From Abyssibacter profundi (GTDB taxonomy: Bacteria; Pseudomonadota; Gammaproteobacteria; Nevskiales; OUC007): a stretch of DNA of 64,000 nucleotides. Where the stretch lies: contig NZ_QEQK01000001.1 of the NCBI RefSeq assembly GCF_003151135.1, positions 62,001 to 126,000 on the forward strand. The letters are read 5' to 3'. Made by a program: the position numbers and the translations under genes. Positions 1 to 64,000 of this stretch are shown in pieces. The first letter of the stretch is position 1. Each line of letters begins with the position of its first letter. The notes beneath the pieces were generated by a model. It made no database searches, was not told where the DNA came from, and was given only the letters and a program-made list of their open reading frames with translations.

Positions 1-890
1 ATGATGCCGCCGGCATTAATCACGTAATCCGGGGCATAAAGAATGCCCCGCTCCATGAGCGCGGCATCATAGGCGGTGCGATCCAACTGGTTGTTCGCCG
101 CGCCGGCCACCACCTTGGCCTTGAGCCGCGGCAGCGTCGATGCATTGATGGCCGACCCCAGTGCGCAGGGTGCAAACACGTCCACATCCTGGGCATCGAT
201 GTCTGCAACCGGGACGGCCTGGGCGCCGAACGCCTGCACCGCGCGTTCGACATTGGGCGCATGGATATCCGCCACCACCAACTCGGCCCCGGCCGCGTGC
301 AGGTGTCCGGCCAGCCGATAGCCGACGTTGCCCACGCCCTGAATCGCCACGCGCACGCCCTGCAGGTCATCACGGTCCAGCTGAAAACGAACGGCCGCGG
401 CCAGTCCGTGGAACACGCCCAGCGCGGTGGCCGGTGAGGGGTCGCCGCTGTGCGGCTCGCCGCCGGGCCCGGGACGCTCGATCACGCCACCGACATGACT
501 GGTGACCTCACCCATGCGCCGCAAATCGTCAACCGACGTGCCCGAATCTTCTGCCGCCACATACAGGCCGCCGAGCCGGTCCACGGCCTGACCCATAGCG
601 CGGATCAGCGCATCGGTCTTGACCTGCCGCGGATCACCGATGATGACCGACTTGCCACCACCCAGATCGATGTTGGCCATCGCCGATTTGTAGGTCATGC
701 CTCGTGACAGACGCAACACATCGGTGAGGGCATCGGCACTGGAGGCGTAAGGCCACATTCGGCAGCCGCCCAGCGCCGGTCCACGCACCGTGTTGTGAAC
801 CGCGATAATCGCCCGCAGGCCCGAACGCTCGTCCTGGACGAAATGCACGCATTCGTGCTGGTCGAATTCGGGATGGTCAAACACGGACAT
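1..890 (-). CDS. Leucine (Leu/Phe/Val) dehydrogenase, 3' end cut by window edge
   Basis: About 296 N-terminal residues are present; the C-terminus runs off the left edge. The family oxidatively deaminates branched-chain or aromatic L-amino acids with NAD+. The glycine-rich substrate region reads [12 protein letters not shown] near residue 38, the catalytic-lysine region reads [10 protein letters not shown] near residue 75, and the Rossmann nucleotide-binding motif reads [17 protein letters not shown] near residue 180. The visible end reads [12 protein letters not shown], a conserved C-terminal stretch. Members are usually about 340-370 residues, so roughly 50-70 are missing. The start chosen is the ATG at 888-890; no strong ribosome binding site precedes it. 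It probably serves amino-acid catabolism, cytoplasmic. Specificity for leucine versus phenylalanine or valine cannot be settled from sequence. Confidence 0.88.
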
Positions 891-944
891 AGCGCCTGCA
901 CCGGGAGCAAAAACGGCCGCGGATTATCGCATGGGTGTCAAGCC

Positions 945-1889
945 CTACGAGCGTGCCCGCAGCTTGCGCAGCGCATCGGCTGATTCACGCACGGCCAGCC
1001 GCGTCCCCAGCCGCCGCAATCGCTTGCCGGCATGCTCGCGAAAATCCTGTCCTCTGGGGGTCAGCCGCAGCCGCAGCGGTGTCTCGCTTTCCAGCACCAG
1101 GTAGCCGCGCTTCAGCAACAGGTCGCAGCCCAATACCAGCCAATCGCCATGCAAACCGCTGTCTTGCCAACGCTGGGCGAGCAAGGCGTAGGGGTAGTCG
1201 GTCTCCGGGGCGTCGACCAGCGTGATCAGGTGGCGGGTCAGCGAGCGATCGGACAACCGGTCGCAGCGGCTCACCCCCTTATCCGCCGGGCCGAGCCGAT
1301 CAATCAGCGCCGCGGGCGCACTGGGACCCGCCAGATAGGCGGCGCCGGCCGCGGTGAGACGGAACTGTGGATCGAACTCGCGGCGCACGATCTCCAGGAA
1401 ACGATCCCGAAGCAGGATATCCACGGCCAGGCGCAGATCCTCGGCGCGACGCTCGGCTTCCCGCCAGAAGCGAGCCAGCGTGGACGATGGAATCAGCCCC
1501 TGCTGGCCGAGCGACAACTCGCGGTAGATCTCCAGCACGGCCAGCCGCAGTTCATGTTCGGTGAGCGGCCGGGCGCTGGGTTCGTGGGGTCGGTCGGGGA
1601 GTTGCGCGGCCTGTTCCAGCGCACCATAGACGTTGGCGCGGACGAATGACTCGTAGGCCTGCGCCGAGAATCGCAGCATCGGCGTGTCCCCGGCATGGTG
1701 AATCTCCAGCAGGTCGTCCGCCAGGAGTTCGGCCAATGCGACCGATAAGGATTCGTCGTCAAAACCGGCCTGCTCCCATTTGTACTTGAGCAGCGTCGCC
1801 TCGATCCCCTGCGCAATCGAACGGCTGGCGGTGTTGATCATGTTCAACGCCAGGTTCTGAGCGGGATCTTCGACGAATTTGAACAGCAT
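945..1889 (-). CDS. Uncharacterised 314-aa protein with three winged-helix-like repeats
   Basis: I do not recognise a named family. The protein is soluble, with no signal peptide or membrane segment. It seems built from three diverged copies of one module, at about residues 20-84, 112-186 and 215-284. Each has a helix, then a helix ending in a pattern like L..A.D.LL.DR.LE, then a short strand-like piece ending in RLT..G or similar (RLTAAGAAYL in copy two, RLTPRGQDF in copy three). That is the layout of a winged helix-turn-helix. The ATG lies directly after the TGA of the upstream zinc-peptidase gene (TGAATG), so the two are almost certainly cotranscribed and translationally coupled. A DNA-binding, scaffold or adaptor role for the peptidase is possible; function is unknown. 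Confidence 0.75.
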   Translation of the reverse strand: MLFKFVEDPAQNLALNMINTASRSIAQGIEATLLKYKWEQAGFDDESLSVALAELLADDLLEIHHAGDTPMLRFSAQAYESFVRANVYGALEQAAQLPDRPHEPSARPLTEHELRLAVLEIYRELSLGQQGLIPSSTLARFWREAERRAEDLRLAVDILLRDRFLEIVRREFDPQFRLTAAGAAYLAGPSAPAALIDRLGPADKGVSRCDRLSDRSLTRHLITLVDAPETDYPYALLAQRWQDSGLHGDWLVLGCDLLLKRGYLVLESETPLRLRLTPRGQDFREHAGKRLRRLGTRLAVRESADALRKLRARS

Positions 1890-3029
1890 TCAGGCCTCGG
1901 CGACCGCCTTGTCCAGCGCATTCCGGGCGTCGAACAACGACATTTGATCGACACCGCGATGACTGGATCGTGCATGGATGACTTCGTGCACAAAGCGCAG
2001 CTTGTCCTTGGCTGGCTGACACAGCACAAAGGGATAGAGATCCGCCACGCCCATGGAGCGGCTGATTGCGTTCAGCCCGATGCTCAGGTGAATGAACAGG
2101 TCCAGAATCTCATCAAAGGGCACCTCGGCCAGCACCGTGTCGGGATACGGCGCCGGCGGTATCTGCCGTCCCTGCACGACGAACCCGAAGTCGTTGGCAG
2201 TTCCGAGGGTGTCGATCATGTGCAGATAGTGGGCAAACGTCTCCGCCCAGTCTTCCCAAGGGTGAGAACTGGCATAGGGGCTGATGAAACGGTTGTTCCA
2301 GTCACGCGGCGCTCCGCGCTTGTAGTAGCGCGCAAGCGTCTTGCCATAGTCCTGACGCTCATCGCCGAACAGTTCGCGATACGAGGCGTGCAGATCCGTG
2401 CCATCCACCAGCAAGGCCCAGTAGTAGTGTCCCACCTCGTGTCGAAAATGACCTAGCAGCGTGCGGTACCGCTCTTTCATTTGCACGCGCATGCGCTCGC
2501 GTGCCACGTGGTCGGCCTCGGCCAGATTGATTGTGATCGTGCCGTTGGCGTGGCCGGTCCAGACGGTTTCGGCATCCTCGACCGGATGGACGAACTCCGT
2601 ATCGGGATCACGATCGGTTTCGAAACGAAACGCCAGGCCCCAGTCGGGGTCATCCGCCTTGGTGCGCACCGGCAGACCCAGCTGAAGAATGGTGTACAGC
2701 AGATGTCGCTTGGCGGATTCCAGCCTGTAGACATACAGGCTTTGCCGGGGATCGTTCAGATCCGGCGCCTGCTCGGTCAGCCGGCAGGACAGGCAGTACG
2801 GGTCAGACTCCGCGGCCGGGACCATCCAGTTACAGATGTCATGGCGGCGATAGTTGCGGCAGCGCCGGTACAGGGCGCCATCCGGTGATTTCCATCGGCC
2901 GCCCCCGACGCTCTCCACTGCGGACATCCGACGCTGGTCTGGCAGAAAGGCCAAACGCCGCTGACACGACTCGCAGCGCGTGTTCTTGAAGAAGATCGTA
3001 TTGCCGCAGACACAGTGGAAGGTTTGCAT
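1890..3029 (-). CDS. Putative zinc-binding metallopeptidase with zinc-ribbon N-terminus
   Basis: The 379-residue protein matches the bacterial family of putative zinc-binding metallopeptidases found near transglutaminase-like genes. The N-terminus carries cysteines C6, C8, C19, C22 and then C57, C66, C79, C82, consistent with one or two zinc-binding knuckles. A gluzincin-type motif HEVGH lies at residues 197-201 with the local context LLGHFRHEVGHYYW, supporting peptidase chemistry with H197, E198 and H201. No signal peptide is seen, so it is likely cytoplasmic. The ATG at 3027-3029 was chosen because it begins MQTFHCVCGN, matching the expected start before the first cysteines; a longer reading to 3107 adds 26 unlikely residues. 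It is divergent from the transglutaminase/DUF2126 gene, 70 bp apart, a pairing that fits predicted amidoligase/peptide-modifying systems. Its substrate is unknown. Confidence 0.8.
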   Translation of the reverse strand: MQTFHCVCGNTIFFKNTRCESCQRRLAFLPDQRRMSAVESVGGGRWKSPDGALYRRCRNYRRHDICNWMVPAAESDPYCLSCRLTEQAPDLNDPRQSLYVYRLESAKRHLLYTILQLGLPVRTKADDPDWGLAFRFETDRDPDTEFVHPVEDAETVWTGHANGTITINLAEADHVARERMRVQMKERYRTLLGHFRHEVGHYYWALLVDGTDLHASYRELFGDERQDYGKTLARYYKRGAPRDWNNRFISPYASSHPWEDWAETFAHYLHMIDTLGTANDFGFVVQGRQIPPAPYPDTVLAEVPFDEILDLFIHLSIGLNAISRSMGVADLYPFVLCQPAKDKLRFVHEVIHARSSHRGVDQMSLFDARNALDKAVAEA

Positions 3030-3099
3030 AGGTGCAAATTGTGCATCATGTTGAGGCTTCGTAGACCATATTCCTCGCCGCCTACAGACTGGATCGTTC

Positions 3100-6000
3100 A
3101 TGAGCATCGTTGTTGCGCTGAATCACCGCACCACGTACCGATACGACCGACCCGTTTCGCTGACCCCGCAAATCATTCGGCTCCGCCCCGCGCCGCATAC
3201 GCGCACGGCCATCCAGAGTTACTCGCTGAAGATTCGGCCGGAGCCGCATTTCCTGAACTGGCAACAGGATCCGCATAACAACTGGCAGGCGCGGGTCGTC
3301 TTTCCCGAACAGGTCAGGCACTTCGAGATCGAGGTCGACCTCCACGCCGACCTCGCAGTCTTCAATCCCTTCGACTTCTTTATTGAGGACTGGGCCGAAG
3401 ACGTTCCCTTCGTCTACCCGGACGGGCTGGCCGAGGACCTGGCGCCCTACCTGGAAACGCCGCTGCCCGCCTCACACCTGGGCCGCCGGTTTGCCGGCCT
3501 GCTCAATGCGATGGAGCCGCGCAAGCCCGTGCGCACCATCGATTTTCTGGTTGGCCTGAACCAGCACATCGCCAATGAGATCGACTATGTGATTCGCATG
3601 GAGCCGGGCGTCCAAACACCGGAGGAGACGCTGGCCAAGGGCCGAGGGTCTTGCCGTGACTCCGCCTGGCTGTTGGCGCAGCTGTTACGTCACATGGGCT
3701 ACGCCACCCGCTTCTGCTCGGGGTACCTGATCCAGCTCAAGCCCGACGTCAAGTCGTTGGACGGGCCCAGTGGCACCGATGTGGACTTCACCGACCTGCA
3801 TGCCTGGTGCGAGGTGTATATCCCCGGCGCCGGTTGGGTGGGCCTGGATTCCACCTCCGGCCTGTTCTGCGGCGAGGGGCATATCCCCTTAACCGCCACG
3901 CCGGAACCCTCGGCAGCAGCCCCGGTCACCGGCGGTGTAGACCCCTGCGAGGTCGAATTCGAGCACGACATGTCGATCCAGCGCATGCTGGAGACCCCTC
4001 GCGTCACCAAGCCGTATACCGAATCCCAGTGGTCGGCCATCGATGCGCTGGGCGGCAAGCTGGACTCCATCCTGGATGCCGGCGATGTACGACTGACCCA
4101 GGGTGGCGAACCGACCTTTGTGTCGATCGACGATTTCGAGGCGCCGGAGTGGAACACGGCCGCCGTCGGCCCGACCAAGCAGGGCCGGGCTCGCGAACTC
4201 ATCGGTCGCCTGGCCGAGCGCATCGCCCCCGGTGGCCTGATGACCTTCGGGCAGGGCAAGTGGTATCCGGGCGAATCGCTCCCGCGCTGGGCCTACTCGC
4301 TGTACCTGCGACGCGATGGCCAAGCCATTCTGGACGCCGGGCTGTCGGATACACCCGCGGACCTGCCCGAGTCCGAGTGGGTCGGCAAAGCGCAGGCATT
4401 CGGTGCCCAGCTGGCCGAAGCGCTGGCGCTAAACCCCGAGTACGCGCAACCACTGTACGAAGACCCGTGGCACTACCTTGAGCAGGAGCGCAACCTGCCC
4501 GAGAACCTCGATCCGAGCGACCCCAAACTCGATGACCCCGAGGCGCGACGACGGCTCACCCGGGTCTTCGAACGTGGCCTGGGCACGCCAACAGGCTATG
4601 TCTTGCCGATTCAGCGCCAGAACAGCCGGGCGGGGAAACCGTGGATCTCCGAGCTCTGGAAGACGCGCACCCGCCATTTGTTCCTGTTGCCGGGTGATTC
4701 GCCGGCCGGATTCCGGCTGCCCCTGCAATCCCTGCCGTGGGTCCCGGAAGACGATTACCCGCATGTCACGCCGGATGACCCGACGGCCGAGAAGCCGCCA
4801 CTCACCGACGCCCGGCAGCCCGTCCAGCCTGGCCGGCGTGTTGAAGAACGCAGCGCGGAACCCAGCCCGCAGCCGGCAGCCCGTGAAACCGGGCCTGTGC
4901 GTACGGCGCTGACCATCGAGCCACGCGACGGCCGCCTGCAAATTTTCATGCCACCGACGCAGAACGCTCAGGACTACCTGGACCTGGTCCGCGCGGTGGA
5001 ATCCACCGCTCGGGCGCTGGATGTGCCCGTCCGCATCGAGGGCTACCCGCCCCCGTCTGACCCGCGCCTGGACAAGCTATCCGTGACCCCGGATCCGGGT
5101 GTCATCGAGGTCAACGTGCAGCCGGTGGCCAACTGGCAGGACATGAAGGCGCAAACCTTCGGGCTCTACGAGGACGCAAGGCAATGCCGGCTGGGGACCG
5201 AAAAATTCCTCATCGATGGCCGGGCCGTGGGAACCGGCGGTGGCAATCACATGGTCCTGGGCGGGCCGACAACCCAGGACAGCCCGTTCATACGACGCCC
5301 CGACCTGCTGGGCAGTCTGATTCGCTACTGGCAGAACCATCCAAGCCTGTCTTACCTATTCTCCGGGTTGTTCATTGGCCCCACCTCGCAGTCTCCGCGG
5401 GTGGATGAGGCGCGCGATGACGCCCTCTATGAACTCGAGATCGCCCTATCCCAGCTACCCCGTCAGGGCGACAGCGCCCCACCCTGGCTGGTGGACCGCA
5501 TCCTGCGTCACCTGCTCACCGATCTCACCGGCAACACGCACCGCAGCGAAATCTGCATCGACAAACTCTACTCCCCGGACTCGGCCACCGGCCGGTTGGG
5601 CCTGGTCGAGTTCCGCGGATTCGAAATGCCGCCGCACGCGCAGATGAGTCTGGTGCAACAACTGTTGTTGAGAGCCCTGATCGCCTGGTTCTGGGACGCC
5701 CCCTACGAGGCGCCGCTCAACCGTTTCGGCACCACGCTGCATGACCGATTCCTGCTGCCGGAATTTTGTTGGAACGATTTTCTCGACGTGCTGGGGGATT
5801 TGCGCGCCGCCGGCTTCGAGTTTGAAGATGACTGGTTTGCCCCCCACTTCGAGTTCCGTTTCCCGGCCCATGGCAGCGTGACCTACCGCGGCGTCCATCT
5901 GGAACTGCGCCATGCCCTGGAACCCTGGATCACGCTGGGCGAGGAACCCGGTGGCGGCGGCACTGCACGCTACGTGGATTCCTCCACCGAGCGCGTTCAG

Positions 6001-6405
6001 GTCAAGCTGCAGGGTCTCAGTGGTCACCGCTATGCACTGGCCTGCAACGGCCAACAGGTTCCGCTGACGCCCACCGGGGTGGCTGGCGAAGCCGTCGCCG
6101 GCGTCCGTTTCCGGGCCTGGAAGCCCTGGTCTGCGCTACACCCGACCCTGGAGGCCGACTCGCCACTGGTCTTCGATCTGGTCGACACCTGGAACCAGCG
6201 GTCGGTGGGCGGCCTGACCTACCATGTCGCGCATCCGGCGGGCCGCAATTACGACAGCTTCCCGGTCAATGCGTATGAGGCCGAATCACGGCGCCTGTCC
6301 CGTTTCGAACCGCAGGGTCATACACCCGGCCGATTCGAGTGGAGCGGTGGTGGCGCTTCGCCGGATTATCCGACCACGCTGGACCTGCGACGATCAGCGG
6401 TTTGA
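3100..6405 (+). CDS. Transglutaminase-like / DUF2126 fusion protein (predicted peptide ligase-protease)
   Basis: At 1101 residues this matches the large two-part bacterial family. An N-terminal transglutaminase-like domain (about residues 1-270) is joined to DUF2126 (about 300-1100), which published domain analysis relates to glutamine-synthetase-like amidoligases. The papain-like triad is visible: Cys185 in KGRGSCRDSAWLL, His234 in DLHAWCEVY and Asp250 in GLDSTSG. Members are usually encoded with alpha-E (DUF403) and circularly permuted ATP-grasp proteins. Neither is next to this copy; instead it is divergent from a zinc metallopeptidase. Proline-rich sequence around residues 560-610 looks like a linker. 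It overlaps the 3' end of the opposite-strand MMPL gene by 12 bp. The biochemical product is unknown; peptide tagging or bond cleavage is inference. Confidence 0.85.
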   Translation: MSIVVALNHRTTYRYDRPVSLTPQIIRLRPAPHTRTAIQSYSLKIRPEPHFLNWQQDPHNNWQARVVFPEQVRHFEIEVDLHADLAVFNPFDFFIEDWAEDVPFVYPDGLAEDLAPYLETPLPASHLGRRFAGLLNAMEPRKPVRTIDFLVGLNQHIANEIDYVIRMEPGVQTPEETLAKGRGSCRDSAWLLAQLLRHMGYATRFCSGYLIQLKPDVKSLDGPSGTDVDFTDLHAWCEVYIPGAGWVGLDSTSGLFCGEGHIPLTATPEPSAAAPVTGGVDPCEVEFEHDMSIQRMLETPRVTKPYTESQWSAIDALGGKLDSILDAGDVRLTQGGEPTFVSIDDFEAPEWNTAAVGPTKQGRARELIGRLAERIAPGGLMTFGQGKWYPGESLPRWAYSLYLRRDGQAILDAGLSDTPADLPESEWVGKAQAFGAQLAEALALNPEYAQPLYEDPWHYLEQERNLPENLDPSDPKLDDPEARRRLTRVFERGLGTPTGYVLPIQRQNSRAGKPWISELWKTRTRHLFLLPGDSPAGFRLPLQSLPWVPEDDYPHVTPDDPTAEKPPLTDARQPVQPGRRVEERSAEPSPQPAARETGPVRTALTIEPRDGRLQIFMPPTQNAQDYLDLVRAVESTARALDVPVRIEGYPPPSDPRLDKLSVTPDPGVIEVNVQPVANWQDMKAQTFGLYEDARQCRLGTEKFLIDGRAVGTGGGNHMVLGGPTTQDSPFIRRPDLLGSLIRYWQNHPSLSYLFSGLFIGPTSQSPRVDEARDDALYELEIALSQLPRQGDSAPPWLVDRILRHLLTDLTGNTHRSEICIDKLYSPDSATGRLGLVEFRGFEMPPHAQMSLVQQLLLRALIAWFWDAPYEAPLNRFGTTLHDRFLLPEFCWNDFLDVLGDLRAAGFEFEDDWFAPHFEFRFPAHGSVTYRGVHLELRHALEPWITLGEEPGGGGTARYVDSSTERVQVKLQGLSGHRYALACNGQQVPLTPTGVAGEAVAGVRFRAWKPWSALHPTLEADSPLVFDLVDTWNQRSVGGLTYHVAHPAGRNYDSFPVNAYEAESRRLSRFEPQGHTPGRFEWSGGGASPDYPTTLDLRRSAV

Positions 6406-8796
6406 CGCCGGCGCCCAACGCCGAAGCATGGCCGGCAGCAGCGTCAAATCGGTGATCAGCGCGACCAGCATGGCCAAGGCTGATAGCAGGCCGAACAGCA
6501 CGCTGGGCACAAAGTCGGAGAATGCCAACAGGCTAAAGCCGCAGACGATGATCAGCGTGGTATAGACCAATGCCGCCCCGACGGTCCGGTGACTGTGGGC
6601 AATGGCTTGGTCCACCGCGGCACCCGACTGATCCTGCTCGCGAAACCGGTGGACGTAGTGGATGGTGTCATCCACTGCGATGCCCATGGCCACGGAGGCG
6701 ATGGTGATGGTCATGAAATCCAGGGAAATGCCCAACCAGCCCATGACGCCCAGCACCGAAAAGGCGCACAACAGGTTCGGCACCAAGGCGATCAGCGCGA
6801 TACGCAGGGAGCGGAAAATGACCGCGAAGGCCAGCCCGAGGACCACGAACACCACTGCCAGCGTCAGGGCCTGGGACGTGAAGAGCTGCTCCAATAGATC
6901 CTGGTAGAGCACGAACAGGCCCGTGAGCAAATAGTCGTCGCGTGTCAGCCCCTGGTCGGCAAAGCCCGCATGCAGCCGGGCGAGCAGGTCGCCACGATCC
7001 AGATCAGCGGTGGTATCGATGATGCGGGCCGACAGCCGTAACTCCCCTGCAGATTCCGAGAAATAGCTGCGCACCAGATTCTTGCGCATGGACTCATCCA
7101 GCAGCCAGTAGACGGCTGTGAGCTCGGTTTCGGTCAGGGGTCGATGGCTGTTCAGCGCCCGAGCCAGCTCGGTGAAATTCACCAGTGACAGGACCGTTCC
7201 CATCGCGGGCTGGTCCTCCATGACGGCCTGCATACGCTGCAGCTGTTGCACGGTTTCGGCCCGGATGACCCGGTTGCCGGAGGCGGGGCCACCGCCGGGG
7301 ATGCGGTACACCACATCCAGCGGCGTGGAGCCGCCGAACTGCCGATCGATAAAGCGCAGTTCCTGGTGAATGCGCGTGTCGTCTGCGAAGTAATCGATAA
7401 AACTGTTCTCGACATCCAGTCGCAGGGTGCCGACGACCACCACCGTCATCACCAGCACAGCGGCGAGCAACACCCACCCGCCGCCTCGTGTGGCCAGCGA
7501 GCCGAGCCTCTCGACCAGCCCGCGAACCCAGCGCGGGTCGGCCTGGGCTGATCCGCGGCGCATCATCAGGAGCACCGCCGGGAACAACACCAGGCTGGTC
7601 AGTATCGAGATCCCCATGGCCAGCATCATCATCCAGCCAAACGCACGGACCGGCTCGATGTCCGTCAGCGTCAGCGACGCAAACCCCACCGACGTCGTCA
7701 GCCCGGCATACAGGCAAGGCGCAAGCTTGGCCCGCAGCGTCCGGGCGACCAACGCAGCTTGGTCGGCTTGGGCGTCGGCCTGGGCTTCCTCGCGGTACTG
7801 GACCACCAGGTGCACCACAACCGCCAGCGTCAACACGAGCTGCAGAGCGATGAAATTGGCCGAGATGACCGTCGCCTTGAGACCCAACAGGCCGAACAGC
7901 CCCATGGTCATGCCGACGCTGACCGCGCAGCACAGCAAGGGCAGCACCACCCAGCGCAGGCGGCGGAACACCAGCAGCAGGACCAGGCTAATCATGCCCA
8001 GCACCGCCAGACCGAAGACCTGTAGATCGCTACGCACCATGCGGATCAAATCCACACCGAGCACTTCGGCGCCGCCCAGGTAGACATCGGCGTGATCACG
8101 GTATGGGTCGGCGAGCTTTCGCATCTGCGCGATATCCGCCACCCGCTGTCGACGCTGTGCCTGCTCCAATGGGCGGGCCTGGGCACGCAGACGCGCCAAC
8201 GCCTGCTCTTGGTCGGGTGACAGCTCGCCATCGAGTCGCTTGGCCTCGATGCGGACTTGCTCGGCCTGCAGTCGGTCCAAGCGCGGGTCGCTCCGAAACA
8301 GCACCTGCAGTGCGGTGGCGGTCAGCTCCTGGTTCACCAGGAGTCCTTCGTAGATGGGGTGGTGATCCAGCGTCTGACGCAGTGCCGCCGGGCTGCTGTC
8401 CCGACGATCGAGCAGCCAGGCATCCGGATCGAAATCGTCACGCAATCGCGCGCTGGCGTCAGCCGGGATCAACGGGACGTTGACCAGGGATCGCACCGAA
8501 GCCACGGATGGCAACTCGGCCAGCTCGTCTGTCAGCGATCGGATATCGCGTATGGACCGGGCATCGAACAGGCCATGATCGCGGGGCGCATAGGCCACCA
8601 GCACGAATGCCTCTGACGGAAAGCGCTGTTGCACCAGCCGTGCCTGCAGGTAGTCACGGTTCCCTTCGGACAACAAGGTGTCAGCTGAGGCATTGATCTC
8701 AAAGCGGGGCACGAAGACCAGCAGCACTGCTGCCAACACCGCGAAGGCCCCCACCACCCAACCACGGCGGTGCACGAGCTGCTCGGCAACGCTCAC
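6394..8796 (-). CDS. MMPL/RND-superfamily lipid exporter-like protein
   Basis: The 800-residue protein has the RND superfamily plan: one N-terminal transmembrane helix, a large periplasmic loop (about residues 35-245), a bundle of five helices, and then the same arrangement again (helix near 440, loop to about 620, last bundle to 795). Such MMPL-type proteins move lipids or hydrophobic compounds across the inner membrane using the proton gradient. A GTG start overlaps the stop of mlaA (GTGA), so translation is coupled. The gene order pldA-mlaA-MMPL suggests a role in moving phospholipids or related lipids between membranes. Hopanoid export by the related HpnN is an alternative model, but no hopanoid genes are in the window. 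Confidence 0.85.
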   Translation of the reverse strand: MSVAEQLVHRRGWVVGAFAVLAAVLLVFVPRFEINASADTLLSEGNRDYLQARLVQQRFPSEAFVLVAYAPRDHGLFDARSIRDIRSLTDELAELPSVASVRSLVNVPLIPADASARLRDDFDPDAWLLDRRDSSPAALRQTLDHHPIYEGLLVNQELTATALQVLFRSDPRLDRLQAEQVRIEAKRLDGELSPDQEQALARLRAQARPLEQAQRRQRVADIAQMRKLADPYRDHADVYLGGAEVLGVDLIRMVRSDLQVFGLAVLGMISLVLLLVFRRLRWVVLPLLCCAVSVGMTMGLFGLLGLKATVISANFIALQLVLTLAVVVHLVVQYREEAQADAQADQAALVARTLRAKLAPCLYAGLTTSVGFASLTLTDIEPVRAFGWMMMLAMGISILTSLVLFPAVLLMMRRGSAQADPRWVRGLVERLGSLATRGGGWVLLAAVLVMTVVVVGTLRLDVENSFIDYFADDTRIHQELRFIDRQFGGSTPLDVVYRIPGGGPASGNRVIRAETVQQLQRMQAVMEDQPAMGTVLSLVNFTELARALNSHRPLTETELTAVYWLLDESMRKNLVRSYFSESAGELRLSARIIDTTADLDRGDLLARLHAGFADQGLTRDDYLLTGLFVLYQDLLEQLFTSQALTLAVVFVVLGLAFAVIFRSLRIALIALVPNLLCAFSVLGVMGWLGISLDFMTITIASVAMGIAVDDTIHYVHRFREQDQSGAAVDQAIAHSHRTVGAALVYTTLIIVCGFSLLAFSDFVPSVLFGLLSALAMLVALITDLTLLPAMLRRWAPASNR

Positions 8797-9668
8797 GGCT
8801 GCGCCTCTTCTGGATAGGCGGCGTTTCGAAGTTCGCCTTGCCAGTAGAGATCCCGCATGAACAGGTAGGGATCTTCCGCCTGCTCCCGCAGCTTCACGTA
8901 CTGCTGTACGCGCGGCCCGTTGTCTTGAAAGGCGTCGAACACGTTGAGCGCCGTGGCCTCGGGCTGATCGACCAGATACGGAATCGGATTGAGCAGATAG
9001 TCCACCAACAGCCCGGATCCGCTTCGTAGATCCGACGGCCCGTAGAACGGCAGCACGATAAAGGTGCCCTGTCCGCTGCCATAGCGCTGCAAGGTCTGAG
9101 CAAACCCGGTCTGCTGTGCCTCCAGGCCGAATAGAGACGCCGCCGGATCGAACAACCCCGCCAGACCTAAGGTGGAATTCACAACAAACCGTGCAGTATC
9201 AATGCCGGCGCTACGAAACTTACCCTGGAGCAGGAAATTAACGGTGCGGATCGGCATTTTGATGTTGTCGAACGCATTGCCGATGCTTTGTCGAACCGGT
9301 TGCGGCACGGCCGCTTCATAGCCCCGGGATAGCGGCGCAAAAGCGTACCGATAGGTCACGTCATTGAACGCAAAGACCGCCCGATTAAACCCCATCAGCG
9401 GATCGGATGGGGGCTCGAAGCTGACCACCGTGGGCTCGATGGCCTTGGCCGTCTCCGGCACCGGCGTGCCGTCGGGCTGGGTTTCGGCGATGACGGATGG
9501 CGTGGACGAAGCGTCCCCTGGATCCACCGGGGTAGACGCGCAACCCGCCACCAGCAGCCAGATCGCCCACGCAACCATCACACGGAGCATCCGCCCCGCG
9601 CGGGGCAGGCTGCGGTTTCGGGATCGAAGCCCGCCAAAACCCCGTACTGGCGACATGTGGACCTGCAT
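8793..9668 (-). CDS. mlaA: MlaA/VacJ-family outer-membrane lipoprotein
   Basis: MlaA sits in the outer membrane and removes mislocalised phospholipids from its outer leaflet, passing them to MlaC. The lipoprotein signal peptide ends with the lipobox LVAGC in MLRVMVAWAIWLLVAGC. Family motifs include DPLMGFNRAVFAFND, a segment reading YGPSDLRSGSG, and YLLNPIPYLVDQPEA near the C-terminus. The ATG at 9668 was chosen because AGGGAGT lies six bases ahead; an ATG at 9590 would give a shorter, classic signal peptide and is a serious alternative. The gene lies between pldA and the MMPL gene and overlaps the latter by four bases. No mlaBCDEF genes are in the window, so they would have to lie elsewhere. 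Confidence 0.9.
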   Translation of the reverse strand: MQVHMSPVRGFGGLRSRNRSLPRAGRMLRVMVAWAIWLLVAGCASTPVDPGDASSTPSVIAETQPDGTPVPETAKAIEPTVVSFEPPSDPLMGFNRAVFAFNDVTYRYAFAPLSRGYEAAVPQPVRQSIGNAFDNIKMPIRTVNFLLQGKFRSAGIDTARFVVNSTLGLAGLFDPAASLFGLEAQQTGFAQTLQRYGSGQGTFIVLPFYGPSDLRSGSGLLVDYLLNPIPYLVDQPEATALNVFDAFQDNGPRVQQYVKLREQAEDPYLFMRDLYWQGELRNAAYPEEAQP

Positions 9669-9795
9669 GGCGACTCCCTGTCGTCGATTGGCCGCATCCC
9701 GCGACCTGTCCTCCGCCCTTAAAGTCCGACCATCAAACCGGGAAAATGTTGCGGCCCGGCCGAGGACACCCCGGATGGCCTCACACCTCACACCT

Positions 9796-10833
9796 TCACA
9801 ACCAATCGGTCATCAGAATGCCGATACTGATGCGATTGTGGTGATCCTGGTAGTCGATCAAACTCTCCGCATACCCCGTGAAATACTGGACATAACCACG
9901 GGCACGGCCGGTCATGGGGAAGCTCCAGCCCAGCTCCAGGCTGCCCCGGTTGTCCGCCCGTGCATTGTTACGCCAGACGGCCGAATACGTGTCGTTGTCG
10001 TTGCGCCAGGCGACGACCAGCTCAAATTGGCCCGCGTAGCGTTCGATATCGGGGTTGTCATCGCCGCGCGGGTCGTCAGGCCCGCTCTTGGGCTCCTCGG
10101 GAATACGCCACCAGGGCTGCAGGGAGACCAGCATGTCCTGCACTTCCCAGATGAATGTGGCGTAGACACGGTTCCAGCTCCGCGATGTCGGCAGATCCTG
10201 GCCGTTGGACTGGTGATTGACACCCAGCAGCACCCGGTCCAGCCGCGTGCCCCACCATGGCCAGTCCACCGGGACGCTCAGAAAGATTTCCGGTTCGTGG
10301 TTGGTTTCGCGAAATGGACGCGACCGTGAAGCATCGTAGGCCTGCCAGAACGACTTGCCGGTGTAGGCGATGGACAGATCGGCCTCGGTCCCCAGGACAT
10401 CCTGTAGCAGCGGAATCCTGAAGCTCAGTTGAAACTTCACCTCCATGCGCTGCGCGAGGCCATTGCCCTGTGTGCTCGTCAGATTGGGGCTGTCCTGGTA
10501 CGCCAGCGGCAGCACGTAGTTCGGCCGGTATGGGGTGAGGACGAACGGGTTGGACTGCGTCACTCGCTCCAGACGCAAGCGGCGACGCAAGGCGGTGGCA
10601 GCGTCCCGCCGCTCGGCTTCGGTGATGGCGGCTGTCGGCAGTCCGCTGGCCAGCTGTTCGATGCAGGCAGTGCGCAACAGGCCAACCTCCAGGTCGGCAT
10701 CCGCGGCAAGCACGAGGTCTTGCACGCAGGCATCGATCTCGGCCGGCGCCGGTGGCGCCGAGTCCGCGCCAGCCGGGGCTGCCAGGGCCACCAGCGGCCC
10801 ACCCAGCAGAGCGAGTAGACAGCATCGAATCAT
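9796..10833 (-). CDS. pldA: Outer-membrane phospholipase A1 (OMPLA)
   Basis: PldA is a 12-stranded beta-barrel that hydrolyses phospholipids misplaced in the outer leaflet. The catalytic motif is clear: NHQSNGQ contains the His-x-Ser pair, followed by SRSWNRVY, which supplies the catalytic Asn. A long periplasmic N-terminal extension (about residues 25-105) precedes the barrel, as in several non-enteric homologues. The signal peptide is MIRCCLLALLGGPLVALA with cleavage near residue 24. The ATG at 10833 was chosen, preceded by GGTGA; a GTG seven codons upstream has no ribosome binding site. Being first in a row with mlaA and the MMPL gene, it points to an operon for outer-membrane lipid asymmetry. 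The gene lies 80 bp from the divergent mscS. Confidence 0.92.
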   Translation of the reverse strand: MIRCCLLALLGGPLVALAAPAGADSAPPAPAEIDACVQDLVLAADADLEVGLLRTACIEQLASGLPTAAITEAERRDAATALRRRLRLERVTQSNPFVLTPYRPNYVLPLAYQDSPNLTSTQGNGLAQRMEVKFQLSFRIPLLQDVLGTEADLSIAYTGKSFWQAYDASRSRPFRETNHEPEIFLSVPVDWPWWGTRLDRVLLGVNHQSNGQDLPTSRSWNRVYATFIWEVQDMLVSLQPWWRIPEEPKSGPDDPRGDDNPDIERYAGQFELVVAWRNDNDTYSAVWRNNARADNRGSLELGWSFPMTGRARGYVQYFTGYAESLIDYQDHHNRISIGILMTDWL

Positions 10834-10913
10834 CTGTTCACCAGTGGTTTTCACGGAATTCTGACGTGCAAGGCGGTACGGTTCACGCTCACTTCACGAG
10901 GAATAGCCGGTTT

Positions 10914-11765
10914 ATGGAGCTAATCAACGAACTGCTGAGCGATCCCATGGCGTTGTGGACGCTCATTGTTCCACTGATCAAGGCCGTCGTGTCTGCCGTG
11001 GCGATCTTCTTCATCGGCCGCTGGGTCGCGCAGCTGGTCATTGGACTCGCCAAGAAGGCCATGACCAAGGCCAAGCTGGATGAAACCCTGATCGCCTTCC
11101 TGGGCAATGTGGGCTACGGCTTGCTGCTCGCGATGGTCATTATCTCGGCACTGGGCCAACTCGGCGTGGACACAACGTCCGCCGCTGCGTTGCTCGGTGG
11201 TGCTGCACTGGCCATTGGCCTGGCCCTGCAAAACCAGCTGTCCTCGTTCGCAGCCGGTGTCATGCTGATCTTGTTCCGCCCCTTCGCCAAGGGCAATGTC
11301 GTCGACATTGGTGGCCAGATGGGCATTGTCGAGGAGATCAAGATCACCTCGACGATTCTCAAGACCTTCGACAATCAATTGGTCTGGCTGCCGAACTCCA
11401 GTGTTTGGGGTAACAAGATCACCAACTTCAGCGCCCTGCCGACACGCCGCGTCGACCTGACCATCGGCATTGGTTATGGCTCCGACCTGAAGAAGGCCAA
11501 AGAGCTTCTGGTCGCAATGCTAAAGGACGAGCCCCGGATCCTCGACGATCCGGCGCCAAGTGTTGTGGTCTCCAATCTGGGGGATAACTCGGTGGATTTT
11601 GCGGTGCGTGGCTGGGCGGCCTCAGCCGACTGGTGGGCCACCCGCTGCGACCTGGTCGAACGCATCAAGCTGAGCTTCGACGAGCACGACATCGAGATTC
11701 CGTTCCCCCAACGGACCGTGCATCTGGTGAGCGAGGCTCCCGCAGCCGAGGTCGCGGCCAGCTAG
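10914..11765 (+). CDS. mscS: Small-conductance mechanosensitive channel, MscS family
   Basis: The 283-residue protein has the compact MscS layout of three transmembrane helices followed by a soluble beta and alpha/beta domain. The pore-lining helix reads AAALLGGAALAIGLALQNQLSSFAAG with the typical Gly/Ala packing pattern, and the beta domain follows with LFRPFAKGNVVDIGGQMG and WLPNSSVWGNKITNFS. The channel releases solutes when the inner membrane is stretched by hypo-osmotic shock. The ATG at 10914 begins MELINELLSDP and is preceded by GAGGAA at a spacing of about ten; in-frame codons further upstream overlap the divergent pldA and are unlikely. It seems monocistronic and ends in a strong hairpin. 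Confidence 0.93.
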   Translation: MELINELLSDPMALWTLIVPLIKAVVSAVAIFFIGRWVAQLVIGLAKKAMTKAKLDETLIAFLGNVGYGLLLAMVIISALGQLGVDTTSAAALLGGAALAIGLALQNQLSSFAAGVMLILFRPFAKGNVVDIGGQMGIVEEIKITSTILKTFDNQLVWLPNSSVWGNKITNFSALPTRRVDLTIGIGYGSDLKKAKELLVAMLKDEPRILDDPAPSVVVSNLGDNSVDFAVRGWAASADWWATRCDLVERIKLSFDEHDIEIPFPQRTVHLVSEAPAAEVAAS

Positions 11766-11774
11766 CTCGCTGCA

Positions 11775-11810
11775 CCGCATGGCCATCGGCGTTTCCCGAT
11801 GGCCATGCGG
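11775..11810. terminator. Perfect 15-bp hairpin between convergent mscS and argG
   Basis: The arms at 11775-11789 and 11796-11810 are perfectly complementary with a six-base loop. The stem begins nine bases after the mscS stop codon. No run of T follows on either strand, so if it is a terminator it is not the canonical type; it could instead protect mRNA 3' ends. The position between convergent genes supports bidirectional use. Confidence 0.55.
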
Positions 11811-11901
11811 CGTGCATTTGGTACAACGGCACCGTTCTGCTCACGCCTTGCCTCGCCTTTATTCAGGCGGCAACTGCGCGGCAGAGCGTCCTCACTGCAT
11901 C

Positions 11902-13119
<1,218 letters not shown>

Positions 13120-13169
13120 GTCCTTGCTCGGTGTCGTCGACCCACTACGGGCCGGGCCAAAGGCGCGAG

Positions 13170-13175
13170 AGTATA
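13170..13175 (-). promoter_or_regulatory. Putative -10 element for argG
   Basis: On the minus strand the sequence reads TATACT, one mismatch from TATAAT, placing a start about 45 nt before the argG ATG. The -35 match is weak. The same TATACT appears upstream of lptD and bamD. Confidence 0.35.
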
Positions 13176-13217
13176 GCCTGATAGACTCCCCGCTCTTCAG
13201 CCGCTACTGGTCGCACC

Positions 13218-13889
13218 GTGTCCGAAACCCCTGCCGCGAACCCTGCCATTGCCAAGCGCTTTCGTGGCTTTCTACCTGTCGTGGTCGATGTCGAAACAGG
13301 CGGGTTCAACGCCGCCACCGACGCCTTGCTAGAAATTGCGATCGTGCTGGTTCGCATGGACGATGCGGGCCGTCTTTACCGGCACGAGACGGCGGCCTAT
13401 CACGTCAAGCCGTTCGAAGGCGCCAACATGGAACCGGCCTCGCTGGAGGTCAATGGCATCGACCCCTACCACCCGCTGCGCCCGGCGCTGGGCGAGGCCG
13501 ACGCGTTGTCTCGCCTATTCAAGGAAGTCCGGGCAGAAATCCGGGCAACCGGCTGCACCAAGGCGGTTCTGGTCGGGCATAACGCGCATTTTGACCTCGG
13601 ATTTCTGAATGCCGCGGTCCAGCGCACCGGCATCAAGCGCAATCCCTTTCACCCGTTTTCGGCGTTCGACACCGCAACGCTGGGCGGGGTGGCCTATGGC
13701 CAGACCGTACTCAAGCGCGCCTTGCTGGCTGCTGGCCTGAGCTACGATGACGCGGCCGCGCACTCAGCGCGCTATGACACCGAGCAGACTGCCGACCTGT
13801 TCTGCCAGATCGTCAACCAGTTCCAACCGATTTTCGAAGCCGCGACCGGCGGCACGACGGACGCTTCCGTGACCGACGTCCTGTCATAG
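13218..13889 (+). CDS. rnt: Ribonuclease T
   Basis: RNase T is a dimeric DEDDh 3'-5' exonuclease that trims tRNA 3' ends (end turnover) and finishes 5S and 23S rRNA. The 223 residues match the family. Exo I reads [11 protein letters not shown] (Asp and Glu), Exo II lies in [14 protein letters not shown], and Exo III contains [14 protein letters not shown] with the catalytic His and Asp. The start is a GTG at 13218; no ATG fits. The N-terminal segment around [17 protein letters not shown] matches gammaproteobacterial RNase T closely. It is divergent from argG with 98 bp between. Confidence 0.93.
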
Positions 13890-13966
13890 AAGCTTCACGA
13901 TGCGTTAATGTCGTGACAATAGACCGGTCCTAGCCTGAGACCACTCTATAAGCCGGCAGGTGACGC

Positions 13967-14770
13967 ATGGCCGTAACATCGCGAGAAACCCAGCAAGCCA
14001 ACGAACCGAGCGGACGGTTTGTTCATGCGTTTGCCGTAACCGAGGCTGACATCAAGGCCTGCCAGCAACTGCGTTACCGCATCTTCGCCGAGGAGATGGG
14101 CGCACAGATTGACGGCGGCCCCGAAAGGCTGGATATCGATCGCTTTGACGCCTACTGCCACCACCTTGTGGTGCGCGATACCGAACAGGATCGGATCATC
14201 GCCTGCACGCGCCTGCTGACCTGCGAGGCGGCAGCACAGGCGGGTGGGTTCTACTCGGCGGGCGAATTCGACATGGGTACGATCGCCCGCTTGCCGGACC
14301 GCAAGGTGGAAGTCGGACGGACCTGTGTCGATGCCGCATTTCGCTCCGGCGCGGTGATCAGCAAGCTGTGGCAGGGCTTGACGGCCTTTGTGACAAATCA
14401 CAACTACCGCTACCTCTTCGGTTGCGCCAGCATTGGCCTGGAGGATGGCGGCGCTCAGGCGAGCGCGATTCTGGACAAGATTGCTCGGCGCTATATGGCT
14501 GCGGAAACCCTCCATGTTACGCCACGCCGTCCCTACCCGGCGCAGCGCCCCCCTGCAGAAATTGCCATGCGCATGCCACCACTGCTCAAGGCGTATGTCA
14601 GCCTGGGTGCCAAGGCCTGCGGTGCACCGTTTTGGGATCAGGCTTTCAACTGCTGTGACGTGCTGATGCTGCTGGACATCGACGAGTTGGCGCCCCGCTA
14701 TGCCCGTCGCTTTCTGCCATCGACACCAACCGTGACGCAGAGGGACGACCATCTTCCGACCCACGTATAG
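13967..14770 (+). CDS. olsB: Ornithine N-acyltransferase (OlsB-like, GNAT fold)
   Basis: OlsB transfers a 3-hydroxyacyl group from acyl-ACP to the alpha-amino group of ornithine to make lyso-ornithine lipid. The protein (267 residues) has the GNAT/autoinducer-synthase-like fold: RYRIFAEEMGA near residue 38, FDAYCHHLVVRD, a strand reading KVEVGRTCVDAAFR, RYLFGCASIGLE, and the C-terminal family block PPLLKAYVSLGAKACG followed by DVLMLLDID. These blocks distinguish it from generic GNATs. AGGTGA precedes the ATG by a few bases. The next gene encodes a PlsC-type acyltransferase, giving the classic olsB-olsA pair for phosphorus-free ornithine lipids. A haemolysin-like or PEP-CTERM-related acyltransferase is a less likely reading. 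Confidence 0.85.
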   Translation: MAVTSRETQQANEPSGRFVHAFAVTEADIKACQQLRYRIFAEEMGAQIDGGPERLDIDRFDAYCHHLVVRDTEQDRIIACTRLLTCEAAAQAGGFYSAGEFDMGTIARLPDRKVEVGRTCVDAAFRSGAVISKLWQGLTAFVTNHNYRYLFGCASIGLEDGGAQASAILDKIARRYMAAETLHVTPRRPYPAQRPPAEIAMRMPPLLKAYVSLGAKACGAPFWDQAFNCCDVLMLLDIDELAPRYARRFLPSTPTVTQRDDHLPTHV

Positions 14771-14792
14771 GGGCCTGCTGGTCGCCGCCCAT

Positions 14793-15539
14793 TTGTTGCT
14801 CGGCGCCCTACTCAGTCTCGTTATCGACCTGCTGGCCGCCATCGGGCCATCCCGCGAGCGCATTGTTCGCTGGTGGCACCGGCAGCTGTGCCGTTGCATG
14901 CGCGTGGAATTGCGCGTGCATGGCACAGCACCCAAGGCGCCGGTAATGCTGGTGAGCAACCATGTGTCCTGGCTGGATATCCCCGTGCTGGGCGCGCTCG
15001 TGGCCACGCGCTTTGTCTCCAAATCCGAGGTCGCCGACTGGCCACTAATCGGGCGGCTGGCCCGCGCGGGCGGCACCGAATTTCATCGCCGCGGAGGTGG
15101 CAGTCAGGGCACGCGCAAACTCATTGCCCGGCTGACCGGCCATCTTGAAAACGGTCAGTCCGTCACCGTGTTTCCAGAAGGCACCACAACCCTCGGGGCG
15201 ACGACGCGGCGATTCCAGCCCCGCCTGTTTGCAGCGGCCATTGAATCGCGTCGTCCGGTGGTACCCGTGTTGCTGCGCTATGGCCCAGACCCCGAAACAG
15301 CGACGCTGGCACCCTACGTCGGCGATGACGTGTTCGTGCCGCATCTGCTGCGCATGCTGCAGCGGCCCCGAATCATCGTCGATGTCTGGTTTCTGGAGCC
15401 AGTACCTACCGTCGCGGCAGATCGCAGCGCCGTCGCCAAGGATGCGCAACGTGCCATCGACGAGCGTTTGGCGCTGAATCCGCCCGAGTTATTGCCGGAC
15501 CGCGCGCCCGCCTTACCCCGCCATCGACTATCGACCTAA
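14793..15539 (+). CDS. olsA: PlsC-family lysophospholipid/lyso-ornithine-lipid acyltransferase (OlsA-like)
   Basis: The family adds a second acyl chain to a lysolipid at the inner membrane. Motif I reads NHVSWLDIP (catalytic His and Asp), motif III reads FPEGTTTLG, and an N-terminal hydrophobic helix (LLLGALLSLVIDLLAAIG) anchors the protein. Following olsB directly, it most likely completes ornithine lipid, although general 1-acyl-glycerol-3-phosphate acyltransferase activity is possible. The start is uncertain. A TTG at 14793 is the first usual start codon in frame, but the best ribosome binding site (AGAGGG at 14739-14744) sits six bases before an in-frame ATC at 14751, inside olsB. The last 12 bases overlap the end of murU on the other strand. 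Confidence 0.85.
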   Translation: MLLGALLSLVIDLLAAIGPSRERIVRWWHRQLCRCMRVELRVHGTAPKAPVMLVSNHVSWLDIPVLGALVATRFVSKSEVADWPLIGRLARAGGTEFHRRGGGSQGTRKLIARLTGHLENGQSVTVFPEGTTTLGATTRRFQPRLFAAAIESRRPVVPVLLRYGPDPETATLAPYVGDDVFVPHLLRMLQRPRIIVDVWFLEPVPTVAADRSAVAKDAQRAIDERLALNPPELLPDRAPALPRHRLST

Positions 15540-16229
15540 GCCCGACGCCGGCTCTTCGGCGCGTGCTCCCTCCCCGTTGGCCGCCGCCAGCCGCTCGGGC
15601 GTTCCGATGTCGCTCCACACTCCGTGGTAGCACTCTCCAGTGACCCGTTGCTGCGCCATCGCCTCACGTAACCGCGGAGCTAACGCGAATGCAGTCTGGC
15701 CTCGCGGCTCGACCAGATCCGGGTGAATCAGGCTGATACCGCTGAACGTGAGCCGGGGCCGATCGACCACCCGGTCACCCGCCAGCGCAAAGTCTCCGCG
15801 CATGCCGGCAGGCGGTGGAACCAGCACCAAATGCGCAAGCTGGCCGTCTGCCCAAGGCCGCTCAACCAGCGCGCGTAGCGAATAATCGCTCCAGACATCC
15901 GCATTACAGACCACAAACGGCTGATCGGCCGGCAGCAGGGCCCGCGCCCGCGCCAGGCCACCGCCCGTTTCCAACGCCGAATCACCCTCATCGGAGTATC
16001 GGATCCGTAGTCCCCAGCGGTCTCCATTCCCGACGGCCGTCCGGATCTGCTCACCCAACCACGCCAGGTTGATCACGACCTGCTCAATGCCCGCATCGGC
16101 CAGTGCCTGGAGTCGCCAGTCAATCAGCGCCCGTCCACGAACCTGAACCAGCGGCTTGGGTAGGCGATCGGTCAGGGGTCGCAGTCGCTGTCCGCGGCCG
16201 GCAGCCAGGATGACGGCGTGGCGGATCAA
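15528..16229 (-). CDS. murU: N-acetylmuramate-1-phosphate uridylyltransferase
   Basis: MurU converts MurNAc-1-phosphate and UTP to UDP-MurNAc in the cell-wall recycling route that bypasses de novo synthesis and gives intrinsic fosfomycin tolerance in pseudomonads. The N-terminus has the sugar-nucleotidyltransferase signature ILAAGRGQRLRPLTDRLPKP. Further blocks include ETGGGLARA and VCNADVWSDY (metal-binding Asp). At 233 residues the length fits. It starts inside the stop of amgK (four-base overlap), and that pairing with amgK is the main reason for choosing MurU over a generic mannose-1-phosphate guanylyltransferase. Confidence 0.88.
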   Translation of the reverse strand: MIRHAVILAAGRGQRLRPLTDRLPKPLVQVRGRALIDWRLQALADAGIEQVVINLAWLGEQIRTAVGNGDRWGLRIRYSDEGDSALETGGGLARARALLPADQPFVVCNADVWSDYSLRALVERPWADGQLAHLVLVPPPAGMRGDFALAGDRVVDRPRLTFSGISLIHPDLVEPRGQTAFALAPRLREAMAQQRVTGECYHGVWSDIGTPERLAAANGEGARAEEPASGLGR

Positions 16230-17245
16230 GAATCGACCTCCGCCTGTAGTCGGGACCGGAAGGGTGTTAGCAGCGCGCGCAGCGCATCCAGCTCGGAGTA
16301 GCGCGCCATGACGGTCAGCAGGTGATCCATGACGCGGGGCAGATCCGGTAGGTAACCCGCCTTGCCGTCACGATGATGCAGGCGGCAGAAGATGCCCAAC
16401 ACCTTGAGGTGACGTTGCATGCCGGTGAAATCGAACCAGCGCTGCAAATCCCCTGGCACCGCAGCCCAAACGCCAGCATCCGCCAGACCCGTCGCCCAAC
16501 GCTCCAGACCATTGCGCTGCACATGCTCCGGCCAGATCACGTAGCAGTCCCGCAGCAAGGAGACGATGTCGTAGCTCAGCGGCCCGTGCATGGCATCCTG
16601 AAAATCCAGCATGCCTCGCAAGCGACCTTCGCCCACCATCAAATTGCGGGAGTGGTAGTCGCGGTGTACAAAACCGCGTGGCTGGGCCGCCACCGCACGG
16701 GTAATCAGCTCGAACTGCTGCGCGATCATGGTCTGTTGATCGCCACTGAGTGACACGCCGAAATGGACCTGCAGAAACCACTGCGGACAAAGCGCCATCT
16801 CATCGGCCAGAAACGACACGTCATAGGCGGGTAGCGCATCAAGCTGGCGACTGCCGGCCGCCCGAGCCTGGAGCTGCACCAGGGCATCGATGGATTGCTC
16901 CAGCAACGGCACGGCATCGTCAGCACCGACCCGGTCCAGCAAAACCGTATCGCCCAGGTCATCCAGCAACACGAATCCGGACTGGGCATCGACGGCATGC
17001 ACCCGCGGGGCTGCCACGCCCCAGTCCGCCAGCCAACCCGCTACGCGGACAAAGTCCTGCACCGGCTCCTTGTCCGGGGGCGCATCCATGACGATGAACC
17101 GCTGCCGCTGCGCTTGCGCGCGAAAGTAGCGGCGGAAGCTTGCATCGGCCGAGGCCACAGAGATCGACCACTCTCGATTGGGTCGAATCGTCTGCAGCCA
17201 GGTCCGCAGTGCGGCCAGCCGCCTGTCCTGCGTGTCGTCACTCAC
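16226..17245 (-). CDS. amgK: N-acetylmuramate/N-acetylglucosamine anomeric kinase
   Basis: AmgK phosphorylates the anomeric hydroxyl of MurNAc and GlcNAc. The aminoglycoside phosphotransferase fold is shown by the Brenner-type catalytic loop HRDYHSRNLMV and the metal-binding segment GMLDFQDAMHGPLSYDI. The N-terminal ASADASFRRYFR stretch is the family's nucleotide-binding strand region. The GTG at 17245 was chosen because GGAG lies eight bases upstream; a GTG three codons earlier has no such site. It overlaps murU and is divergent from lptD, the same neighbourhood as in Pseudomonas. The protein is cytoplasmic. Confidence 0.9.
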   Translation of the reverse strand: MSDDTQDRRLAALRTWLQTIRPNREWSISVASADASFRRYFRAQAQRQRFIVMDAPPDKEPVQDFVRVAGWLADWGVAAPRVHAVDAQSGFVLLDDLGDTVLLDRVGADDAVPLLEQSIDALVQLQARAAGSRQLDALPAYDVSFLADEMALCPQWFLQVHFGVSLSGDQQTMIAQQFELITRAVAAQPRGFVHRDYHSRNLMVGEGRLRGMLDFQDAMHGPLSYDIVSLLRDCYVIWPEHVQRNGLERWATGLADAGVWAAVPGDLQRWFDFTGMQRHLKVLGIFCRLHHRDGKAGYLPDLPRVMDHLLTVMARYSELDALRALLTPFRSRLQAEVDS

Positions 17246-17264
17246 TCCAAGCACTCCGTATACT
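17235..17264 (+). promoter_or_regulatory. Putative sigma70-type promoter for lptD
   Basis: TCGTCA (17235-17240) and TATACT (17259-17264) are separated by 18 bases. The predicted start leaves a leader of about 30 nt before the TTG start of lptD. The promoter overlaps the start of divergent amgK. Confidence 0.35.
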
Positions 17265-17299
17265 GTGCAGCCCGTTGCCCCGGCACTTGGCCCGTTTCA

Positions 17300-19441
17300 T
17301 TGGCTCCCTCCAGACTTATTGCCATCGGATGGCTCGTGTTAGCCGGCTCGGCGAATGCCGCTCCCGAGGGATGTCCCATTTTCGCCGACTCCGCGCCGGA
17401 ACTGCGCGCGGAACCAACCGTGCAACTCAGCGCCGACCAGCTGGATGCGCGTACCGACGGCACCACGCGGTTGGAGGGCAATGTCACGCTGCGCTTTCAG
17501 GACAAGCGCATTCGCGCGCCAGCCGTCGAGTACGATCGCAGCACAGGCGAGGCCCGGACCGAAGGCGGTGCCGAGTTTGCGAACAGCGAGTATGCCATCG
17601 GCGCGGAGCACGCATCGGTGGACATCGACCAGTCCACGGCCCGCTTTGAGCAGGCCGAGTTCACCGTGTACGAGCGCGGAGCCCGCGGCCAGGCGGAGCG
17701 GATCGATCTAGATGCCGACCTCAGTGTCGCCATGACGGGGGTCGAGTACACCACCTGTGCCCAGCCCGCCCAGGGCTGGACGATGAAGGCATCGGAGATC
17801 ACGCTGGACCCGGAGGCCGGCCTCGGCACCGCCAGCCATGCCCGGCTGAACTTTCTCGGCATGCCCATCCTTTACGCGCCGTACTTCTACTTCCCGATTG
17901 ATGACCGTCGGCGCACCGGCTTTTTGATGCCGGACATCGGGGACTCGGCCGAAACCGGCTTCGATGTATCCACCCCGTTCTACTGGAACATCGCCTCGTG
18001 GTACGACGCGCTGATCACGCCACGCTACATGGCGCGACGCGGCGCCCAGCTACAGACCCAGGGTCGCTATCTGCTCGATCACGGCCGCGGTGAGCTGCAG
18101 TACGAATACCTGCCGAATGATGAATCCGCGCAGCTACGGCGCACCCTGTTCGGGTTTGAGCACCAGGGGGTGTTGTCCGACCGCTGGGAAATCGCCGCTG
18201 ACTTCACGGAGGTTAGCGACCGGGGATACTTCGAGGACCTGGGCACGACGCTGGATCTGGCGGCCATTTCCCACCTGAAACGGGAAGGGCGCATCGCCTA
18301 CCAAGCACCGGCTTGGTTCTCTACCGCGCTAACCATCGAGGATTATCAGACCATCGACCGGACGGTGGCCCGCTCGGATGAGCCCTACCGCCGACTCCCC
18401 CGCCTGCAGCTGCATGCGCTGTCACCCAACGACTGGTACCAGATGCGCGTGGGCCTGGAGACCGAGTACGTCAACTTCGAGCGGGACAATGCCATCGAAG
18501 GAACGCGTCTGGATGTGAAGCCGTTCCTGCGGCTTCGACACGATGCCGTGGGCTGGTTTGTGGCCAGCCAGGTGGACTATCGCTACACCGCCTACGATTT
18601 GCGCAATCGGAACGACGGCCGCCCTCGCAGTATCACGCGCCAGTTGCCGTCGGCCAGCCTGGACGCAGGCCTGCGCTTTGACCGCATTGCCAGCCCGGGC
18701 CTGGTGCAAACCCTGGAACCGCGGATTTATTACCTGTACACGCCCTATCGTGACCAGGACGCCATCCCGCTATTCGAAACTGACGACCCGGATTTCAGCT
18801 TCGTCCAGCTGTTTTCACGCAACCGTTTCTCGGGCCGCGACCGCATTGCCGACGCCAATCAAATTACGGCGGCGTTCACAACACGCATGCTGGAACTGGG
18901 CACAGGCAAGACACGGTTCGAAGCCGCGCTGGGCCAGATTTACCGCTTCCAACCGTCGGAGGTGACGCTACCCGATCAGCCTCAGACCAGCGGCGACGAG
19001 AACTCGGACATTGTCGGTACCATGCGCTGGTTGCCCATGGACTGGTTACGCTTGGCAGTGGGCGCACAGTGGGACCCGGCCCGCGCCCAGCTCAATCGCG
19101 CCAATACTTCGGTGAAGTTCCGGCCCATTCCCGGCTACCGATTCGATCTCGGGTACCGCTTCCGTCGCGATCTGCTGGAACAAACCGACTTGGTGGTCCA
19201 GCTCCCGCTGAACCAGACGTGGTCGGTCGTGGGTCGCTGGAACTATGCCCTGGATGATGCCAGCACCCGAGAGGCCGTCATCGGGGCCGAGTACAAGGCC
19301 TGCTGCTGGACGGGCCGTATCGCCTGGCGACGTTATATCGCCAACACCCGAGGCGAGTTTAATACCAGCCTCTACCTGCAGCTCGAACTGACTGGCCTGT
19401 CGCGAATTGGTGCGGGTATCCGTGAGTTCCTGCCTGAGTAG
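17300..19441 (+). CDS. lptD: LPS-assembly protein LptD
   Basis: LptD is the outer-membrane barrel that, with LptE, inserts lipopolysaccharide into the outer leaflet. A signal peptide APSRLIAIGWLVLAGSANA is followed by the OstA/LptA-like periplasmic beta-jellyroll (LSADQLDARTDGTTRLEGNVTL) and then the large barrel (about residues 180-713). Family blocks include ILYAPYFYFPIDDRRRTGFL. Cysteines are seen at the N-terminus (EGCPIF), in YTTCAQ and as a CC pair near the C-terminus (EYKACCWTGRI), consistent with the disulphides needed for maturation. The start is a TTG at 17300 because no ATG or GTG gives a sensible signal peptide; no strong ribosome binding site is visible. SurA, a chaperone for LptD, is encoded next. 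Confidence 0.95.
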   Translation: MAPSRLIAIGWLVLAGSANAAPEGCPIFADSAPELRAEPTVQLSADQLDARTDGTTRLEGNVTLRFQDKRIRAPAVEYDRSTGEARTEGGAEFANSEYAIGAEHASVDIDQSTARFEQAEFTVYERGARGQAERIDLDADLSVAMTGVEYTTCAQPAQGWTMKASEITLDPEAGLGTASHARLNFLGMPILYAPYFYFPIDDRRRTGFLMPDIGDSAETGFDVSTPFYWNIASWYDALITPRYMARRGAQLQTQGRYLLDHGRGELQYEYLPNDESAQLRRTLFGFEHQGVLSDRWEIAADFTEVSDRGYFEDLGTTLDLAAISHLKREGRIAYQAPAWFSTALTIEDYQTIDRTVARSDEPYRRLPRLQLHALSPNDWYQMRVGLETEYVNFERDNAIEGTRLDVKPFLRLRHDAVGWFVASQVDYRYTAYDLRNRNDGRPRSITRQLPSASLDAGLRFDRIASPGLVQTLEPRIYYLYTPYRDQDAIPLFETDDPDFSFVQLFSRNRFSGRDRIADANQITAAFTTRMLELGTGKTRFEAALGQIYRFQPSEVTLPDQPQTSGDENSDIVGTMRWLPMDWLRLAVGAQWDPARAQLNRANTSVKFRPIPGYRFDLGYRFRRDLLEQTDLVVQLPLNQTWSVVGRWNYALDDASTREAVIGAEYKACCWTGRIAWRRYIANTRGEFNTSLYLQLELTGLSRIGAGIREFLPE

Positions 19442-19475
19442 GCGAACCGGACCGCTCATCCCGCGGTCCACCCTC

Positions 19476-19481
19476 TATAAT
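19476..19481 (+). promoter_or_regulatory. Consensus -10 hexamer upstream of surA
   Basis: A perfect TATAAT lies in the 67-bp gap between lptD and surA, about 28 bases before the surA ATG. No convincing -35 box lies 17 bases upstream. It suggests that surA and the genes behind it can be transcribed independently of lptD. Confidence 0.4.
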
Positions 19482-19508
19482 GTGCAATCCGCCAAGAGTC
19501 GAACGACC

Positions 19509-20834
19509 ATGAAATATCTGATGAGCGCAGTGGCGCTGACCATCGCGCTATCGACACCGGCCCGAGCCGCGCAGCTGGTCGACTATGTCGTCGCTGTCGT
19601 CAACGAAGACGTCATTCTCAATAGCCAGCTCGAAGAGGCCGTGGACTCGATCAAGCGCCAGATCCGCGCTTCGGGGAATACGCCACCGACGGACACGGAA
19701 CTGCGGGAGCAGATGCGTGAACGTCTGATCATGCAGGAGATCCAGTCGCAACGCGCGGCCCAGCGCGGCATCCGTATCGGTGATGAGGAACTGAACCAGG
19801 CATTGGAGGGCATTGCCCGTCAGAACGGCATGAACCTCCGCGAATTCGCACGCGCGCTGCGCAGCGAGGGCGTGGACTTTCTGATGGTGCGGGAGCAGGT
19901 TCGCAACGAGTTGCTGACCAATAGTCTGCGCCAGCGCGAGATCGATGCCCGCGTCAGCGTGACCGATCGTGAAATCGACGCGTTTCTGGCCAAGACCCGC
20001 AAGAACGACCAGGCCACCGAGTACCGGCTGGAGCACATCCTGATCGCCGTTCCGGACGGCAGCACGGATGATGTCCGGGTCGCGGCCCGCGCGGAAGCCG
20101 AGCAAATTCGTCAGGCCGTGATCGACGGGGCCAGCTTTTCGCAGATGGCGATCAGTCGTTCCGACGCGACCACGGCCCTGGACGGTGGCGACCTGGGTTG
20201 GCGGACGGCCGGCGCATTGCCGACACTGTTTGCCGACGAGGTCGACGACATGAGCGTCGGCAGCGTCAGCCCGGTGATCGAAACAGGCAGCGGCTACAAC
20301 CTGATTCGACTGGCTGACCAGCGTGGTGGTCAGGCCGCACAGCTGATTACCGAAACCCGCGCACGGCATATCTTGTTACAGCCCAACGCAATTCGGGACG
20401 AGTACGAAACGCGAGAACGTGCAGCCGAACTGTTGGATGAGCTGAAGGGCGGGCGCGACTTCGCCGAAGCCGCCCGCGAGTACTCCGATGATTCAGGCTC
20501 GGCCAACCAGGGCGGGGACCTGGGCTGGCAGGGACCGGGTAGCTTTGTGCCCGAGTTTGAACAGCGGCTGGCCGAGTTGGAGGCCAAGGAGATCAGCGAG
20601 CCCTTCGAAACGCAGTTCGGCATCCACATTGTGCAGCTGCTGGAGCGCCGCACCCGTGACAGCGCCGAAGACATTGCCCGCAATCAGGCACGCATGGCCA
20701 TTCGCCAGCGCAAGATTGCCGAGGAATACGAAGACTGGCTGCGACGCCAGCGGGCCGAGGCCTATGTGGAACTGCGCAGTGCGCCCGACCTGAATCTGGG
20801 CGAGCGCTCCGAGGCCAGCTCGCAGCCGTCCTGA
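19509..20834 (+). CDS. surA: Periplasmic chaperone / peptidyl-prolyl isomerase SurA
   Basis: SurA escorts unfolded outer-membrane proteins, including LptD, to the BAM complex. The 441-residue protein has a signal peptide (MKYLMSAVALTIALSTPARA), an N-terminal chaperone region starting QLVDYVVAVVNEDVI, and two parvulin domains at about residues 175-280 (beginning YRLEHILIAVPDG) and 283-390 (RARHILLQPNAI). Both domains keep the GGDLGW signature (GGDLGWRTAG and GGDLGWQGPG). A C-terminal helix follows. The ATG at 19509 gives the signal peptide. The gene order lptD-surA-pdxA-rsmA is the classical gammaproteobacterial one. Confidence 0.96.
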   Translation: MKYLMSAVALTIALSTPARAAQLVDYVVAVVNEDVILNSQLEEAVDSIKRQIRASGNTPPTDTELREQMRERLIMQEIQSQRAAQRGIRIGDEELNQALEGIARQNGMNLREFARALRSEGVDFLMVREQVRNELLTNSLRQREIDARVSVTDREIDAFLAKTRKNDQATEYRLEHILIAVPDGSTDDVRVAARAEAEQIRQAVIDGASFSQMAISRSDATTALDGGDLGWRTAGALPTLFADEVDDMSVGSVSPVIETGSGYNLIRLADQRGGQAAQLITETRARHILLQPNAIRDEYETRERAAELLDELKGGRDFAEAAREYSDDSGSANQGGDLGWQGPGSFVPEFEQRLAELEAKEISEPFETQFGIHIVQLLERRTRDSAEDIARNQARMAIRQRKIAEEYEDWLRRQRAEAYVELRSAPDLNLGERSEASSQPS

Positions 20835-20851
20835 ACCCGGACCATTTGGCT

Positions 20852-21829
20852 GTGCGCCCTCTGGTCGTCACACCCGGCGAGCCGGCGGGGATCGGGCCAG
20901 ACATCGTCCTGACCCTGGCGGCCTGTGGCGAAGACCCGGGCCGCCCCTGGTTCGTGATCGCCGACCCTGAAGTACTCACCGCCCGCGCCGAGCAGATTGG
21001 ACTGCCCGTGCGCTGTCGGCTCATCGATGCGCCCGAGCAGGCCACGGCGCCCGAGGCTGGCGTGTTACAGGTGTTTCCCCGTCGTGCCGGCACCCCCGTG
21101 ACGCCAGGCCACCCCAACCCCGCCACGGCACGGCATGTGCTAGGCGCGCTGGAGCAAGCGGTGGCCTGGGCGGCTGAGCAGCGTTGCGGCGGCGTGGTCA
21201 CGGGCCCCATTCAGAAAAGCATCATTAACGAGGCGGGCATCGCCTTTACGGGGCACACCGAAGCGGTGGCGCGCCAGCTCGGCGGCATGCGGCCGGTGAT
21301 GATGTTGGCGGGCCCCACGCTGCGTGTGGCGTTGGCCACCACCCATCTGCCCCTGCGTCAGGTGCCTGACGCGATCACGACGGCATCTGTGGAGGCCGTG
21401 ATTCGGATCACCGCAGAGGACTTGCAGTCACGATTCCGCATCAGCACGCCGCGTATCCGCGTCGCCGGACTCAATCCCCATGCAGGCGAAGACGGCCACC
21501 TGGGCCATGAGGATGATGCGATCATCCGTCCTGCCATCGAAACCTGCCGTGAGCAGGGACTGGACGTGTCCGGGCCCTACCCGGCCGACACGCTGTTCAA
21601 TACCCATTACCGTGCCGATACCGATGCATTCGTGGCCATGTATCACGACCAGGGGCTCCCGGTGATCAAAGCGTTGGATTTCGGAGAGGTCGTGAACGTC
21701 ACCCTGGGTCTACCGATTGTCCGCACCTCCGTCGATCACGGCACCGCGCTGGACGTGGCCGGTACCGGTAAGGCAGACCCGCACAGCCTGGGCGTGGCCA
21801 TGCGCCTGGCCGCCACACTGGCGCCATGA
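20852..21829 (+). CDS. pdxA: 4-hydroxythreonine-4-phosphate dehydrogenase
   Basis: PdxA oxidises 4-phosphohydroxy-L-threonine with NAD+ on the route to pyridoxal 5'-phosphate. Signatures are TPGEPAGIGPDI at the N-terminus, GPIQKSIINEAG, FTGHTEAVA, AGLNPHAGEDGHLGHED (metal-binding His) and YHDQGLPVIKALDF. The length of about 325 residues is normal. I chose the GTG at 20852 (MRPLVVTPGEP); a TTG two codons upstream at 20846 is the alternative, and CGGA lies ahead of both. The 3' end overlaps the rsmA start by four bases (ATGA). Confidence 0.95.
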   Translation: MRPLVVTPGEPAGIGPDIVLTLAACGEDPGRPWFVIADPEVLTARAEQIGLPVRCRLIDAPEQATAPEAGVLQVFPRRAGTPVTPGHPNPATARHVLGALEQAVAWAAEQRCGGVVTGPIQKSIINEAGIAFTGHTEAVARQLGGMRPVMMLAGPTLRVALATTHLPLRQVPDAITTASVEAVIRITAEDLQSRFRISTPRIRVAGLNPHAGEDGHLGHEDDAIIRPAIETCREQGLDVSGPYPADTLFNTHYRADTDAFVAMYHDQGLPVIKALDFGEVVNVTLGLPIVRTSVDHGTALDVAGTGKADPHSLGVAMRLAATLAP

Positions 21830-22608
21830 GCCATCGCGCCCGTAAGCGATTCGGTCAGCATTTTTTGCACGACCGCAACACCATCGCACGTATCGTCGAC
21901 GCCATCCGGCCGGAACCTGGCGACCACCTGGTGGAGATCGGCCCGGGCCAGGGCGCGATTACCGAGCCCTTGCTGGCGACCGGTGCGCAGCTCACCGCGG
22001 TGGAAATCGACCGCGACCTAGCTGCCAGCTTGCGGGCGCGATACGCCGCACATCCGCGATTTACGCTGATCGAGGATGATGTTCTCAAGGCACCGCTGGA
22101 TTGTTTGCAGCCGACGCCACTCCGGCTGGTCGGCAATCTGCCCTACAACATCTCCACGCCGTTGATCTTCCGGCTGCTGGCGCTGCCCGGCGTGGTCGAC
22201 ATGCATTTCATGCTGCAAAAAGAGGTGGTGGACCGTCTGGCGGCCACCGCAGGCACGGCTGCTTATGGGCGCCTGAGCGTCATGCGTGCAGCCAAGGCGT
22301 CGGCCCAGTCCGTATTGAAGATTGGGCCGGGCGCATTTTCACCACCGCCCAAGGTCGACTCCGCCGTGGTTCGTTTGGTGCCGCGACAGCCGGCGTTTCC
22401 CGTCGCGGCCCCCGACGCCTTCGAAACCGTGGTGCGACTGGCTTTCTCAGCACGCCGCAAGACACTGGCCAACGGCCTCAAGTCCGTGCTGACTCGAGAC
22501 CAGATCGAGGCCTGTGGTGTCAATCCGTCTGCCCGCCCGGAGACCATCGAACCGGCCGAGTTCGCCGCGCTGGGTGCAGCGGTGGCAGCCTCGGAGCAAA
22601 CACGCTAA
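21826..22608 (+). CDS. rsmA: 16S rRNA dimethyladenosine transferase RsmA (KsgA)
   Basis: RsmA dimethylates two adjacent adenosines near the 3' end of 16S rRNA with SAM, acting as a late check in 30S assembly. The 260-residue protein starts RARKRFGQHFLHD, shows SAM motif I as VEIGPGQGAIT and the catalytic motif IV NLPYNIST, and has the C-terminal helical domain containing FSPPPKVDSAVV. It starts in the ATGA overlap with pdxA. In many relatives apaG and apaH follow; here a universal stress protein gene follows instead, and apaH lies about 14 kb away. Confidence 0.96.
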   Translation: MSHRARKRFGQHFLHDRNTIARIVDAIRPEPGDHLVEIGPGQGAITEPLLATGAQLTAVEIDRDLAASLRARYAAHPRFTLIEDDVLKAPLDCLQPTPLRLVGNLPYNISTPLIFRLLALPGVVDMHFMLQKEVVDRLAATAGTAAYGRLSVMRAAKASAQSVLKIGPGAFSPPPKVDSAVVRLVPRQPAFPVAAPDAFETVVRLAFSARRKTLANGLKSVLTRDQIEACGVNPSARPETIEPAEFAALGAAVAASEQTR

Positions 22609-22641
22609 CGTCGAAACAACGGTGTCGAGGAGAGGAGACCC

Positions 22642-23082
22642 ATGAGCGAGTACACGCACATTCTGGTACCAGTCGACCTGCGCCAGCACAGCCACATCGT
22701 CCTGAAGCGGGCTGCGTTCACCGCAGCGCTACATAAGGCGCGGATGACGGTGTTGCATGTGGTGGAGTATCTCCCGCTGGATCCGGTCGGAGATACGTTG
22801 TCTCCGACCCCGATGGAAGTGACCGATGAACTGGCCAAGCAGGCGGAAAGTCGACTGGCCGAGCTGTGCGAGGAACTGTCGATCCAGCCCCAGCACCAGA
22901 TCGTGCGGATCGGCGCCACCCAAGACGAGATTGTGGAAGTCGCGAAGGAGCAGCAGGCTGATCTCATCGTAATCGGCAACCACGAACGACACGGCATTGG
23001 GGTGTTGTTCAGTCGCACCGAGGACCGGGTGTTGCACTCGGCGACCTGCGACATTCTGGCGGTCCATCTGCCCACCGACTAA
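22642..23082 (+). CDS. Universal stress protein, UspA family
   Basis: The 146-residue single-domain protein opens with YTHILVPVDL, the usual first strand, and has VLHVVEYLP next. The C-terminal nucleotide loop is IVIGNHERHGIGVLFSRTEDRVLHSATCDILAVH, close to the G-2x-G-9x-G(S/T) pattern, although the second glycine region is altered (GVLFSRT), so ATP binding is uncertain. An excellent ribosome binding site (GGAGAGGAG) precedes the ATG. It follows rsmA by 33 bases and is probably the last gene of the surA run. A general role in stress survival is inferred from family only. Confidence 0.88.
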   Translation: MSEYTHILVPVDLRQHSHIVLKRAAFTAALHKARMTVLHVVEYLPLDPVGDTLSPTPMEVTDELAKQAESRLAELCEELSIQPQHQIVRIGATQDEIVEVAKEQQADLIVIGNHERHGIGVLFSRTEDRVLHSATCDILAVHLPTD

Positions 23083-23100
23083 CCAATACCCGGCGGCGCC

Positions 23101-26100
23101 TTATCCCGAGGGCAGCGCCTTGACCAGGGTCTGGAACTCGGCCTCACGCACAACGGGCGCCAGTGCCGGCCCATGGCCCAGGACCACACCTGCCGTGCTC
23201 AGGTGTTCGACGACCGACTCGCTCGACACGCCCCCGGCGAGCACATCGGCACCGAAGCCCCGCGCAGTTGCCAGCAATGTCCCGACGGTTGCCATGGCCG
23301 CAGGATCGGGCAGTGCGTGAACCACGTCGTCCGGCAAACTCGCAAAGCGGATCGGGCACTGGGCCATGCGCCCCAAACGCTGGTAGCCCGCGCCAAACGA
23401 GAGAATATCGAACTCGACGCCCAGTTCACGCAAGACGGAAAACCCTCCGGTCGCGCCCTCCAGCACATCGAGTAACCCGCCCTCCTCCAGTCCCAACACC
23501 AGTCGCGTGCCCGGCATCTCGTGACGCTGCAAGAGGTCGGCAACCTTGATGGCGAAGTCTCGTCTACGCAGTTGCCAGGTCGACAGGCTGACCAGAAACG
23601 GCCAGGTCCCCGCGCGACTGTCCTGGTTCAGGCCCTGGTACAACTCGCATGCGCCACGTAACAACCGAAGTTCCAGTTGTTCCAGCACGCCCGTGCGCTG
23701 GGCTGCATCGTAGAGCTCGGCCTGTTCGACGCGGCCGATATCTGGCGGCGTCCACTCCACCCGCACGCGCACCCCGGCCAGTTGCCGGTCGGCAAGCCGC
23801 ACCACCGGTTCGGCGAGTATCTCGATCTCGTCCAGGGCGATGGCATTACGCAGGACTTGTTCGATGTGCAGCGTCCGCTCGGCATCCGGCGTCACCGCAG
23901 CGTCAAAGACGCGGTAGTTGCCGCGCCCGGCGCGTTTGACCGCATACATGGCCTCGTCCGCGTGGCGCAGTAGCGTCTTGGCATCCACCGGGTCCAGCGG
24001 ATAAATCGCAATGCCCATGCTGATGCCAATCGTGATCGCGTGCTGGTCGATCTGGAAGGGTGCTTCGAAGGCATGCAGCAACTTGTCGGCGATGCGCTCC
24101 ACATCGGCCTGATCGACGACCCCGTTGAGCAGCAACGTGAACTCGTCGCCTGCCAGCCGTGCCACGGTGTCGGTCACCCGGACGTTCTCGAGCAAACGCT
24201 GGCCGACGGCATGCAGCAGGCCGTCACCGATTTCATGGCCGAGGGTGTCGTTCACCCGCTTGAACAAATCAAGATCAACGAAGACCAGCGCCAGCAGCCG
24301 GCCCGTGCGGTCACAACGACGCATGCCCTGGTCGAGCCGATCCATGAACAGGAGCCGGTTGGGCAGTTCGGTCAAGACATCATGGTGGGCAATGAATTGC
24401 AGTCGCGCTTCGGCTTCGCGGCGGGCCGTGATCTCCTCGGCAATCGCAAGAAACACCGGCGGCTGCTCGCCCTGCGAGTATGACAACGTGATTTCCACCG
24501 GGTAGCTAGCACCATCCGCACGGCGATGCTCCGTCTGGTAGGTCACCGATTCCACGTCTCCAGACTGCAGGCTGGATAGGTGCGCATGGAACTGCTGCTC
24601 GTCCAGGCCGGGGGCGAGATCCAGCGGGGTCATGCGTAGCAGCCGCTCCCGGTCATACCCGAGCATTGCCCGGGCACCCCGATTGGCATCGAGAAAGTAA
24701 AGCGTTTGGGCATCGAAGATGTAGACCTCTTCGCCAGCGCTGTCGAACAGTCGACCCAGCCGCTGAGATAGCTCCGCCGCACCGGAATCCGCAGGCCGTT
24801 CTCGCAAGACCAGCAAGTACTGCGCAGCGCCTGACGCGGGGAGCCGGCTGACACTGAGATCAATTGCAAACGTCGTGGCGTCCTTGCGCCAGCCCACCAC
24901 ACGCGGACGGCTGCCATCGTCGGTCCCGACATAGTGCTCCAGCTGGATGTCGGGCGAATTGAGGAACGGAACCGGCAGCAGCTTACTCAGTGCGGTCCCC
25001 GGCAAATCATCGGGCGCGTAGCCGAACATGCGGGCCGCATGCGGGTTCGCATAATCCACCGTGCCGGCCCGGGTGACGGTCACGACCCCCTCACCCAATC
25101 GGGACAGGATGAGATCCTGCGTATCCTGAACCACGCGGGCTTGCTGCCCACGCATCGTGGCTTCGCGGAAAAACAGCACGACGCCAATGACGCGATCCTG
25201 TTGCATCAGCCGCGAAGCCCCGGCCTCCACCGACAACACCTGCCCCTGCCGGTCGATCATATCCATCACTAGGCGACCGACATCCTGGCCTGTTTGCAGG
25301 GCAAGCTCCCCCGGCGTCGCCTCGACCCCGTCTTCGCCGGAAGCCGGACGAAACACCGAATACACCAGCTGTCGACGCGCATCCTCCAGACGCCATGCGG
25401 TCAGTGTTGTTGCCCGCTCGTTCATCCAGCGCACGCGGTGGCGCGTATCCGTGACAATCACGGCGTAGCCCAATAATTCGAACCACTGCGCCAGCCTGCG
25501 CGAGGTGGGCATGATCGGGTCGGATGCTGCGCTCTCCATCGACCCCGGAGCCGCCTCCAGGGTTCGCGCGCCCGCCTTGCTCCCAACAGGCAACCACGCC
25601 GCCAGGAACAACCAGATGGCCGCCGCGGCGGCAACCAGTGCCGCAATAACAGCCCGCAGATAGGTCAATTGATCGACCGGATGCCCCGGCGGCCAGAACC
25701 AGGCGTCGGTGACATCGGCAATCAGGTAGCCAAGACCGCTGTCCGCCGTCGCCAATCGCAAACGCCTCGGCGTCGTCAGCCAAGCGTGTAACTGATCCTG
25801 AACCGGCTCGACCGCCCAGGCGGGCCAGATGCTTGGCCGGTGCGAAGCGTCTGGCTGCACCTGCGCGATCGGCCGCCCCCGGATATCGATGACACGTGCG
25901 GCGAGCACGGCACCCTCGCTGCCACCGACCAGGCGATGGAGCCGGACCTGAACAGCACTTTGGTCACCGACGCTCAGCAGTTGATTCAGTCGGGTAGCGG
26001 CCACCGTTAGCTGCGCTTCGACCCGGTTCAGGCGCTCGGCATGGAGTTGTTGCAGCTGGCCCATCGCCTGGTAGATCACCAGCAACAGGGCAGCGGCCAG

Positions 26101-26130
26101 TACCAACGCTGTGAGACGAAACCACGCCAT
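23101..26130 (-). CDS. Membrane-bound PAS-GGDEF protein with degenerate EAL domain
   Basis: The 1009-residue protein has two membrane helices (about 6-24 and 157-182) bracketing a periplasmic sensor, then PAS-like domains at about 210-325, 335-445 and 455-570. The GGDEF domain spans 580-740. It keeps the substrate segment FVDLDLFKRVNDTLGH, the signature as AGDEF (660-664) and an inhibitory I-site RVTD at 651-654, so it is probably an active, product-inhibited diguanylate cyclase. The EAL-like domain (757-1005) has lost its catalytic residues: the EAL position reads RVEW, the DDFGTGY motif reads ILSFGAGY, and EGVET reads GGVSSE. It is therefore unlikely to hydrolyse c-di-GMP. The gene converges with usp and lies beside the tad operon. 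Its signal is unknown. Confidence 0.9.
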   Translation of the reverse strand: MAWFRLTALVLAAALLLVIYQAMGQLQQLHAERLNRVEAQLTVAATRLNQLLSVGDQSAVQVRLHRLVGGSEGAVLAARVIDIRGRPIAQVQPDASHRPSIWPAWAVEPVQDQLHAWLTTPRRLRLATADSGLGYLIADVTDAWFWPPGHPVDQLTYLRAVIAALVAAAAAIWLFLAAWLPVGSKAGARTLEAAPGSMESAASDPIMPTSRRLAQWFELLGYAVIVTDTRHRVRWMNERATTLTAWRLEDARRQLVYSVFRPASGEDGVEATPGELALQTGQDVGRLVMDMIDRQGQVLSVEAGASRLMQQDRVIGVVLFFREATMRGQQARVVQDTQDLILSRLGEGVVTVTRAGTVDYANPHAARMFGYAPDDLPGTALSKLLPVPFLNSPDIQLEHYVGTDDGSRPRVVGWRKDATTFAIDLSVSRLPASGAAQYLLVLRERPADSGAAELSQRLGRLFDSAGEEVYIFDAQTLYFLDANRGARAMLGYDRERLLRMTPLDLAPGLDEQQFHAHLSSLQSGDVESVTYQTEHRRADGASYPVEITLSYSQGEQPPVFLAIAEEITARREAEARLQFIAHHDVLTELPNRLLFMDRLDQGMRRCDRTGRLLALVFVDLDLFKRVNDTLGHEIGDGLLHAVGQRLLENVRVTDTVARLAGDEFTLLLNGVVDQADVERIADKLLHAFEAPFQIDQHAITIGISMGIAIYPLDPVDAKTLLRHADEAMYAVKRAGRGNYRVFDAAVTPDAERTLHIEQVLRNAIALDEIEILAEPVVRLADRQLAGVRVRVEWTPPDIGRVEQAELYDAAQRTGVLEQLELRLLRGACELYQGLNQDSRAGTWPFLVSLSTWQLRRRDFAIKVADLLQRHEMPGTRLVLGLEEGGLLDVLEGATGGFSVLRELGVEFDILSFGAGYQRLGRMAQCPIRFASLPDDVVHALPDPAAMATVGTLLATARGFGADVLAGGVSSESVVEHLSTAGVVLGHGPALAPVVREAEFQTLVKALPSG

Positions 26131-26367
26131 CGGGTTAAGCCGACCGTTTCATGCTGCGCCAGGCTGGTCGCCCGCAAAGGAGCTGACCGGCCTTAGCCCA
26201 ACAGCAGCGCGCGCCGCGCCACCTTCGCCTTGCCGAACGCTCCGTACGACCGGACCTGGCCCAGCGATGCTCGCCCCCTGCCGCCGCAACGGGTTGATCC
26301 GTAATAGTCCCTCTCCCTCTGCTGCTGGTCGCCTGCCGCAACCCTGACGCGCTGATGAATCCTGTGG
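26131..26367. other. 237-bp gap between the GGDEF gene and tadG, nothing recognised
   Basis: Both flanking genes are on the minus strand, so this is the leader of the GGDEF gene and the trailer of the tad operon. I see no convincing ORF, promoter pair or T-tailed terminator. The GCAAAGG and CCGGCCTTA pieces near 26176-26200 faintly recall a c-di-GMP riboswitch, but on the wrong strand for either gene. Confidence 0.4.
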
Positions 26368-28041
26368 CTAGCTGGGCTGCTGATGCGTCAGCAAGGTGGG
26401 CCGCTGCACCGAGACGGACTCGATGGTGACATCCGCACCCGCGACCCGAAGACCCAACTCACCGAACGCCCGTGTGAGCGAATCCTCCAAGGTCGCATCA
26501 GCCAGCCCGACCACGACATCGCGGAGCAAGACCTCCAACTGTCCCTGCAACGGCCCGGGTAGCAACGGTATCTCCGCACGGCGAACCAGATCGCCCAGTG
26601 CAGCGCCAACGGCCGGGACCAGATCATCGCTGACGGCCGGTGCCGACAGCGTCTGCGGATAGGTCACACCAGGGCCGCCGAAGGTCAGTGGCTCGGTATG
26701 CGTTGAATCGACCGAGACCACGGTCCCACCAAGGGATTGCACCCCGCCGAGCAAGGCCGGTAGGTTCAGGCTGACATCACGAAGTTCAACTGCCGCCAGC
26801 GTTGACACGGTCTCCACATCGACCTCGTGGTACGGCCGGGCCGTGGTGGCACAACGGATGTCGGTGACCGCCGCGGACGCGCGCGCCAGCGCCGCATGCA
26901 ACTTCAGATCCAGCAGCGCATTGCCAGGCGTGGTCCCCAGCAGCGAGATGTCGGCATCCAGGGTGACCTGCGCCGTGCTGGCACGCGTCAGCGGCTCGCC
27001 TTCCTCGGAGAACAAGTCGCCACCGACCGTCACCGCCCCCGGATCGATCACGCGAATCCGCGGGACAACGGTCGCAACACCCGGCAGCCCGAGGATGGGC
27101 GCAAGGTCAATCGGGATGTTGCTGTTCGCCACCAACACAGCCGTCTCGACAATATTGCCCACGTTTAAGAACAGTGCATCGTCGATCGCATTCGGGTCAC
27201 CGACAATGTCGAAGACCTCGGCCGGCACGACAGTAAGTGCCGGATCCAGTCCGGTGACGATATCGCTGAGAACCCGATCCACCATGGCCGGCAGCTCGCC
27301 AGCCACCGTCTGGTACACCGCGTTGACAAAGTCGCCCAGCAAGAACTCCACGTTGGACGTCAGGATGTCCTCACCATCCAGCAGGGTCGTTCCGTTGCGC
27401 ACCAGCTGGCCGACCTGTACCTGGGTGTCGAACAACCCCTGGTAGCCTGCAACGCTGAGTTCGGCTCGGGTGCCACCACCAAGAAAACTCGCATACAGAA
27501 AACGGCCGACCGTGGACTCCTCCCCACTGTCCGCCTGGAACACGTAGCTGCCGACACGCGGGGTCACAGCCGGACCGGCCACCGCACTGGCCGAGGCCAC
27601 GACACGGGCCCCCGACGGTTCGCCGAAGGCCTGGGTCAGAAAGCCTGGCTGCGGACGGCTCATCGTCACCCGGACCGCGGGCGTTCGATCGCTCCGACGC
27701 GGCGAAGTCACGCTGCGCAGCCCGCCTTCCCGGGTCAGCTCGCCGATGACGACTTCGCCATCTTGCAGCCAATTCACGGCCGCGAGGTTCCCGTTGCGGA
27801 GAACCGACTGGCGCGCCTGCTCCCGGGCCAGCGCCGCAACATCCTCAAGCCGGCCATCCACACAGCCACCCACGACCATGGCGGCATCCAGGGCGGCCAT
27901 GTTGGTCATGCGCTGCAAATCACGCTTGGCCAGGTAGAGCTGGGCGGCATGGAACACCAGACTGAACGCCGATACAGCCGCCACAATGGCAAGCGCTGCA
28001 AACACCGCTGCAGCGCCACGCTGACGCTGCCAGCTCATCAC
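26368..28041 (-). CDS. tadG: TadG-like pilus assembly protein
   Basis: TadG proteins are anchored in the inner membrane by an N-terminal pseudopilin-like helix with a large periplasmic part, and are needed for Flp pilus assembly. The N-terminus MMSWQRQRGAAAVFAALAIVAAVSAFSLVF gives the helix; the rest, about 520 residues, is periplasmic and rich in Val, Asp and Thr. The pattern QRGAAAVFA resembles a prepilin cleavage site but lacks the +5 glutamate. A cysteine (GGCVDG) follows the first helix. The gene is last in the tad operon and overlaps the small DUF3613 gene by four bases (ATGA). Identity rests on position and N-terminal architecture more than on strong motifs. Confidence 0.8.
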   Translation of the reverse strand: MMSWQRQRGAAAVFAALAIVAAVSAFSLVFHAAQLYLAKRDLQRMTNMAALDAAMVVGGCVDGRLEDVAALAREQARQSVLRNGNLAAVNWLQDGEVVIGELTREGGLRSVTSPRRSDRTPAVRVTMSRPQPGFLTQAFGEPSGARVVASASAVAGPAVTPRVGSYVFQADSGEESTVGRFLYASFLGGGTRAELSVAGYQGLFDTQVQVGQLVRNGTTLLDGEDILTSNVEFLLGDFVNAVYQTVAGELPAMVDRVLSDIVTGLDPALTVVPAEVFDIVGDPNAIDDALFLNVGNIVETAVLVANSNIPIDLAPILGLPGVATVVPRIRVIDPGAVTVGGDLFSEEGEPLTRASTAQVTLDADISLLGTTPGNALLDLKLHAALARASAAVTDIRCATTARPYHEVDVETVSTLAAVELRDVSLNLPALLGGVQSLGGTVVSVDSTHTEPLTFGGPGVTYPQTLSAPAVSDDLVPAVGAALGDLVRRAEIPLLPGPLQGQLEVLLRDVVVGLADATLEDSLTRAFGELGLRVAGADVTIESVSVQRPTLLTHQQPS

Positions 28042-28304
28042 GACCCGCCACTCTCCGCAGCGAACTGTTCCCGCGGAAACTGCAAGGGGATGGGATGCGT
28101 GTAGCTGTCGAGATAACGCTGATAAACGCGATCGGCCACTTCGCCCTCCATGGGACGCTCGGCCTGGGTTGCCTGACGACCTGACGTTTGGAGATCAAGC
28201 CAGGCGCGGGTGGCCTCGCCCGACGCCGGCGCCGGGGGCTGTGCATAGGCGCTCGTCGCTGCCATGAGCAACGTCGCCATCCAGAAACCTCGAACAGTGT
28301 TCAT
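28038..28304 (-). CDS. Small secreted DUF3613-like protein in the tad operon
   Basis: The 88-residue protein has a signal peptide (MNTVRGFWMATLLMAATSAYA) and a short mature part of about 67 residues. The mature part contains ATRAWLDLQTSGRQA and VYQRYLDSYTHPIP, matching my memory of the DUF3613 pattern found in betaproteobacterial and gammaproteobacterial tad operons. The ATG at 28304 was chosen because GGGAGGA lies five bases ahead; longer in-frame readings overlap tadD. It sits between tadD and tadG, overlapping the latter. A periplasmic role in pilus assembly is inferred from location; no function is established to my knowledge. Confidence 0.8.
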   Translation of the reverse strand: MNTVRGFWMATLLMAATSAYAQPPAPASGEATRAWLDLQTSGRQATQAERPMEGEVADRVYQRYLDSYTHPIPLQFPREQFAAESGGS

Positions 28305-28317
28305 GCTGTCCTCCCGC

Positions 28318-28995
28318 CTACTGTCCATTCGCGTCATGCGCCTGATCGAGCGCAAGCTCCTCGGCCTGACGCCGCAGTTGCGCGAGGCTCGTGTCCGACA
28401 AGCCTCCGTTGTGCCCCAGTGTCGCGGCCCGGGCGTGATCACCCCGCAAATGGTGGAGCAACACCAAGTTGCGCAACGGACGGTCATCGCCCGGCGCCAA
28501 TTCAAGCGCCGTCGACAACTCGCGCAGGGCCTTATCATATTGACCCATGAGCATCATCGCATAACCGAGGTCATTGCGGGCGGCAGCGTGCGTCGGCCTG
28601 AGAAACACCGCACGTTGCAGATAGGAGATGGCCGCCGTGAGGTGACGGCTCGCCAGCAACAGGCCCATGCCGTGCGCTGCCTCGGCCGCGTACGGTCCGT
28701 TCAGTAGCGATTGATAGCCCGCTTGGGCCGCCTCGAACTCCCCGAGATGGCGCATGCAATCCGCACGTAGCAGGCGGATTTCGGGCGTCTCTCCATGCTC
28801 GAGCGCCAATGCGTCGACATGTGCGCGAGCCGCAAAGTACTTGCGCTGCGCAATCATCTGCCGGACCAGCTCAGTATGGACCTGTTCGGTGTCGTCCTGA
28901 TTCGCGACCCGCACGGCCTCGTCAGGTGTTTTGGGAGTCGACTGACAACCGACAAGACAGGCCAGGCCCAGCAAGACAAGCCCGGTACGGCTCAT
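28318..28995 (-). CDS. tadD: TadD-like TPR lipoprotein
   Basis: TadD is a TPR lipoprotein thought to act as the pilotin-like helper of the Tad secretin. The signal peptide MSRTGLVLLGLACLVGC ends with a lipobox (LVGC) and then QSTPKTPDEAV. TPR-like helices occupy about residues 45-190; the clearest unit reads HAAARNDLGYAMMLMGQYDKALRELSTALELAPGDD in part. The start overlaps the tadC stop (ATGA). At 225 residues the length is normal for the family. Confidence 0.88.
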   Translation of the reverse strand: MSRTGLVLLGLACLVGCQSTPKTPDEAVRVANQDDTEQVHTELVRQMIAQRKYFAARAHVDALALEHGETPEIRLLRADCMRHLGEFEAAQAGYQSLLNGPYAAEAAHGMGLLLASRHLTAAISYLQRAVFLRPTHAAARNDLGYAMMLMGQYDKALRELSTALELAPGDDRPLRNLVLLHHLRGDHARAATLGHNGGLSDTSLAQLRRQAEELALDQAHDANGQ

Positions 28996-29906
28996 TGCGC
29001 AGCCCCCAGCACATGGAAGATGGACACAAACGGTGGGCCCGCGACGAAGATCAACAAGGCCGGGAGAAAAAACAGGACCATCACCACCGTCATGCGGCCG
29101 GACAGCCTGTTGACGGCCTCGCGCATCTCGAACACGCGTCGCTCTTCCATTACCGCCAGCGCCTCGGACAATGGCTCGCGTAGCTCGCCGCCATAGCGAT
29201 CGGCTTGCCGGAGAACCGACAAGACGGTTTCGAGCTCACCCACCTCCATGGTAGCGCCCAGCTGTTTGAGAATCTGTGCCGTGTCTCCGCCCGCCTCGAT
29301 CTGTCGAAGGACAATCGCCATCTCCTCATTCAACACCGGCAAGACGCCTTGTGCCTCACGAATCAGGCTTTGCAGCGCCTGGCGGGTCGACAGTCCGGCT
29401 TCGAACAGCAGCATGAGCAGGTGAATAAACATCGGCACCTCGTGCCGCATGCGGCGACGCCGGCGTTCGGCCCGACGCTTGAGCAGATACTTGGGCAGCA
29501 GCAAAGCGATCGCCACCGCAGCAAACAAGGCCATCGCGAATTCACCCAGTGACCAGCCGCTCGCCCCACTGGCCCAGGCCACGATGACACCGGCGCCCGC
29601 TGCCAGCGGCAGGCCAGCCTGCGTGGCGTAGAAGAGCACCCGGGACTGGGGGCGTCGCCAGCCTGCCTGCACGAATAGCCGCGCCGTTTCTTCCTGGGTG
29701 TCCATCCACTGCTCGACCCGGCGCCCGCCCCTGGCCAACTGCGACAGCAAAACGCCCTGCCCGGCCTCACCATCATCGGCGGGCGCCAGACCGGTGACCC
29801 GTGACTCCAGCCGCTGCATGCGCCGCCCCGAGATCGCGCTCAGCAGAAGCAAGCCGGCGCCAAGCATCAAGCCGACCACCGCAATCATGACCAGCGTCGG
29901 GAACAT
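28992..29906 (-). CDS. tadC: TadC inner-membrane platform protein (T2SS GspF fold)
   Basis: TadB and TadC form the inner-membrane platform that couples the TadA motor to pilin assembly. This 304-residue protein has an N-terminal helix (LVMIAVVGLMLGAGLLLLS), two helices near residues 100-140 and a C-terminal helix (MTVVMVLFFLPALLIFVAG). The GspF-like domain contains HLLMLLFEAGLSTRQALQ and EMREAVNRLSGRM. The ATG at 29906 is used, overlapping the tadB stop as TGATG; the longer reading upstream lies inside tadB. The tadD start overlaps its end. Confidence 0.92.
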   Translation of the reverse strand: MFPTLVMIAVVGLMLGAGLLLLSAISGRRMQRLESRVTGLAPADDGEAGQGVLLSQLARGGRRVEQWMDTQEETARLFVQAGWRRPQSRVLFYATQAGLPLAAGAGVIVAWASGASGWSLGEFAMALFAAVAIALLLPKYLLKRRAERRRRRMRHEVPMFIHLLMLLFEAGLSTRQALQSLIREAQGVLPVLNEEMAIVLRQIEAGGDTAQILKQLGATMEVGELETVLSVLRQADRYGGELREPLSEALAVMEERRVFEMREAVNRLSGRMTVVMVLFFLPALLIFVAGPPFVSIFHVLGAAQ

Positions 29907-30835
29907 CAATCCGCCCCCCAGGATGAGCGGACCATGGAGTAGATGATGGCAATGCCCGATGCCTGAAGCAGCACCGAGGCGAGCAGCATGAGCCGCGTCC
30001 CGAAGCCGGACCACATCTCAGCGTAGTAGTCAGGATTCTGGGTCCAGACGTAGAGGGTCAGTCCCACGGTGATCACCACCAACGCCGTGGCCGACAGACG
30101 CGTTTCGGCGGTCAAGGCCCGCAGCTCGCGGGCCGCGGAGTCCCTGCTGCGAATGGCATGCACCAGGCTCTTGACGATACGACGCAGACTGCCGCCATAT
30201 TGACGATTCACACTGGCTGCCATGGCCAGGACGTGGAGATCGGTTAATTCGTGGATGTCTGCCTGACGGGCCAGCGCTTCCTCCACGGGGGCGCCAAGAC
30301 GAACCTGTCGGCTAATGGTCAGAAAAACCTCGCGCACGGGATTACGCGCATCCCGTGCCGATTCGGCCAATGCATCCTCCAGGGAGTTGCCAGCGGACAA
30401 GGCCCGGAGAATCTGATCCAGAAAATCAGGCAGCTGTTCCATGATGTCGTTGCGTCGAGCCGCAGCGCGACGACCCAGGTACAAATGCAACAGCAGCCCG
30501 GCGATCATCAGCACCAACAGCATCATCGAAACGCCGAAAAGCAGCGCGATTAACAGGGCGGACAACGGTAAGCCGATCCAGACCAGACGCAGCCGCGCAG
30601 GATCCAACTGGACGCCAGCCCGCCAGAACTGATGCAGCACCCAGCGCGATAGCGGGTTTCGAATGTCGCTCGTGCGCAGTCGCAGACGCCGTGCCTCAGC
30701 GGGCGCGGCGCCCATGGCACGCAGCCGCAACAAGACGTCCTCTCGCTCTTGTCGCTGGCTTGCGGCAGCGTACAGCCACAGGGCTGCGGCAACGCAGACG
30801 ATCGCAAACACCAATCCGACGATGAGACCGATCAC
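29906..30835 (-). CDS. tadB: TadB inner-membrane platform protein (T2SS GspF fold)
   Basis: The 309-residue homologue of TadC opens with a membrane helix ([25 protein letters not shown]), has a pair of helices near 90-120 and a C-terminal pair ([12 protein letters not shown] and [20 protein letters not shown]). The GspF domain shows [24 protein letters not shown] and a second half-site [15 protein letters not shown]. It overlaps tadA by four bases and tadC by three. Its role is as the partner of TadC beneath the pilus. Confidence 0.92.
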
Positions 30836-32049
30836 GCGGACTGCCCACGCAAATCGATGTGCGCCGCCGCGGCGGCATCGAACCGAAACACATCGGCCAG
30901 CTCCACGTGGCCGTCCTGGATGCCTCGAATTTCGGTGATGGACATCAGGCGCCGGGCGCCATCAGGTAGGCGAGAAACATGCACCATCAAGTCAATGGCG
31001 CTAACCACTTGTCCGCGCAGCGTCACTTCGGTTCCGGTAAACCCTGCGAAACCTGCCAGCAGCTCCAAGCGGTGGATAGCATCGGCACAACTGTTGGCAT
31101 GCAAGGTGGTCATGGAGCCGTCATGCCCGGTGTTCATGGCCTGCAGCATGTCGAGCACCTCGTCCCCGCGCACCTCGCCAACAATGATTCGGTCCGGTCG
31201 CATTCGCAGCGCGTTGCGGACCAGATCGCGCGTGGTGACGGCCCGTTCACCCTCCAGGTTGGGCGGTCGTGATTCCAGACGCACGGTATGCGCATGGTCT
31301 AGGCGCAGCTCGGCGGCGTCCTCAATGGTCACGACACGCTCTGCATCGGGAATCCAGCCCGACAGCAGATTCAACAACGTGGTCTTACCCGACCCTGTGC
31401 CACCCACGACCAGCAAATTCGCGCGGTTTTGCACGCGCATCTGCAGGTAGTCCAGCACCGGCTCGCTGACGGTGCCGTTGGCCAGCAGCTCCGTGCTGGT
31501 CAGCGGTCGCTTGCGAAATTTTCGGATCGAGACGCAGGGCCCGTTGAGCGCGATCGGAGGAATGATGGCGTTCACACGCGAGCCATCCGGCAAGCGCGCA
31601 TCCACCATCGGCGTGGATTCGTCGACCCGCCGCCCCAACGGCGCGAGGATGCGCTGAATCACGCGCACCACATGGGCATCGTCCATGAACCGGACCGGCA
31701 CCTCGGCCAGACGGCCCGCCCGCTCAACAAAGACCTGAGCGGGGCCATTGACCACGATGTCATCTACGGCGTCATCGTCGACCAGCTCCTGGATCGGCCC
31801 GTAGCCGATGAGTTCGTGGCGCGCGTCGCGAGACAGTATCTCCACCTCGCGTTGATTGACCGGCAGCTTCTGGTCGAGCACGTAGCGCCTGACCTGATCG
31901 AGGCAGAGCTGCTGCACCTGCTGTGCAGTCAATCGGTCCACATCCAGATTGCGCTCGTCGATCAGCCCGATCAAATGGCGGTGAATCGCCGACTTCAGCG
32001 TCTGGTACTGCTCGCTGAGGCGGAAACGCTGGTCGTCCTGCGCACTCAT
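30832..32049 (-). CDS. tadA: TadA/CpaF secretion ATPase
   Basis: TadA is the hexameric ATPase that drives Flp pilus assembly (and retraction in some systems). The 405 residues contain an N-terminal domain and the motor: Walker [10 protein letters not shown] at 216-224, Asp-box region [12 protein letters not shown], Walker B-like [13 protein letters not shown], and the His-box [13 protein letters not shown]. The CpaF-type signature [12 protein letters not shown] near residue 83 separates it from PilB and GspE. It lies eight bases after tadZ and overlaps tadB by four. Confidence 0.96.
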
Positions 32050-32057
32050 GAGAGCCC

Positions 32058-33236
32058 TTAGCTGGTGAAGAGTCGCGAAACCCAGCTGTCTCCGGACGCC
32101 GGCTGCAACTCACCCGCTTCACCGGATCGGTCCAGACGATCGGCAAGATCGACCACGCTCCGTGCGTAGGGATCTCGCGGCGCGACCGTAAACAGGGGTT
32201 CACCCGCATTCATGGCATGGATGCGCTGGGTGGGTTGCCCGCCCAGGGTGCCGTAGATCGGCAGATCCAGCAGCTCGGACAGGTTTTCGGCGGTCAGCCC
32301 CAGACGCGCACGGTAGTTTTCGATGAGCAGTCCAGCGCGATCCAGCGCGCACTCCTCGACGCGCAGGCGTTGCAACAGCGTCTTGTTCTGGCGACTCCGC
32401 AGAATGGACTGATCCGACAGCAGCAAGGTACGCGTCGACTGGCTCACCAATGTACCCAATACCGGTACCGAGGTATGGGCATCGGCCGCCAGCACGATGG
32501 CGCCAAAATGCGCGCGCAAGGTCTCGACGAGCGCGACCACATTCTGCTGATCCAGCTCTGGGAAACCCAGTGTCTCCTCGCTGAGCGACAGCACGAACAG
32601 GCCTGACTCATGCCGCGCGAAGGCCGTGTCGATCAAGGTCTGATCGCAGCGATAAACATCATGCAGCGCATCAACCAACGTGTAGGTTTGATTGACGTTG
32701 AAATACACCAACGAGGCACCGACTGGACTGGCCATGTCGATTAGCAACACCCGTTCGCTGGGCCCGCTGCGTTCGGCCAGGGCCAGCGCGAGGTGTCCGC
32801 CAAGAAACGCCAATCCGTCGCTCGGCGACGCGCTGAGCAGCGTGTAGAGACGTGCATGATCCTGCCCGCGGGTCGTCGAGCTGGCCCGGCGCAAAACCTT
32901 GCCCACCAATCCGGCCAGGTTGTCGTTGTCTTTGTTGAGTACGAAATAATCGCGTGCCCCGGCGCGCACCGCACTCAGCACGGCCTCCGAGGATGAATCA
33001 AGCCCCACTGCGAACACGGGCAATTCCGGCTGGCGGGCCAGCAGGTGATCCACCGTCTGGGCACCACTGGAAGGGTTCTCCGGGTCGATCTCCACAAAAG
33101 CAAGACCGATATGCCCCACTTCGGGCAGCGAGGTTAGATCGCGGACCAGGTGCACCTCGACCCCGCCGCCCAGCGATTCAGTCAACCAGTGGGCGTAAAC
33201 CGGATCGGCCGCAACAAGTATGGCTTGCGTCTTCAT
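32058..33236 (-). CDS. tadZ: TadZ/CpaE-like pilus localisation protein with receiver-like N-terminus
   Basis: TadZ/CpaE proteins belong to the ParA/MinD group and place the Tad machine, often at a cell pole. The 392-residue protein has an atypical receiver-like domain (1-125, ending ARDYFVLNKDNDNL) and a ParA-like domain. The P-loop position reads SASPSDGLAFLGGHLA, without the lysines and KGG pattern of active ATPases, while the switch region VLLIDMASPVGASLVYF and the later strand GAIVLAADAHTSVP remain. ATP turnover may be lost. It lies between rcpA and tadA with eight-base gaps on both sides. Confidence 0.87.
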   Translation of the reverse strand: MKTQAILVAADPVYAHWLTESLGGGVEVHLVRDLTSLPEVGHIGLAFVEIDPENPSSGAQTVDHLLARQPELPVFAVGLDSSSEAVLSAVRAGARDYFVLNKDNDNLAGLVGKVLRRASSTTRGQDHARLYTLLSASPSDGLAFLGGHLALALAERSGPSERVLLIDMASPVGASLVYFNVNQTYTLVDALHDVYRCDQTLIDTAFARHESGLFVLSLSEETLGFPELDQQNVVALVETLRAHFGAIVLAADAHTSVPVLGTLVSQSTRTLLLSDQSILRSRQNKTLLQRLRVEECALDRAGLLIENYRARLGLTAENLSELLDLPIYGTLGGQPTQRIHAMNAGEPLFTVAPRDPYARSVVDLADRLDRSGEAGELQPASGDSWVSRLFTS

Positions 33237-33244
33237 GAGCGGGC

Positions 33245-34600
33245 CTACTCCGAGAATCCGCTGCCGGTATCGAACCGCCCGTTCTCAAACAGCAGCAACT
33301 CTCCGAAACCCGGGCGATAACCGTCGAGTTCCGCGCCAGGCAACGGCGGAGTTTGCGCGCCGGCGGACAACGGACGAACGATCGTCGGGGTGACGACCAT
33401 GATCAGCTCCCGCTCGTCTCGCGTGTACTGACTGCTTCGGAAGAAAGCGCCAAGAATCGGGACGTCCCCCAGGAAGGGAATTTTGTCGACACTGGACTGC
33501 AGGCGGTTGCTGATCAAGCCGCTGATCACGAAGCTCTCGCCATCGCCCAGTTCAATGGTGGTATCCGTGCGACGCACAGCCAGCCCCGGGACGGCAACAC
33601 CACCGGACTGGAATCCGGAGTTGAAATCCAATTCGCTGACTTCCGGCGCCACCTTCAGTGCAATCCGGTCCGCTGACAATACGGTGGGACTCATGGTCAA
33701 CCGGACGCCAAATTCCTTGAACTCGACGGATACCGCATTGCTATTGCCCTGGACCACGGGGATTGGAAATTCGCCACCGGCCAAGAAACTGGCCTGCTGA
33801 CCACTGGCCGCCACCAGGCTGGGTTCGGCCAGCGTCCGAGCCAGCCCTCTGCGTTCGAGCAGGCTGATGACACCCAATACGCTGTTGGTCGCGTCACCGA
33901 TCGCCAGCTGAAACGCATCCTGAACCGCCCGAAATCCGGAGCCCGACGCCAGGTCAAAGCTCCCCAGCTCCTGATTCTGCGCGATACCCGACAAGGCGCC
34001 CGGTGGCGACACCGTGACCGTGGTGTTCAGCGAGTTCTTGATGAAGTTGAACCCAAACTGCTCCAGCGTGGTGCGGCTGACTTCGACGATCTTGATCGCG
34101 GCATGCACCTGGGTATCCACGGCGACGGTGGACGCATCGACCGCTTCGGCCGCGTCGCCTTCCGCACTCTGGGCGCGCGCCCTGCGATGGGCCCCCAGGC
34201 TGGGCACCTGCCCCGCCACCCCCTGACCCGGCACAACGCGCGCCTGCGCGAGATCCGGATCCTCAGGTAGTTCACCCGCAGGATTCGGGGGTTGGCCCAC
34301 CATCACCCGATACTCTTGCGGCGCACCTGCATTGCGCCCCCAGATCAACAGACTGGTAATCCCCATCGCCTTGCCGGTCACCAGCACTTCGCGGCGATTG
34401 ATCACATTGACGTCGGCCACGCTGGGATCGCCAACAGCCACGCGTTCGATATCTGCCGACTGGCGTAGCAATTCATGGGTCCCTTTGTCGACCTGCAAGA
34501 CTTGGCTGTCTGGCAGGTACGCGACCGCCAGTCCCGCCGTCAGACTGAAGATGACCGCCAAGACCAGTCGCCCCATGCTCAGACCCCTGTGCATCATCAT
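33245..34600 (-). CDS. rcpA: Tad secretin RcpA/CpaC
   Basis: RcpA forms the outer-membrane channel through which the Flp pilus leaves. The 451-residue protein has a signal peptide (GRLVLAVIFSLTAGLAVAYL), an N-terminal pilus-secretin domain with IERVAVGDPSVADVNVINRREVLVTGKAMG, and the C-terminal secretin core including SVEFKEFGVRLTMSPTVL and ELIMVVTPTIVRPL. The loop around DKIPFLGDVPILGAFFRS is the classic secretin signature. It starts inside the cpaB stop (four-base overlap). Confidence 0.94.
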   Translation of the reverse strand: MMMHRGLSMGRLVLAVIFSLTAGLAVAYLPDSQVLQVDKGTHELLRQSADIERVAVGDPSVADVNVINRREVLVTGKAMGITSLLIWGRNAGAPQEYRVMVGQPPNPAGELPEDPDLAQARVVPGQGVAGQVPSLGAHRRARAQSAEGDAAEAVDASTVAVDTQVHAAIKIVEVSRTTLEQFGFNFIKNSLNTTVTVSPPGALSGIAQNQELGSFDLASGSGFRAVQDAFQLAIGDATNSVLGVISLLERRGLARTLAEPSLVAASGQQASFLAGGEFPIPVVQGNSNAVSVEFKEFGVRLTMSPTVLSADRIALKVAPEVSELDFNSGFQSGGVAVPGLAVRRTDTTIELGDGESFVISGLISNRLQSSVDKIPFLGDVPILGAFFRSSQYTRDERELIMVVTPTIVRPLSAGAQTPPLPGAELDGYRPGFGELLLFENGRFDTGSGFSE

Positions 34601-35481
34601 GGCCGCACCGACTCCAGTTCGTTGGCTCGGTAGACATAAACCGGTGGTCGCACCCTTCTCTCCGTGGCGGGCGTTTTCTTGTCGATACCAATCAGCTCCT
34701 CTCGGGTGATCACATCGGCGGTTTGATCTGCAACGGCCTTCACCGCGTCAGGTGCCAGCGGCAGTCCGGTGGTCTGGCCACCCTCATCTGTCGCCGCCTG
34801 ACCGTGCAAGGCCAAGCGCAGTTCGCCCAGATTGGCGCCGAGCATCACACGCGTCACGTCGGCCTCCGGCACGGCGACTACCGCGGTACGGATGCGCTGG
34901 CGCCGCGTACTGCTACTCTCATCCACGCCTTCGGGTCGGTCAATCACGCGCTCTTCATAGCCCAATACCAACGCGCTCCTGAGCAAATACCGCGCCTGGG
35001 CGTCCTGTGTCCCGCTGCCTCGCAGGAACACCAGCACATCCACGGTATCGCCTGGGCGCACGAAGCCCCCGACTGCGACGACCTCATCAATCTGCAGTGA
35101 CATGGCCTTGCTGCCGGCGGGAATAATGCGGGCCAGCACGTTGGCGTCACGGAAGTATCGCGGAGTGACGGGCGCACCCGCGTCGATATCCACGAGCGGT
35201 ACGCGCCCGACGACATCATCGACATTGGCAAAGTAATGTGCGGGGGCAATCGTAACCGGCGTCAGCGCGACGTCATCACGCCGGATCTGGACATTGGCCG
35301 CCAGCGGCTGCAACGCCACCACAACCAGCGTGGTGGGGGCGACCTCTTCCTGCTCAGACGCTTCCGGCAAAGGCTGGGGCGTGCGGGCGTACTCCACGCT
35401 GATGCGATAGGCCACAAGCCCCGCCAAGCCGGCGATCACCAGCATGACGATGGCCAGGATCTTCATCGCTGAGCTGCTCAA
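34597..35481 (-). CDS. cpaB: Flp pilus assembly protein CpaB/RcpC (SAF domain)
   Basis: CpaB is a periplasmic, membrane-anchored protein that works with the secretin. The 294 residues open with a transmembrane anchor (MKILAIVMLVIAGLAGLVAY), followed by a SAF domain starting LVVALQPLAANVQIRRDDV and the conserved DIDAGAPVTPRYFRD. The next block AMSLQIDEVVAVGGFVRPGDTVDVLVFL is the strongest family signature. An ATG five codons into the ORF (MKILAI) is an alternative start. It overlaps the secretin gene by four bases. Confidence 0.94.
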   Translation of the reverse strand: MSSSAMKILAIVMLVIAGLAGLVAYRISVEYARTPQPLPEASEQEEVAPTTLVVVALQPLAANVQIRRDDVALTPVTIAPAHYFANVDDVVGRVPLVDIDAGAPVTPRYFRDANVLARIIPAGSKAMSLQIDEVVAVGGFVRPGDTVDVLVFLRGSGTQDAQARYLLRSALVLGYEERVIDRPEGVDESSSTRRQRIRTAVVAVPEADVTRVMLGANLGELRLALHGQAATDEGGQTTGLPLAPDAVKAVADQTADVITREELIGIDKKTPATERRVRPPVYVYRANELESVRP

Positions 35482-35554
35482 GCTGAACTCCCCACTCGTT
35501 TCATCTCGCTATTCATAGCCGGCCTGGCGGTGTCCGCACCCAGGACTGTTTTCG

Positions 35555-36055
35555 TCACCCACCCTCAGATTCGGCACGGGTGGCATCGACCAGCGCAGAG
35601 GCCTCGGCTCTCAGCACATCCGGCATCGGTGGAGCCTGCCCAACCAATGGGAGCGGTATGGACGGAAACAAATCGCCCACCACGAATTCTAGCCGTACGC
35701 GGACAAACCGCTGCTCCCCACTTGGAACCAGGTCGACATCCACCAGTTCTCCATTCGAGCCAACCACCAACTCTCGCTGGTCGTTTGGCAGCCACTGTAG
35801 CAGGCTCGACGCGGTTTGTTGCGCACGCTGGCGGACCTGGTCAACGTAATTCTGATTATCGAATGGGTCGACGGCCACGGCTGACTCCGCAGCCTCCTGC
35901 GCGACAAAGGCCAACGACTCTTTCAGCAAGAAGATGTAGGCATAAACCAGAATGCCGTACATCAACAGGAATAGCAGCGGGAATACGAACGCAAACTCCA
36001 GCGCGGTGGCGCCGCGTTGACGCGGTCGGGCGGGGCTGAAGCGGCCGATGGTCAA
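35555..36055 (-). CDS. tadE: TadE-like pseudopilin
   Basis: TadE proteins are pseudopilins processed by TadV. The protein has the motif RQRGATALEFAFVFPLLFLL, in which Gly-1 and Glu+5 of a prepilin site are both present, followed by a hydrophobic helix and a periplasmic domain of about 110 residues. I chose the TTG at 36055: it has a strong ribosome binding site (GGAGGA, nine bases ahead) and overlaps the tadV stop as TTGA, giving 166 residues. The nearest ATG (36097) lies inside tadV. A 73-bp gap separates it from cpaB. Confidence 0.85.
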   Translation of the reverse strand: MTIGRFSPARPRQRGATALEFAFVFPLLFLLMYGILVYAYIFLLKESLAFVAQEAAESAVAVDPFDNQNYVDQVRQRAQQTASSLLQWLPNDQRELVVGSNGELVDVDLVPSGEQRFVRVRLEFVVGDLFPSIPLPLVGQAPPMPDVLRAEASALVDATRAESEGG

Positions 36056-36510
36056 AACCCTTGTCCTCCAACCCACCAGGGGCCAGTGAATATCCATGCC
36101 AGCACACTGGCGGACAATGCCGGCAGCATGGGAATACGCCGATGACGCTGTTCGGCCCGTCGCCGCTGCAAGCATGCGGCGACCGCCAGCATGAGTGATG
36201 CAATCGCGAACACTTCCAGCCAAACCAGCGCCCCGAACGACCAGCCGACAATGGCATAGGCCTTCACGTCAGCGCCACCAATCCAGCCTCGGCTCCACAC
36301 GCCCAGGTGCAGCACCAGCGCCAGCAGCAAGCCCGTCAGGCTGAGAAACACAGCCCACGCCCATCCATCATGGAGTGCGAAGGGCGTCAGTATGGCCAGT
36401 GGCAACGCGACCAGCCACCAGCGGTTATTCACGCGACGATGGCGCCAGTCGATCCAAGCAATGAGTATTGCCCAGCCGGCCCAAGCCAAGGCGAGCAGCG
36501 TGCCGGACAC
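36052..36510 (-). CDS. tadV: Prepilin peptidase TadV/CpaA (A24 family)
   Basis: This aspartic membrane peptidase cleaves the leader of Flp and pseudopilins. At 152 residues it is the short CpaA type, lacking the N-methyltransferase domain. The two catalytic aspartates are seen in IDWRHRRVNNRWW (Asp at about residue 21) and in GGADVKAYA, the GxGD-type site with Ala in place of Gly before the Asp. About five hydrophobic segments are visible. It starts 12 bases after flp and its end overlaps the tadE start. Confidence 0.9.
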   Translation of the reverse strand: MSGTLLALAWAGWAILIAWIDWRHRRVNNRWWLVALPLAILTPFALHDGWAWAVFLSLTGLLLALVLHLGVWSRGWIGGADVKAYAIVGWSFGALVWLEVFAIASLMLAVAACLQRRRAEQRHRRIPMLPALSASVLAWIFTGPWWVGGQGF

Positions 36511-36522
36511 CAGCGGACAGCG

Positions 36523-36720
36523 TTAGCTGCCGGAGGAACAACCGCCGTCGACCACCTCGTCGCAGGCCTCCTTGAACAAGGCCTCTAGGCCTTCGCCCAG
36601 CGACCCAAGAATGACGATGAGAGCCACCGCAATCAGTCCGATGACCAATCCGTATTCAACCGCACTGGCCGCCTCGTCATCACGCCAGAGTTTGTAGAGA
36701 GTCAAGACGTAACTGAGCAT
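36523..36720 (-). CDS. flp: Flp/Fap type IVb major pilin
   Basis: The 65-residue prepilin is the first gene of the tad operon. A 17-residue leader ends DDEA; cleavage before ASAVEYG would place Glu at +5 and Tyr at +6, the Flp signature. Position -1 is then Ala, where Gly is usual. The hydrophobic helix GLVIGLIAVALIVILGSLG follows, and a short tail contains Cys53 and Cys61, which could form a disulphide. A good ribosome binding site (AAAGGAAC) sits ahead of the ATG, directly beside a hairpin. The mature pilin would be about 48 residues. The pili mediate surface attachment and biofilm growth in the family. Confidence 0.92.
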   Translation of the reverse strand: MLSYVLTLYKLWRDDEAASAVEYGLVIGLIAVALIVILGSLGEGLEALFKEACDEVVDGGCSSGS

Positions 36721-36732
36721 TGCGGGGTTCCT

Positions 36733-36759
36733 TTCTCGTACACGCGAGAATCATTTTTT
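36733..36759. promoter_or_regulatory. Hairpin beside the flp ribosome binding site
   Basis: Six-base arms TTCTCG (36733-36738) and CGAGAA (36745-36750) enclose a six-base loop. On the minus strand the stem ends directly against the AGGAA of the flp ribosome binding site, so folding could tune pilin translation. On the plus strand the same hairpin is followed by six T (36754-36759), the form of an intrinsic terminator for antisense transcripts. Confidence 0.4.
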
Positions 36760-36804
36760 GTAACGGTATTGTTAACACCGCGCCGGTTGGCCGCAACAAC
36801 GGTG

Positions 36805-36820
36805 AGCCGGCTGGCTGCCA
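36805..36820 (-). promoter_or_regulatory. Possible sigma54 promoter upstream of flp
   Basis: Minus-strand TGGCAGCCAGCCGGCT has GG and GC spaced as in -24/-12 promoters (consensus TGGCACG, four bases, TTGCW), although the -12 half is poor. A transcript would have a leader of about 73 nt. A sigma70-like pair, TTGCGG with AACAAT at 17-base spacing, also exists closer to flp. Confidence 0.22.
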
Positions 36821-36862
36821 CCGCTTGTCGGTGATCACTCATGGCAGAAAGGGAAGCACCGG

Positions 36863-37690
36863 ATGAGTCATTGGATTGTCGGGGATCTGCAGGGTTGCTA
36901 CGACGATTTCATGCGCCTGCTGGAACACATCCAATTTGATCCAGCCAGCGACCGACTTTGGATTGCAGGTGACCTCGTGAATCGGGGCCCCGACTCGCTG
37001 CAAACCCTGCGGGCGGTCTACAACCTACGGGCGCAAGTCGACTGCGTCCTGGGCAATCACGACCTGCACTTGCTGGCGCAAGCCTTCGGCGTTGCGCCCA
37101 AAGCCCAGCCCGACCTGGTTCCGATTCTGGAGGCGGCCGATGGCGACGCGCTACTGCAATGGCTGGCGAGTCGACCGCTCGCCATTCACCTCCCCGCCTT
37201 TAACACCCTGATCGTGCATGCCGGTGTGTACCGGGACTGGTCGGTGGACGAAGTGCTCGCCCATGCCCGAACAGTGCAGTCGCAATTGCTGGGGGAGGGC
37301 CGCTCAGCGTTTCTCTCCGCCATGTACGGCAACGAACCAGACCACTGGGACCCGGCGCATCAAGAGGCGGACAGACTGAGGCTCATCGTGAATTGTCTGA
37401 CGCGCATGCGCTTCTGTCGCCCCGACGGGCGCCTGGACCTGTCCGCCAAGGGACAGCCCGGCACAGACCAGTCTGCCGTTCCATGGTTTGCTGTGGCGGG
37501 ACGTCGCAGCCGTGACACCCAAATCGTGTTCGGCCATTGGTCAACCCTAGGCACGGTCCGCTGGCCGGAGCACAACGTCGTTGGCCTGGATACCGGCTGC
37601 GTCTGGGGCGGCTCGCTCACAGCACTGCGCCTGGAAGACGGTCACCTGGCCTCGGTGTCCTGTCCTTTGCACCGACAACCGGGCGACTAG
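36863..37690 (+). CDS. apaH: Symmetrical bis(5'-nucleosyl)-tetraphosphatase
   Basis: ApaH splits Ap4A into two ADP and also removes Np4 caps from bacterial RNA. The 275 residues match. Calcineurin-like metal motifs are visible: GDLQGCYDDF, GDLVNRGPDSLQTL, GNHDLHLLAQA and, near the end, FGHWSTLG followed by LDTGCVWGGSLTALRLED. A good ribosome binding site (AAGGGAAG) precedes the ATG. In many relatives apaH is in the surA-pdxA-rsmA-apaG operon; here it stands alone, divergent from flp with 142 bp between, and ends in a strong hairpin. Confidence 0.96.
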   Translation: MSHWIVGDLQGCYDDFMRLLEHIQFDPASDRLWIAGDLVNRGPDSLQTLRAVYNLRAQVDCVLGNHDLHLLAQAFGVAPKAQPDLVPILEAADGDALLQWLASRPLAIHLPAFNTLIVHAGVYRDWSVDEVLAHARTVQSQLLGEGRSAFLSAMYGNEPDHWDPAHQEADRLRLIVNCLTRMRFCRPDGRLDLSAKGQPGTDQSAVPWFAVAGRRSRDTQIVFGHWSTLGTVRWPEHNVVGLDTGCVWGGSLTALRLEDGHLASVSCPLHRQPGD

Positions 37691-37691
37691 A

Positions 37692-37726
37692 ACCAACAAC
37701 GCCCGGACGAGCCGGGCGTTGTTGGT
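37692..37726. terminator. Perfect 15-bp hairpin between convergent apaH and RND gene
   Basis: Arms 37692-37706 and 37712-37726 pair perfectly around a five-base loop, starting one base after the apaH stop. A short T-rich stretch lies in the distal arm, but no T run follows. It can serve both convergent genes. Confidence 0.6.
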
Positions 37727-37739
37727 CTAACGGCAAGCG

Positions 37740-40313
37740 CTAGTGACTGGTAAGCCCCGTCTTGGCCGCGCTCTCCTTGGTGACAAGGAAATGGGCTAGC
37801 GCAGGCATCACCAGAATGGCCCCGAACATGTTCGCGGTGAACATGAAGACCAGCAGAATGCCCATATCGGCCTGGAACTGCAGGGCGGAGAATAGCCAGG
37901 TCCCCACGCCCAGCCCCAGCGCGACACCGGTAAACACCACGGCCTTACCGGTCTGTGACAGCGTCCGGTAGAACGACTCTTCCAGCGTCATACCGCGATT
38001 CACGCCATCGGCGAGCTGACTGTAGACATAAATCCCGTAGTCCACGCCAATCCCCACGGCCAGCGCGACCACCGGCAGCGTCGCCACCTTCAGACCGATA
38101 CCCAGCTGCGCCATCACGGCATAGGCCATCACCGAGACGAGCGACAGCGGCAGCACGACACAAAGCACGCCGGAGATCGATCGGAACGACAGCCACAGGA
38201 AGGTCACGACCACGACGTACACCCAGAACACCACCTGGATTTCCTGGGCTTCGACCACCTCATTGGTGGCAGCCATCACACCGACGTTCCCGGACGCCAG
38301 CGCAAAGTTCACCGGACAGAACTGCTCCATCGCGGCGAACTCGTCCTCGACTTCCCCGTAGCGCGTGTTCAGCGCTTCCAGTTCCTCGGCGCGCGTGGCG
38401 TTGGGCTCCGCGGTCTGCAATGCGGCGAGATTGTCGCGTTCCATGCGCATACGGCCCAACTGATCACGCTTGGCGCTTTTCTCGGCACAGTACTCGCGCG
38501 TGACCTCGGGATGCTCCTCGTAGAAAGCCTCCCGATTGGCCTCGTTAAACGCTTTGACCGCATCGGTGATGGTATGGATCGTCGTCGCCTTGTGATCCTT
38601 GGTGAAGATCAGCACCGGCATGGCCGAGCAATCCGGGTTCAGCAGGCCCGACGAGGTATCCACCGGCGTGATCGCCTGCACGATGACATAGCGGTTGCGA
38701 GGCAAGACCCGCCAGGCCAATGAGCCTTCATTCCAGCCCGCGTTGATGATTTTGGCGACCTGCGGCAGCGAGATAACCGACTGGACCTCATCCGTGAGAT
38801 TGCTCATCTCCCAGGCGAACCGGTCGATGGTTTCCATCTGCTCGTAGCGAATACAGGCTTCGGGGGCCGTTTCGGCAATGACTTTGAGGATATCCACGCC
38901 GATGGAGAAATTATCGACGATCGCCCGTGAATCCTGGTTATAGCGCGAATCCGGCCGCAACTCCGGCACGCCAGCCTGCGAATCACCCACCAGCAGGTCG
39001 TCGTACTTCCAGATCGACCACCCCAGCAGGATTGAGCAGATCAGCAGGGTCACGATCGCCGGGGTACGGCGTGTGTTCTTGGCAATCAGGCGCCATAGGC
39101 CATCGCCAAACCGATCACGAACGGCCTGCTTGCGCTTGAACTCCTCGACGTTCCCGATTTTGATCCAGGTCAGCCAGATCGGCATCATCACCTTGTTGGT
39201 CACGATGATCGCGGCCACACCAAAGGCGGCGTTGAGCGACATCTCACGAATAATGTCGATCGGAATCAGGTAGATCGTTGCAAAGCCCGCCACATCGGTG
39301 ATCAGGGCGGTGGTGCCAGGAATCGCAAGGCGCCGGAAGGTCTGCAGCGATGCATCAAAGCTGTCACGTCCGTTATGCGCGACCTCTGCCACCCAGGCGT
39401 TGGCGTACTGCACACCATGCGAGACCGACACCGACAACACCAGGAACGGCACGAGAATCGCAAACGGGTCCAATCCGTAGCCGAATAGTCTGAGCAGACC
39501 GAACTCCCAGATCACGGCCACGATAGAACAGACCAAGGGCAGGACCGCCAGCTTGAACGAGCCGGTGTAGAACCACAGCAGCACCAGCGTCATCAGCAAT
39601 GTCAGCAGGAAGAAGCCCACCACTTCCAGCGTTGCATCGGTGACATCGCCCACCACCTTGGCGAAACCGATGATGTGGATCTTGATGTTCTCGGTTTCGT
39701 AGGTTTTACGGATCTCTTCAAGCTGGTGCGACACCTTGCGGTAGTCGAGCTTCTCGCCGGTAATCGGGTCGAACTCGAGCAGCTCGGCATTGACCATCGC
39801 CCCGGTCTGATCCTGCGTCACCAGACGTCCGATAATGCCGGCCTTGCCGACATTGGTCTTGATCAGGTCGAACATCTCCTCATTGGGCTGGTATTCGGCC
39901 GGGATGACGTTGCCACCCGCGAATCCGCCCTCGACCACCTCGGTGTAACGCACATCCGGCGTGAACAGCGAGGACACACGAGAGCGATCCACCCCCGGGA
40001 TGAAGAAGACCTCATCGGTCACCTTGCGCAGCGTATCGAGGAACTCTTCGTTGTAGAGCTCCCCCTCTTCCTGGATGAGCGCCACCTTGATGAGGTTGCC
40101 GCCTCCGAAGGCGGATTGGTACTGCTTCAGCACCTTCATGTACGGATGTTGAAGCGGGATCGACTTCTCGAAACCGGCGTCTGGCTTGATCAGCGCCGCC
40201 TGATAACCGAAGAAAGCCGTGAGCAGCACCAGCACCAACATGCCGAGGCCGCGACGAGCGTAGACGAGGGGTTCAACGACTCGAAGAATGTCGTCGGTAG
40301 TGATCATTCGCAT
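37740..40313 (-). CDS. RND-superfamily exporter (MMPL/HAE3-like) of the DUF1302 cluster
   Basis: The 857-residue protein has the duplicated RND plan: helix 1 near residue 25, a large periplasmic loop, helices near 215-400, a second loop (about 450-680), and the last six-helix block to 845. The second loop contains an unusual charged coiled-coil-like stretch (RDQLGRMRMERDNLAALQ). It is probably driven by the proton gradient and moves a hydrophobic substrate through or from the inner membrane. AGGAA lies seven bases ahead of the ATG. It is the last gene of a four-gene run with YCF48-like, DUF1329 and DUF1302 genes. Substrate unknown; generic drug efflux is less likely because there is no adaptor or TolC gene. 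Confidence 0.88.
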   Translation of the reverse strand: MRMITTDDILRVVEPLVYARRGLGMLVLVLLTAFFGYQAALIKPDAGFEKSIPLQHPYMKVLKQYQSAFGGGNLIKVALIQEEGELYNEEFLDTLRKVTDEVFFIPGVDRSRVSSLFTPDVRYTEVVEGGFAGGNVIPAEYQPNEEMFDLIKTNVGKAGIIGRLVTQDQTGAMVNAELLEFDPITGEKLDYRKVSHQLEEIRKTYETENIKIHIIGFAKVVGDVTDATLEVVGFFLLTLLMTLVLLWFYTGSFKLAVLPLVCSIVAVIWEFGLLRLFGYGLDPFAILVPFLVLSVSVSHGVQYANAWVAEVAHNGRDSFDASLQTFRRLAIPGTTALITDVAGFATIYLIPIDIIREMSLNAAFGVAAIIVTNKVMMPIWLTWIKIGNVEEFKRKQAVRDRFGDGLWRLIAKNTRRTPAIVTLLICSILLGWSIWKYDDLLVGDSQAGVPELRPDSRYNQDSRAIVDNFSIGVDILKVIAETAPEACIRYEQMETIDRFAWEMSNLTDEVQSVISLPQVAKIINAGWNEGSLAWRVLPRNRYVIVQAITPVDTSSGLLNPDCSAMPVLIFTKDHKATTIHTITDAVKAFNEANREAFYEEHPEVTREYCAEKSAKRDQLGRMRMERDNLAALQTAEPNATRAEELEALNTRYGEVEDEFAAMEQFCPVNFALASGNVGVMAATNEVVEAQEIQVVFWVYVVVVTFLWLSFRSISGVLCVVLPLSLVSVMAYAVMAQLGIGLKVATLPVVALAVGIGVDYGIYVYSQLADGVNRGMTLEESFYRTLSQTGKAVVFTGVALGLGVGTWLFSALQFQADMGILLVFMFTANMFGAILVMPALAHFLVTKESAAKTGLTSH

Positions 40314-40352
40314 GGGGAATTCCTTTAGGGCGCGCCGATTGGCCGTCGTCGA

Positions 40353-41294
40353 CTAGCGAAGCTCGATGATGTGACTGCCGCGGTCACCCACGGCCAGAAG
40401 ACGCCCGTTATTCACGAGCACGCTGTTGAGGCTGACACCCACGCCGTTAGGCAGGCGCTCCATGGCACGGCCGTTGTTGACGGTTTTCAGCACCGTGCCA
40501 TTCAAACCGACGATGACCGCACCGCCGCCTGGCAGGGCAGCGCCGCCCAGCAGGGTCTGACCGGTCCCTGTCTCGACCTGGGTCCAGACAATGTCCTCAG
40601 CCGAGGTCGTCCAGTACGCATTGCCGCGTAGACCGATGATCATAAAGCCGGCATCACCGAAGGGAACGGCATCGAAGTACGAGCCCGCATAGGGCGACGG
40701 CGCCGAGGTCCAGGTTTCACCCGCGTCACTGGATACGGCGACCGTACCGCTTTCGCCAACGATGACCAGATGACCATTATCGAGACGGGTGATGGCGTTG
40801 AAATGCCACTCGTCTTCGCGCACCGGTGTCTCGTGTTCTGTCCAGGTCTGCCCCCCATCCGAGGTTTCGTAAAAGAGGCTGTAGGCGCCGATGGCAAACC
40901 CGCGCTGCGGCGTCAGGAACAGCACGTCGAGAAACGGGCGCTCCAACTCAGGTTCAAAGTTTTGCAAGGACCAAGTCTGCCCGCCGTCGTCGGTATGCAC
41001 GATGACGGCATCGTGGCCAACGGCCCAGCCATGCTCGTCATCCGCAAAGGTGACGGCGGTTAGCGTTGCCCGTGTCGGCACCTCGGCCTGCACCCAGTCA
41101 TGGCCATCCAAAGAGGCCAGCACATGGCCACGTTCCCCGACGGCGACAAACCGGGGGCCCGCGTTAACGGCATCGAGCAACAGGCTTTCCGAGGCCAGCG
41201 GCATCATCTGCGCCGGGTGATTGTCAATCTCAGCGGCGTTGGCCAGCCCGGTTGCGGCCAAGACGGCCGCCAGGGCAACGGTGCATCGCACCAT
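40353..41294 (-). CDS. Secreted YCF48-like beta-propeller protein
   Basis: The 313-residue protein has a signal peptide (MVRCTVALAAVLAATGLANA) and then repeated YCF48/BNR-type blades. Repeats of the form GWAVGHDAVIVHTDDGGQTW, RGFAIGAYSLFYETSDGGQTW and GTVAVSSDAGETW recur every 40-50 residues. The related plant and cyanobacterial protein helps assemble photosystem II, but bacterial homologues such as this are periplasmic and typically encoded with an RND pump. The ATG at 41294 was chosen: AAGGAGA lies ahead; a GTG 14 codons upstream would extend the signal unnaturally. It may serve as a periplasmic adaptor between the pump and the DUF1329/DUF1302 proteins (inference). Confidence 0.85.
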   Translation of the reverse strand: MVRCTVALAAVLAATGLANAAEIDNHPAQMMPLASESLLLDAVNAGPRFVAVGERGHVLASLDGHDWVQAEVPTRATLTAVTFADDEHGWAVGHDAVIVHTDDGGQTWSLQNFEPELERPFLDVLFLTPQRGFAIGAYSLFYETSDGGQTWTEHETPVREDEWHFNAITRLDNGHLVIVGESGTVAVSSDAGETWTSAPSPYAGSYFDAVPFGDAGFMIIGLRGNAYWTTSAEDIVWTQVETGTGQTLLGGAALPGGGAVIVGLNGTVLKTVNNGRAMERLPNGVGVSLNSVLVNNGRLLAVGDRGSHIIELR

Positions 41295-41359
41295 AGTGTG
41301 TCTCCTTTGTCCGCGTGTGCGCCGCACTGCGCCCACGATCCTGCAAACCGAGCTAAGTG

Positions 41360-42715
41360 TTAACGACGTGCGAGCTTCTTGACGTTGGACGGGTTGAAGT
41401 AGGTTTCCCAGTCCACGTCGATCGAATAAGTCTCGTCGTCTTCGTTGTTCATTGCCTGCACCAGATACCGATTCGCAAGCAGGTCGTAAACCGATTCAAG
41501 CACCGGTGCCAAGTACGGCACATCGTAGGCCATTGCGGTATGGCTTTCCTGAACACGCCACAGCTCATCACGCTTGTCGTAGATATCCACCGCAACAATC
41601 TGCCACGAGTCTTCGTCCACGTAGAACGTGCGCCGCTTGTAGATGTGGCTGGTACCGGCCTTAAGCGTGGCATCGACAATCCAGACGCGGTGCAACTCGT
41701 AGCGCGTCAAATCCTGATCGATATGCCCACGCTGGATGATGTCATCGTAGTCGTACTCGTCCGAATGAATCTTGTAGCTATTGTAGGGCGCGTAGATTTC
41801 AGTCTTGCCCACCAGCTTCCAGTCGTAACGATCCATGGCACCGTTGAAGGTGTCCGTCTGGTCGTTGGTTCTCAGGCCGTCAGAGCCAGTGCCGGGATTG
41901 TCGTAAGCCACGTTGGGCGCACGTCGCAAACGACGCTGGCCCGGGTTGTACAACCAGGCAGCACGCGGCTCCCTAAGCTGGTCCATGGTTTCGTGCACCA
42001 GCAGGATCTGACCGGCCAGACGCGGCGGCTCGGTCGTCACCTGGAGGAAATACAACAACACGTTATCCAGATCTTCCGGCTCGATACCGGGCTGGCTGTA
42101 CCGGAAGGTCACATCCTCACGGAGCTTGACGAGGTTATACGCACCACTGGATGTCACGGCCGCCTGATTGTTCCACCGGCGCACGGAAAAGTCGCGATAG
42201 CGCGTCTTGTGGTTCCAGATGACCTCATGGCCGTTCTTGGGAATCGGAAACGGCACGCCGGTCACAGCGCCGGTCACCGTATCGCCACCGCCGCTTAACT
42301 CCGCGTTGAGCGCGTTTTCCTTGGTGGCGTCGTAGATGAACTGCGGATTGGCGAAGGTCCGCCGGGTTTCGTACACCGGCATGACATAGGTTTCCGGGTA
42401 ACGCTCGAACAGGGCGAGCTGGCCCACCGTCAGCTTGTCTCGGTACTCGTCGAGGTTGTCGGCGGTGATGACGAACTGCGGCTTGTCGTCAGGGAACGGG
42501 TCGGTGTATCGACGACCCGCCCCCTTGTATGACCGTGGAGCTTCCTGGAGCCCGCCCTCCCAAGGCGGCAAACCCAGGGCCTCATCGCCCGCCTGGACGG
42601 CACCGACCGGTGTCAGCGACTTGCTAAGCTCGTCGGCTTCTTCCTGGGAGACGCCGGCAGTCGCCGCCCCTACGCTAAGGCCACCCATGGCCAAGCCTGC
42701 GATCCAGTGACGCAT
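41360..42715 (-). CDS. DUF1329 protein, LolA-like periplasmic carrier
   Basis: The 451-residue protein has a signal peptide (MRHWIAGLAMGGLSVGAATA) and the family opening SQEEADELSKSLTPVGA. Characteristic blocks include YRDKLTVGQLALFERYPETYVMPVY, PNVAYDNPGTGSDGLRTNDQ and RTFYVDEDSWQIVAVDIYDKRDELWRVQE in part. DUF1329 is related to the outer-membrane lipoprotein-sorting (LolA/LolB) fold, which shelters lipid chains, so a periplasmic lipid-like carrier role is plausible. GGGGAG precedes the ATG. It lies 49 bases after the DUF1302 gene and 65 before the YCF48-like gene. Function is not established for the family. Confidence 0.88.
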   Translation of the reverse strand: MRHWIAGLAMGGLSVGAATAGVSQEEADELSKSLTPVGAVQAGDEALGLPPWEGGLQEAPRSYKGAGRRYTDPFPDDKPQFVITADNLDEYRDKLTVGQLALFERYPETYVMPVYETRRTFANPQFIYDATKENALNAELSGGGDTVTGAVTGVPFPIPKNGHEVIWNHKTRYRDFSVRRWNNQAAVTSSGAYNLVKLREDVTFRYSQPGIEPEDLDNVLLYFLQVTTEPPRLAGQILLVHETMDQLREPRAAWLYNPGQRRLRRAPNVAYDNPGTGSDGLRTNDQTDTFNGAMDRYDWKLVGKTEIYAPYNSYKIHSDEYDYDDIIQRGHIDQDLTRYELHRVWIVDATLKAGTSHIYKRRTFYVDEDSWQIVAVDIYDKRDELWRVQESHTAMAYDVPYLAPVLESVYDLLANRYLVQAMNNEDDETYSIDVDWETYFNPSNVKKLARR

Positions 42716-42764
42716 GCAATCTCCCCTTATCGCGCCCGCGGCGCTGTTGTTATATCGATTGAGA

Positions 42765-45011
42765 CTAGAACGTGTAACCGAGATAAACCGACACGTTGTC
42801 CCTGTCTCGACGCGAGTTGTAGTCCGACCCGCCGGTGAACGTGGTCAGCCGCACTTCGCCGATCCACTTGTTCAGATAATCGAAGCGCAGCCCCGTCAGG
42901 ATCTGCTTGTTGCCTTCGACGAAGTTCTGCCCCAGACCCGGCGCGATGCCGTTGACGTCCCAGAAGAAGCCCAGCAGCGGCTCGATGTTGGCGCCGAACA
43001 AGGCGTTCTGGTAGCGGAACAACGCCACGGCGCGGATACCCCATGAGAAACGCGTCGGGAATTGATCCAGCGGCTGAGCGGTCGGGTTCTGTCGGCACGT
43101 ATCGTCACAGACACCCAGGTTGGCGCTATCGAAGCCGTTCGTCGTGCTGTCAGCACCAACCGAGGCGTGGGTATTCACTTCGGCCCCATTGAACTGCAAT
43201 TCGCTCAGCTCTGGCATGTCTGGGAACAACGTCCCGCCGAACTCGAAGATGCCGATGATCTGCGAGGCATCAAACCAGTTCGCACCACCCCAGGTATTCA
43301 GCAGTGTGAACTGCATCTGGTGGACCTTCTGGGGCTCCCAACCGCGGATGTAGTAGTTCTCCACACCATCCATGGTGCCGTCGGGATCCACCGGATTATC
43401 ACGATAAAGCGTGTTCACGAAGTCCGGAACCGCTGCACGACGACCTGGCACCGTGGCCACGCCCGGAATCTCGATCGAGTTCTCCGGGAAGGCTGGCTGC
43501 AGGGCTGCGTAGACCAGATCGGTCGAGTGCACCTGGGTGGGCAGGTTTTCGCGGAAGGAATACTCGCCCGAGAACGCCAGATCACCCACGGTGGTGTTGA
43601 ACGAGAAACCGTAGAGCTTGATGTCTTCCGGATACTCCACGAACAGCTGCAGCGTATCGACCGGCAGGGCGCTGTCGCCGCCAGCGGCAATGAAGCCGTT
43701 GCAGTCGATGGCCGCTTCCAAGGCCGTGGTGCTGCTGCCGCTGATGCAGGTGGGGTCCGCCGCATAGGCGGACACGCTTGGAATGCGGGCATGGTAGTTG
43801 GAGTAATACAACGCCAGTTCGGTGCCGTTGTTCAGCCAGCTGGCGAAGTACTTCAGCGCCACACCATACTGACCATCGTCCTTGGGACGCACGTCATCGA
43901 CTCGCATCACGGTGCGGCCTGAATCGGTCAAGGCGCCGGACGAATCATTGGCGCTGTTGTCCGCAGACGAATAAATATTCTCCGGATCTTCTGGCGCCTT
44001 AGAGAAGGACAGCATGGCGTAGGTTCCGCCTGCGCCCACGGTATCGCTAACCGAGAAGAAGGTGCCCACGGGGTCGGCAATCGCCGGCTTCCACTCGTAC
44101 TGGTAGAAGGCCTCCATGAACAGGTCGGCGGTCAAGTCGGTGCTAATGAAAGCCATGCCCACGGCCTGGAACGCTTCTTCCAGCTGGAAGCCCGGTAGGC
44201 GAGCACGCACGCCATGCGGCGGATTCACCGCGTTGATGCTGTTGAAGACCAGCGCGGTGGACTCACCCCAGTTCACACCCTGGCGGCCGACGCGCAAGAG
44301 AATCTCGCGATCACCAAAGAACGGCAGGTAACCACTGACGTGGTAGCTCGACCAATCGAAGCTGGACCCTGCCAGACGATCCACGGCGGCCGGCCGCGGC
44401 GTGGAGGCAGGCTGCAAGGTCGTATCCGGATGCGTTTGGTCGAAATTGACGGAATCGGCGTCGAACAAAAAGATCGGGTTGGCGTAGAAGCTCAGCGAGC
44501 CACCAATCGGGAACGGCATGTCAAAGCTGATCTCCGAGTTCAGCTTCACCGCAGCCGACACGACATCGCCCTTGTCGTAGTTCAGGTTGCCGTTGTCCGA
44601 GTTCGGCGAAAACGACCCCGGAGCAGCAACGAATTCCTCGTTGGCGTCGGCGAACCGGGGATCATTCGATTCTGCGGTCGCCGAACAGGCGCCGTTGATC
44701 GCACCGGGTTCGTAGGTCAACGGACCGGCGGCGTCCGGATTACCGGTTCGGTTGGTCCGAACACAAAGGCCGGGATTCAGGTTGGACTTGCCGATCAGGT
44801 GTTGCGCCCGATCCTGCACACGCCAAGCGGCGCCGGCGGTCAGCAAGCTATCGACACTGCCCTCGAACGGACCGATCTCGAACTGGACTGCGGTGGCCGT
44901 GGAGCTCACCCCCACCAGCATCGCTGCCGCACTGCCCAGTAGTGCACTACGCACGGACGGCATACACCACTTAGCGCGCTTGGTCGCACGCACAACATTC
45001 AACATCGCCAT
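42765..45011 (-). CDS. DUF1302 predicted outer-membrane protein
   Basis: At 748 residues this matches the DUF1302 family. A signal peptide with a long charged n-region (hydrophobic part SALLGSAAAMLVGVSSTATA) is followed by FEIGPFEGSVDSLLTAGAAWRVQ and blocks such as LRVGRQGVNWGESTALVFNSINAVNP, which recall outer-membrane beta-barrel proteins. The chain ends with alternating aromatic residues in VSVYLGYTF, a typical barrel C-terminus. It is the first gene of the cluster and has its own 174-bp leader with a hairpin and a possible promoter. It probably forms the outer-membrane end of the export route (inference). Confidence 0.87.
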   Translation of the reverse strand: MAMLNVVRATKRAKWCMPSVRSALLGSAAAMLVGVSSTATAVQFEIGPFEGSVDSLLTAGAAWRVQDRAQHLIGKSNLNPGLCVRTNRTGNPDAAGPLTYEPGAINGACSATAESNDPRFADANEEFVAAPGSFSPNSDNGNLNYDKGDVVSAAVKLNSEISFDMPFPIGGSLSFYANPIFLFDADSVNFDQTHPDTTLQPASTPRPAAVDRLAGSSFDWSSYHVSGYLPFFGDREILLRVGRQGVNWGESTALVFNSINAVNPPHGVRARLPGFQLEEAFQAVGMAFISTDLTADLFMEAFYQYEWKPAIADPVGTFFSVSDTVGAGGTYAMLSFSKAPEDPENIYSSADNSANDSSGALTDSGRTVMRVDDVRPKDDGQYGVALKYFASWLNNGTELALYYSNYHARIPSVSAYAADPTCISGSSTTALEAAIDCNGFIAAGGDSALPVDTLQLFVEYPEDIKLYGFSFNTTVGDLAFSGEYSFRENLPTQVHSTDLVYAALQPAFPENSIEIPGVATVPGRRAAVPDFVNTLYRDNPVDPDGTMDGVENYYIRGWEPQKVHQMQFTLLNTWGGANWFDASQIIGIFEFGGTLFPDMPELSELQFNGAEVNTHASVGADSTTNGFDSANLGVCDDTCRQNPTAQPLDQFPTRFSWGIRAVALFRYQNALFGANIEPLLGFFWDVNGIAPGLGQNFVEGNKQILTGLRFDYLNKWIGEVRLTTFTGGSDYNSRRDRDNVSVYLGYTF

Positions 45012-45093
45012 GGATCGTCATCCCCCGAAAGGCGTTTTCTTGTCCCGGCTCCACCTCTCCTTGGCGGACCCCAACCGGGCCGGACGCTTCATA

Positions 45094-45121
45094 GGGGCTG
45101 CCTGCTCTCCTCTGCAGCCCC
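45094..45121. promoter_or_regulatory. Hairpin in the DUF1302 leader
   Basis: Perfect eight-base arms GGGGCTGC and GCAGCCCC (45094-45101 and 45114-45121) lie just downstream of the putative promoter on the minus strand. The structure would be near the 5' end of the mRNA, where it could stabilise the transcript or mark a regulator site. Confidence 0.4.
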
Positions 45122-45125
45122 GCCT

Positions 45126-45154
45126 AATATTCTCGGCGGTATTTAAGCAGACAA
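45126..45154 (-). promoter_or_regulatory. Putative promoter of the DUF1302 cluster
   Basis: On the minus strand TTGTCT (45154-45149) and AATATT (45131-45126) are separated by 17 bases, each four of six to consensus, in an AT-rich patch unlike its surroundings. The leader would be about 110 nt. Confidence 0.35.
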
Positions 45155-45185
45155 AAATTCCCACCGCAACGAACACTTAGCGCAT

Positions 45186-45917
45186 CTACTCAATCCAAAT
45201 CGCACAGGCTTGGCGACCCGTTTGCCCCCTGTCACGGCGATAGGAATAAAAGCGCCCGGGGTCGGAATACGTATCAAGGCGGGAATCAAATCCCGCAATA
45301 TCAAGGGCTTCGAGCTGGCGCATGGCGATTGCCGGCAGGTTGGCTTGCCAGTGTCCGGGCCGGGTCTCGACGAAATCCTCTGCCGATCCTGTCGGGGTCG
45401 CGAGCAAACGATCACGCAGCTTGGCATCGACCTCGTAGTGCGCCGCGCGGATGCAGGGACCGATCCAGGCGACCAGCGCCGCGTCAGCGGCCGCGTGTGC
45501 AGCGGCTGCCGCAATCACCCCATCGGCCAAGCCCCGCCAACCCGCATGAACAACCGCCACCCACCGCCGGCGACGACACGCCAGCAGAATGGGAAGACAA
45601 TCGGCTGTCATCACGACCAGCGGTCTGCGCGGCTGGGTCGACACGGCGGCATCGGCAACCGGCACTGCATGTCCGTCCGGTTCCTGCGCCACATTGCGGC
45701 CATGCACTTGTTGCATCCACGCGGGCTGGGCTGGCATGCCACAGGCGACCTGCCAGGCGCGTCGATTCGCGCGCACGGCGGCGTCATCGTCACCGCAGTG
45801 CAGCGCCAGGTTGAGCGACGCGTATGCGCCACGACTGCCGCCACCCGACCGTGTGCTGGCAGCCGCCCGCACCCATGGTGGCGCCGGCCACTGCGGCTGG
45901 ATGACTTCGACGTTCAC
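45186..45917 (-). CDS. pgeF: YfiH/PgeF-family (laccase-domain) protein, peptidoglycan editing factor
   Basis: The family was long called multicopper polyphenol oxidase. It has been shown to act on purine nucleosides and, in E. coli, to prevent mis-incorporation of amino acids into peptidoglycan precursors. The 243 residues contain the zinc-site motifs QQVHG (His), ADCLPILL (Cys) and HAGWRGLADGV (His), and a later GPCIRAAHYEVD. The ATG start overlaps the rluD stop (ATGA), the same pairing as in E. coli. Cytoplasmic. Confidence 0.92.
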   Translation of the reverse strand: MNVEVIQPQWPAPPWVRAAASTRSGGGSRGAYASLNLALHCGDDDAAVRANRRAWQVACGMPAQPAWMQQVHGRNVAQEPDGHAVPVADAAVSTQPRRPLVVMTADCLPILLACRRRRWVAVVHAGWRGLADGVIAAAAAHAAADAALVAWIGPCIRAAHYEVDAKLRDRLLATPTGSAEDFVETRPGHWQANLPAIAMRQLEALDIAGFDSRLDTYSDPGRFYSYRRDRGQTGRQACAIWIE

Positions 45918-46867
45918 TCCGGCGGACCAAGCGCCGCAACCAGCGCCTGAAAATCCGCGGGGAGCGGCGCACGCAGCTGGATCGACTCACCCGTCATGGG
46001 CTGCTCGAAACCCAGCTCAAACGCGTGCAACGCCTGGCGACGAAAGCCATGTAACTCGGCTTGCAGGCTGTCCGTTGCCCCCGCCAGGCCACTGCCGCGT
46101 CGCCCGTACTGCGGATCACCGACGATCGGAAATCCCCTGCTTTGCAGATGTACCCGAATCTGATGCGTGCGCCCCGTCTCCAAACGCACGTCCAGCAGGC
46201 TATGGTGCGCCCAGCGGGAACGCACGCGGTAATGAGTAACCGCATGCCGACCGTCACGCCGGACGGCAAAGCGTGTTCGATCCTGCGGGTGACGCCCCAG
46301 CGGGGCATCGATCCGGTCGCCGGCAATCACGCGCCCCCAGACCAGGGCCTGGTACTGCCGCCGAATCGACCGCGCCTGCATGGCCTGCGAGAGCCGGTGG
46401 TACGCCTCCGGATGGCGCGCGATGATCAGCAGACCGCTGGTCAGCTTATCCAGCCGGTGAATCAAACCAGCGCGCGGCAGTTGCTGCAGCTGCGGGTCGT
46501 GATGCAACAGGGCGTTCTGCAAGGTGCCCCGGGGCTGTCCCGCCCCGGGATGGACGACCAACCCAGCCGGCTTATTGATTACCAGACAATCGTCGTCTTC
46601 ATGCACGACTTCCAGCGGCATCGCTTCGGGCGCTGTTTCCACCGCTGCCTCGAAGACTGGGTCGACCTCTATATGCTGACCGGTCTGCACCGCAGCGCGC
46701 TGATTCGTGATCAGCGCTTGGTCGATACGCACGCGCCCGTCCTGGATCCATCGCTGCACACGACTGCGCGAAACATCGACCATCAGTTCGGCCAGCGCAC
46801 GATCCAGGCGCGCGCCGGAGAGAACTTCCGGAACCTCAAACACTCGAATGTCGGAACTCGTTGACAC
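45914..46867 (-). CDS. rluD: Pseudouridine synthase RluD (23S rRNA)
   Basis: RluD makes pseudouridines 1911, 1915 and 1917 in helix 69 of 23S rRNA. The protein begins with an S4 RNA-binding domain (GARLDRALAELMVDVSRSRVQRWIQDGRV) and continues with the catalytic domain. Its active-site aspartate lies in HRLDKLTSGLL, where Leu replaces the usual Asp after Lys. The GTG at 46867 is used (MSTSSDIRVFEV); longer in-frame readings cross into bamD. Only 43 bp separate this start from the divergent bamD. RluD assignment rests on the yfiH and bamD neighbours; RluC would be the alternative. Confidence 0.9.
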   Translation of the reverse strand: MSTSSDIRVFEVPEVLSGARLDRALAELMVDVSRSRVQRWIQDGRVRIDQALITNQRAAVQTGQHIEVDPVFEAAVETAPEAMPLEVVHEDDDCLVINKPAGLVVHPGAGQPRGTLQNALLHHDPQLQQLPRAGLIHRLDKLTSGLLIIARHPEAYHRLSQAMQARSIRRQYQALVWGRVIAGDRIDAPLGRHPQDRTRFAVRRDGRHAVTHYRVRSRWAHHSLLDVRLETGRTHQIRVHLQSRGFPIVGDPQYGRRGSGLAGATDSLQAELHGFRRQALHAFELGFEQPMTGESIQLRAPLPADFQALVAALGPPE

Positions 46868-46873
46868 GATCGG

Positions 46874-46879
46874 TATACT
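46874..46879 (+). promoter_or_regulatory. Putative -10 element for bamD
   Basis: TATACT lies 31 bases before the bamD ATG, inside the 43-bp divergent gap with rluD. The same GTATAC palindrome reads TATACC toward rluD, so both promoters may overlap. The -35 match (TCGGAA) is weak. Confidence 0.35.
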
Positions 46880-46910
46880 CTTGCGGCCTCTTCTGAGAAC
46901 ACGACCCCGA

Positions 46911-47819
46911 ATGATAGCCATCCGACTGCCGGCCCTCTTGCTGGTCGGCGCGAGTCTAGTGCTTGGCGGCTGCGCCAGCGACGATGATGCCCTGGCACCC
47001 GCGAATCCGTTTCGCGACGAGCTGCCCAAGCGCTTGCTACGCCTGCAGGCTGATCAGGTCTACCGGATGGCCCGCCGTTCGCTGGATGCGGCCGACTATG
47101 ACGGCGCCATCGGCCAGTACCGCGCCATTCTGCTGCGCTTTCCATTTTCGCAGTACGCGACGCAGGCCCAGCTCGAACTGATCTACGCCAACTACAAGGC
47201 CTATGCACCGGATAGTGCGCTGGCCGACGCGGACCGGTTTTTGCGCGAGCACCCGCGGCACCCCCAGATCGAATACGTGTATTACCTGCGCGGCCTGATC
47301 CACTACAGCCGCGCCAATGCCGACGGCGACCTGCTGCCCTGGTCGGACTCGCATAGCTACGACCCGACCTACGCACGTCGCGCCTTCGATGCCTTTGGAC
47401 AGCTCATCCAGCGCTATCCGGACAGCCGCTACGCACCGGATGCCCGCCAGCGCATGGTATTGCTACGGGATCGCGTGGCTCAGCATGAGTTGGAGATCGC
47501 GCGCTATTACATGAAGCGCAAGGCCTATGTCGCCGCCAGTCGCCGTGCCGAAGACATTCTGGAGCGGTTCCAGGGCACATCGGTTATTCCGGAAACCCTG
47601 GGCATGCTTGAATCCGCCTATCGGTCGCTGGAGCTGACCGAGTTGGCCGAGGCCACAGCGTCACTTGCGCAAGCCAACTATGGCGCGCCTGTCACGCCAG
47701 CAACCGAAACGTCGGGTCCGCACGCCAAGCCAGAGCAGCTCAGCCTGCCGCCGGTCATCGACCGAACCGGCCCCGAAACGGTGACCAGCGACGACGCATC
47801 GGAAGACAGCGCGCCTTAG
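46911..47819 (+). CDS. bamD: Outer-membrane assembly lipoprotein BamD
   Basis: BamD is the essential TPR lipoprotein of the BAM complex, working with BamA to insert beta-barrels such as LptD. The signal peptide MIAIRLPALLLVGASLVLGGC ends in a lipobox. TPR-like units cover residues 40-240, with the family blocks AILLRFPFSQYATQAQLELIYANYK, HPQIEYVYYLRGLIHY and PDSRYAPDARQRM. Of 302 residues the last 60 form a low-complexity acidic tail, longer than in E. coli (about 245 residues). The ATG at 46911 gives the signal peptide. Divergent from rluD, as in enterics. Confidence 0.95.
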   Translation: MIAIRLPALLLVGASLVLGGCASDDDALAPANPFRDELPKRLLRLQADQVYRMARRSLDAADYDGAIGQYRAILLRFPFSQYATQAQLELIYANYKAYAPDSALADADRFLREHPRHPQIEYVYYLRGLIHYSRANADGDLLPWSDSHSYDPTYARRAFDAFGQLIQRYPDSRYAPDARQRMVLLRDRVAQHELEIARYYMKRKAYVAASRRAEDILERFQGTSVIPETLGMLESAYRSLELTELAEATASLAQANYGAPVTPATETSGPHAKPEQLSLPPVIDRTGPETVTSDDASEDSAP

Positions 47820-47853
47820 CGCAGCGGCTGGCGTGGCCACGGTCGTCCGCTAT

Positions 47854-47893
47854 GGGCAGGGGCGACCGTCGCGCAGCATCGATCGCCCTGCCC
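47854..47893. terminator. Hairpin between convergent bamD and nadE
   Basis: GGGCAGGGGCGA (47854-47865) can pair with TCGCCCTGCCC (47883-47893) with one bulged base, giving a GC-rich 11-bp stem. No T run follows, but the position between convergent genes fits a shared terminator. Confidence 0.35.
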
Positions 47894-47908
47894 GACCTGC
47901 GTACCGGA

Positions 47909-49546
47909 CTAGATGTCTTCGTAGACCGCGGTAATCGGGTAGCGGCGATCCCGGCCAAAGGCCCGGGCTGTGACCTTGGGCCCCGGCGGTGCCTGCCGGC
48001 GCTTGTATTCGTTATGCCGAATCATGCGGGCCACCCGCTTGACCAGTTCGCCATCGAACCCCTGCTCCGCAATCTCAGCCAGGGTTGCGTGGTCCTCGAC
48101 ATAGGCGCGGATGATGGCATCGAGGGTTTCGTACGGCGGCAGGCTATCGGAATCCTGCTGATCATCGCGCAGTTCCGCAGACGGCGGTCGGTCGATCACA
48201 GCCTGCGGTATGACCGGTGACTCGCCCGACTTCACCTGGGCGTTGCGCCAGTTGGCCAGCTTGAAGACCAATGTCTTGTAGACATCCTTGAGTGGCGCAA
48301 AGCCACCAGCCATATCGCCGTAAAGCGTTGCATAACCGGTCGCCAGTTCGCTCTTGTTACCCGTTGCCAGCACGAGATAGCGAAATTTGTTGGACAGGGC
48401 CATCAGCAGCGTGCCGCGCACACGAGACTGGATATTCTCCTCGGTGACGTCCACCTCGCAGCCAGCGAACTCAGCGGCCAGGGCATCGCCGAACTGCTCC
48501 ACCATCGGTTCGATACCGATGTCGGAAAAGCGCACACCCAGGCGTTCGGCCTGCGCACGCGCCTCGCGGCGAGAGAGTTCAGAGGTATAGCGAGAAGGCA
48601 TGGCCACGCACCAGACGCGGTCCGCGCCCAGCGCATCAACTGCCAGCGCCAATACCAGCGAAGAATCAATGCCGCCCGACAAACCGATCAGCACGCCATC
48701 AAAGCGATTGCGATTGACGTAGTCGGCAATTGACATGGTCAGCGCCTGCCAGCAGAGCTGCTCCATGGACTTATCGGTCTTCTTGGCCGGCTTGGCGTTG
48801 GCCACATGGTCGATGGGCACGTCTGCCAAGAACACCCCTTCCTCGAAGGTCGGCGCCCGGGCGATGATCTGCCCGTCATAGCGCGCCGCCATCGAATCAC
48901 CGTCGAAAACCAACTCGTCCTGCCCGCCCACGCAATTGACGTAGACGATGGACAGCCCGGTTTCGCGCGCCCGTTCCGCCAGCACCTGATTGCGCTGTTC
49001 GTGCTTGGTTTCGTGGAACGGCGAGGCGTTGATGTTGATCAGCAGGCTGGCGCCGGCCTTGGCAACATCTGCCGTCGGCCCCGGCTCCCAGATGTCCTCG
49101 CAAATCGTCAGGCCGATCGTCAGTCCGGCCATCTCGAACACGCAGGTCTTATCGCCCTGCGCGAAATGCCGTTCCTCGTCGAAGACACCGTAGTTCGGTA
49201 GCTTCTGCTTGCGGTACTTGGCCACGCGCTTGTCGCCCAGGTACACGTCAGCGGCGTTGTAAATGCCGCCGTCCGTGTATTCCGGGTAGCCGACAATCAC
49301 CCCGATTCCAGAAACCTCCCGCCGGATGCGGGTCAAGCCATCCTTGACCTTGCCGGGCAGACCACGCCGCAGCAGCAAATCGTCAGGCGGATAGCCCAGC
49401 ACGGCCAGCTCCGGAAACACGACGAGATCGGCCTGGTGGGTATCGCGGGCCTCGATGGCGGCCTGGACCATCTTGTCGACGTTGCCCTCGACATCACCCA
49501 CCCACAGGTTGAGCTGGGCCATACAGACCCGCAGCGTTCTTGCCAT
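47909..49546 (-). CDS. nadE: Glutamine-dependent NAD+ synthetase
   Basis: The enzyme amidates nicotinic acid adenine dinucleotide to NAD+ with ammonia released from glutamine. The 545 residues hold an N-terminal nitrilase-type glutaminase, with Glu in VFPELAVLGYPP, Lys in RKQKLPNYG and Cys in LTICEDIWEPG, and a C-terminal synthetase with the P-loop GLSGGIDSSLVLA. YVNCVGGQDELVFDG is the family's loop. It lies 35 bases after sucD on the same strand and converges with bamD. Confidence 0.96.
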   Translation of the reverse strand: MARTLRVCMAQLNLWVGDVEGNVDKMVQAAIEARDTHQADLVVFPELAVLGYPPDDLLLRRGLPGKVKDGLTRIRREVSGIGVIVGYPEYTDGGIYNAADVYLGDKRVAKYRKQKLPNYGVFDEERHFAQGDKTCVFEMAGLTIGLTICEDIWEPGPTADVAKAGASLLININASPFHETKHEQRNQVLAERARETGLSIVYVNCVGGQDELVFDGDSMAARYDGQIIARAPTFEEGVFLADVPIDHVANAKPAKKTDKSMEQLCWQALTMSIADYVNRNRFDGVLIGLSGGIDSSLVLALAVDALGADRVWCVAMPSRYTSELSRREARAQAERLGVRFSDIGIEPMVEQFGDALAAEFAGCEVDVTEENIQSRVRGTLLMALSNKFRYLVLATGNKSELATGYATLYGDMAGGFAPLKDVYKTLVFKLANWRNAQVKSGESPVIPQAVIDRPPSAELRDDQQDSDSLPPYETLDAIIRAYVEDHATLAEIAEQGFDGELVKRVARMIRHNEYKRRQAPPGPKVTARAFGRDRRYPITAVYEDI

Positions 49547-49581
49547 GTCTTATCCCCGGAAGGACGCGGGGTGAGGACGGA

Positions 49582-50451
49582 TCAGGCCAGGGCCTTGGCG
49601 ATGGCCTCGCCGAGATCCGCCGGTGACCGCACGGTGGTGACACCCGCTGCTTCCAGCGCGGCGAATTTGTCGTCGGCCGTACCCTTACCGCCCGAAATAA
49701 TCGCGCCCGCATGCCCCATGCGCTTGCCGGGAGGCGCCGTCACACCCGCGATATAGGCCACCACGGGCTTGGTGACATGCGCCTTGATGTACTCGGCCGC
49801 CTCCTCTTCCTTGGAGCCACCGATCTCGCCGACCATGATGATGCCTTCGGTCTGCGGGTCTTCCTGGAAACGGGAGATCACATCGATAAAGCCCATCCCG
49901 TGCACCGGGTCGCCGCCGATGCCGACACAGGTGGATTGCCCCAGGCCGTTGTTCGTGGTCTGGAACACGGCTTCATACGTCAGGGTGCCGGAACGCGACA
50001 CAATGCCGATCTTGCCCGGCTTGTGGATATGCCCCGGCATGATGCCGATCTTGCATTCGCCGGGGGTAATCACACCCGGGCAGTTCGGCCCGATCAGCAC
50101 GGCATCGGTCTCGCTGAGCGCGGACTTCACCCGCACCATGTCCAACACCGGAATATGCTCGGTGATGCAGACGATCACCTTGATGCCTGCGTCGATCGCC
50201 TCAAGCACAGCGTCTGCTGCAAACGGTGCGGGCACGTAGATCATGCTGGCATTGGCGCCGGTTTCTGCCACGGCATCGGCCACCGTGTTGAACACGGGGC
50301 GGTCCAGATGGGTCTCACCGCCGCGGCCCGGCGTCACGCCTCCGACCAGCTGCGTCCCGTAGGCAATGGCCTGCTCGGAGTGAAACGTGCCCTGGCGACC
50401 CGTGAAGCCCTGGACGACGACCTTGGTGTTCTTGTCAATCAAGATGCTCAT
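49582..50451 (-). CDS. sucD: Succinyl-CoA synthetase alpha subunit
   Basis: SucD binds CoA and carries the phosphohistidine that relays phosphate to ADP or GDP in the TCA cycle. At 289 residues it is standard. The N-terminus reads [24 protein letters not shown] in part, with the CoA-site glycine-rich turn, and [14 protein letters not shown] is typical. The active histidine lies in [17 protein letters not shown] lies eight bases ahead of the ATG. It follows sucC by 26 bases. Confidence 0.97.
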
Positions 50452-50477
50452 TGATAAATCCTTGTGTGGTCCGGGCT

Positions 50478-51638
50478 CTACTTGGCAGCCGCCACGACCT
50501 TGGTCGCCGCGTCGGTCAGATCCACAGCGGGAATGATTTCGAAATCCGATTCTTCGAGCAGCTTGCGACCCTGCTCGACGTTAGTGCCTTCCAGACGCGC
50601 GACGACAGGAATCGTCAGCCCCACCTGGCGAACCGCCTCGATAATGCCTTCGGCGATCAGGTCACAGCGCACGATGCCACCGAAAATGTTGACCAGAATG
50701 GCCTTGACGTCACCCCCGGAGGTGATGAGCTTGAAGGCCTCGGTGACGCGCTCGGCCGTCGCGCCGCCGCCCACGTCCAGGAAGTTCGCAGGCTGCCCGC
50801 CGTGCAGCTTGATGATGTCCATGGTCGCCATGGCCAAGCCCGCGCCATTGACCATGCAGCCGATGTCGCCATCCAGCGTGACGTAGTTGAGGTCATGCTT
50901 GGCGGCCGCCAGCTCCTTCTCGTCTTCCTGCGTCGGATCGGCCATGGCAGCGATGTCCTTGTGACGGAACAACGCGTTGTCATCAAAGTTCAGCTTGGCA
51001 TCCAGCGCGGCCAGATTGCCGTCGCCCGTGACAATCAGGGGATTGATCTCGACCAGGCTGGCATCACGCTCGTGGAACAAGCGGATGAAACCGTTGACGA
51101 TTTTGGCGAACTGACCAACCTGGTCCTTGTTCAATCCAAGGAAGAAGCCCAGACGCCGCGCCTGGTAACCGGAAAAGCCGGCGCCCGGCGGCACGCCGAT
51201 CGCCAGGATCTTTTCGGGCGTCTTCTCGGCGACTTCCTCGATGTCCATCCCGCCTTCCGGCGACGCCATGACCACGATGCGATCAGTGCCTCGATCCACC
51301 AGCACGGACAGATAGAGTTCGGTTTCGATGGCCGACGGCTCCTCAACCAGCACCTGGCTGATCGGCAGCCCCTGGGCATCGGTCTGCTTGGTCACCAGGC
51401 GCTGACCGAGCATGCCGGCAGCCGCCTCGCGAACCTCGTCCAAACTGTCGACCAGCTTGACGCCACCGGCCTTGCCGCGCCCGCCGGCATGGACCTGCGC
51501 CTTAACGACCCAGCGCTCGCCACCCAGCTTTTTGGCGGCCTCAACGGCGTCTTCGGGAGAACTGGCGACGTGACCCGTCGGGACGGGAATGCCGTATTCG
51601 GCAAACAGGCCCTTGGCCTGATACTCATGCAGGTTCAT
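50478..51638 (-). CDS. sucC: Succinyl-CoA synthetase beta subunit
   Basis: SucC carries the ATP-grasp nucleotide site and, with SucD, makes succinate and ATP (or GTP) from succinyl-CoA. The 386-residue protein begins [20 protein letters not shown], the usual opening, and has [29 protein letters not shown] and [17 protein letters not shown]. The ATG at 51638 is chosen by that opening; the upstream 20 codons lack support. No sucAB genes are in the window. The gene is divergent from pilS, an arrangement known from Xanthomonas. Confidence 0.97.
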
Positions 51639-51767
51639 TGCACACCGGACTCGGGATGATGGGCTGCGGATTCTCTCCCATCGCCGTGCGAGGCGCAAAA
51701 CAGGGCCGTATGCTTGCCATTCTTCGGCTGGCAGATTTCACACCATGACACCGCCTTTGTTCGCATC

Positions 51768-53384
51768 ATGACGGGCCGTTTTCTCGCGCGCGAAATCGTG
51801 AATCGACCGGGCGCAGCCGACTGGCGCGTGCTGCGAGCGCTGACGGCCTACCGCTGGATTGTGTCGGTCATCGCGCTGGCCCTGATCTACCTCGACCTCG
51901 GAGCCCGCGCGCTGGGCATCATCCGCCCCGAACTGTTTCTGATCGTCGCGCTCGGATCCGCACTGCATGCCATGGGCGCCACGGTGACGCTGGAATTGAA
52001 GCGCCCCGCGCTGGACGCGCAGACGCTGTTCCAAACCATTGCCGACATGACTACCGTCGGCCTGTGGATGTGGACCACCGGCGGCGTTAGCAGCGGCCTG
52101 GGCGTGCTGATGGTCTTCCCCATGATCGCGGCCAGCCTGTTGCTGAATCGCCGCATGGTGTTGCTGGTGGCTGCGCTGACGAGCATCGGCCTGCTCACAC
52201 TGGAAGTCATGCGCTCACTGAGCGGCCCGGACGCCCAGGCGCTGACCGAAGCCGGGCTGCTTGGTCTGCTGATGTTCGCCATGGGGCTGACCAGCCATGC
52301 GCTGGCCGGCCGCGCGCGGCGCAGTGAAGCGCTGGCACGTCAGGTGGGCGGCGACCTGGTCAGCCTGTCGCGCCTCAACGAAAGCATTGTTGCGCGGATA
52401 CGTGCAGGTGTCATCGCCGTCACCGGCCGCGGCACCATCCAGCTGGTCAATCCAGCGGCCCGGCGACTGATCAAACTGGATGCCTCCGCCCACGGTCGCG
52501 CGCTGGACGCCGTGGCGCCGTGGCTGGCCAGCGCACTGAATGACTGGCGCACTGACCCCACCCGTCATGACGACCGCGTGCTGGCTTCGAACGGCAAATC
52601 GGTGTCGGCCCAGTTCGTGCGCCTGGGCTGGGGCGATCGCGCCCCGGTGCTGATCATGTTGGAAGACGCCGATGCCCTGGCCCAGCAGGCCCAACAGATG
52701 AAATTGGCTGCCTTGGGACGGCTATCGGCGTCGATTGCGCACGAAATTCGTAATCCGCTGAATGCCATTAGCAACGCTGCGCAGCTGCTGGAGGAGTCGC
52801 CCGACCTGGGCGAAGACGACCACGCCCTGAATGCCATCGTCCGTCGGAATGCCGGACGCATCGAGAGCATCGTGCGCGACGTGCTGTCGCTATCACGGCC
52901 GGCCCCCAGCGCGCCCATCGCACTGGACCTGCACGCAGAGCTGCTCAGCGTGTTCGAGCAATTTCGCGAATCCGGGCTCAGCGAGCATTGCGAGCTCGAC
53001 CTGTCAGGTGTGGACCCTGCACTGCAGGTCATGGTGGACCCCAACCACCTGCGGCGCATTCTCACCAACCTGTGGGAGAACAGCTGCGAGCACGCGACAA
53101 CCCAGCCGGTCAGGCTCACCGTCACCGCGCGGCAGACCGAGGACTCGGTCGCGATGAAGCTAACTGACAATGGCCCGGGTGTTTCGGCCGCCGATGCCGA
53201 GCACATATTCGAGCCCTTCTTCACCACCCGCGCCGCTGGCACGGGACTCGGCCTGTTTCTGGCCAAGGAGTTGGCGCGCCATAATGGTGGCCAGTTGACG
53301 CTGGAGCCAAGCCGCGAGGGCGCCTGTTTTCGGCTGCAACTACCCGCCCGTATGACCGACGCTGGAGAACCCGCCTACCCATGA
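51768..53384 (+). CDS. pilS: Sensor histidine kinase PilS-like
   Basis: PilS is the membrane kinase that controls type IV pilin transcription through PilR. This 538-residue protein has six hydrophobic segments in the first 190 residues, a short PAS-like stretch (VRAGVIAVTGRGTIQLVNPAARRL in part), then HisKA with phosphoacceptor His in SIAHEIRNPLNAISNAAQLLEE, and the ATPase domain with LTDNGPGVS, FEPFFTTRAAGTGLGLFLAKEL. The start is uncertain: ATG at 51768 is used, with a TTG at 51714 as the alternative. It overlaps pilR (ATGA). The identification rests on topology and the pairing with pilR, next to sucC. Confidence 0.87.
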   Translation: MTGRFLAREIVNRPGAADWRVLRALTAYRWIVSVIALALIYLDLGARALGIIRPELFLIVALGSALHAMGATVTLELKRPALDAQTLFQTIADMTTVGLWMWTTGGVSSGLGVLMVFPMIAASLLLNRRMVLLVAALTSIGLLTLEVMRSLSGPDAQALTEAGLLGLLMFAMGLTSHALAGRARRSEALARQVGGDLVSLSRLNESIVARIRAGVIAVTGRGTIQLVNPAARRLIKLDASAHGRALDAVAPWLASALNDWRTDPTRHDDRVLASNGKSVSAQFVRLGWGDRAPVLIMLEDADALAQQAQQMKLAALGRLSASIAHEIRNPLNAISNAAQLLEESPDLGEDDHALNAIVRRNAGRIESIVRDVLSLSRPAPSAPIALDLHAELLSVFEQFRESGLSEHCELDLSGVDPALQVMVDPNHLRRILTNLWENSCEHATTQPVRLTVTARQTEDSVAMKLTDNGPGVSAADAEHIFEPFFTTRAAGTGLGLFLAKELARHNGGQLTLEPSREGACFRLQLPARMTDAGEPAYP

Positions 53385-54718
53385 GTACACCCCGCGTACT
53401 GGTGGTCGACGACGAGGTCGACATTCGCAAGTTGATCGAAATCACCTTGGCCAGAATGGGGGTGGAGACGGATGCGGCGGAGAACGTTGAGTGCGCCCGT
53501 GAGCGCCTCGCCGATGAACAGTTCGATTTGTGTCTCACCGATATGCGGATGCCCGACGGCACCGGCACCGACTTGGTTCGGCACATCCAAACCCACCATC
53601 CGACGTTGCCCGTGGCCGTGATCACCGCCTATGGCAACACCGACGATGCCGTCGAGTGCATGAAGCTCGGGGCATTCGACTTCGTGAGCAAGCCCGTGGA
53701 CATCCACATGCTGCGCAAGCTGGTGGAATCGGCGCTATCGCTGGAGTCGCCCGCCTCCCCGCGCACACCCCAGCCCGCGCAAACGGCGCTGGTCGGCGAA
53801 ACAGCCGGCATTCGCCAGCTACGCAAGACCATCGAAAAGCTTGGCCGCAGTCAGGCACCGGTGTACATCACCGGCGAGTCCGGAACAGGCAAGGAGTTGG
53901 TGGCACGCGAGATCCACAGCCAGGGCACGCGCCGCCATGGTCCGTTCGTACCGGTTAACTGCGGCGCGATCCCTAGCGAACTCATGGAGTCGGAACTCTT
54001 CGGCCACCTGCGCGGCAGTTTTACCGGCGCCACCCAGGACAAGGAAGGGCTGTTTCAGGCGGCCGACGGCGGCACGCTGTTTCTGGACGAAGTCGCCGAC
54101 CTGCCGCTGCACATGCAGGTCAAGCTGTTGCGCGCCATCCAGGAGCGTTCGATCCGCCCCGTAGGCGCCAAAGCCGAAACCCCTGTCGATGTACGGATTG
54201 TTTCAGCCACGCATCACGATCTGGCCGAACGGGTTCGCGAGGGAGTCTTCCGGCAGGACCTGTTTTATCGACTCAACGTCATCCAGGTGACCGTGCCGCC
54301 GCTACGCGAACGCATGGCCGACATCCCTCGACTGGCCAACAGCCTGCTCGCTGGGATTGCCGAGCGCTACGGCTTGTCTCAACCCCCGACACTCACGCCC
54401 GATGCCGTCGAACGCCTGCAGGGGCATAGCTTCCCGGGCAATGTCCGCGAACTCGACAACGTTCTGGAGCGTGCTGTGGCCTTGACCGATAACGATCGGA
54501 TCACGGCCGATGATCTACAGGTCGACCCGGCACCGCCGGCTTCGATGAATGCCGGTGATGACGCCGATGGCCTGCGGAACGAGCTGGAGGACCTTGAGCG
54601 CCAACGCATTCTGGAGGCCCTGCAAGCCACGCGTTTCAACAAGACCAAGGCCGCAGAGCGGCTGGGCATGAGCTTTCGTCAGTTGCGCTACCGGACCAAG
54701 AAACTGGGCATCGATTAA
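53381..54718 (+). CDS. pilR: Sigma54-dependent response regulator PilR-like
   Basis: PilR activates sigma54 promoters when phosphorylated by PilS. The 445 residues comprise a receiver (Asp in [10 protein letters not shown]; Lys in FVSKPVD), the AAA+ domain with Walker [16 protein letters not shown], the sigma54-contact loop as GSFTGATQD (PilR-type, rather than GAFTGA), Walker B-like [12 protein letters not shown], and a C-terminal Fis-type helix-turn-helix ([20 protein letters not shown]). No type IV pilin gene is in the window. A candidate -24/-12 site upstream of flp is noted separately. Confidence 0.9.
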
Positions 54719-54815
54719 TAGGACCGTCCCACCGCAGTCAGTTACTATGCAAGGCATCGTAACTGCACCCCCAGCACCGGCCACCCAGCGCAGATGCCCC
54801 ACAGAGAAGCGCGAC

Positions 54816-56387
54816 ATGTCTTCAGACGAATTCGAATTTGCGCAAGAGCTAGACACGCTCGAACCTCCCGTCAATCGCCAAGACGACGCATGGAAGGTTC
54901 TGCTGGTCGACGACGACCCCGACATCCACAGCGTCACGCGACTGGCTCTGGCCGGCCTAGAGCACAGCGGCCGGCTGCTGGAACTGCATTCGGCAGAGAG
55001 CGCGGAGCAGGCAACCGAGTTGCTGCGACATACCGTGTATGCCGTTGCCCTGGTCGATGTCGTCATGGAAAGCGACGAAGCCGGCCTGGACCTGGTCCGC
55101 TTCATTCGCGACACCTTAGGTGAGCATCGCACGCGCCTGATCGTCCGCACCGGTCAACCCGGGCTCGCGCCCGCCTGGGACACGGTCCGTGATTACGACA
55201 TCAACGGCTACGAGGAGAAATCCTTCCAGACCGCCACGCGCCTCAAGACAGCGGTACTGACGGCGCTGCGATCCTTCGAACAAATCTGTGCGCTGGAGCG
55301 CGCCAATCAGCGCATCGCAGCCCACACCGCCGGACTGCGGGACATCCTCGATGCACTCAGCGATATGGCGCGCAACCATGACCTGCCCGCCGCCGAACAG
55401 CGCATGCTCTCGGAGCTATCACGCTTGGTGGTCGGCGGCCAATCCTCGGTGATGGTCGAGGGTGGATCGGCCGTTGTCGTGGATGGAGGGGATCAACCCG
55501 AGCAGCTGGATGTCATCGCCGCCAGCGGCGAATTCGATCTGGCCAACCGGCTGGGCGTCACCGCCCTGCCTCGCTCCGCGCTGGAGTTAATCAGCAAGTG
55601 TCTGCGCGAACGGCGCGACTGGCGCGATAGCCAGTACTACTGCACATACTCGGAGTCGGCAACCGGCCTGCCTCGTGCGTTTCTGGTCAATGTGATGGCC
55701 GCCGAGCACGATGTTGATCGGCAACTCATCCAGCTGTTCTGCCGAAACGCCTCACTCGCCCGCGATGCGATCGCGCTGAACGTCGATCTGGAGCGCAGCC
55801 AGGAAGACATCGTGTTGCTGATCAGCGAAGCCATCGAGGCCCGATCTATGGAGACCGGCAACCATGTTCGACGCGTGGGCGCCTATGCACAGACACTGGC
55901 ACGCCAGCTGGGCATTCCCGAGGAAGAGGCCAAGGTGCTCAAAATGGCAGCCCCGCTCCATGACCTCGGCAAGATCGCCATCGCCGATTCCATCCTCAAA
56001 AAGCCCGGCAAGCTGAGCGATGAGGAACGCCGCGAGATGGAACGCCACCCGGAGATCGGAGCCGCCATCCTCTCGGGCTACGAGCGGCCGGTACTACAGG
56101 CCGCCAAATTGATTTCATTGCAGCATCAGGAGAAGTGGGACGGCACTGGTTATCCCTATGGGCTGTCGGGTGACGATATCCACATCTTTGCGCAGATTAC
56201 CGCCGTTGCCGATGTGTTCGACGCCATCAGCTGCGCCCGTTGCTACAAACCGGCCTGGTCGCTAGATCGGTGCTTCGTCTTTCTCAAGGAACAAAGCGGT
56301 CGGCATTTCAGTCCCAGAGTCGTCGACGCCTTTTTCGAGGCGCAAGACGACATTCTGGCCATCAAGAACGCGTTGAGAGACCCATGA
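54816..56387 (+). CDS. Response regulator with DUF3369 and HD-GYP domain (c-di-GMP phosphodiesterase-like)
   Basis: The 523-residue protein has a receiver domain with VLLVDDDPDIHSV and a likely phospho-Asp in LVDVVMESDEAG, a DUF3369 region (about residues 150-320) and a C-terminal HD-GYP domain. The domain keeps ETGNHVRRVG, the HD pair in APLHDLGKIAI, KKPGKLSDEE and GTGYP. The HHE-type position reads HQE (LQHQEKWDGTGYP), which replaces one conserved histidine. The protein could hydrolyse c-di-GMP, but activity is less certain for that reason. The ATG at 54816 was chosen (MSSDEFEF). It follows pilR by about 100 bases and overlaps slyX. Confidence 0.9.
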   Translation: MSSDEFEFAQELDTLEPPVNRQDDAWKVLLVDDDPDIHSVTRLALAGLEHSGRLLELHSAESAEQATELLRHTVYAVALVDVVMESDEAGLDLVRFIRDTLGEHRTRLIVRTGQPGLAPAWDTVRDYDINGYEEKSFQTATRLKTAVLTALRSFEQICALERANQRIAAHTAGLRDILDALSDMARNHDLPAAEQRMLSELSRLVVGGQSSVMVEGGSAVVVDGGDQPEQLDVIAASGEFDLANRLGVTALPRSALELISKCLRERRDWRDSQYYCTYSESATGLPRAFLVNVMAAEHDVDRQLIQLFCRNASLARDAIALNVDLERSQEDIVLLISEAIEARSMETGNHVRRVGAYAQTLARQLGIPEEEAKVLKMAAPLHDLGKIAIADSILKKPGKLSDEERREMERHPEIGAAILSGYERPVLQAAKLISLQHQEKWDGTGYPYGLSGDDIHIFAQITAVADVFDAISCARCYKPAWSLDRCFVFLKEQSGRHFSPRVVDAFFEAQDDILAIKNALRDP

Positions 56388-56590
56388 CTGAAGACCGTCT
56401 GGAAAAACTGGAAACCCTGCTGGCCCACCAGGATGAGACGCTGCGCCAGTTGAATGACGCCCTCTACAAGCAGCAGCTGCAGATACAGGGATTACGCGAC
56501 GAAATTGACGCGCTGCGCCACCGGGTGGAATCGGCGGAGCAGCCCGCCCCGGATGCCTTGCCCGGTCACGAACTGCCGCCGCATTACTAG
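56384..56590 (+). CDS. slyX: SlyX-like protein
   Basis: The 68-residue protein is a typical SlyX: MTEDRLEKLETLLAHQDE, a heptad-rich coiled coil (residues 1-50) containing LNDALYKQQLQI and LRDEIDALRHR, and a short acidic/proline tail ending PGHELPPHY. The function of SlyX is unknown despite wide conservation. The start sits in an ATGA overlap with the HD-GYP gene. The stop codon abuts the left end of a mobile-element-like sequence at 56590. Confidence 0.87.
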   Translation: MTEDRLEKLETLLAHQDETLRQLNDALYKQQLQIQGLRDEIDALRHRVESAEQPAPDALPGHELPPHY

Positions 56591-56610
56591 GGAAACACTG
56601 ATCTATTCGC
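56590..56610 (+). repeat. Left terminal inverted repeat of the MITE-like element
   Basis: Perfect inverse of 56907-56927. It begins at the last base of the slyX stop codon. Confidence 0.85.
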
Positions 56611-56906
56611 GCCGCCAAGTTGCTGCCTGCAAACAGGCCAGGCAAGGCGCGAGGAGTGAAGTTTGGTCATGCCAAATGAAAGACGAGTAACGCAGTCTGG
56701 CCTGTTTGCCGGCGCAATCCTGACGGAACGGGCCGGTTTTCCCGCGATCCTGCGTTGCGAAGCGCGTCCATGCGCTTCGCCCTTCGGGCCGGCCTTCGGC
56801 CGTTCGAATACGTTCCCAACGCATTCGTGTCGTTCGCTGACTTGGAATAACCAAGCGGCGCTCACTCTGCCTGGGCTCGCGCGAAAACCGGCTCCGTCTT
56901 GGTGGT

Positions 56907-56927
56907 GCGAATAGATCAGTGTTTCCC
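56907..56927 (-). repeat. Right terminal inverted repeat of the MITE-like element
   Basis: Perfect inverse of 56590-56610, followed by CTAGG. Confidence 0.85.
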
Positions 56928-56947
56928 CTAGGTCAGTGCTTCCCTAG
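56928..56947 (-). repeat. Extra diverged copy of the element terminus
   Basis: Read on the minus strand, this 20-base stretch is CTAGGGAAGCACTGACCTAG. It matches 17 of 20 bases of 56587-56606, the left end with its flank. It lies directly against the right end of the complete element, suggesting a relic of a related element. Confidence 0.6.
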
Positions 56948-56955
56948 CCGCCGGC

Positions 56956-57300
56956 TTACCCGGGCGGCCACTTCAAGGGACGCCCGGCAATGATATGCAG
57001 GTGCAGATGGAAAACACTCTGCCCTGCCTCGGCGCCATTATTGACCACCAGTCGAAACGCGTCGCCGTAGCCTTCAGCCTCGGCGATACGGGGCGCTACG
57101 CGCATCAAATGCCCCAGCAAATCGACGTCGTCGTCCCCGGCGTCGGACAGCTTTGGGATGACCTTGCGCGGGACCAGCAGAACATGCAGTGGCGCGGCAG
57201 GGTTGATGTCCCGAAACGCCGCACAATGCGCGTCTTCGTACACGAGGTCACCCGGGATGTCCCCGGCCAGGATCTTCTCGAATAAGGTCGGTTCCGCCAT
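56956..57300 (-). CDS. hinT: HIT-family nucleotide-binding protein (HinT-like)
   Basis: The 114-residue protein is a histidine-triad hydrolase of the purine nucleoside phosphoramidase branch. Motifs are LFEKILAGDIP at the N-terminus, FRDINPAAPLHVLLVPRK, and the triad HLHLHIIAG near residue 100. The ATG at 57300 was chosen because AAGGAG lies ahead. Ten bases separate its start from the stop of the upstream beta-propeller gene, so it is probably the last gene of that operon. Cytoplasmic; natural substrate uncertain. Confidence 0.93.
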   Translation of the reverse strand: MAEPTLFEKILAGDIPGDLVYEDAHCAAFRDINPAAPLHVLLVPRKVIPKLSDAGDDDVDLLGHLMRVAPRIAEAEGYGDAFRLVVNNGAEAGQSVFHLHLHIIAGRPLKWPPG

Positions 57301-57310
57301 GTCGCACTCC

Positions 57311-58390
57311 TTAGTTGGATAAGGCGTCAGCAATCGGCATACGCGCCAGCGATGGAGCACTCAGGCTGCCGAAGTAAAGGTGATCGCCGGCACGTTCGGC
57401 CGAGGTGATCGGCCCGAATGCCTCATCGCCATGATGCTGCAAATTGGCCACGACCCGCCCCCCAGTATCCAGCCCTAATACAAAGGCCTGATGCGCGGGC
57501 ATCGGGTGCAACGACTCCGGCATCCGATAAATCACCTTGCGCCAAAACGGCCGGTCTGAAGTGGCGTCCATGATGGCATTGCGCGGCCCGTACAAGGCCA
57601 GCCAGAACACGCCATTGGCCGCATCGAAACTGATGTTGTCCGGGAAGCCGGGTAGGTTGTCGATAAAAATGTCACGCTCACCGGCACGCGGACCCTTGAG
57701 CCAGAGGCGGGTGACACGGTAGGCACCGGTTTCGTTGACCAGCACGTAGGCGTCGTCTGGTCCCAGCGCCACGCCATTGGCGAAGTAGAGCCCTTGCAGC
57801 AGCTCATCGACGGAGCCGTCCGGGTTGTAGCGAAGTAAGCGCCCGGTGCCTGCGTGTTCGATAAAGTCAGCCAGCAGATGCTCCATGCCGTACTTCCACG
57901 AGGCATCGGAGAAGTAAATGGTCCCGTCTGCCGCCACATCCAGATCGTCGGCAAAACGAAAGGCCAGGCCGTTGGCCTGGGCCGCCAGTGTTTCAACCTC
58001 ACCGGACAGGGTCACCCGCAGGAGCCCGCGATACGCATCGGCCACCGCCAGACTGCCGTCGGACAGCAATGCAACCCCCAGCGGGCGGCCGCCGGTGTCC
58101 GCAATGGTCTCCACGCTACCCCCGTTGGCCGGTATGCGAACAACCCGTCCATCGACATAGCCGGTGTAGATGTCCCCGTTGGACGCCACGGCCATATCTT
58201 CCGGTCCAACGCCCTCGCCCACGGCCAAGCGCTGGACGCCGGCCAAACGGGCATTGCGTTCGTAGACACCGACAAGCTCGGGGGCCGGTGGTGCCTGCCA
58301 GCGCACGGGTTCGATCTCTATGGGGTAGAACAGTAAATAGCCGCCGACGACAGCCACAATCAAGAACAGCCAGCTTCCGGCACGTTTCAT
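57311..58390 (-). CDS. SMP-30/strictosidine-synthase-like six-bladed propeller, membrane-anchored
   Basis: The 359-residue protein has an N-terminal hydrophobic anchor or signal (SWLFLIVAVVGGYLLFYPI) and then a six-bladed propeller. Family landmarks are VGPEDMAVASNGDIYTGYVDGRVVRI, the metal-region FRFADDLDVAADGTIYFSDAS, ANGVALGPDDAYVLVNET and LPGFPDNISFDAANGVFWLAL (parts quoted). These fit the strictosidine-synthase or APMAP-like branch of the arylesterase/gluconolactonase superfamily. AAGGAG precedes the ATG. Most such bacterial proteins are lactonases or esterases of unknown substrate; real strictosidine synthase activity is not expected. Confidence 0.82.
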   Translation of the reverse strand: MKRAGSWLFLIVAVVGGYLLFYPIEIEPVRWQAPPAPELVGVYERNARLAGVQRLAVGEGVGPEDMAVASNGDIYTGYVDGRVVRIPANGGSVETIADTGGRPLGVALLSDGSLAVADAYRGLLRVTLSGEVETLAAQANGLAFRFADDLDVAADGTIYFSDASWKYGMEHLLADFIEHAGTGRLLRYNPDGSVDELLQGLYFANGVALGPDDAYVLVNETGAYRVTRLWLKGPRAGERDIFIDNLPGFPDNISFDAANGVFWLALYGPRNAIMDATSDRPFWRKVIYRMPESLHPMPAHQAFVLGLDTGGRVVANLQHHGDEAFGPITSAERAGDHLYFGSLSAPSLARMPIADALSN

Positions 58391-58489
58391 CTGGGTCTCC
58401 TTCCCTGTAAGCGATGCGGTGCGCGCGACCTCGGCGGGTCGTCTTCAGCAGAGGCGTCTGGCGCTTGGCGGACACCGCAGGCCTGGATG

Positions 58490-59614
58490 CTAACCCGAGC
58501 GGTCGCCTTCCCACACGTTACTGGGCCAGTCGATGCCCCGCAGAGCCCGGTGTTCGCGCCAGGCCATGGCCAGCAGCGCCAGCGGCCTGATCCACGGCAC
58601 GCCCTGGCGAGCATTGGCCGCGCCGATCTCCATCATGTCGCGCCAGATGCCCAGGAATGCGCGCAGCCCCTCCCGCAACGGGGTTCCGGGGTGGTAGACA
58701 TGCGCGGGTTCCGAACTGGCGCCGTTGACCTCGATCACCTGAAAGTCCTCACCTGCCGCCAGGGCCTCGCGCGAGGCGGCGCGGACATCCAATCGCCCGA
58801 ACTCGAAGCCGGGCATGGCGGCCGCCAGTTGCCGGACACGCGCAACCAAGGCGGGCGTACACAATGCTTGGCCGTCAAGGAATAAGGCGCCTCGGCAGTG
58901 ACTGCCGACATCGGCGATGGGCAGGGTCGCCCCGTCCGTCAGCACATGATCCAGCTGTGTCGCGAATCGCTGAAACAGCATGGGTGCGATCAGCTTGGCG
59001 CGCGGGTGTTGGAGAATGAGCTCCCGGACCCTGTGGCGACCATCGCCCACCAACTGCAGCAACTGCTTTTCGGTCAGCGAGACCAACTCGCCGGCGGCAC
59101 CCGGTCGCCGCACAAAGAACAGCCCAAACTCGGCCCCGGGCACGTAAGCCTGGACGATGACGGGTACATGCAGCCGCTGAAAATAATCTACGACAGCCGC
59201 TTCGCTATGCGCGATACGGACGCCCCGGCCCCGCTCCCCGCGATCCGGCTTGAGAACCACCGGCCAGGGACGCGGCTGCCGCGCGGCGAACGCCAGCGCC
59301 CGACGCGTCCGTTCAGCAGGCGGCAGGTCCGCGGAGATCTGCTCGAACTCGGCAACAAAGGCGGGCATGCCCTGCGCAAGCGGGACAAGCGTTTCATGCT
59401 TGCTCTCGCCGATCAGGCCGCCGCCATGCGAAATCCCGGGATTCACCGCGGTAAATCGAGTCCACTGCCCCGTCACGACGGCACGCCAGACTATGTAGGC
59501 CACCACAGGCAGGTAGAACACCGGTCCGGGCCAGAACTCCCAGCGGACGAGGCGCGCCAGCCGAATCGACCAGCGTGTGCGCCAGCCGAGCGTCGGCTCA
59601 GATGCGCGGTTCAA
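58490..59614 (-). CDS. Membrane-anchored ATP-grasp carboxylate-amine ligase-like protein
   Basis: The 374-residue protein opens with one or two hydrophobic stretches (FWPGPVFYLPVVAYIVWRAVV, about residues 27-47), then NPGISHGGGLIGESKHE, and an ATP-grasp domain (about 110-320). ATP-grasp landmarks are PVVLKPDRGERGRGV (phosphate loop and Lys), VQAYVPGAEFGLFFVR and the metal-binding end FQVIEVNGASSEPAH, resembling D-Ala-D-Ala ligases. Such enzymes join a carboxylate to an amine or thiol with ATP. Its start overlaps the upstream DinB-like gene by four bases. I do not recognise a named family; the substrate is unknown. Confidence 0.78.
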   Translation of the reverse strand: MNRASEPTLGWRTRWSIRLARLVRWEFWPGPVFYLPVVAYIVWRAVVTGQWTRFTAVNPGISHGGGLIGESKHETLVPLAQGMPAFVAEFEQISADLPPAERTRRALAFAARQPRPWPVVLKPDRGERGRGVRIAHSEAAVVDYFQRLHVPVIVQAYVPGAEFGLFFVRRPGAAGELVSLTEKQLLQLVGDGRHRVRELILQHPRAKLIAPMLFQRFATQLDHVLTDGATLPIADVGSHCRGALFLDGQALCTPALVARVRQLAAAMPGFEFGRLDVRAASREALAAGEDFQVIEVNGASSEPAHVYHPGTPLREGLRAFLGIWRDMMEIGAANARQGVPWIRPLALLAMAWREHRALRGIDWPSNVWEGDRSG

Positions 59615-60102
59615 GCGCTTGCGCGCTCATGACGCAGCGTCGCCGGCGCCTTGCCGAAACCGTCCGGCAGCTGCACGCCGCTATTGCCCAGCGCAGCGCG
59701 TATCAGCGCAAAGTGATGGACGGCATGGCTCTGCACAAATTGCAGCTCCCGGCCCAGGGAGGACCGCGATGCCATCGAGGGTTCGCCCGGATCAGTGGCC
59801 AGCCGGACCGTCAGCGACGGATCCGCGCCTTCCAGCAGCCGCTCCAGGGCCTGCCGCAGCGACTGCAAAACTCGGCGTGCGCGCGGGACCGAAAGTTCGG
59901 TTTCCCGGCAGCGCTCACGCGCATCGTAGTCAATCACCCCATCCTCAAGCCCCTGCACCAAGCACTGGTAATGGTCCACGATGTGGCGCATATGCGGCCC
60001 CACCAGGGCGTAATGGCCCGGATCCAGAAAACCCAGCAGGGCATCAGCCTCCTCCAGGGTCGCAAGATTGTCAGAGATCAAAGCGTTGATAGACACGTGC
60101 AT
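59611..60102 (-). CDS. DinB-like four-helix protein
   Basis: The 163-residue, all-helical protein shows the DinB/YfiT metal-site pattern: His in PHMRHIVDHYQCLVQGLEDG near residues 36-45 and a histidine pair in QSHAVHHFALIRAAL near 125-135. DinB-family members act as metal-dependent thiol or glutathione-type transferases, but many are uncharacterised. It overlaps the ATP-grasp gene (ATGA), so the two are surely cotranslated, and follows a small membrane-protein gene by 12 bases. No DNA-damage link should be assumed. Confidence 0.75.
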   Translation of the reverse strand: MHVSINALISDNLATLEEADALLGFLDPGHYALVGPHMRHIVDHYQCLVQGLEDGVIDYDARERCRETELSVPRARRVLQSLRQALERLLEGADPSLTVRLATDPGEPSMASRSSLGRELQFVQSHAVHHFALIRAALGNSGVQLPDGFGKAPATLRHERASA

Positions 60103-60114
60103 TCCTGTTGTGGG

Positions 60115-60594
60115 TCACAACACCGGTCGCGTCGCGACTGCGGGGGGCGCCGCAGGGTCATCCAGGCGAATCAGACTGGCGGTAAAAATCAGACAAAAGC
60201 CGATGGTGATGGGCAGACCCGGTGCCAGGGTCAGCAGAATCTCGGGCGTGCCCACCAGCAGGTGGACACCCACGATGAGGCTGTAGATCACGGCCAACGC
60301 GCCCAAAGCCGCGCGCGCCCCGCGTGCAAGCGGGTGCCCGCTTCGACCGTAAAGCCGCCGCATCAAGGTCACCCCGGTCAACGTCACGACAAAGCTCATC
60401 GCGCCCTGTGCGCAGCCGGCGCGCACCGCGATTGCCGCCCCGTGTGCGCTGTTCGCGAACACACCCCAGCCACCATAGAACAACGCACCCAGGGTGGCGC
60501 CGGTCAGGCCGTCCATGAGCCGCAGTGCCCAGCGTGCAAACCAGAAGTCGGCGCGCCCGGCCGGGGTGCTGTGGTGAAGATGTGTATCGGTCAT
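60115..60594 (-). CDS. Small four-helix membrane protein, unknown function
   Basis: About 159 residues with four hydrophobic helices: GLTGATLGALFYGGWGVFA, GAMSFVVTLTGVTLMRRLY, AALGALAVIYSLIVGVHLLVG and LPITIGFCLIFTASLIRL. Arg-rich and Gly-rich loops lie between the second and third. No recognised domain. The ATG at 60594 (MTDTHLHH) is used; longer forms starting at 60645 or 60672 would overlap cysQ and are less likely. It lies in the same row as cysQ, the DinB-like gene and the ATP-grasp gene. Confidence 0.65.
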   Translation of the reverse strand: MTDTHLHHSTPAGRADFWFARWALRLMDGLTGATLGALFYGGWGVFANSAHGAAIAVRAGCAQGAMSFVVTLTGVTLMRRLYGRSGHPLARGARAALGALAVIYSLIVGVHLLVGTPEILLTLAPGLPITIGFCLIFTASLIRLDDPAAPPAVATRPVL

Positions 60595-60641
60595 GCCCGA
60601 ATCAGACCCGGACAGGGACCGATTATTCTCGTCGGCAGTCC

Positions 60642-61445
60642 TCATGACAGGTAATCGTGCCATGCGGAACAAACCGCAGCCGCCACGGAAAAGTCAGGAT
60701 TGAGCAGAGATTCACATTGGTTGTAGCGCAATGCCCCACCGCCGGCCACCTGCAGCGTCGCGCCGGCCGCCTCGACCACACAGTGGCCCGCGGCCGTGTC
60801 CCACTCGCAGGTCGGCCCGATCCGGGGATAGAACTCGCCGGCCCCGGCGGCCAGACGCCCGAACTTGAGCGCGCTGCCCACGCCAATGGACTCGTGGGGC
60901 GGCAGGCGGTTTAAGAGCGTCGCCAGCGCCGGTTTGGCATGGGAGCGGGTCACCAGCACACGCGGCCGTCGTGGCAAGACCGCCGTCACCGCCAGCCGCG
61001 TCGGCGGCTTCCCTGCCTCGAAACGCCAGGCCCCTTCGCCTCGAGCCGCGGCGTAGGTTTCGGACAGTGCCGGCGCATGGACCACACCCATGACGGGTTC
61101 CCCATGCTGAATCAGCGCGATATTCACCGTGAACTCGCCATTACCGGCGATGAACTCGCGCGTGCCGTCCAGTGGGTCGACCAGCCAATACCGCGCCCAC
61201 TGCCGTCGCTGTGCCCAAGACCACGGCTCGCCCTCTTCGGATAACAGGGGAATGCTGGGCGTACGTTCGCCCAGCGCCGACGCGATCACCCCGTGGGCCG
61301 CCAGGTCGGCCGCCGTCACCGGCGACTCATCCGCCTTGTAGCGCACCTCTGTCCCGGTGGCGTAGTGAGCCATAATGCGGTCACCGGCCTGCCGGGCCAC
61401 CTCGACCAGACTGGCCAGCTCAAGCGGCCAGCGTGTCATTGTCAT
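60642..61445 (-). CDS. cysQ: 3'(2'),5'-bisphosphate nucleotidase CysQ
   Basis: CysQ removes the 3'-phosphate of PAP, a by-product of sulphate assimilation, keeping it from inhibiting enzymes. The 267-residue protein has the inositol-monophosphatase fold: KADESPVTAADLAAH, LLSEEG, the metal site DPLDGTREFI and CEWDTAAGHCVVEAAG. The ATG at 61445 was chosen (MTMTRWPLELA), with GGAG seven bases ahead. Its start lies only 15 bases from that of the divergent HAD gene. In many gammaproteobacteria cysQ and yrfG are close, as here. Confidence 0.95.
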   Translation of the reverse strand: MTMTRWPLELASLVEVARQAGDRIMAHYATGTEVRYKADESPVTAADLAAHGVIASALGERTPSIPLLSEEGEPWSWAQRRQWARYWLVDPLDGTREFIAGNGEFTVNIALIQHGEPVMGVVHAPALSETYAAARGEGAWRFEAGKPPTRLAVTAVLPRRPRVLVTRSHAKPALATLLNRLPPHESIGVGSALKFGRLAAGAGEFYPRIGPTCEWDTAAGHCVVEAAGATLQVAGGGALRYNQCESLLNPDFSVAAAVCSAWHDYLS

Positions 61446-61460
61446 TGCCAAATTCTCCGC

Positions 61461-62138
61461 ATGGTTTGCATTATGCCGCCCGCTAAGCCCGACTGGTCTG
61501 CCATCGACACCATTCTGCTCGACATGGATGGCACGATTCTGGACTTGGCCTACGACAACTGGTTCTGGCAGGAGCACATCCCCGAACAGGTCGCCCGGGC
61601 GCGGGGCGTTGAACTCCCCACCATCCGCGACGCGCTGCAGGCGCAATTCGATGCGGCCTTTGGCAGCCTCAACTGGTATTGCCTGGACCACTGGACACGC
61701 ACGCTGGAGCTCGACATCGCCACCCACAAGCAGGCGAGCCGACACCGGGTGCGCCCGCTGGATGGAGCGCTCGCGGCGATCGAACAGGCGCGTGCTCGCG
61801 GGCATGCCGTGTGGCTGGTCACCAACGCGCATCCCCTGACGCTGCAAATCAAGCTGGAGCAGACCGGTATTGCAGCCTTGTTCGATGCCTTGGTCAGTTC
61901 ACATGAGCTGGACGCACCCAAGGAGCACGCGGTGTTCTGGGAGCGCCTGCAGGCCCGCCTGCCACACGACCCCAAACGCAGCCTTTTTGTTGATGACAGC
62001 CTGCGGGTCCGCGAAGCGGCTCGGCGGGCGGGCTACCCGCATGTCTGGGCGATTGCGCGCCCTGACTCGCGCCACCCGGCACGGCCGGTCGATGATGGAC
62101 CGGCGGCAGATCGACTGGCCGATGTTCTGGCGGGCTAA
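61461..62138 (+). CDS. yrfG: HAD-family nucleotidase YrfG-like (GMP/IMP 5'-nucleotidase)
   Basis: The HAD phosphatase of about 225 residues has motif I ILLDMDGTILDL (Asp nucleophile), motif II VWLVTNAHP, and motif III/IV ELDAPKEHAVFWERL followed by SLFVDDSLRV. YrfG from E. coli dephosphorylates GMP and IMP; the FDHHV-like insertion and the cysQ neighbour support this branch. The ATG at 61461 is used; one four codons later (61473, MPPAKPDW) is equally possible, and neither has a clear ribosome binding site. It converges with rhlB, overlapping by four bases. Confidence 0.87.
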   Translation: MVCIMPPAKPDWSAIDTILLDMDGTILDLAYDNWFWQEHIPEQVARARGVELPTIRDALQAQFDAAFGSLNWYCLDHWTRTLELDIATHKQASRHRVRPLDGALAAIEQARARGHAVWLVTNAHPLTLQIKLEQTGIAALFDALVSSHELDAPKEHAVFWERLQARLPHDPKRSLFVDDSLRVREAARRAGYPHVWAIARPDSRHPARPVDDGPAADRLADVLAG

Positions 62139-63436
62139 CGGCCGCCCCCGGAGCGCGGCCCGCCGCGACGCCGCCCCCCACCGCCTCCGCCACCGCTGCG
62201 ACGGCGCCCATCGGCGCGCGGCTTGCGGGGCCGGGGCTTCGGCCGGGTGAGGTCCGAGGCCATGTCGTCGGGGCTGGGGATGTCGGTCTCGATCTTGAAG
62301 CCGACGTAACGTTCGATGTCAGGCAACGAGTAGACGTACTCCTCACAGCAGAAGCTGATCGCATCGCCCTCCGCCCCTGCACGCGCGGTTCGCCCGATGC
62401 GATGAACGTAGTCCTCGGCATCCTGTGGGAGGTCGTAGTTGATGACATGCGTCACGTCAGGAATATGCAGCCCGCGCGCGGCCACATCGGTCGCCACGAG
62501 AATCGACAGCTCACCCTGCTGGAAACGCTCCAGCAAGCGCATGCGCTTGGTCTGGGGCACATCACCCGAGATGATGGCGGCAGAAAACCCATTGGCATTG
62601 AGCCAGTCGGCCACGCGCTCACCCACGCGCTTGGTATTGATGAACACCATGGTGCGATGCGGGTCGTGACGGCGCAGCCAGCCGATCAGCAGCGCGATCT
62701 TGTCGTCCTTGGAGACATGCAACATGGTCTGCCGGACCCGGTCAGCCGTGACGGTCTCGGCCTCAACGCGGACCAGCTCGGGATCGTTCATGTGCTCGTA
62801 GGCCAACTCCAGCACACGGTGCGACAGGGTGGCCGAGAACAGCATATTCAAGCGCTGTTGGGGCTTTGGCAGCTTGCGCAGCAGGTATCGGATGTCCTTG
62901 AGAAAGCCGAGATCGAACATGCGATCCGCCTCATCCAGCACGACCGCCTCCGCATGATCCAGCGTATAGGCCTTCTGCTTGTAGTAGTCGATGAGCCGGC
63001 CCGGCGTGCCCACCAGAATATCGATACCGGCGCGCAGTTCCTCGCGCTGGGATTCGTAGCCGGTCCCACCGAACACCACCATCAAGCTCAGCTCCACATG
63101 CTTGAGCAGCGTGGCTGCGTCCTTTTCGATCTGGATCGCAAGCTCACGCGTCGGCGCGATGATCAGCGCACGCGGTGCACAGGTGAAGCCCTTGGGGATG
63201 GGCTTGGGCTCCTGGCTCAGCAATCGGTGAATCGTCGCCAGCAGAAAAGCCGCTGTCTTACCGGTGCCTGTTTGCGCCTGGCCTGCGATATCGCGCCCGG
63301 CGATGAGCTTGGGCAGCGTCTGTGCCTGGATCGGCGTGCAATGCGAAAACCCGATTTCGGCCAGGGCGGCCTGAACGGGTTCGGCAAGCGGAAGTTCTGA
63401 GAAGGCGGTTTGGGAGAGATGTGCGGCGTCGGCCAT
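62135..63436 (-). CDS. rhlB: ATP-dependent RNA helicase RhlB
   Basis: RhlB unwinds structured RNA for the RNase E degradosome. The 433 residues show DEAD-box motifs: Q motif GFSHCTPIQAQTL, motif I AQTGTGKT, Ia PTRELAIQ, II LDEADRMFDLGF, III SATL, and VI HRIGRTARAG. The C-terminal tail is rich in Arg and Gly (a run of glycines beginning RRRSGGGG and ending SGGGR), a region that usually contacts RNA or RNase E. The ATG at 63436 matches the family opening (MADAAHLSQTAFSELPL). It is divergent from trxA, the classical arrangement. Confidence 0.93.
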   Translation of the reverse strand: MADAAHLSQTAFSELPLAEPVQAALAEIGFSHCTPIQAQTLPKLIAGRDIAGQAQTGTGKTAAFLLATIHRLLSQEPKPIPKGFTCAPRALIIAPTRELAIQIEKDAATLLKHVELSLMVVFGGTGYESQREELRAGIDILVGTPGRLIDYYKQKAYTLDHAEAVVLDEADRMFDLGFLKDIRYLLRKLPKPQQRLNMLFSATLSHRVLELAYEHMNDPELVRVEAETVTADRVRQTMLHVSKDDKIALLIGWLRRHDPHRTMVFINTKRVGERVADWLNANGFSAAIISGDVPQTKRMRLLERFQQGELSILVATDVAARGLHIPDVTHVINYDLPQDAEDYVHRIGRTARAGAEGDAISFCCEEYVYSLPDIERYVGFKIETDIPSPDDMASDLTRPKPRPRKPRADGRRRSGGGGGGGRRRGGPRSGGGR

Positions 63437-63635
63437 GCGCAGGGGGGCCCTGATGAATGCAAATGAGGGTGCGGCAGAGGCGTCACCCGAGATGACTTGC
63501 AATGGTAGCAAAAGTGGGCTCCAATACGTTTCATCCCGTGCGCGCCATCACTTCTGCGCACAACGATATTCAAATTCCCCGCACAATCTTGCGTCTGCGC
63601 CCTGCGACCGCCATCGTCGCGGCGGGACGGATGGC

Positions 63636-63651
63636 CCCCTCACGTGAGGGG
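63636..63651. promoter_or_regulatory. Perfect 16-bp palindrome between rhlB and trxA
   Basis: CCCCTCACGTGAGGGG is a perfect inverted repeat 78 bases before the trxA ATG, in the 292-bp divergent gap. It could be a regulator binding site or a leader hairpin. Nothing else in the gap is recognised. Confidence 0.4.
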
Positions 63652-63728
63652 CGTCACTTCCATTGATTCGGGCGTTGCCTGCCTGCAAGGGCCTGCAACC
63701 CAACCCACGATTGATTCAAGGAGTTGTT

Positions 63729-64000
63729 ATGAGCGAGAACATCGCTGTCGTAACCGACGCCAGCTTCGACGAAGATGTGAAGCAGGCTTCGGTACCGGTA
63801 CTGGTCGACTACTGGGCGGAATGGTGCGGTCCCTGCAAGATGATCGCCCCAGTCCTGGAAGAAATTGCCAAGGACTATGACGGTCGCCTCAAGGTGGCCA
63901 AGCTCAATGTCGACGAAAACCCGGGCACGCCGCCCAAGTTCGGCATCCGTGGTATTCCGACGCTGATGCTGTTTAAGGACGGCGAAGTGGCAGCCACCAA
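63729..64000 (+). CDS. trxA: Thioredoxin, 3' end cut by window edge
   Basis: The first 90 residues of thioredoxin 1 are present. The redox motif WCGPCK lies near residues 33-38 in [15 protein letters not shown], followed by [23 protein letters not shown] and the cis-Pro loop [11 protein letters not shown]. The family is about 108 residues long, so about 18 are missing. Thioredoxin reduces protein disulphides with electrons from NADPH via TrxB. An AAGGAG site sits six bases ahead of the ATG. It is divergent from rhlB, as in E. coli. Confidence 0.97.

Follow-up and report, generated by a model that had tools for sequence, protein, structure and literature searches.

A four-gene cassette of the AmeABCD type in Abyssibacter profundi is a likely two-module transporter of hydrophobic compounds

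We examined a 64,000-nucleotide stretch of the Abyssibacter profundi genome (the window, from whose first letter positions are counted unless another locus is named), in which four minus-strand open reading frames fill positions 37740-45011. The first encodes a DUF1302 protein of 748 amino acids (42765..45011), a predicted outer-membrane beta-barrel of the AmeA type with an N-terminal signal peptide. It is followed by a DUF1329 protein of 451 amino acids (41360..42715), which has a signal peptide and would be a periplasmic carrier of LolA fold (AmeB type); a YCF48/HCF136-like secreted beta-propeller (AmeC type, 40353..41336); and an HAE3/MMPL-like RND inner-membrane pump of 857 amino acids with two large periplasmic loops (AmeD type, 37740..40313). 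The gaps between the genes are 49, 23 and 39 nt. Both the content of the cassette (DUF1302, DUF1329, YCF48/COG4447 and HAE3-like RND together) and its A-B-C-D order on a single strand are those of an AmeABCD-type transporter. An earlier note on this DNA had described these four frames as together spanning the envelope; the frames lie at the positions it gave, Pfam and NCBIfam confirmed its account of the families, and the trans-envelope architecture was supported. Neither an adaptor (membrane fusion protein) nor a TolC-type protein was found in the cassette with Pfam, so that it does not belong with HAE1 tripartite efflux systems (AcrAB-TolC), and no Rfam structured RNA family was found within it. 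The upstream neighbours are pgeF and rluD, which share the cassette's strand, and bamD, which does not; downstream lies apaH on the opposite strand, with Flp/Tad pilus genes (RcpC, secretin; 33245-35481) beyond it. At 6394-9791 of the window, an MMPL/sterol-sensing RND gene directly adjoins an MlaA lipoprotein gene, and the two may form a second pair for lipid transport in the envelope.

The leader with a promoter-like pair and a hairpin that had been proposed for the cassette held up in part. Upstream of the DUF1302 gene, on the minus strand, TTGCGG (45164-45169) and TTAAAT (45141-45146) are separated by 17 nt, and this TTGCnn-17 nt-TTAAAT block (45141..45169) was invariant or nearly so in four related genomes (that of the window, L032, L033 and L034); a strict sigma-70 scan of the leader nevertheless returned no promoter. 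A hairpin on the same strand (45094..45121) has an 8-bp stem, GGGGCTGC/GCAGCCCC, and a 12-nt loop containing the conserved, purine-rich GAGGAGAGCA. All 8 pairs were retained in L032 and L033 through two compensatory G-C to A-U changes, giving three genomes with the hairpin, but it was absent from L034, and the folding energy of the whole leader was not unusual (z = 0.09). The hairpin could be a post-transcriptional control site.

We obtained AlphaFold2 models for the first two proteins, whose families have, to our knowledge, remained without names so far. The DUF1302 protein matched Pfam PF06980 (E = 1.6e-143), and its model (pLDDT 81.4) gave 228 PDB matches at E <= 0.001. The best 50 of these were almost all outer-membrane porins, channels or barrels, among them OmpF, AlgE, OccAB and MOMP, and they place the protein with the membrane barrels at moderate TM-scores of about 0.5 on the targets. 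The model thus predicts a porin-like outer-membrane barrel, as had been proposed, and its PDB matches reject the non-barrel fold that the earlier note had named beforehand as counting against the proposal. The DUF1329 protein matched PF07044 (E = 1.5e-148) and LolA_like (7.4e-10). Its model, built from an alignment of 53 sequences, had a pLDDT of 93.4, and the best PDB matches in Foldseek were the Porphyromonas gingivalis protein LolA3 (9tp6, TM 0.85 on target length) and a DUF1329 protein (4z48, 0.78). These matches are those of a LolA-type half-barrel, and they bear out the likeness to LolA given in the earlier note.

The third protein matched PSII_BNR (YCF48) at E = 3.1e-23 and, with phmmer, the solved Ycf48 structures at 1e-24. 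Its frame opens with a GTG at 41336, and an internal ATG at 41294 gives 313 amino acids with a signal peptide. Because a signal peptide heads the shorter form only, the true start is probably ATG 41294, with the GTG too far upstream. The pump matched MMPL (E = 1e-15), and its best NCBIfam match was HAE3 (TIGR00921; 4.2e-38). Since its 130.9 bits lie below the curated cut-off of 351.9 bits of this best family, we call the pump HAE3-like only. It scored 55.4 bits on the HpnN model, against a cut-off of 751.85 bits. Its nearest solved structures are the hopanoid transporter HpnN and the MmpL proteins. In an alignment of the pump's family, TM4 carries an invariant S298-H299-G-x-Q302, and its counterpart helix in the second half an invariant D758-Y759; Q814 and D816, close to the end of the protein, and Cys487 and Cys562, both in the second periplasmic domain, are invariant as well. 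The cassette pumps keep the Asp-Tyr pair in the second half only, and this single pair together with S-H-G-x-Q suggests an unusual proton relay. The other MMPL/RND proteins of this genome that we compared do not carry the TM4 motif, which therefore can be used as a signature of the cassette pumps.

The order nadE-bamD-rluD-pgeF-(cassette)-apaH was the same in many members of the bacterium's order. In a tree of 118 pumps, those from this core locus grouped together, with 3 label changes compared to 17 in shuffles. The C6 and C9 pumps of this genome branched inside the core-locus clade and the C11 pump branched earlier, and the closest relatives of the window copy were Abyssibacter and Salinisphaerales records. 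By its conserved locus and the pump tree, the window copy is old and vertically inherited in its order; it may be the general-purpose one. Several relatives lacked DUF1329 at the core locus, others lacked DUF1302 and one lacked both, whereas the pump and propeller were retained. These losses reject the idea that the four genes always move as a single unit, and mean that one operon need not supply a fixed complex of all four proteins.

We then considered how closely the four families are coupled across a phylum sample (249 genomes drawn across the phylum, with matches listed per genome). Among the matches listed, a cassette-type RND was found in 27 of the 249 genomes and DUF1329 in the identical 27; DUF1302 was found in 29, of which 26 were common with the pump (Fisher's test, p about 8e-31, a value inflated by the relatedness of the genomes). 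At 40 pump loci from this sample, our own genome excluded, YCF48 lay within 6 kb of the pump in 39, and all three partners did so in 30. These 40 loci and the tree of 118 also place the window's pump in the lineage found in AmeABCD-type cassettes. Distance matrices of the four families were correlated in 86 complete cassettes (r = 0.75-0.87) and within the order (r = 0.59-0.86); none of 500 shuffles reached any of these correlations, although relatedness inflates such statistics as well. The association is far above chance, and chance clustering of the four genes is rejected. The 30 loci with all four genes agree with the earlier statement that the families cluster in other Proteobacteria. Rare co-occurrence in a neighbourhood search had been set beforehand as a reason to abandon the proposal; because the genome-level match, the locus linkage and the distance correlations were all strong, the search that was run does not give that reason.

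The same sample revealed that the pump with its propeller and the barrel with its carrier behave as separate modules, which is new here. Among the matches listed, 52 of 82 DUF1329 genes had no pump within 9 kb, and DUF1329 adjoined 33 of the 36 DUF1302 genes that had no pump. Of 26 genomes (again among the matches listed), 14 had more DUF1329 genes than pumps, 12 had as many of each, and none had fewer; within the order DUF1329 genes exceeded pumps in 12 of 12 genomes (126 vs 45). No genome of the phylum sample had a listed DUF1329 match in the absence of a pump, and two genomes of one pump-less genus in the order had neither DUF1329 nor DUF1302. This linkage and copy-number pattern is read most simply as several barrel-carrier pairs sharing the pump-propeller pairs. 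It suggests that one pump would serve many exchangeable barrel-plus-carrier pairs. In Pseudomonas putida, PP_0765/0766 (DUF1302/DUF1329) and PP_2018/2019 (a periplasmic protein and an RND) are all needed for growth on Tween 20 (PMC10866462); these unlinked pairs with one growth phenotype therefore lend genetic support to pump sharing.

DUF1329 was also found in a different setting. In this genome, at L028:5460-11037 (C5:289459-295036), a DUF1329 domain is fused C-terminally to the TPR protein of an ExbB/DUF3450-ExbB-TonB operon, in a 912-amino-acid open frame. The operon is conserved in four relatives (L201, L202, L203, L204), making five genomes of the order, and the fusion also occurs in a single genus from a different family in the class. 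Two genomes have a gene for an HAE3-like RND immediately upstream of the operon. The placement of this domain in a TonB/ExbB operon hints at import.

The paralogous loci of this genome provided evidence on cargo. Flanking the C11 cassette (L024:1749-19434; C11:5748-23433), whose order is RND-DUF1329-DUF1302-YCF48, are two ferredoxin-P450 pairs together with genes for a GMC alcohol dehydrogenase, ferredoxin reductase and cholesterol oxidase; solved alkane hydroxylases of the CYP153 type match both of the P450s. FadA, FadJ, FadE and an AraC regulator are next to the C9 cassette. An orphan DUF1329 gene follows an acyl-CoA ligase, an orphan DUF1302 gene is beside a secreted lipase and a glycerol-3-phosphate oxidase-type enzyme, a DUF1329-DUF1302 pair is beside a serine esterase, and another orphan DUF1302 has a RoxA-like protein (rubber oxygenase) a few genes away (L029:8358-16678, C18). 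Linkage to hydrocarbon genes was therefore found for the C9 and C11 paralogues, whereas the window cassette has no catabolic neighbours. We did not treat such linkage as defining the AmeABCD type, because the location of a gene is no part of the machine. Published work links homologues to monoterpenes (PMC6394551), to long alkane (PMC6304351), to the aromatics benzene (PMC13101534) and toluene (PMC7012976), and to phenanthrene (PMC3110197). Because the paralogues adjoin catabolic genes, hydrophobic carbon compounds from outside the cell (acyl lipids, alkanes, isoprenoids) fit better than the cell's own envelope lipids and are the most likely cargo. The window copy's own cargo we infer, because it has no catabolic neighbour to name one.

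Taking these results together, we consider it likely that the cassette is an AmeABCD-type tetrapartite transporter of hydrophobic compounds made of two modules, a statement that is neutral as to direction. The pump module would consist of the HAE3-like RND, driven by protons, and the YCF48 propeller, which probably docks on the periplasmic domain of the RND. The barrel-carrier module would consist of the DUF1302 outer-membrane barrel and the DUF1329 LolA-fold carrier, with DUF1329 shielding a hydrophobic molecule across the periplasm. The same few pumps may also serve several other barrel-carrier pairs encoded in the genome. As to direction, we lean slightly to inward delivery over efflux, at a likelihood a little short of even.

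Efflux or detoxification, a direction-specific version of the same explanation, is a substantial though lesser possibility. The RND would extract hydrophobes from the inner membrane and pass them to DUF1329 for release through DUF1302, so that the cell is protected while it grows on toxic hydrocarbons. Export is known for characterised MMPL/HAE3 relatives, HpnN and MmpL among them. Efflux is also the published conclusion on AmeABCD of Castellaniella defragrans, a cassette of the four families whose deletion lowers both growth on and tolerance of monoterpenes; the mutant cells accumulated slightly more Nile Red when treated with CCCP, from which the authors argue for export, but the difference was small and present only with the protonophore (PMC6394551). 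The failure of the P. putida mutants on Tween 20, a carbon source, also speaks against efflux (PMC10866462), as does the fusion of DUF1329 into TonB/ExbB operons. Moreover, there are fewer pumps than barrels and carriers. TolC-type export is the reverse, and known efflux systems have many pumps for one exit duct. A pure exporter is disfavoured because of the carbon-source growth phenotype, the many barrels with few pumps and the TonB-operon fusion.

Inward delivery could be elaborated into a receptor-style import of hydrophobes, which we put forward tentatively and with some doubt. Many substrate-specific DUF1302-DUF1329 pairs would share a few proton-driven YCF48-RND pumps, much as a single TonB complex serves many outer-membrane receptors, and DUF1329 would be a general periplasmic carrier that is energised either by an RND or by TonB/ExbB.

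The earlier note had favoured lipid export parallel to Lol, Mla or Lpt, and we now regard such a role in envelope lipid biogenesis, with the cassette exporting an endogenous lipid to the outer membrane, as improbable. It would account for the LolA fold of DUF1329, for HpnN and MmpL being the nearest solved RND relatives, and for a vertically inherited copy that sits among housekeeping genes. However, the paralogues sit in catabolic clusters, the system is present in only 27 of 249 genomes (among the matches listed), and one genus of the order lacks pump, DUF1329 and DUF1302 in the genomes examined. SQHop_cyclase_N had no match in the genome, and hopanoid export is rejected on the missing squalene-hopene cyclase. 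Less probable still is a role of the system in delivering or activating a lipase or esterase of the outer membrane or extracellular space, which would explain the Tween-20 phenotype and fits the orphan DUF1302 beside a secreted lipase, the DUF1329-DUF1302 pair beside a serine esterase, the lipoprotein-carrying LolA relatives and an earlier suspicion of hydrolase activity quoted in PMC10866462, but leaves unexplained the CYP153, benzene, toluene, phenanthrene and monoterpene clusters, where no lipase is needed.

How very hydrophobic nutrients pass the whole Gram-negative envelope is an open question. The exact genome-level coupling of pump and DUF1329, the separable modules and the TonB-linked fusion make both direction and pump sharing simple to test by deletion.

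The closest known system is AmeABCD of C. defragrans 65Phen, which we compared by its published description (PMC6394551). Families and order are the same (DUF1302, DUF1329/LolA, COG4447 YCF48-type, HAE3 RND) and protein sizes are similar, DUF1329 having 451 amino acids in both, although the DUF1302 protein (605 amino acids vs 748 here) and the RND (787 vs 857 here) are shorter there. Monoterpenes induce AmeABCD, which forms part of a catabolic island for these compounds, whereas the window copy has pgeF and apaH as its neighbours and no catabolic genes around it. P. putida has the same DUF1302-DUF1329 and periplasmic protein-RND pairs, unlinked there but in one cassette here, and contacts have been predicted for DUF1302-DUF1329, DUF1329-RND and RND-PP_2018 (PMC10866462). 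The 'Nanopod' cluster of Desulfobacterota ORM2a, associated with benzene degradation, brings together a porin-like protein, DUF1329, a YCF48-related protein and an MMPL transporter, but includes a universal stress protein gene and belongs to a distant bacterial phylum; its authors state that the transport direction is unconfirmed (PMC13101534). Thalassolituus TOL_3187/TOL_3188, induced by long-chain alkanes, has an MMPL pump with a LolA-like domain beside a porin, but there the carrier is fused to the pump and no YCF48 is reported (PMC6304351). Our genome has its own copy of this layout at L023:9109-13613 (C9:139108-143612), where an RND pump that carries a LolA-like domain fused to its C terminus lies beside a short DUF1302 protein. 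The AupAB alkane uptake proteins were rejected as the same system, since the text of the AupAB paper describes a FadL-type barrel and mentions no RND, LolA or DUF protein. HpnN and MmpL (HAE3/HAE2) share the RND fold of the cassette pump but have no four-gene cassette, and the invariant S-H-G-x-Q of TM4 belongs to the cassette pumps. The earlier note had taken the cassette for one of unknown kind, yet AmeABCD was already published with the same four families (PMC6394551). Judged by families and gene order, the window cassette belongs to the AmeABCD kind. What we add is a quantified coupling, the split into modules, the ancestral locus, a signature for the pumps and the DUF1329 fusion linked to TonB.
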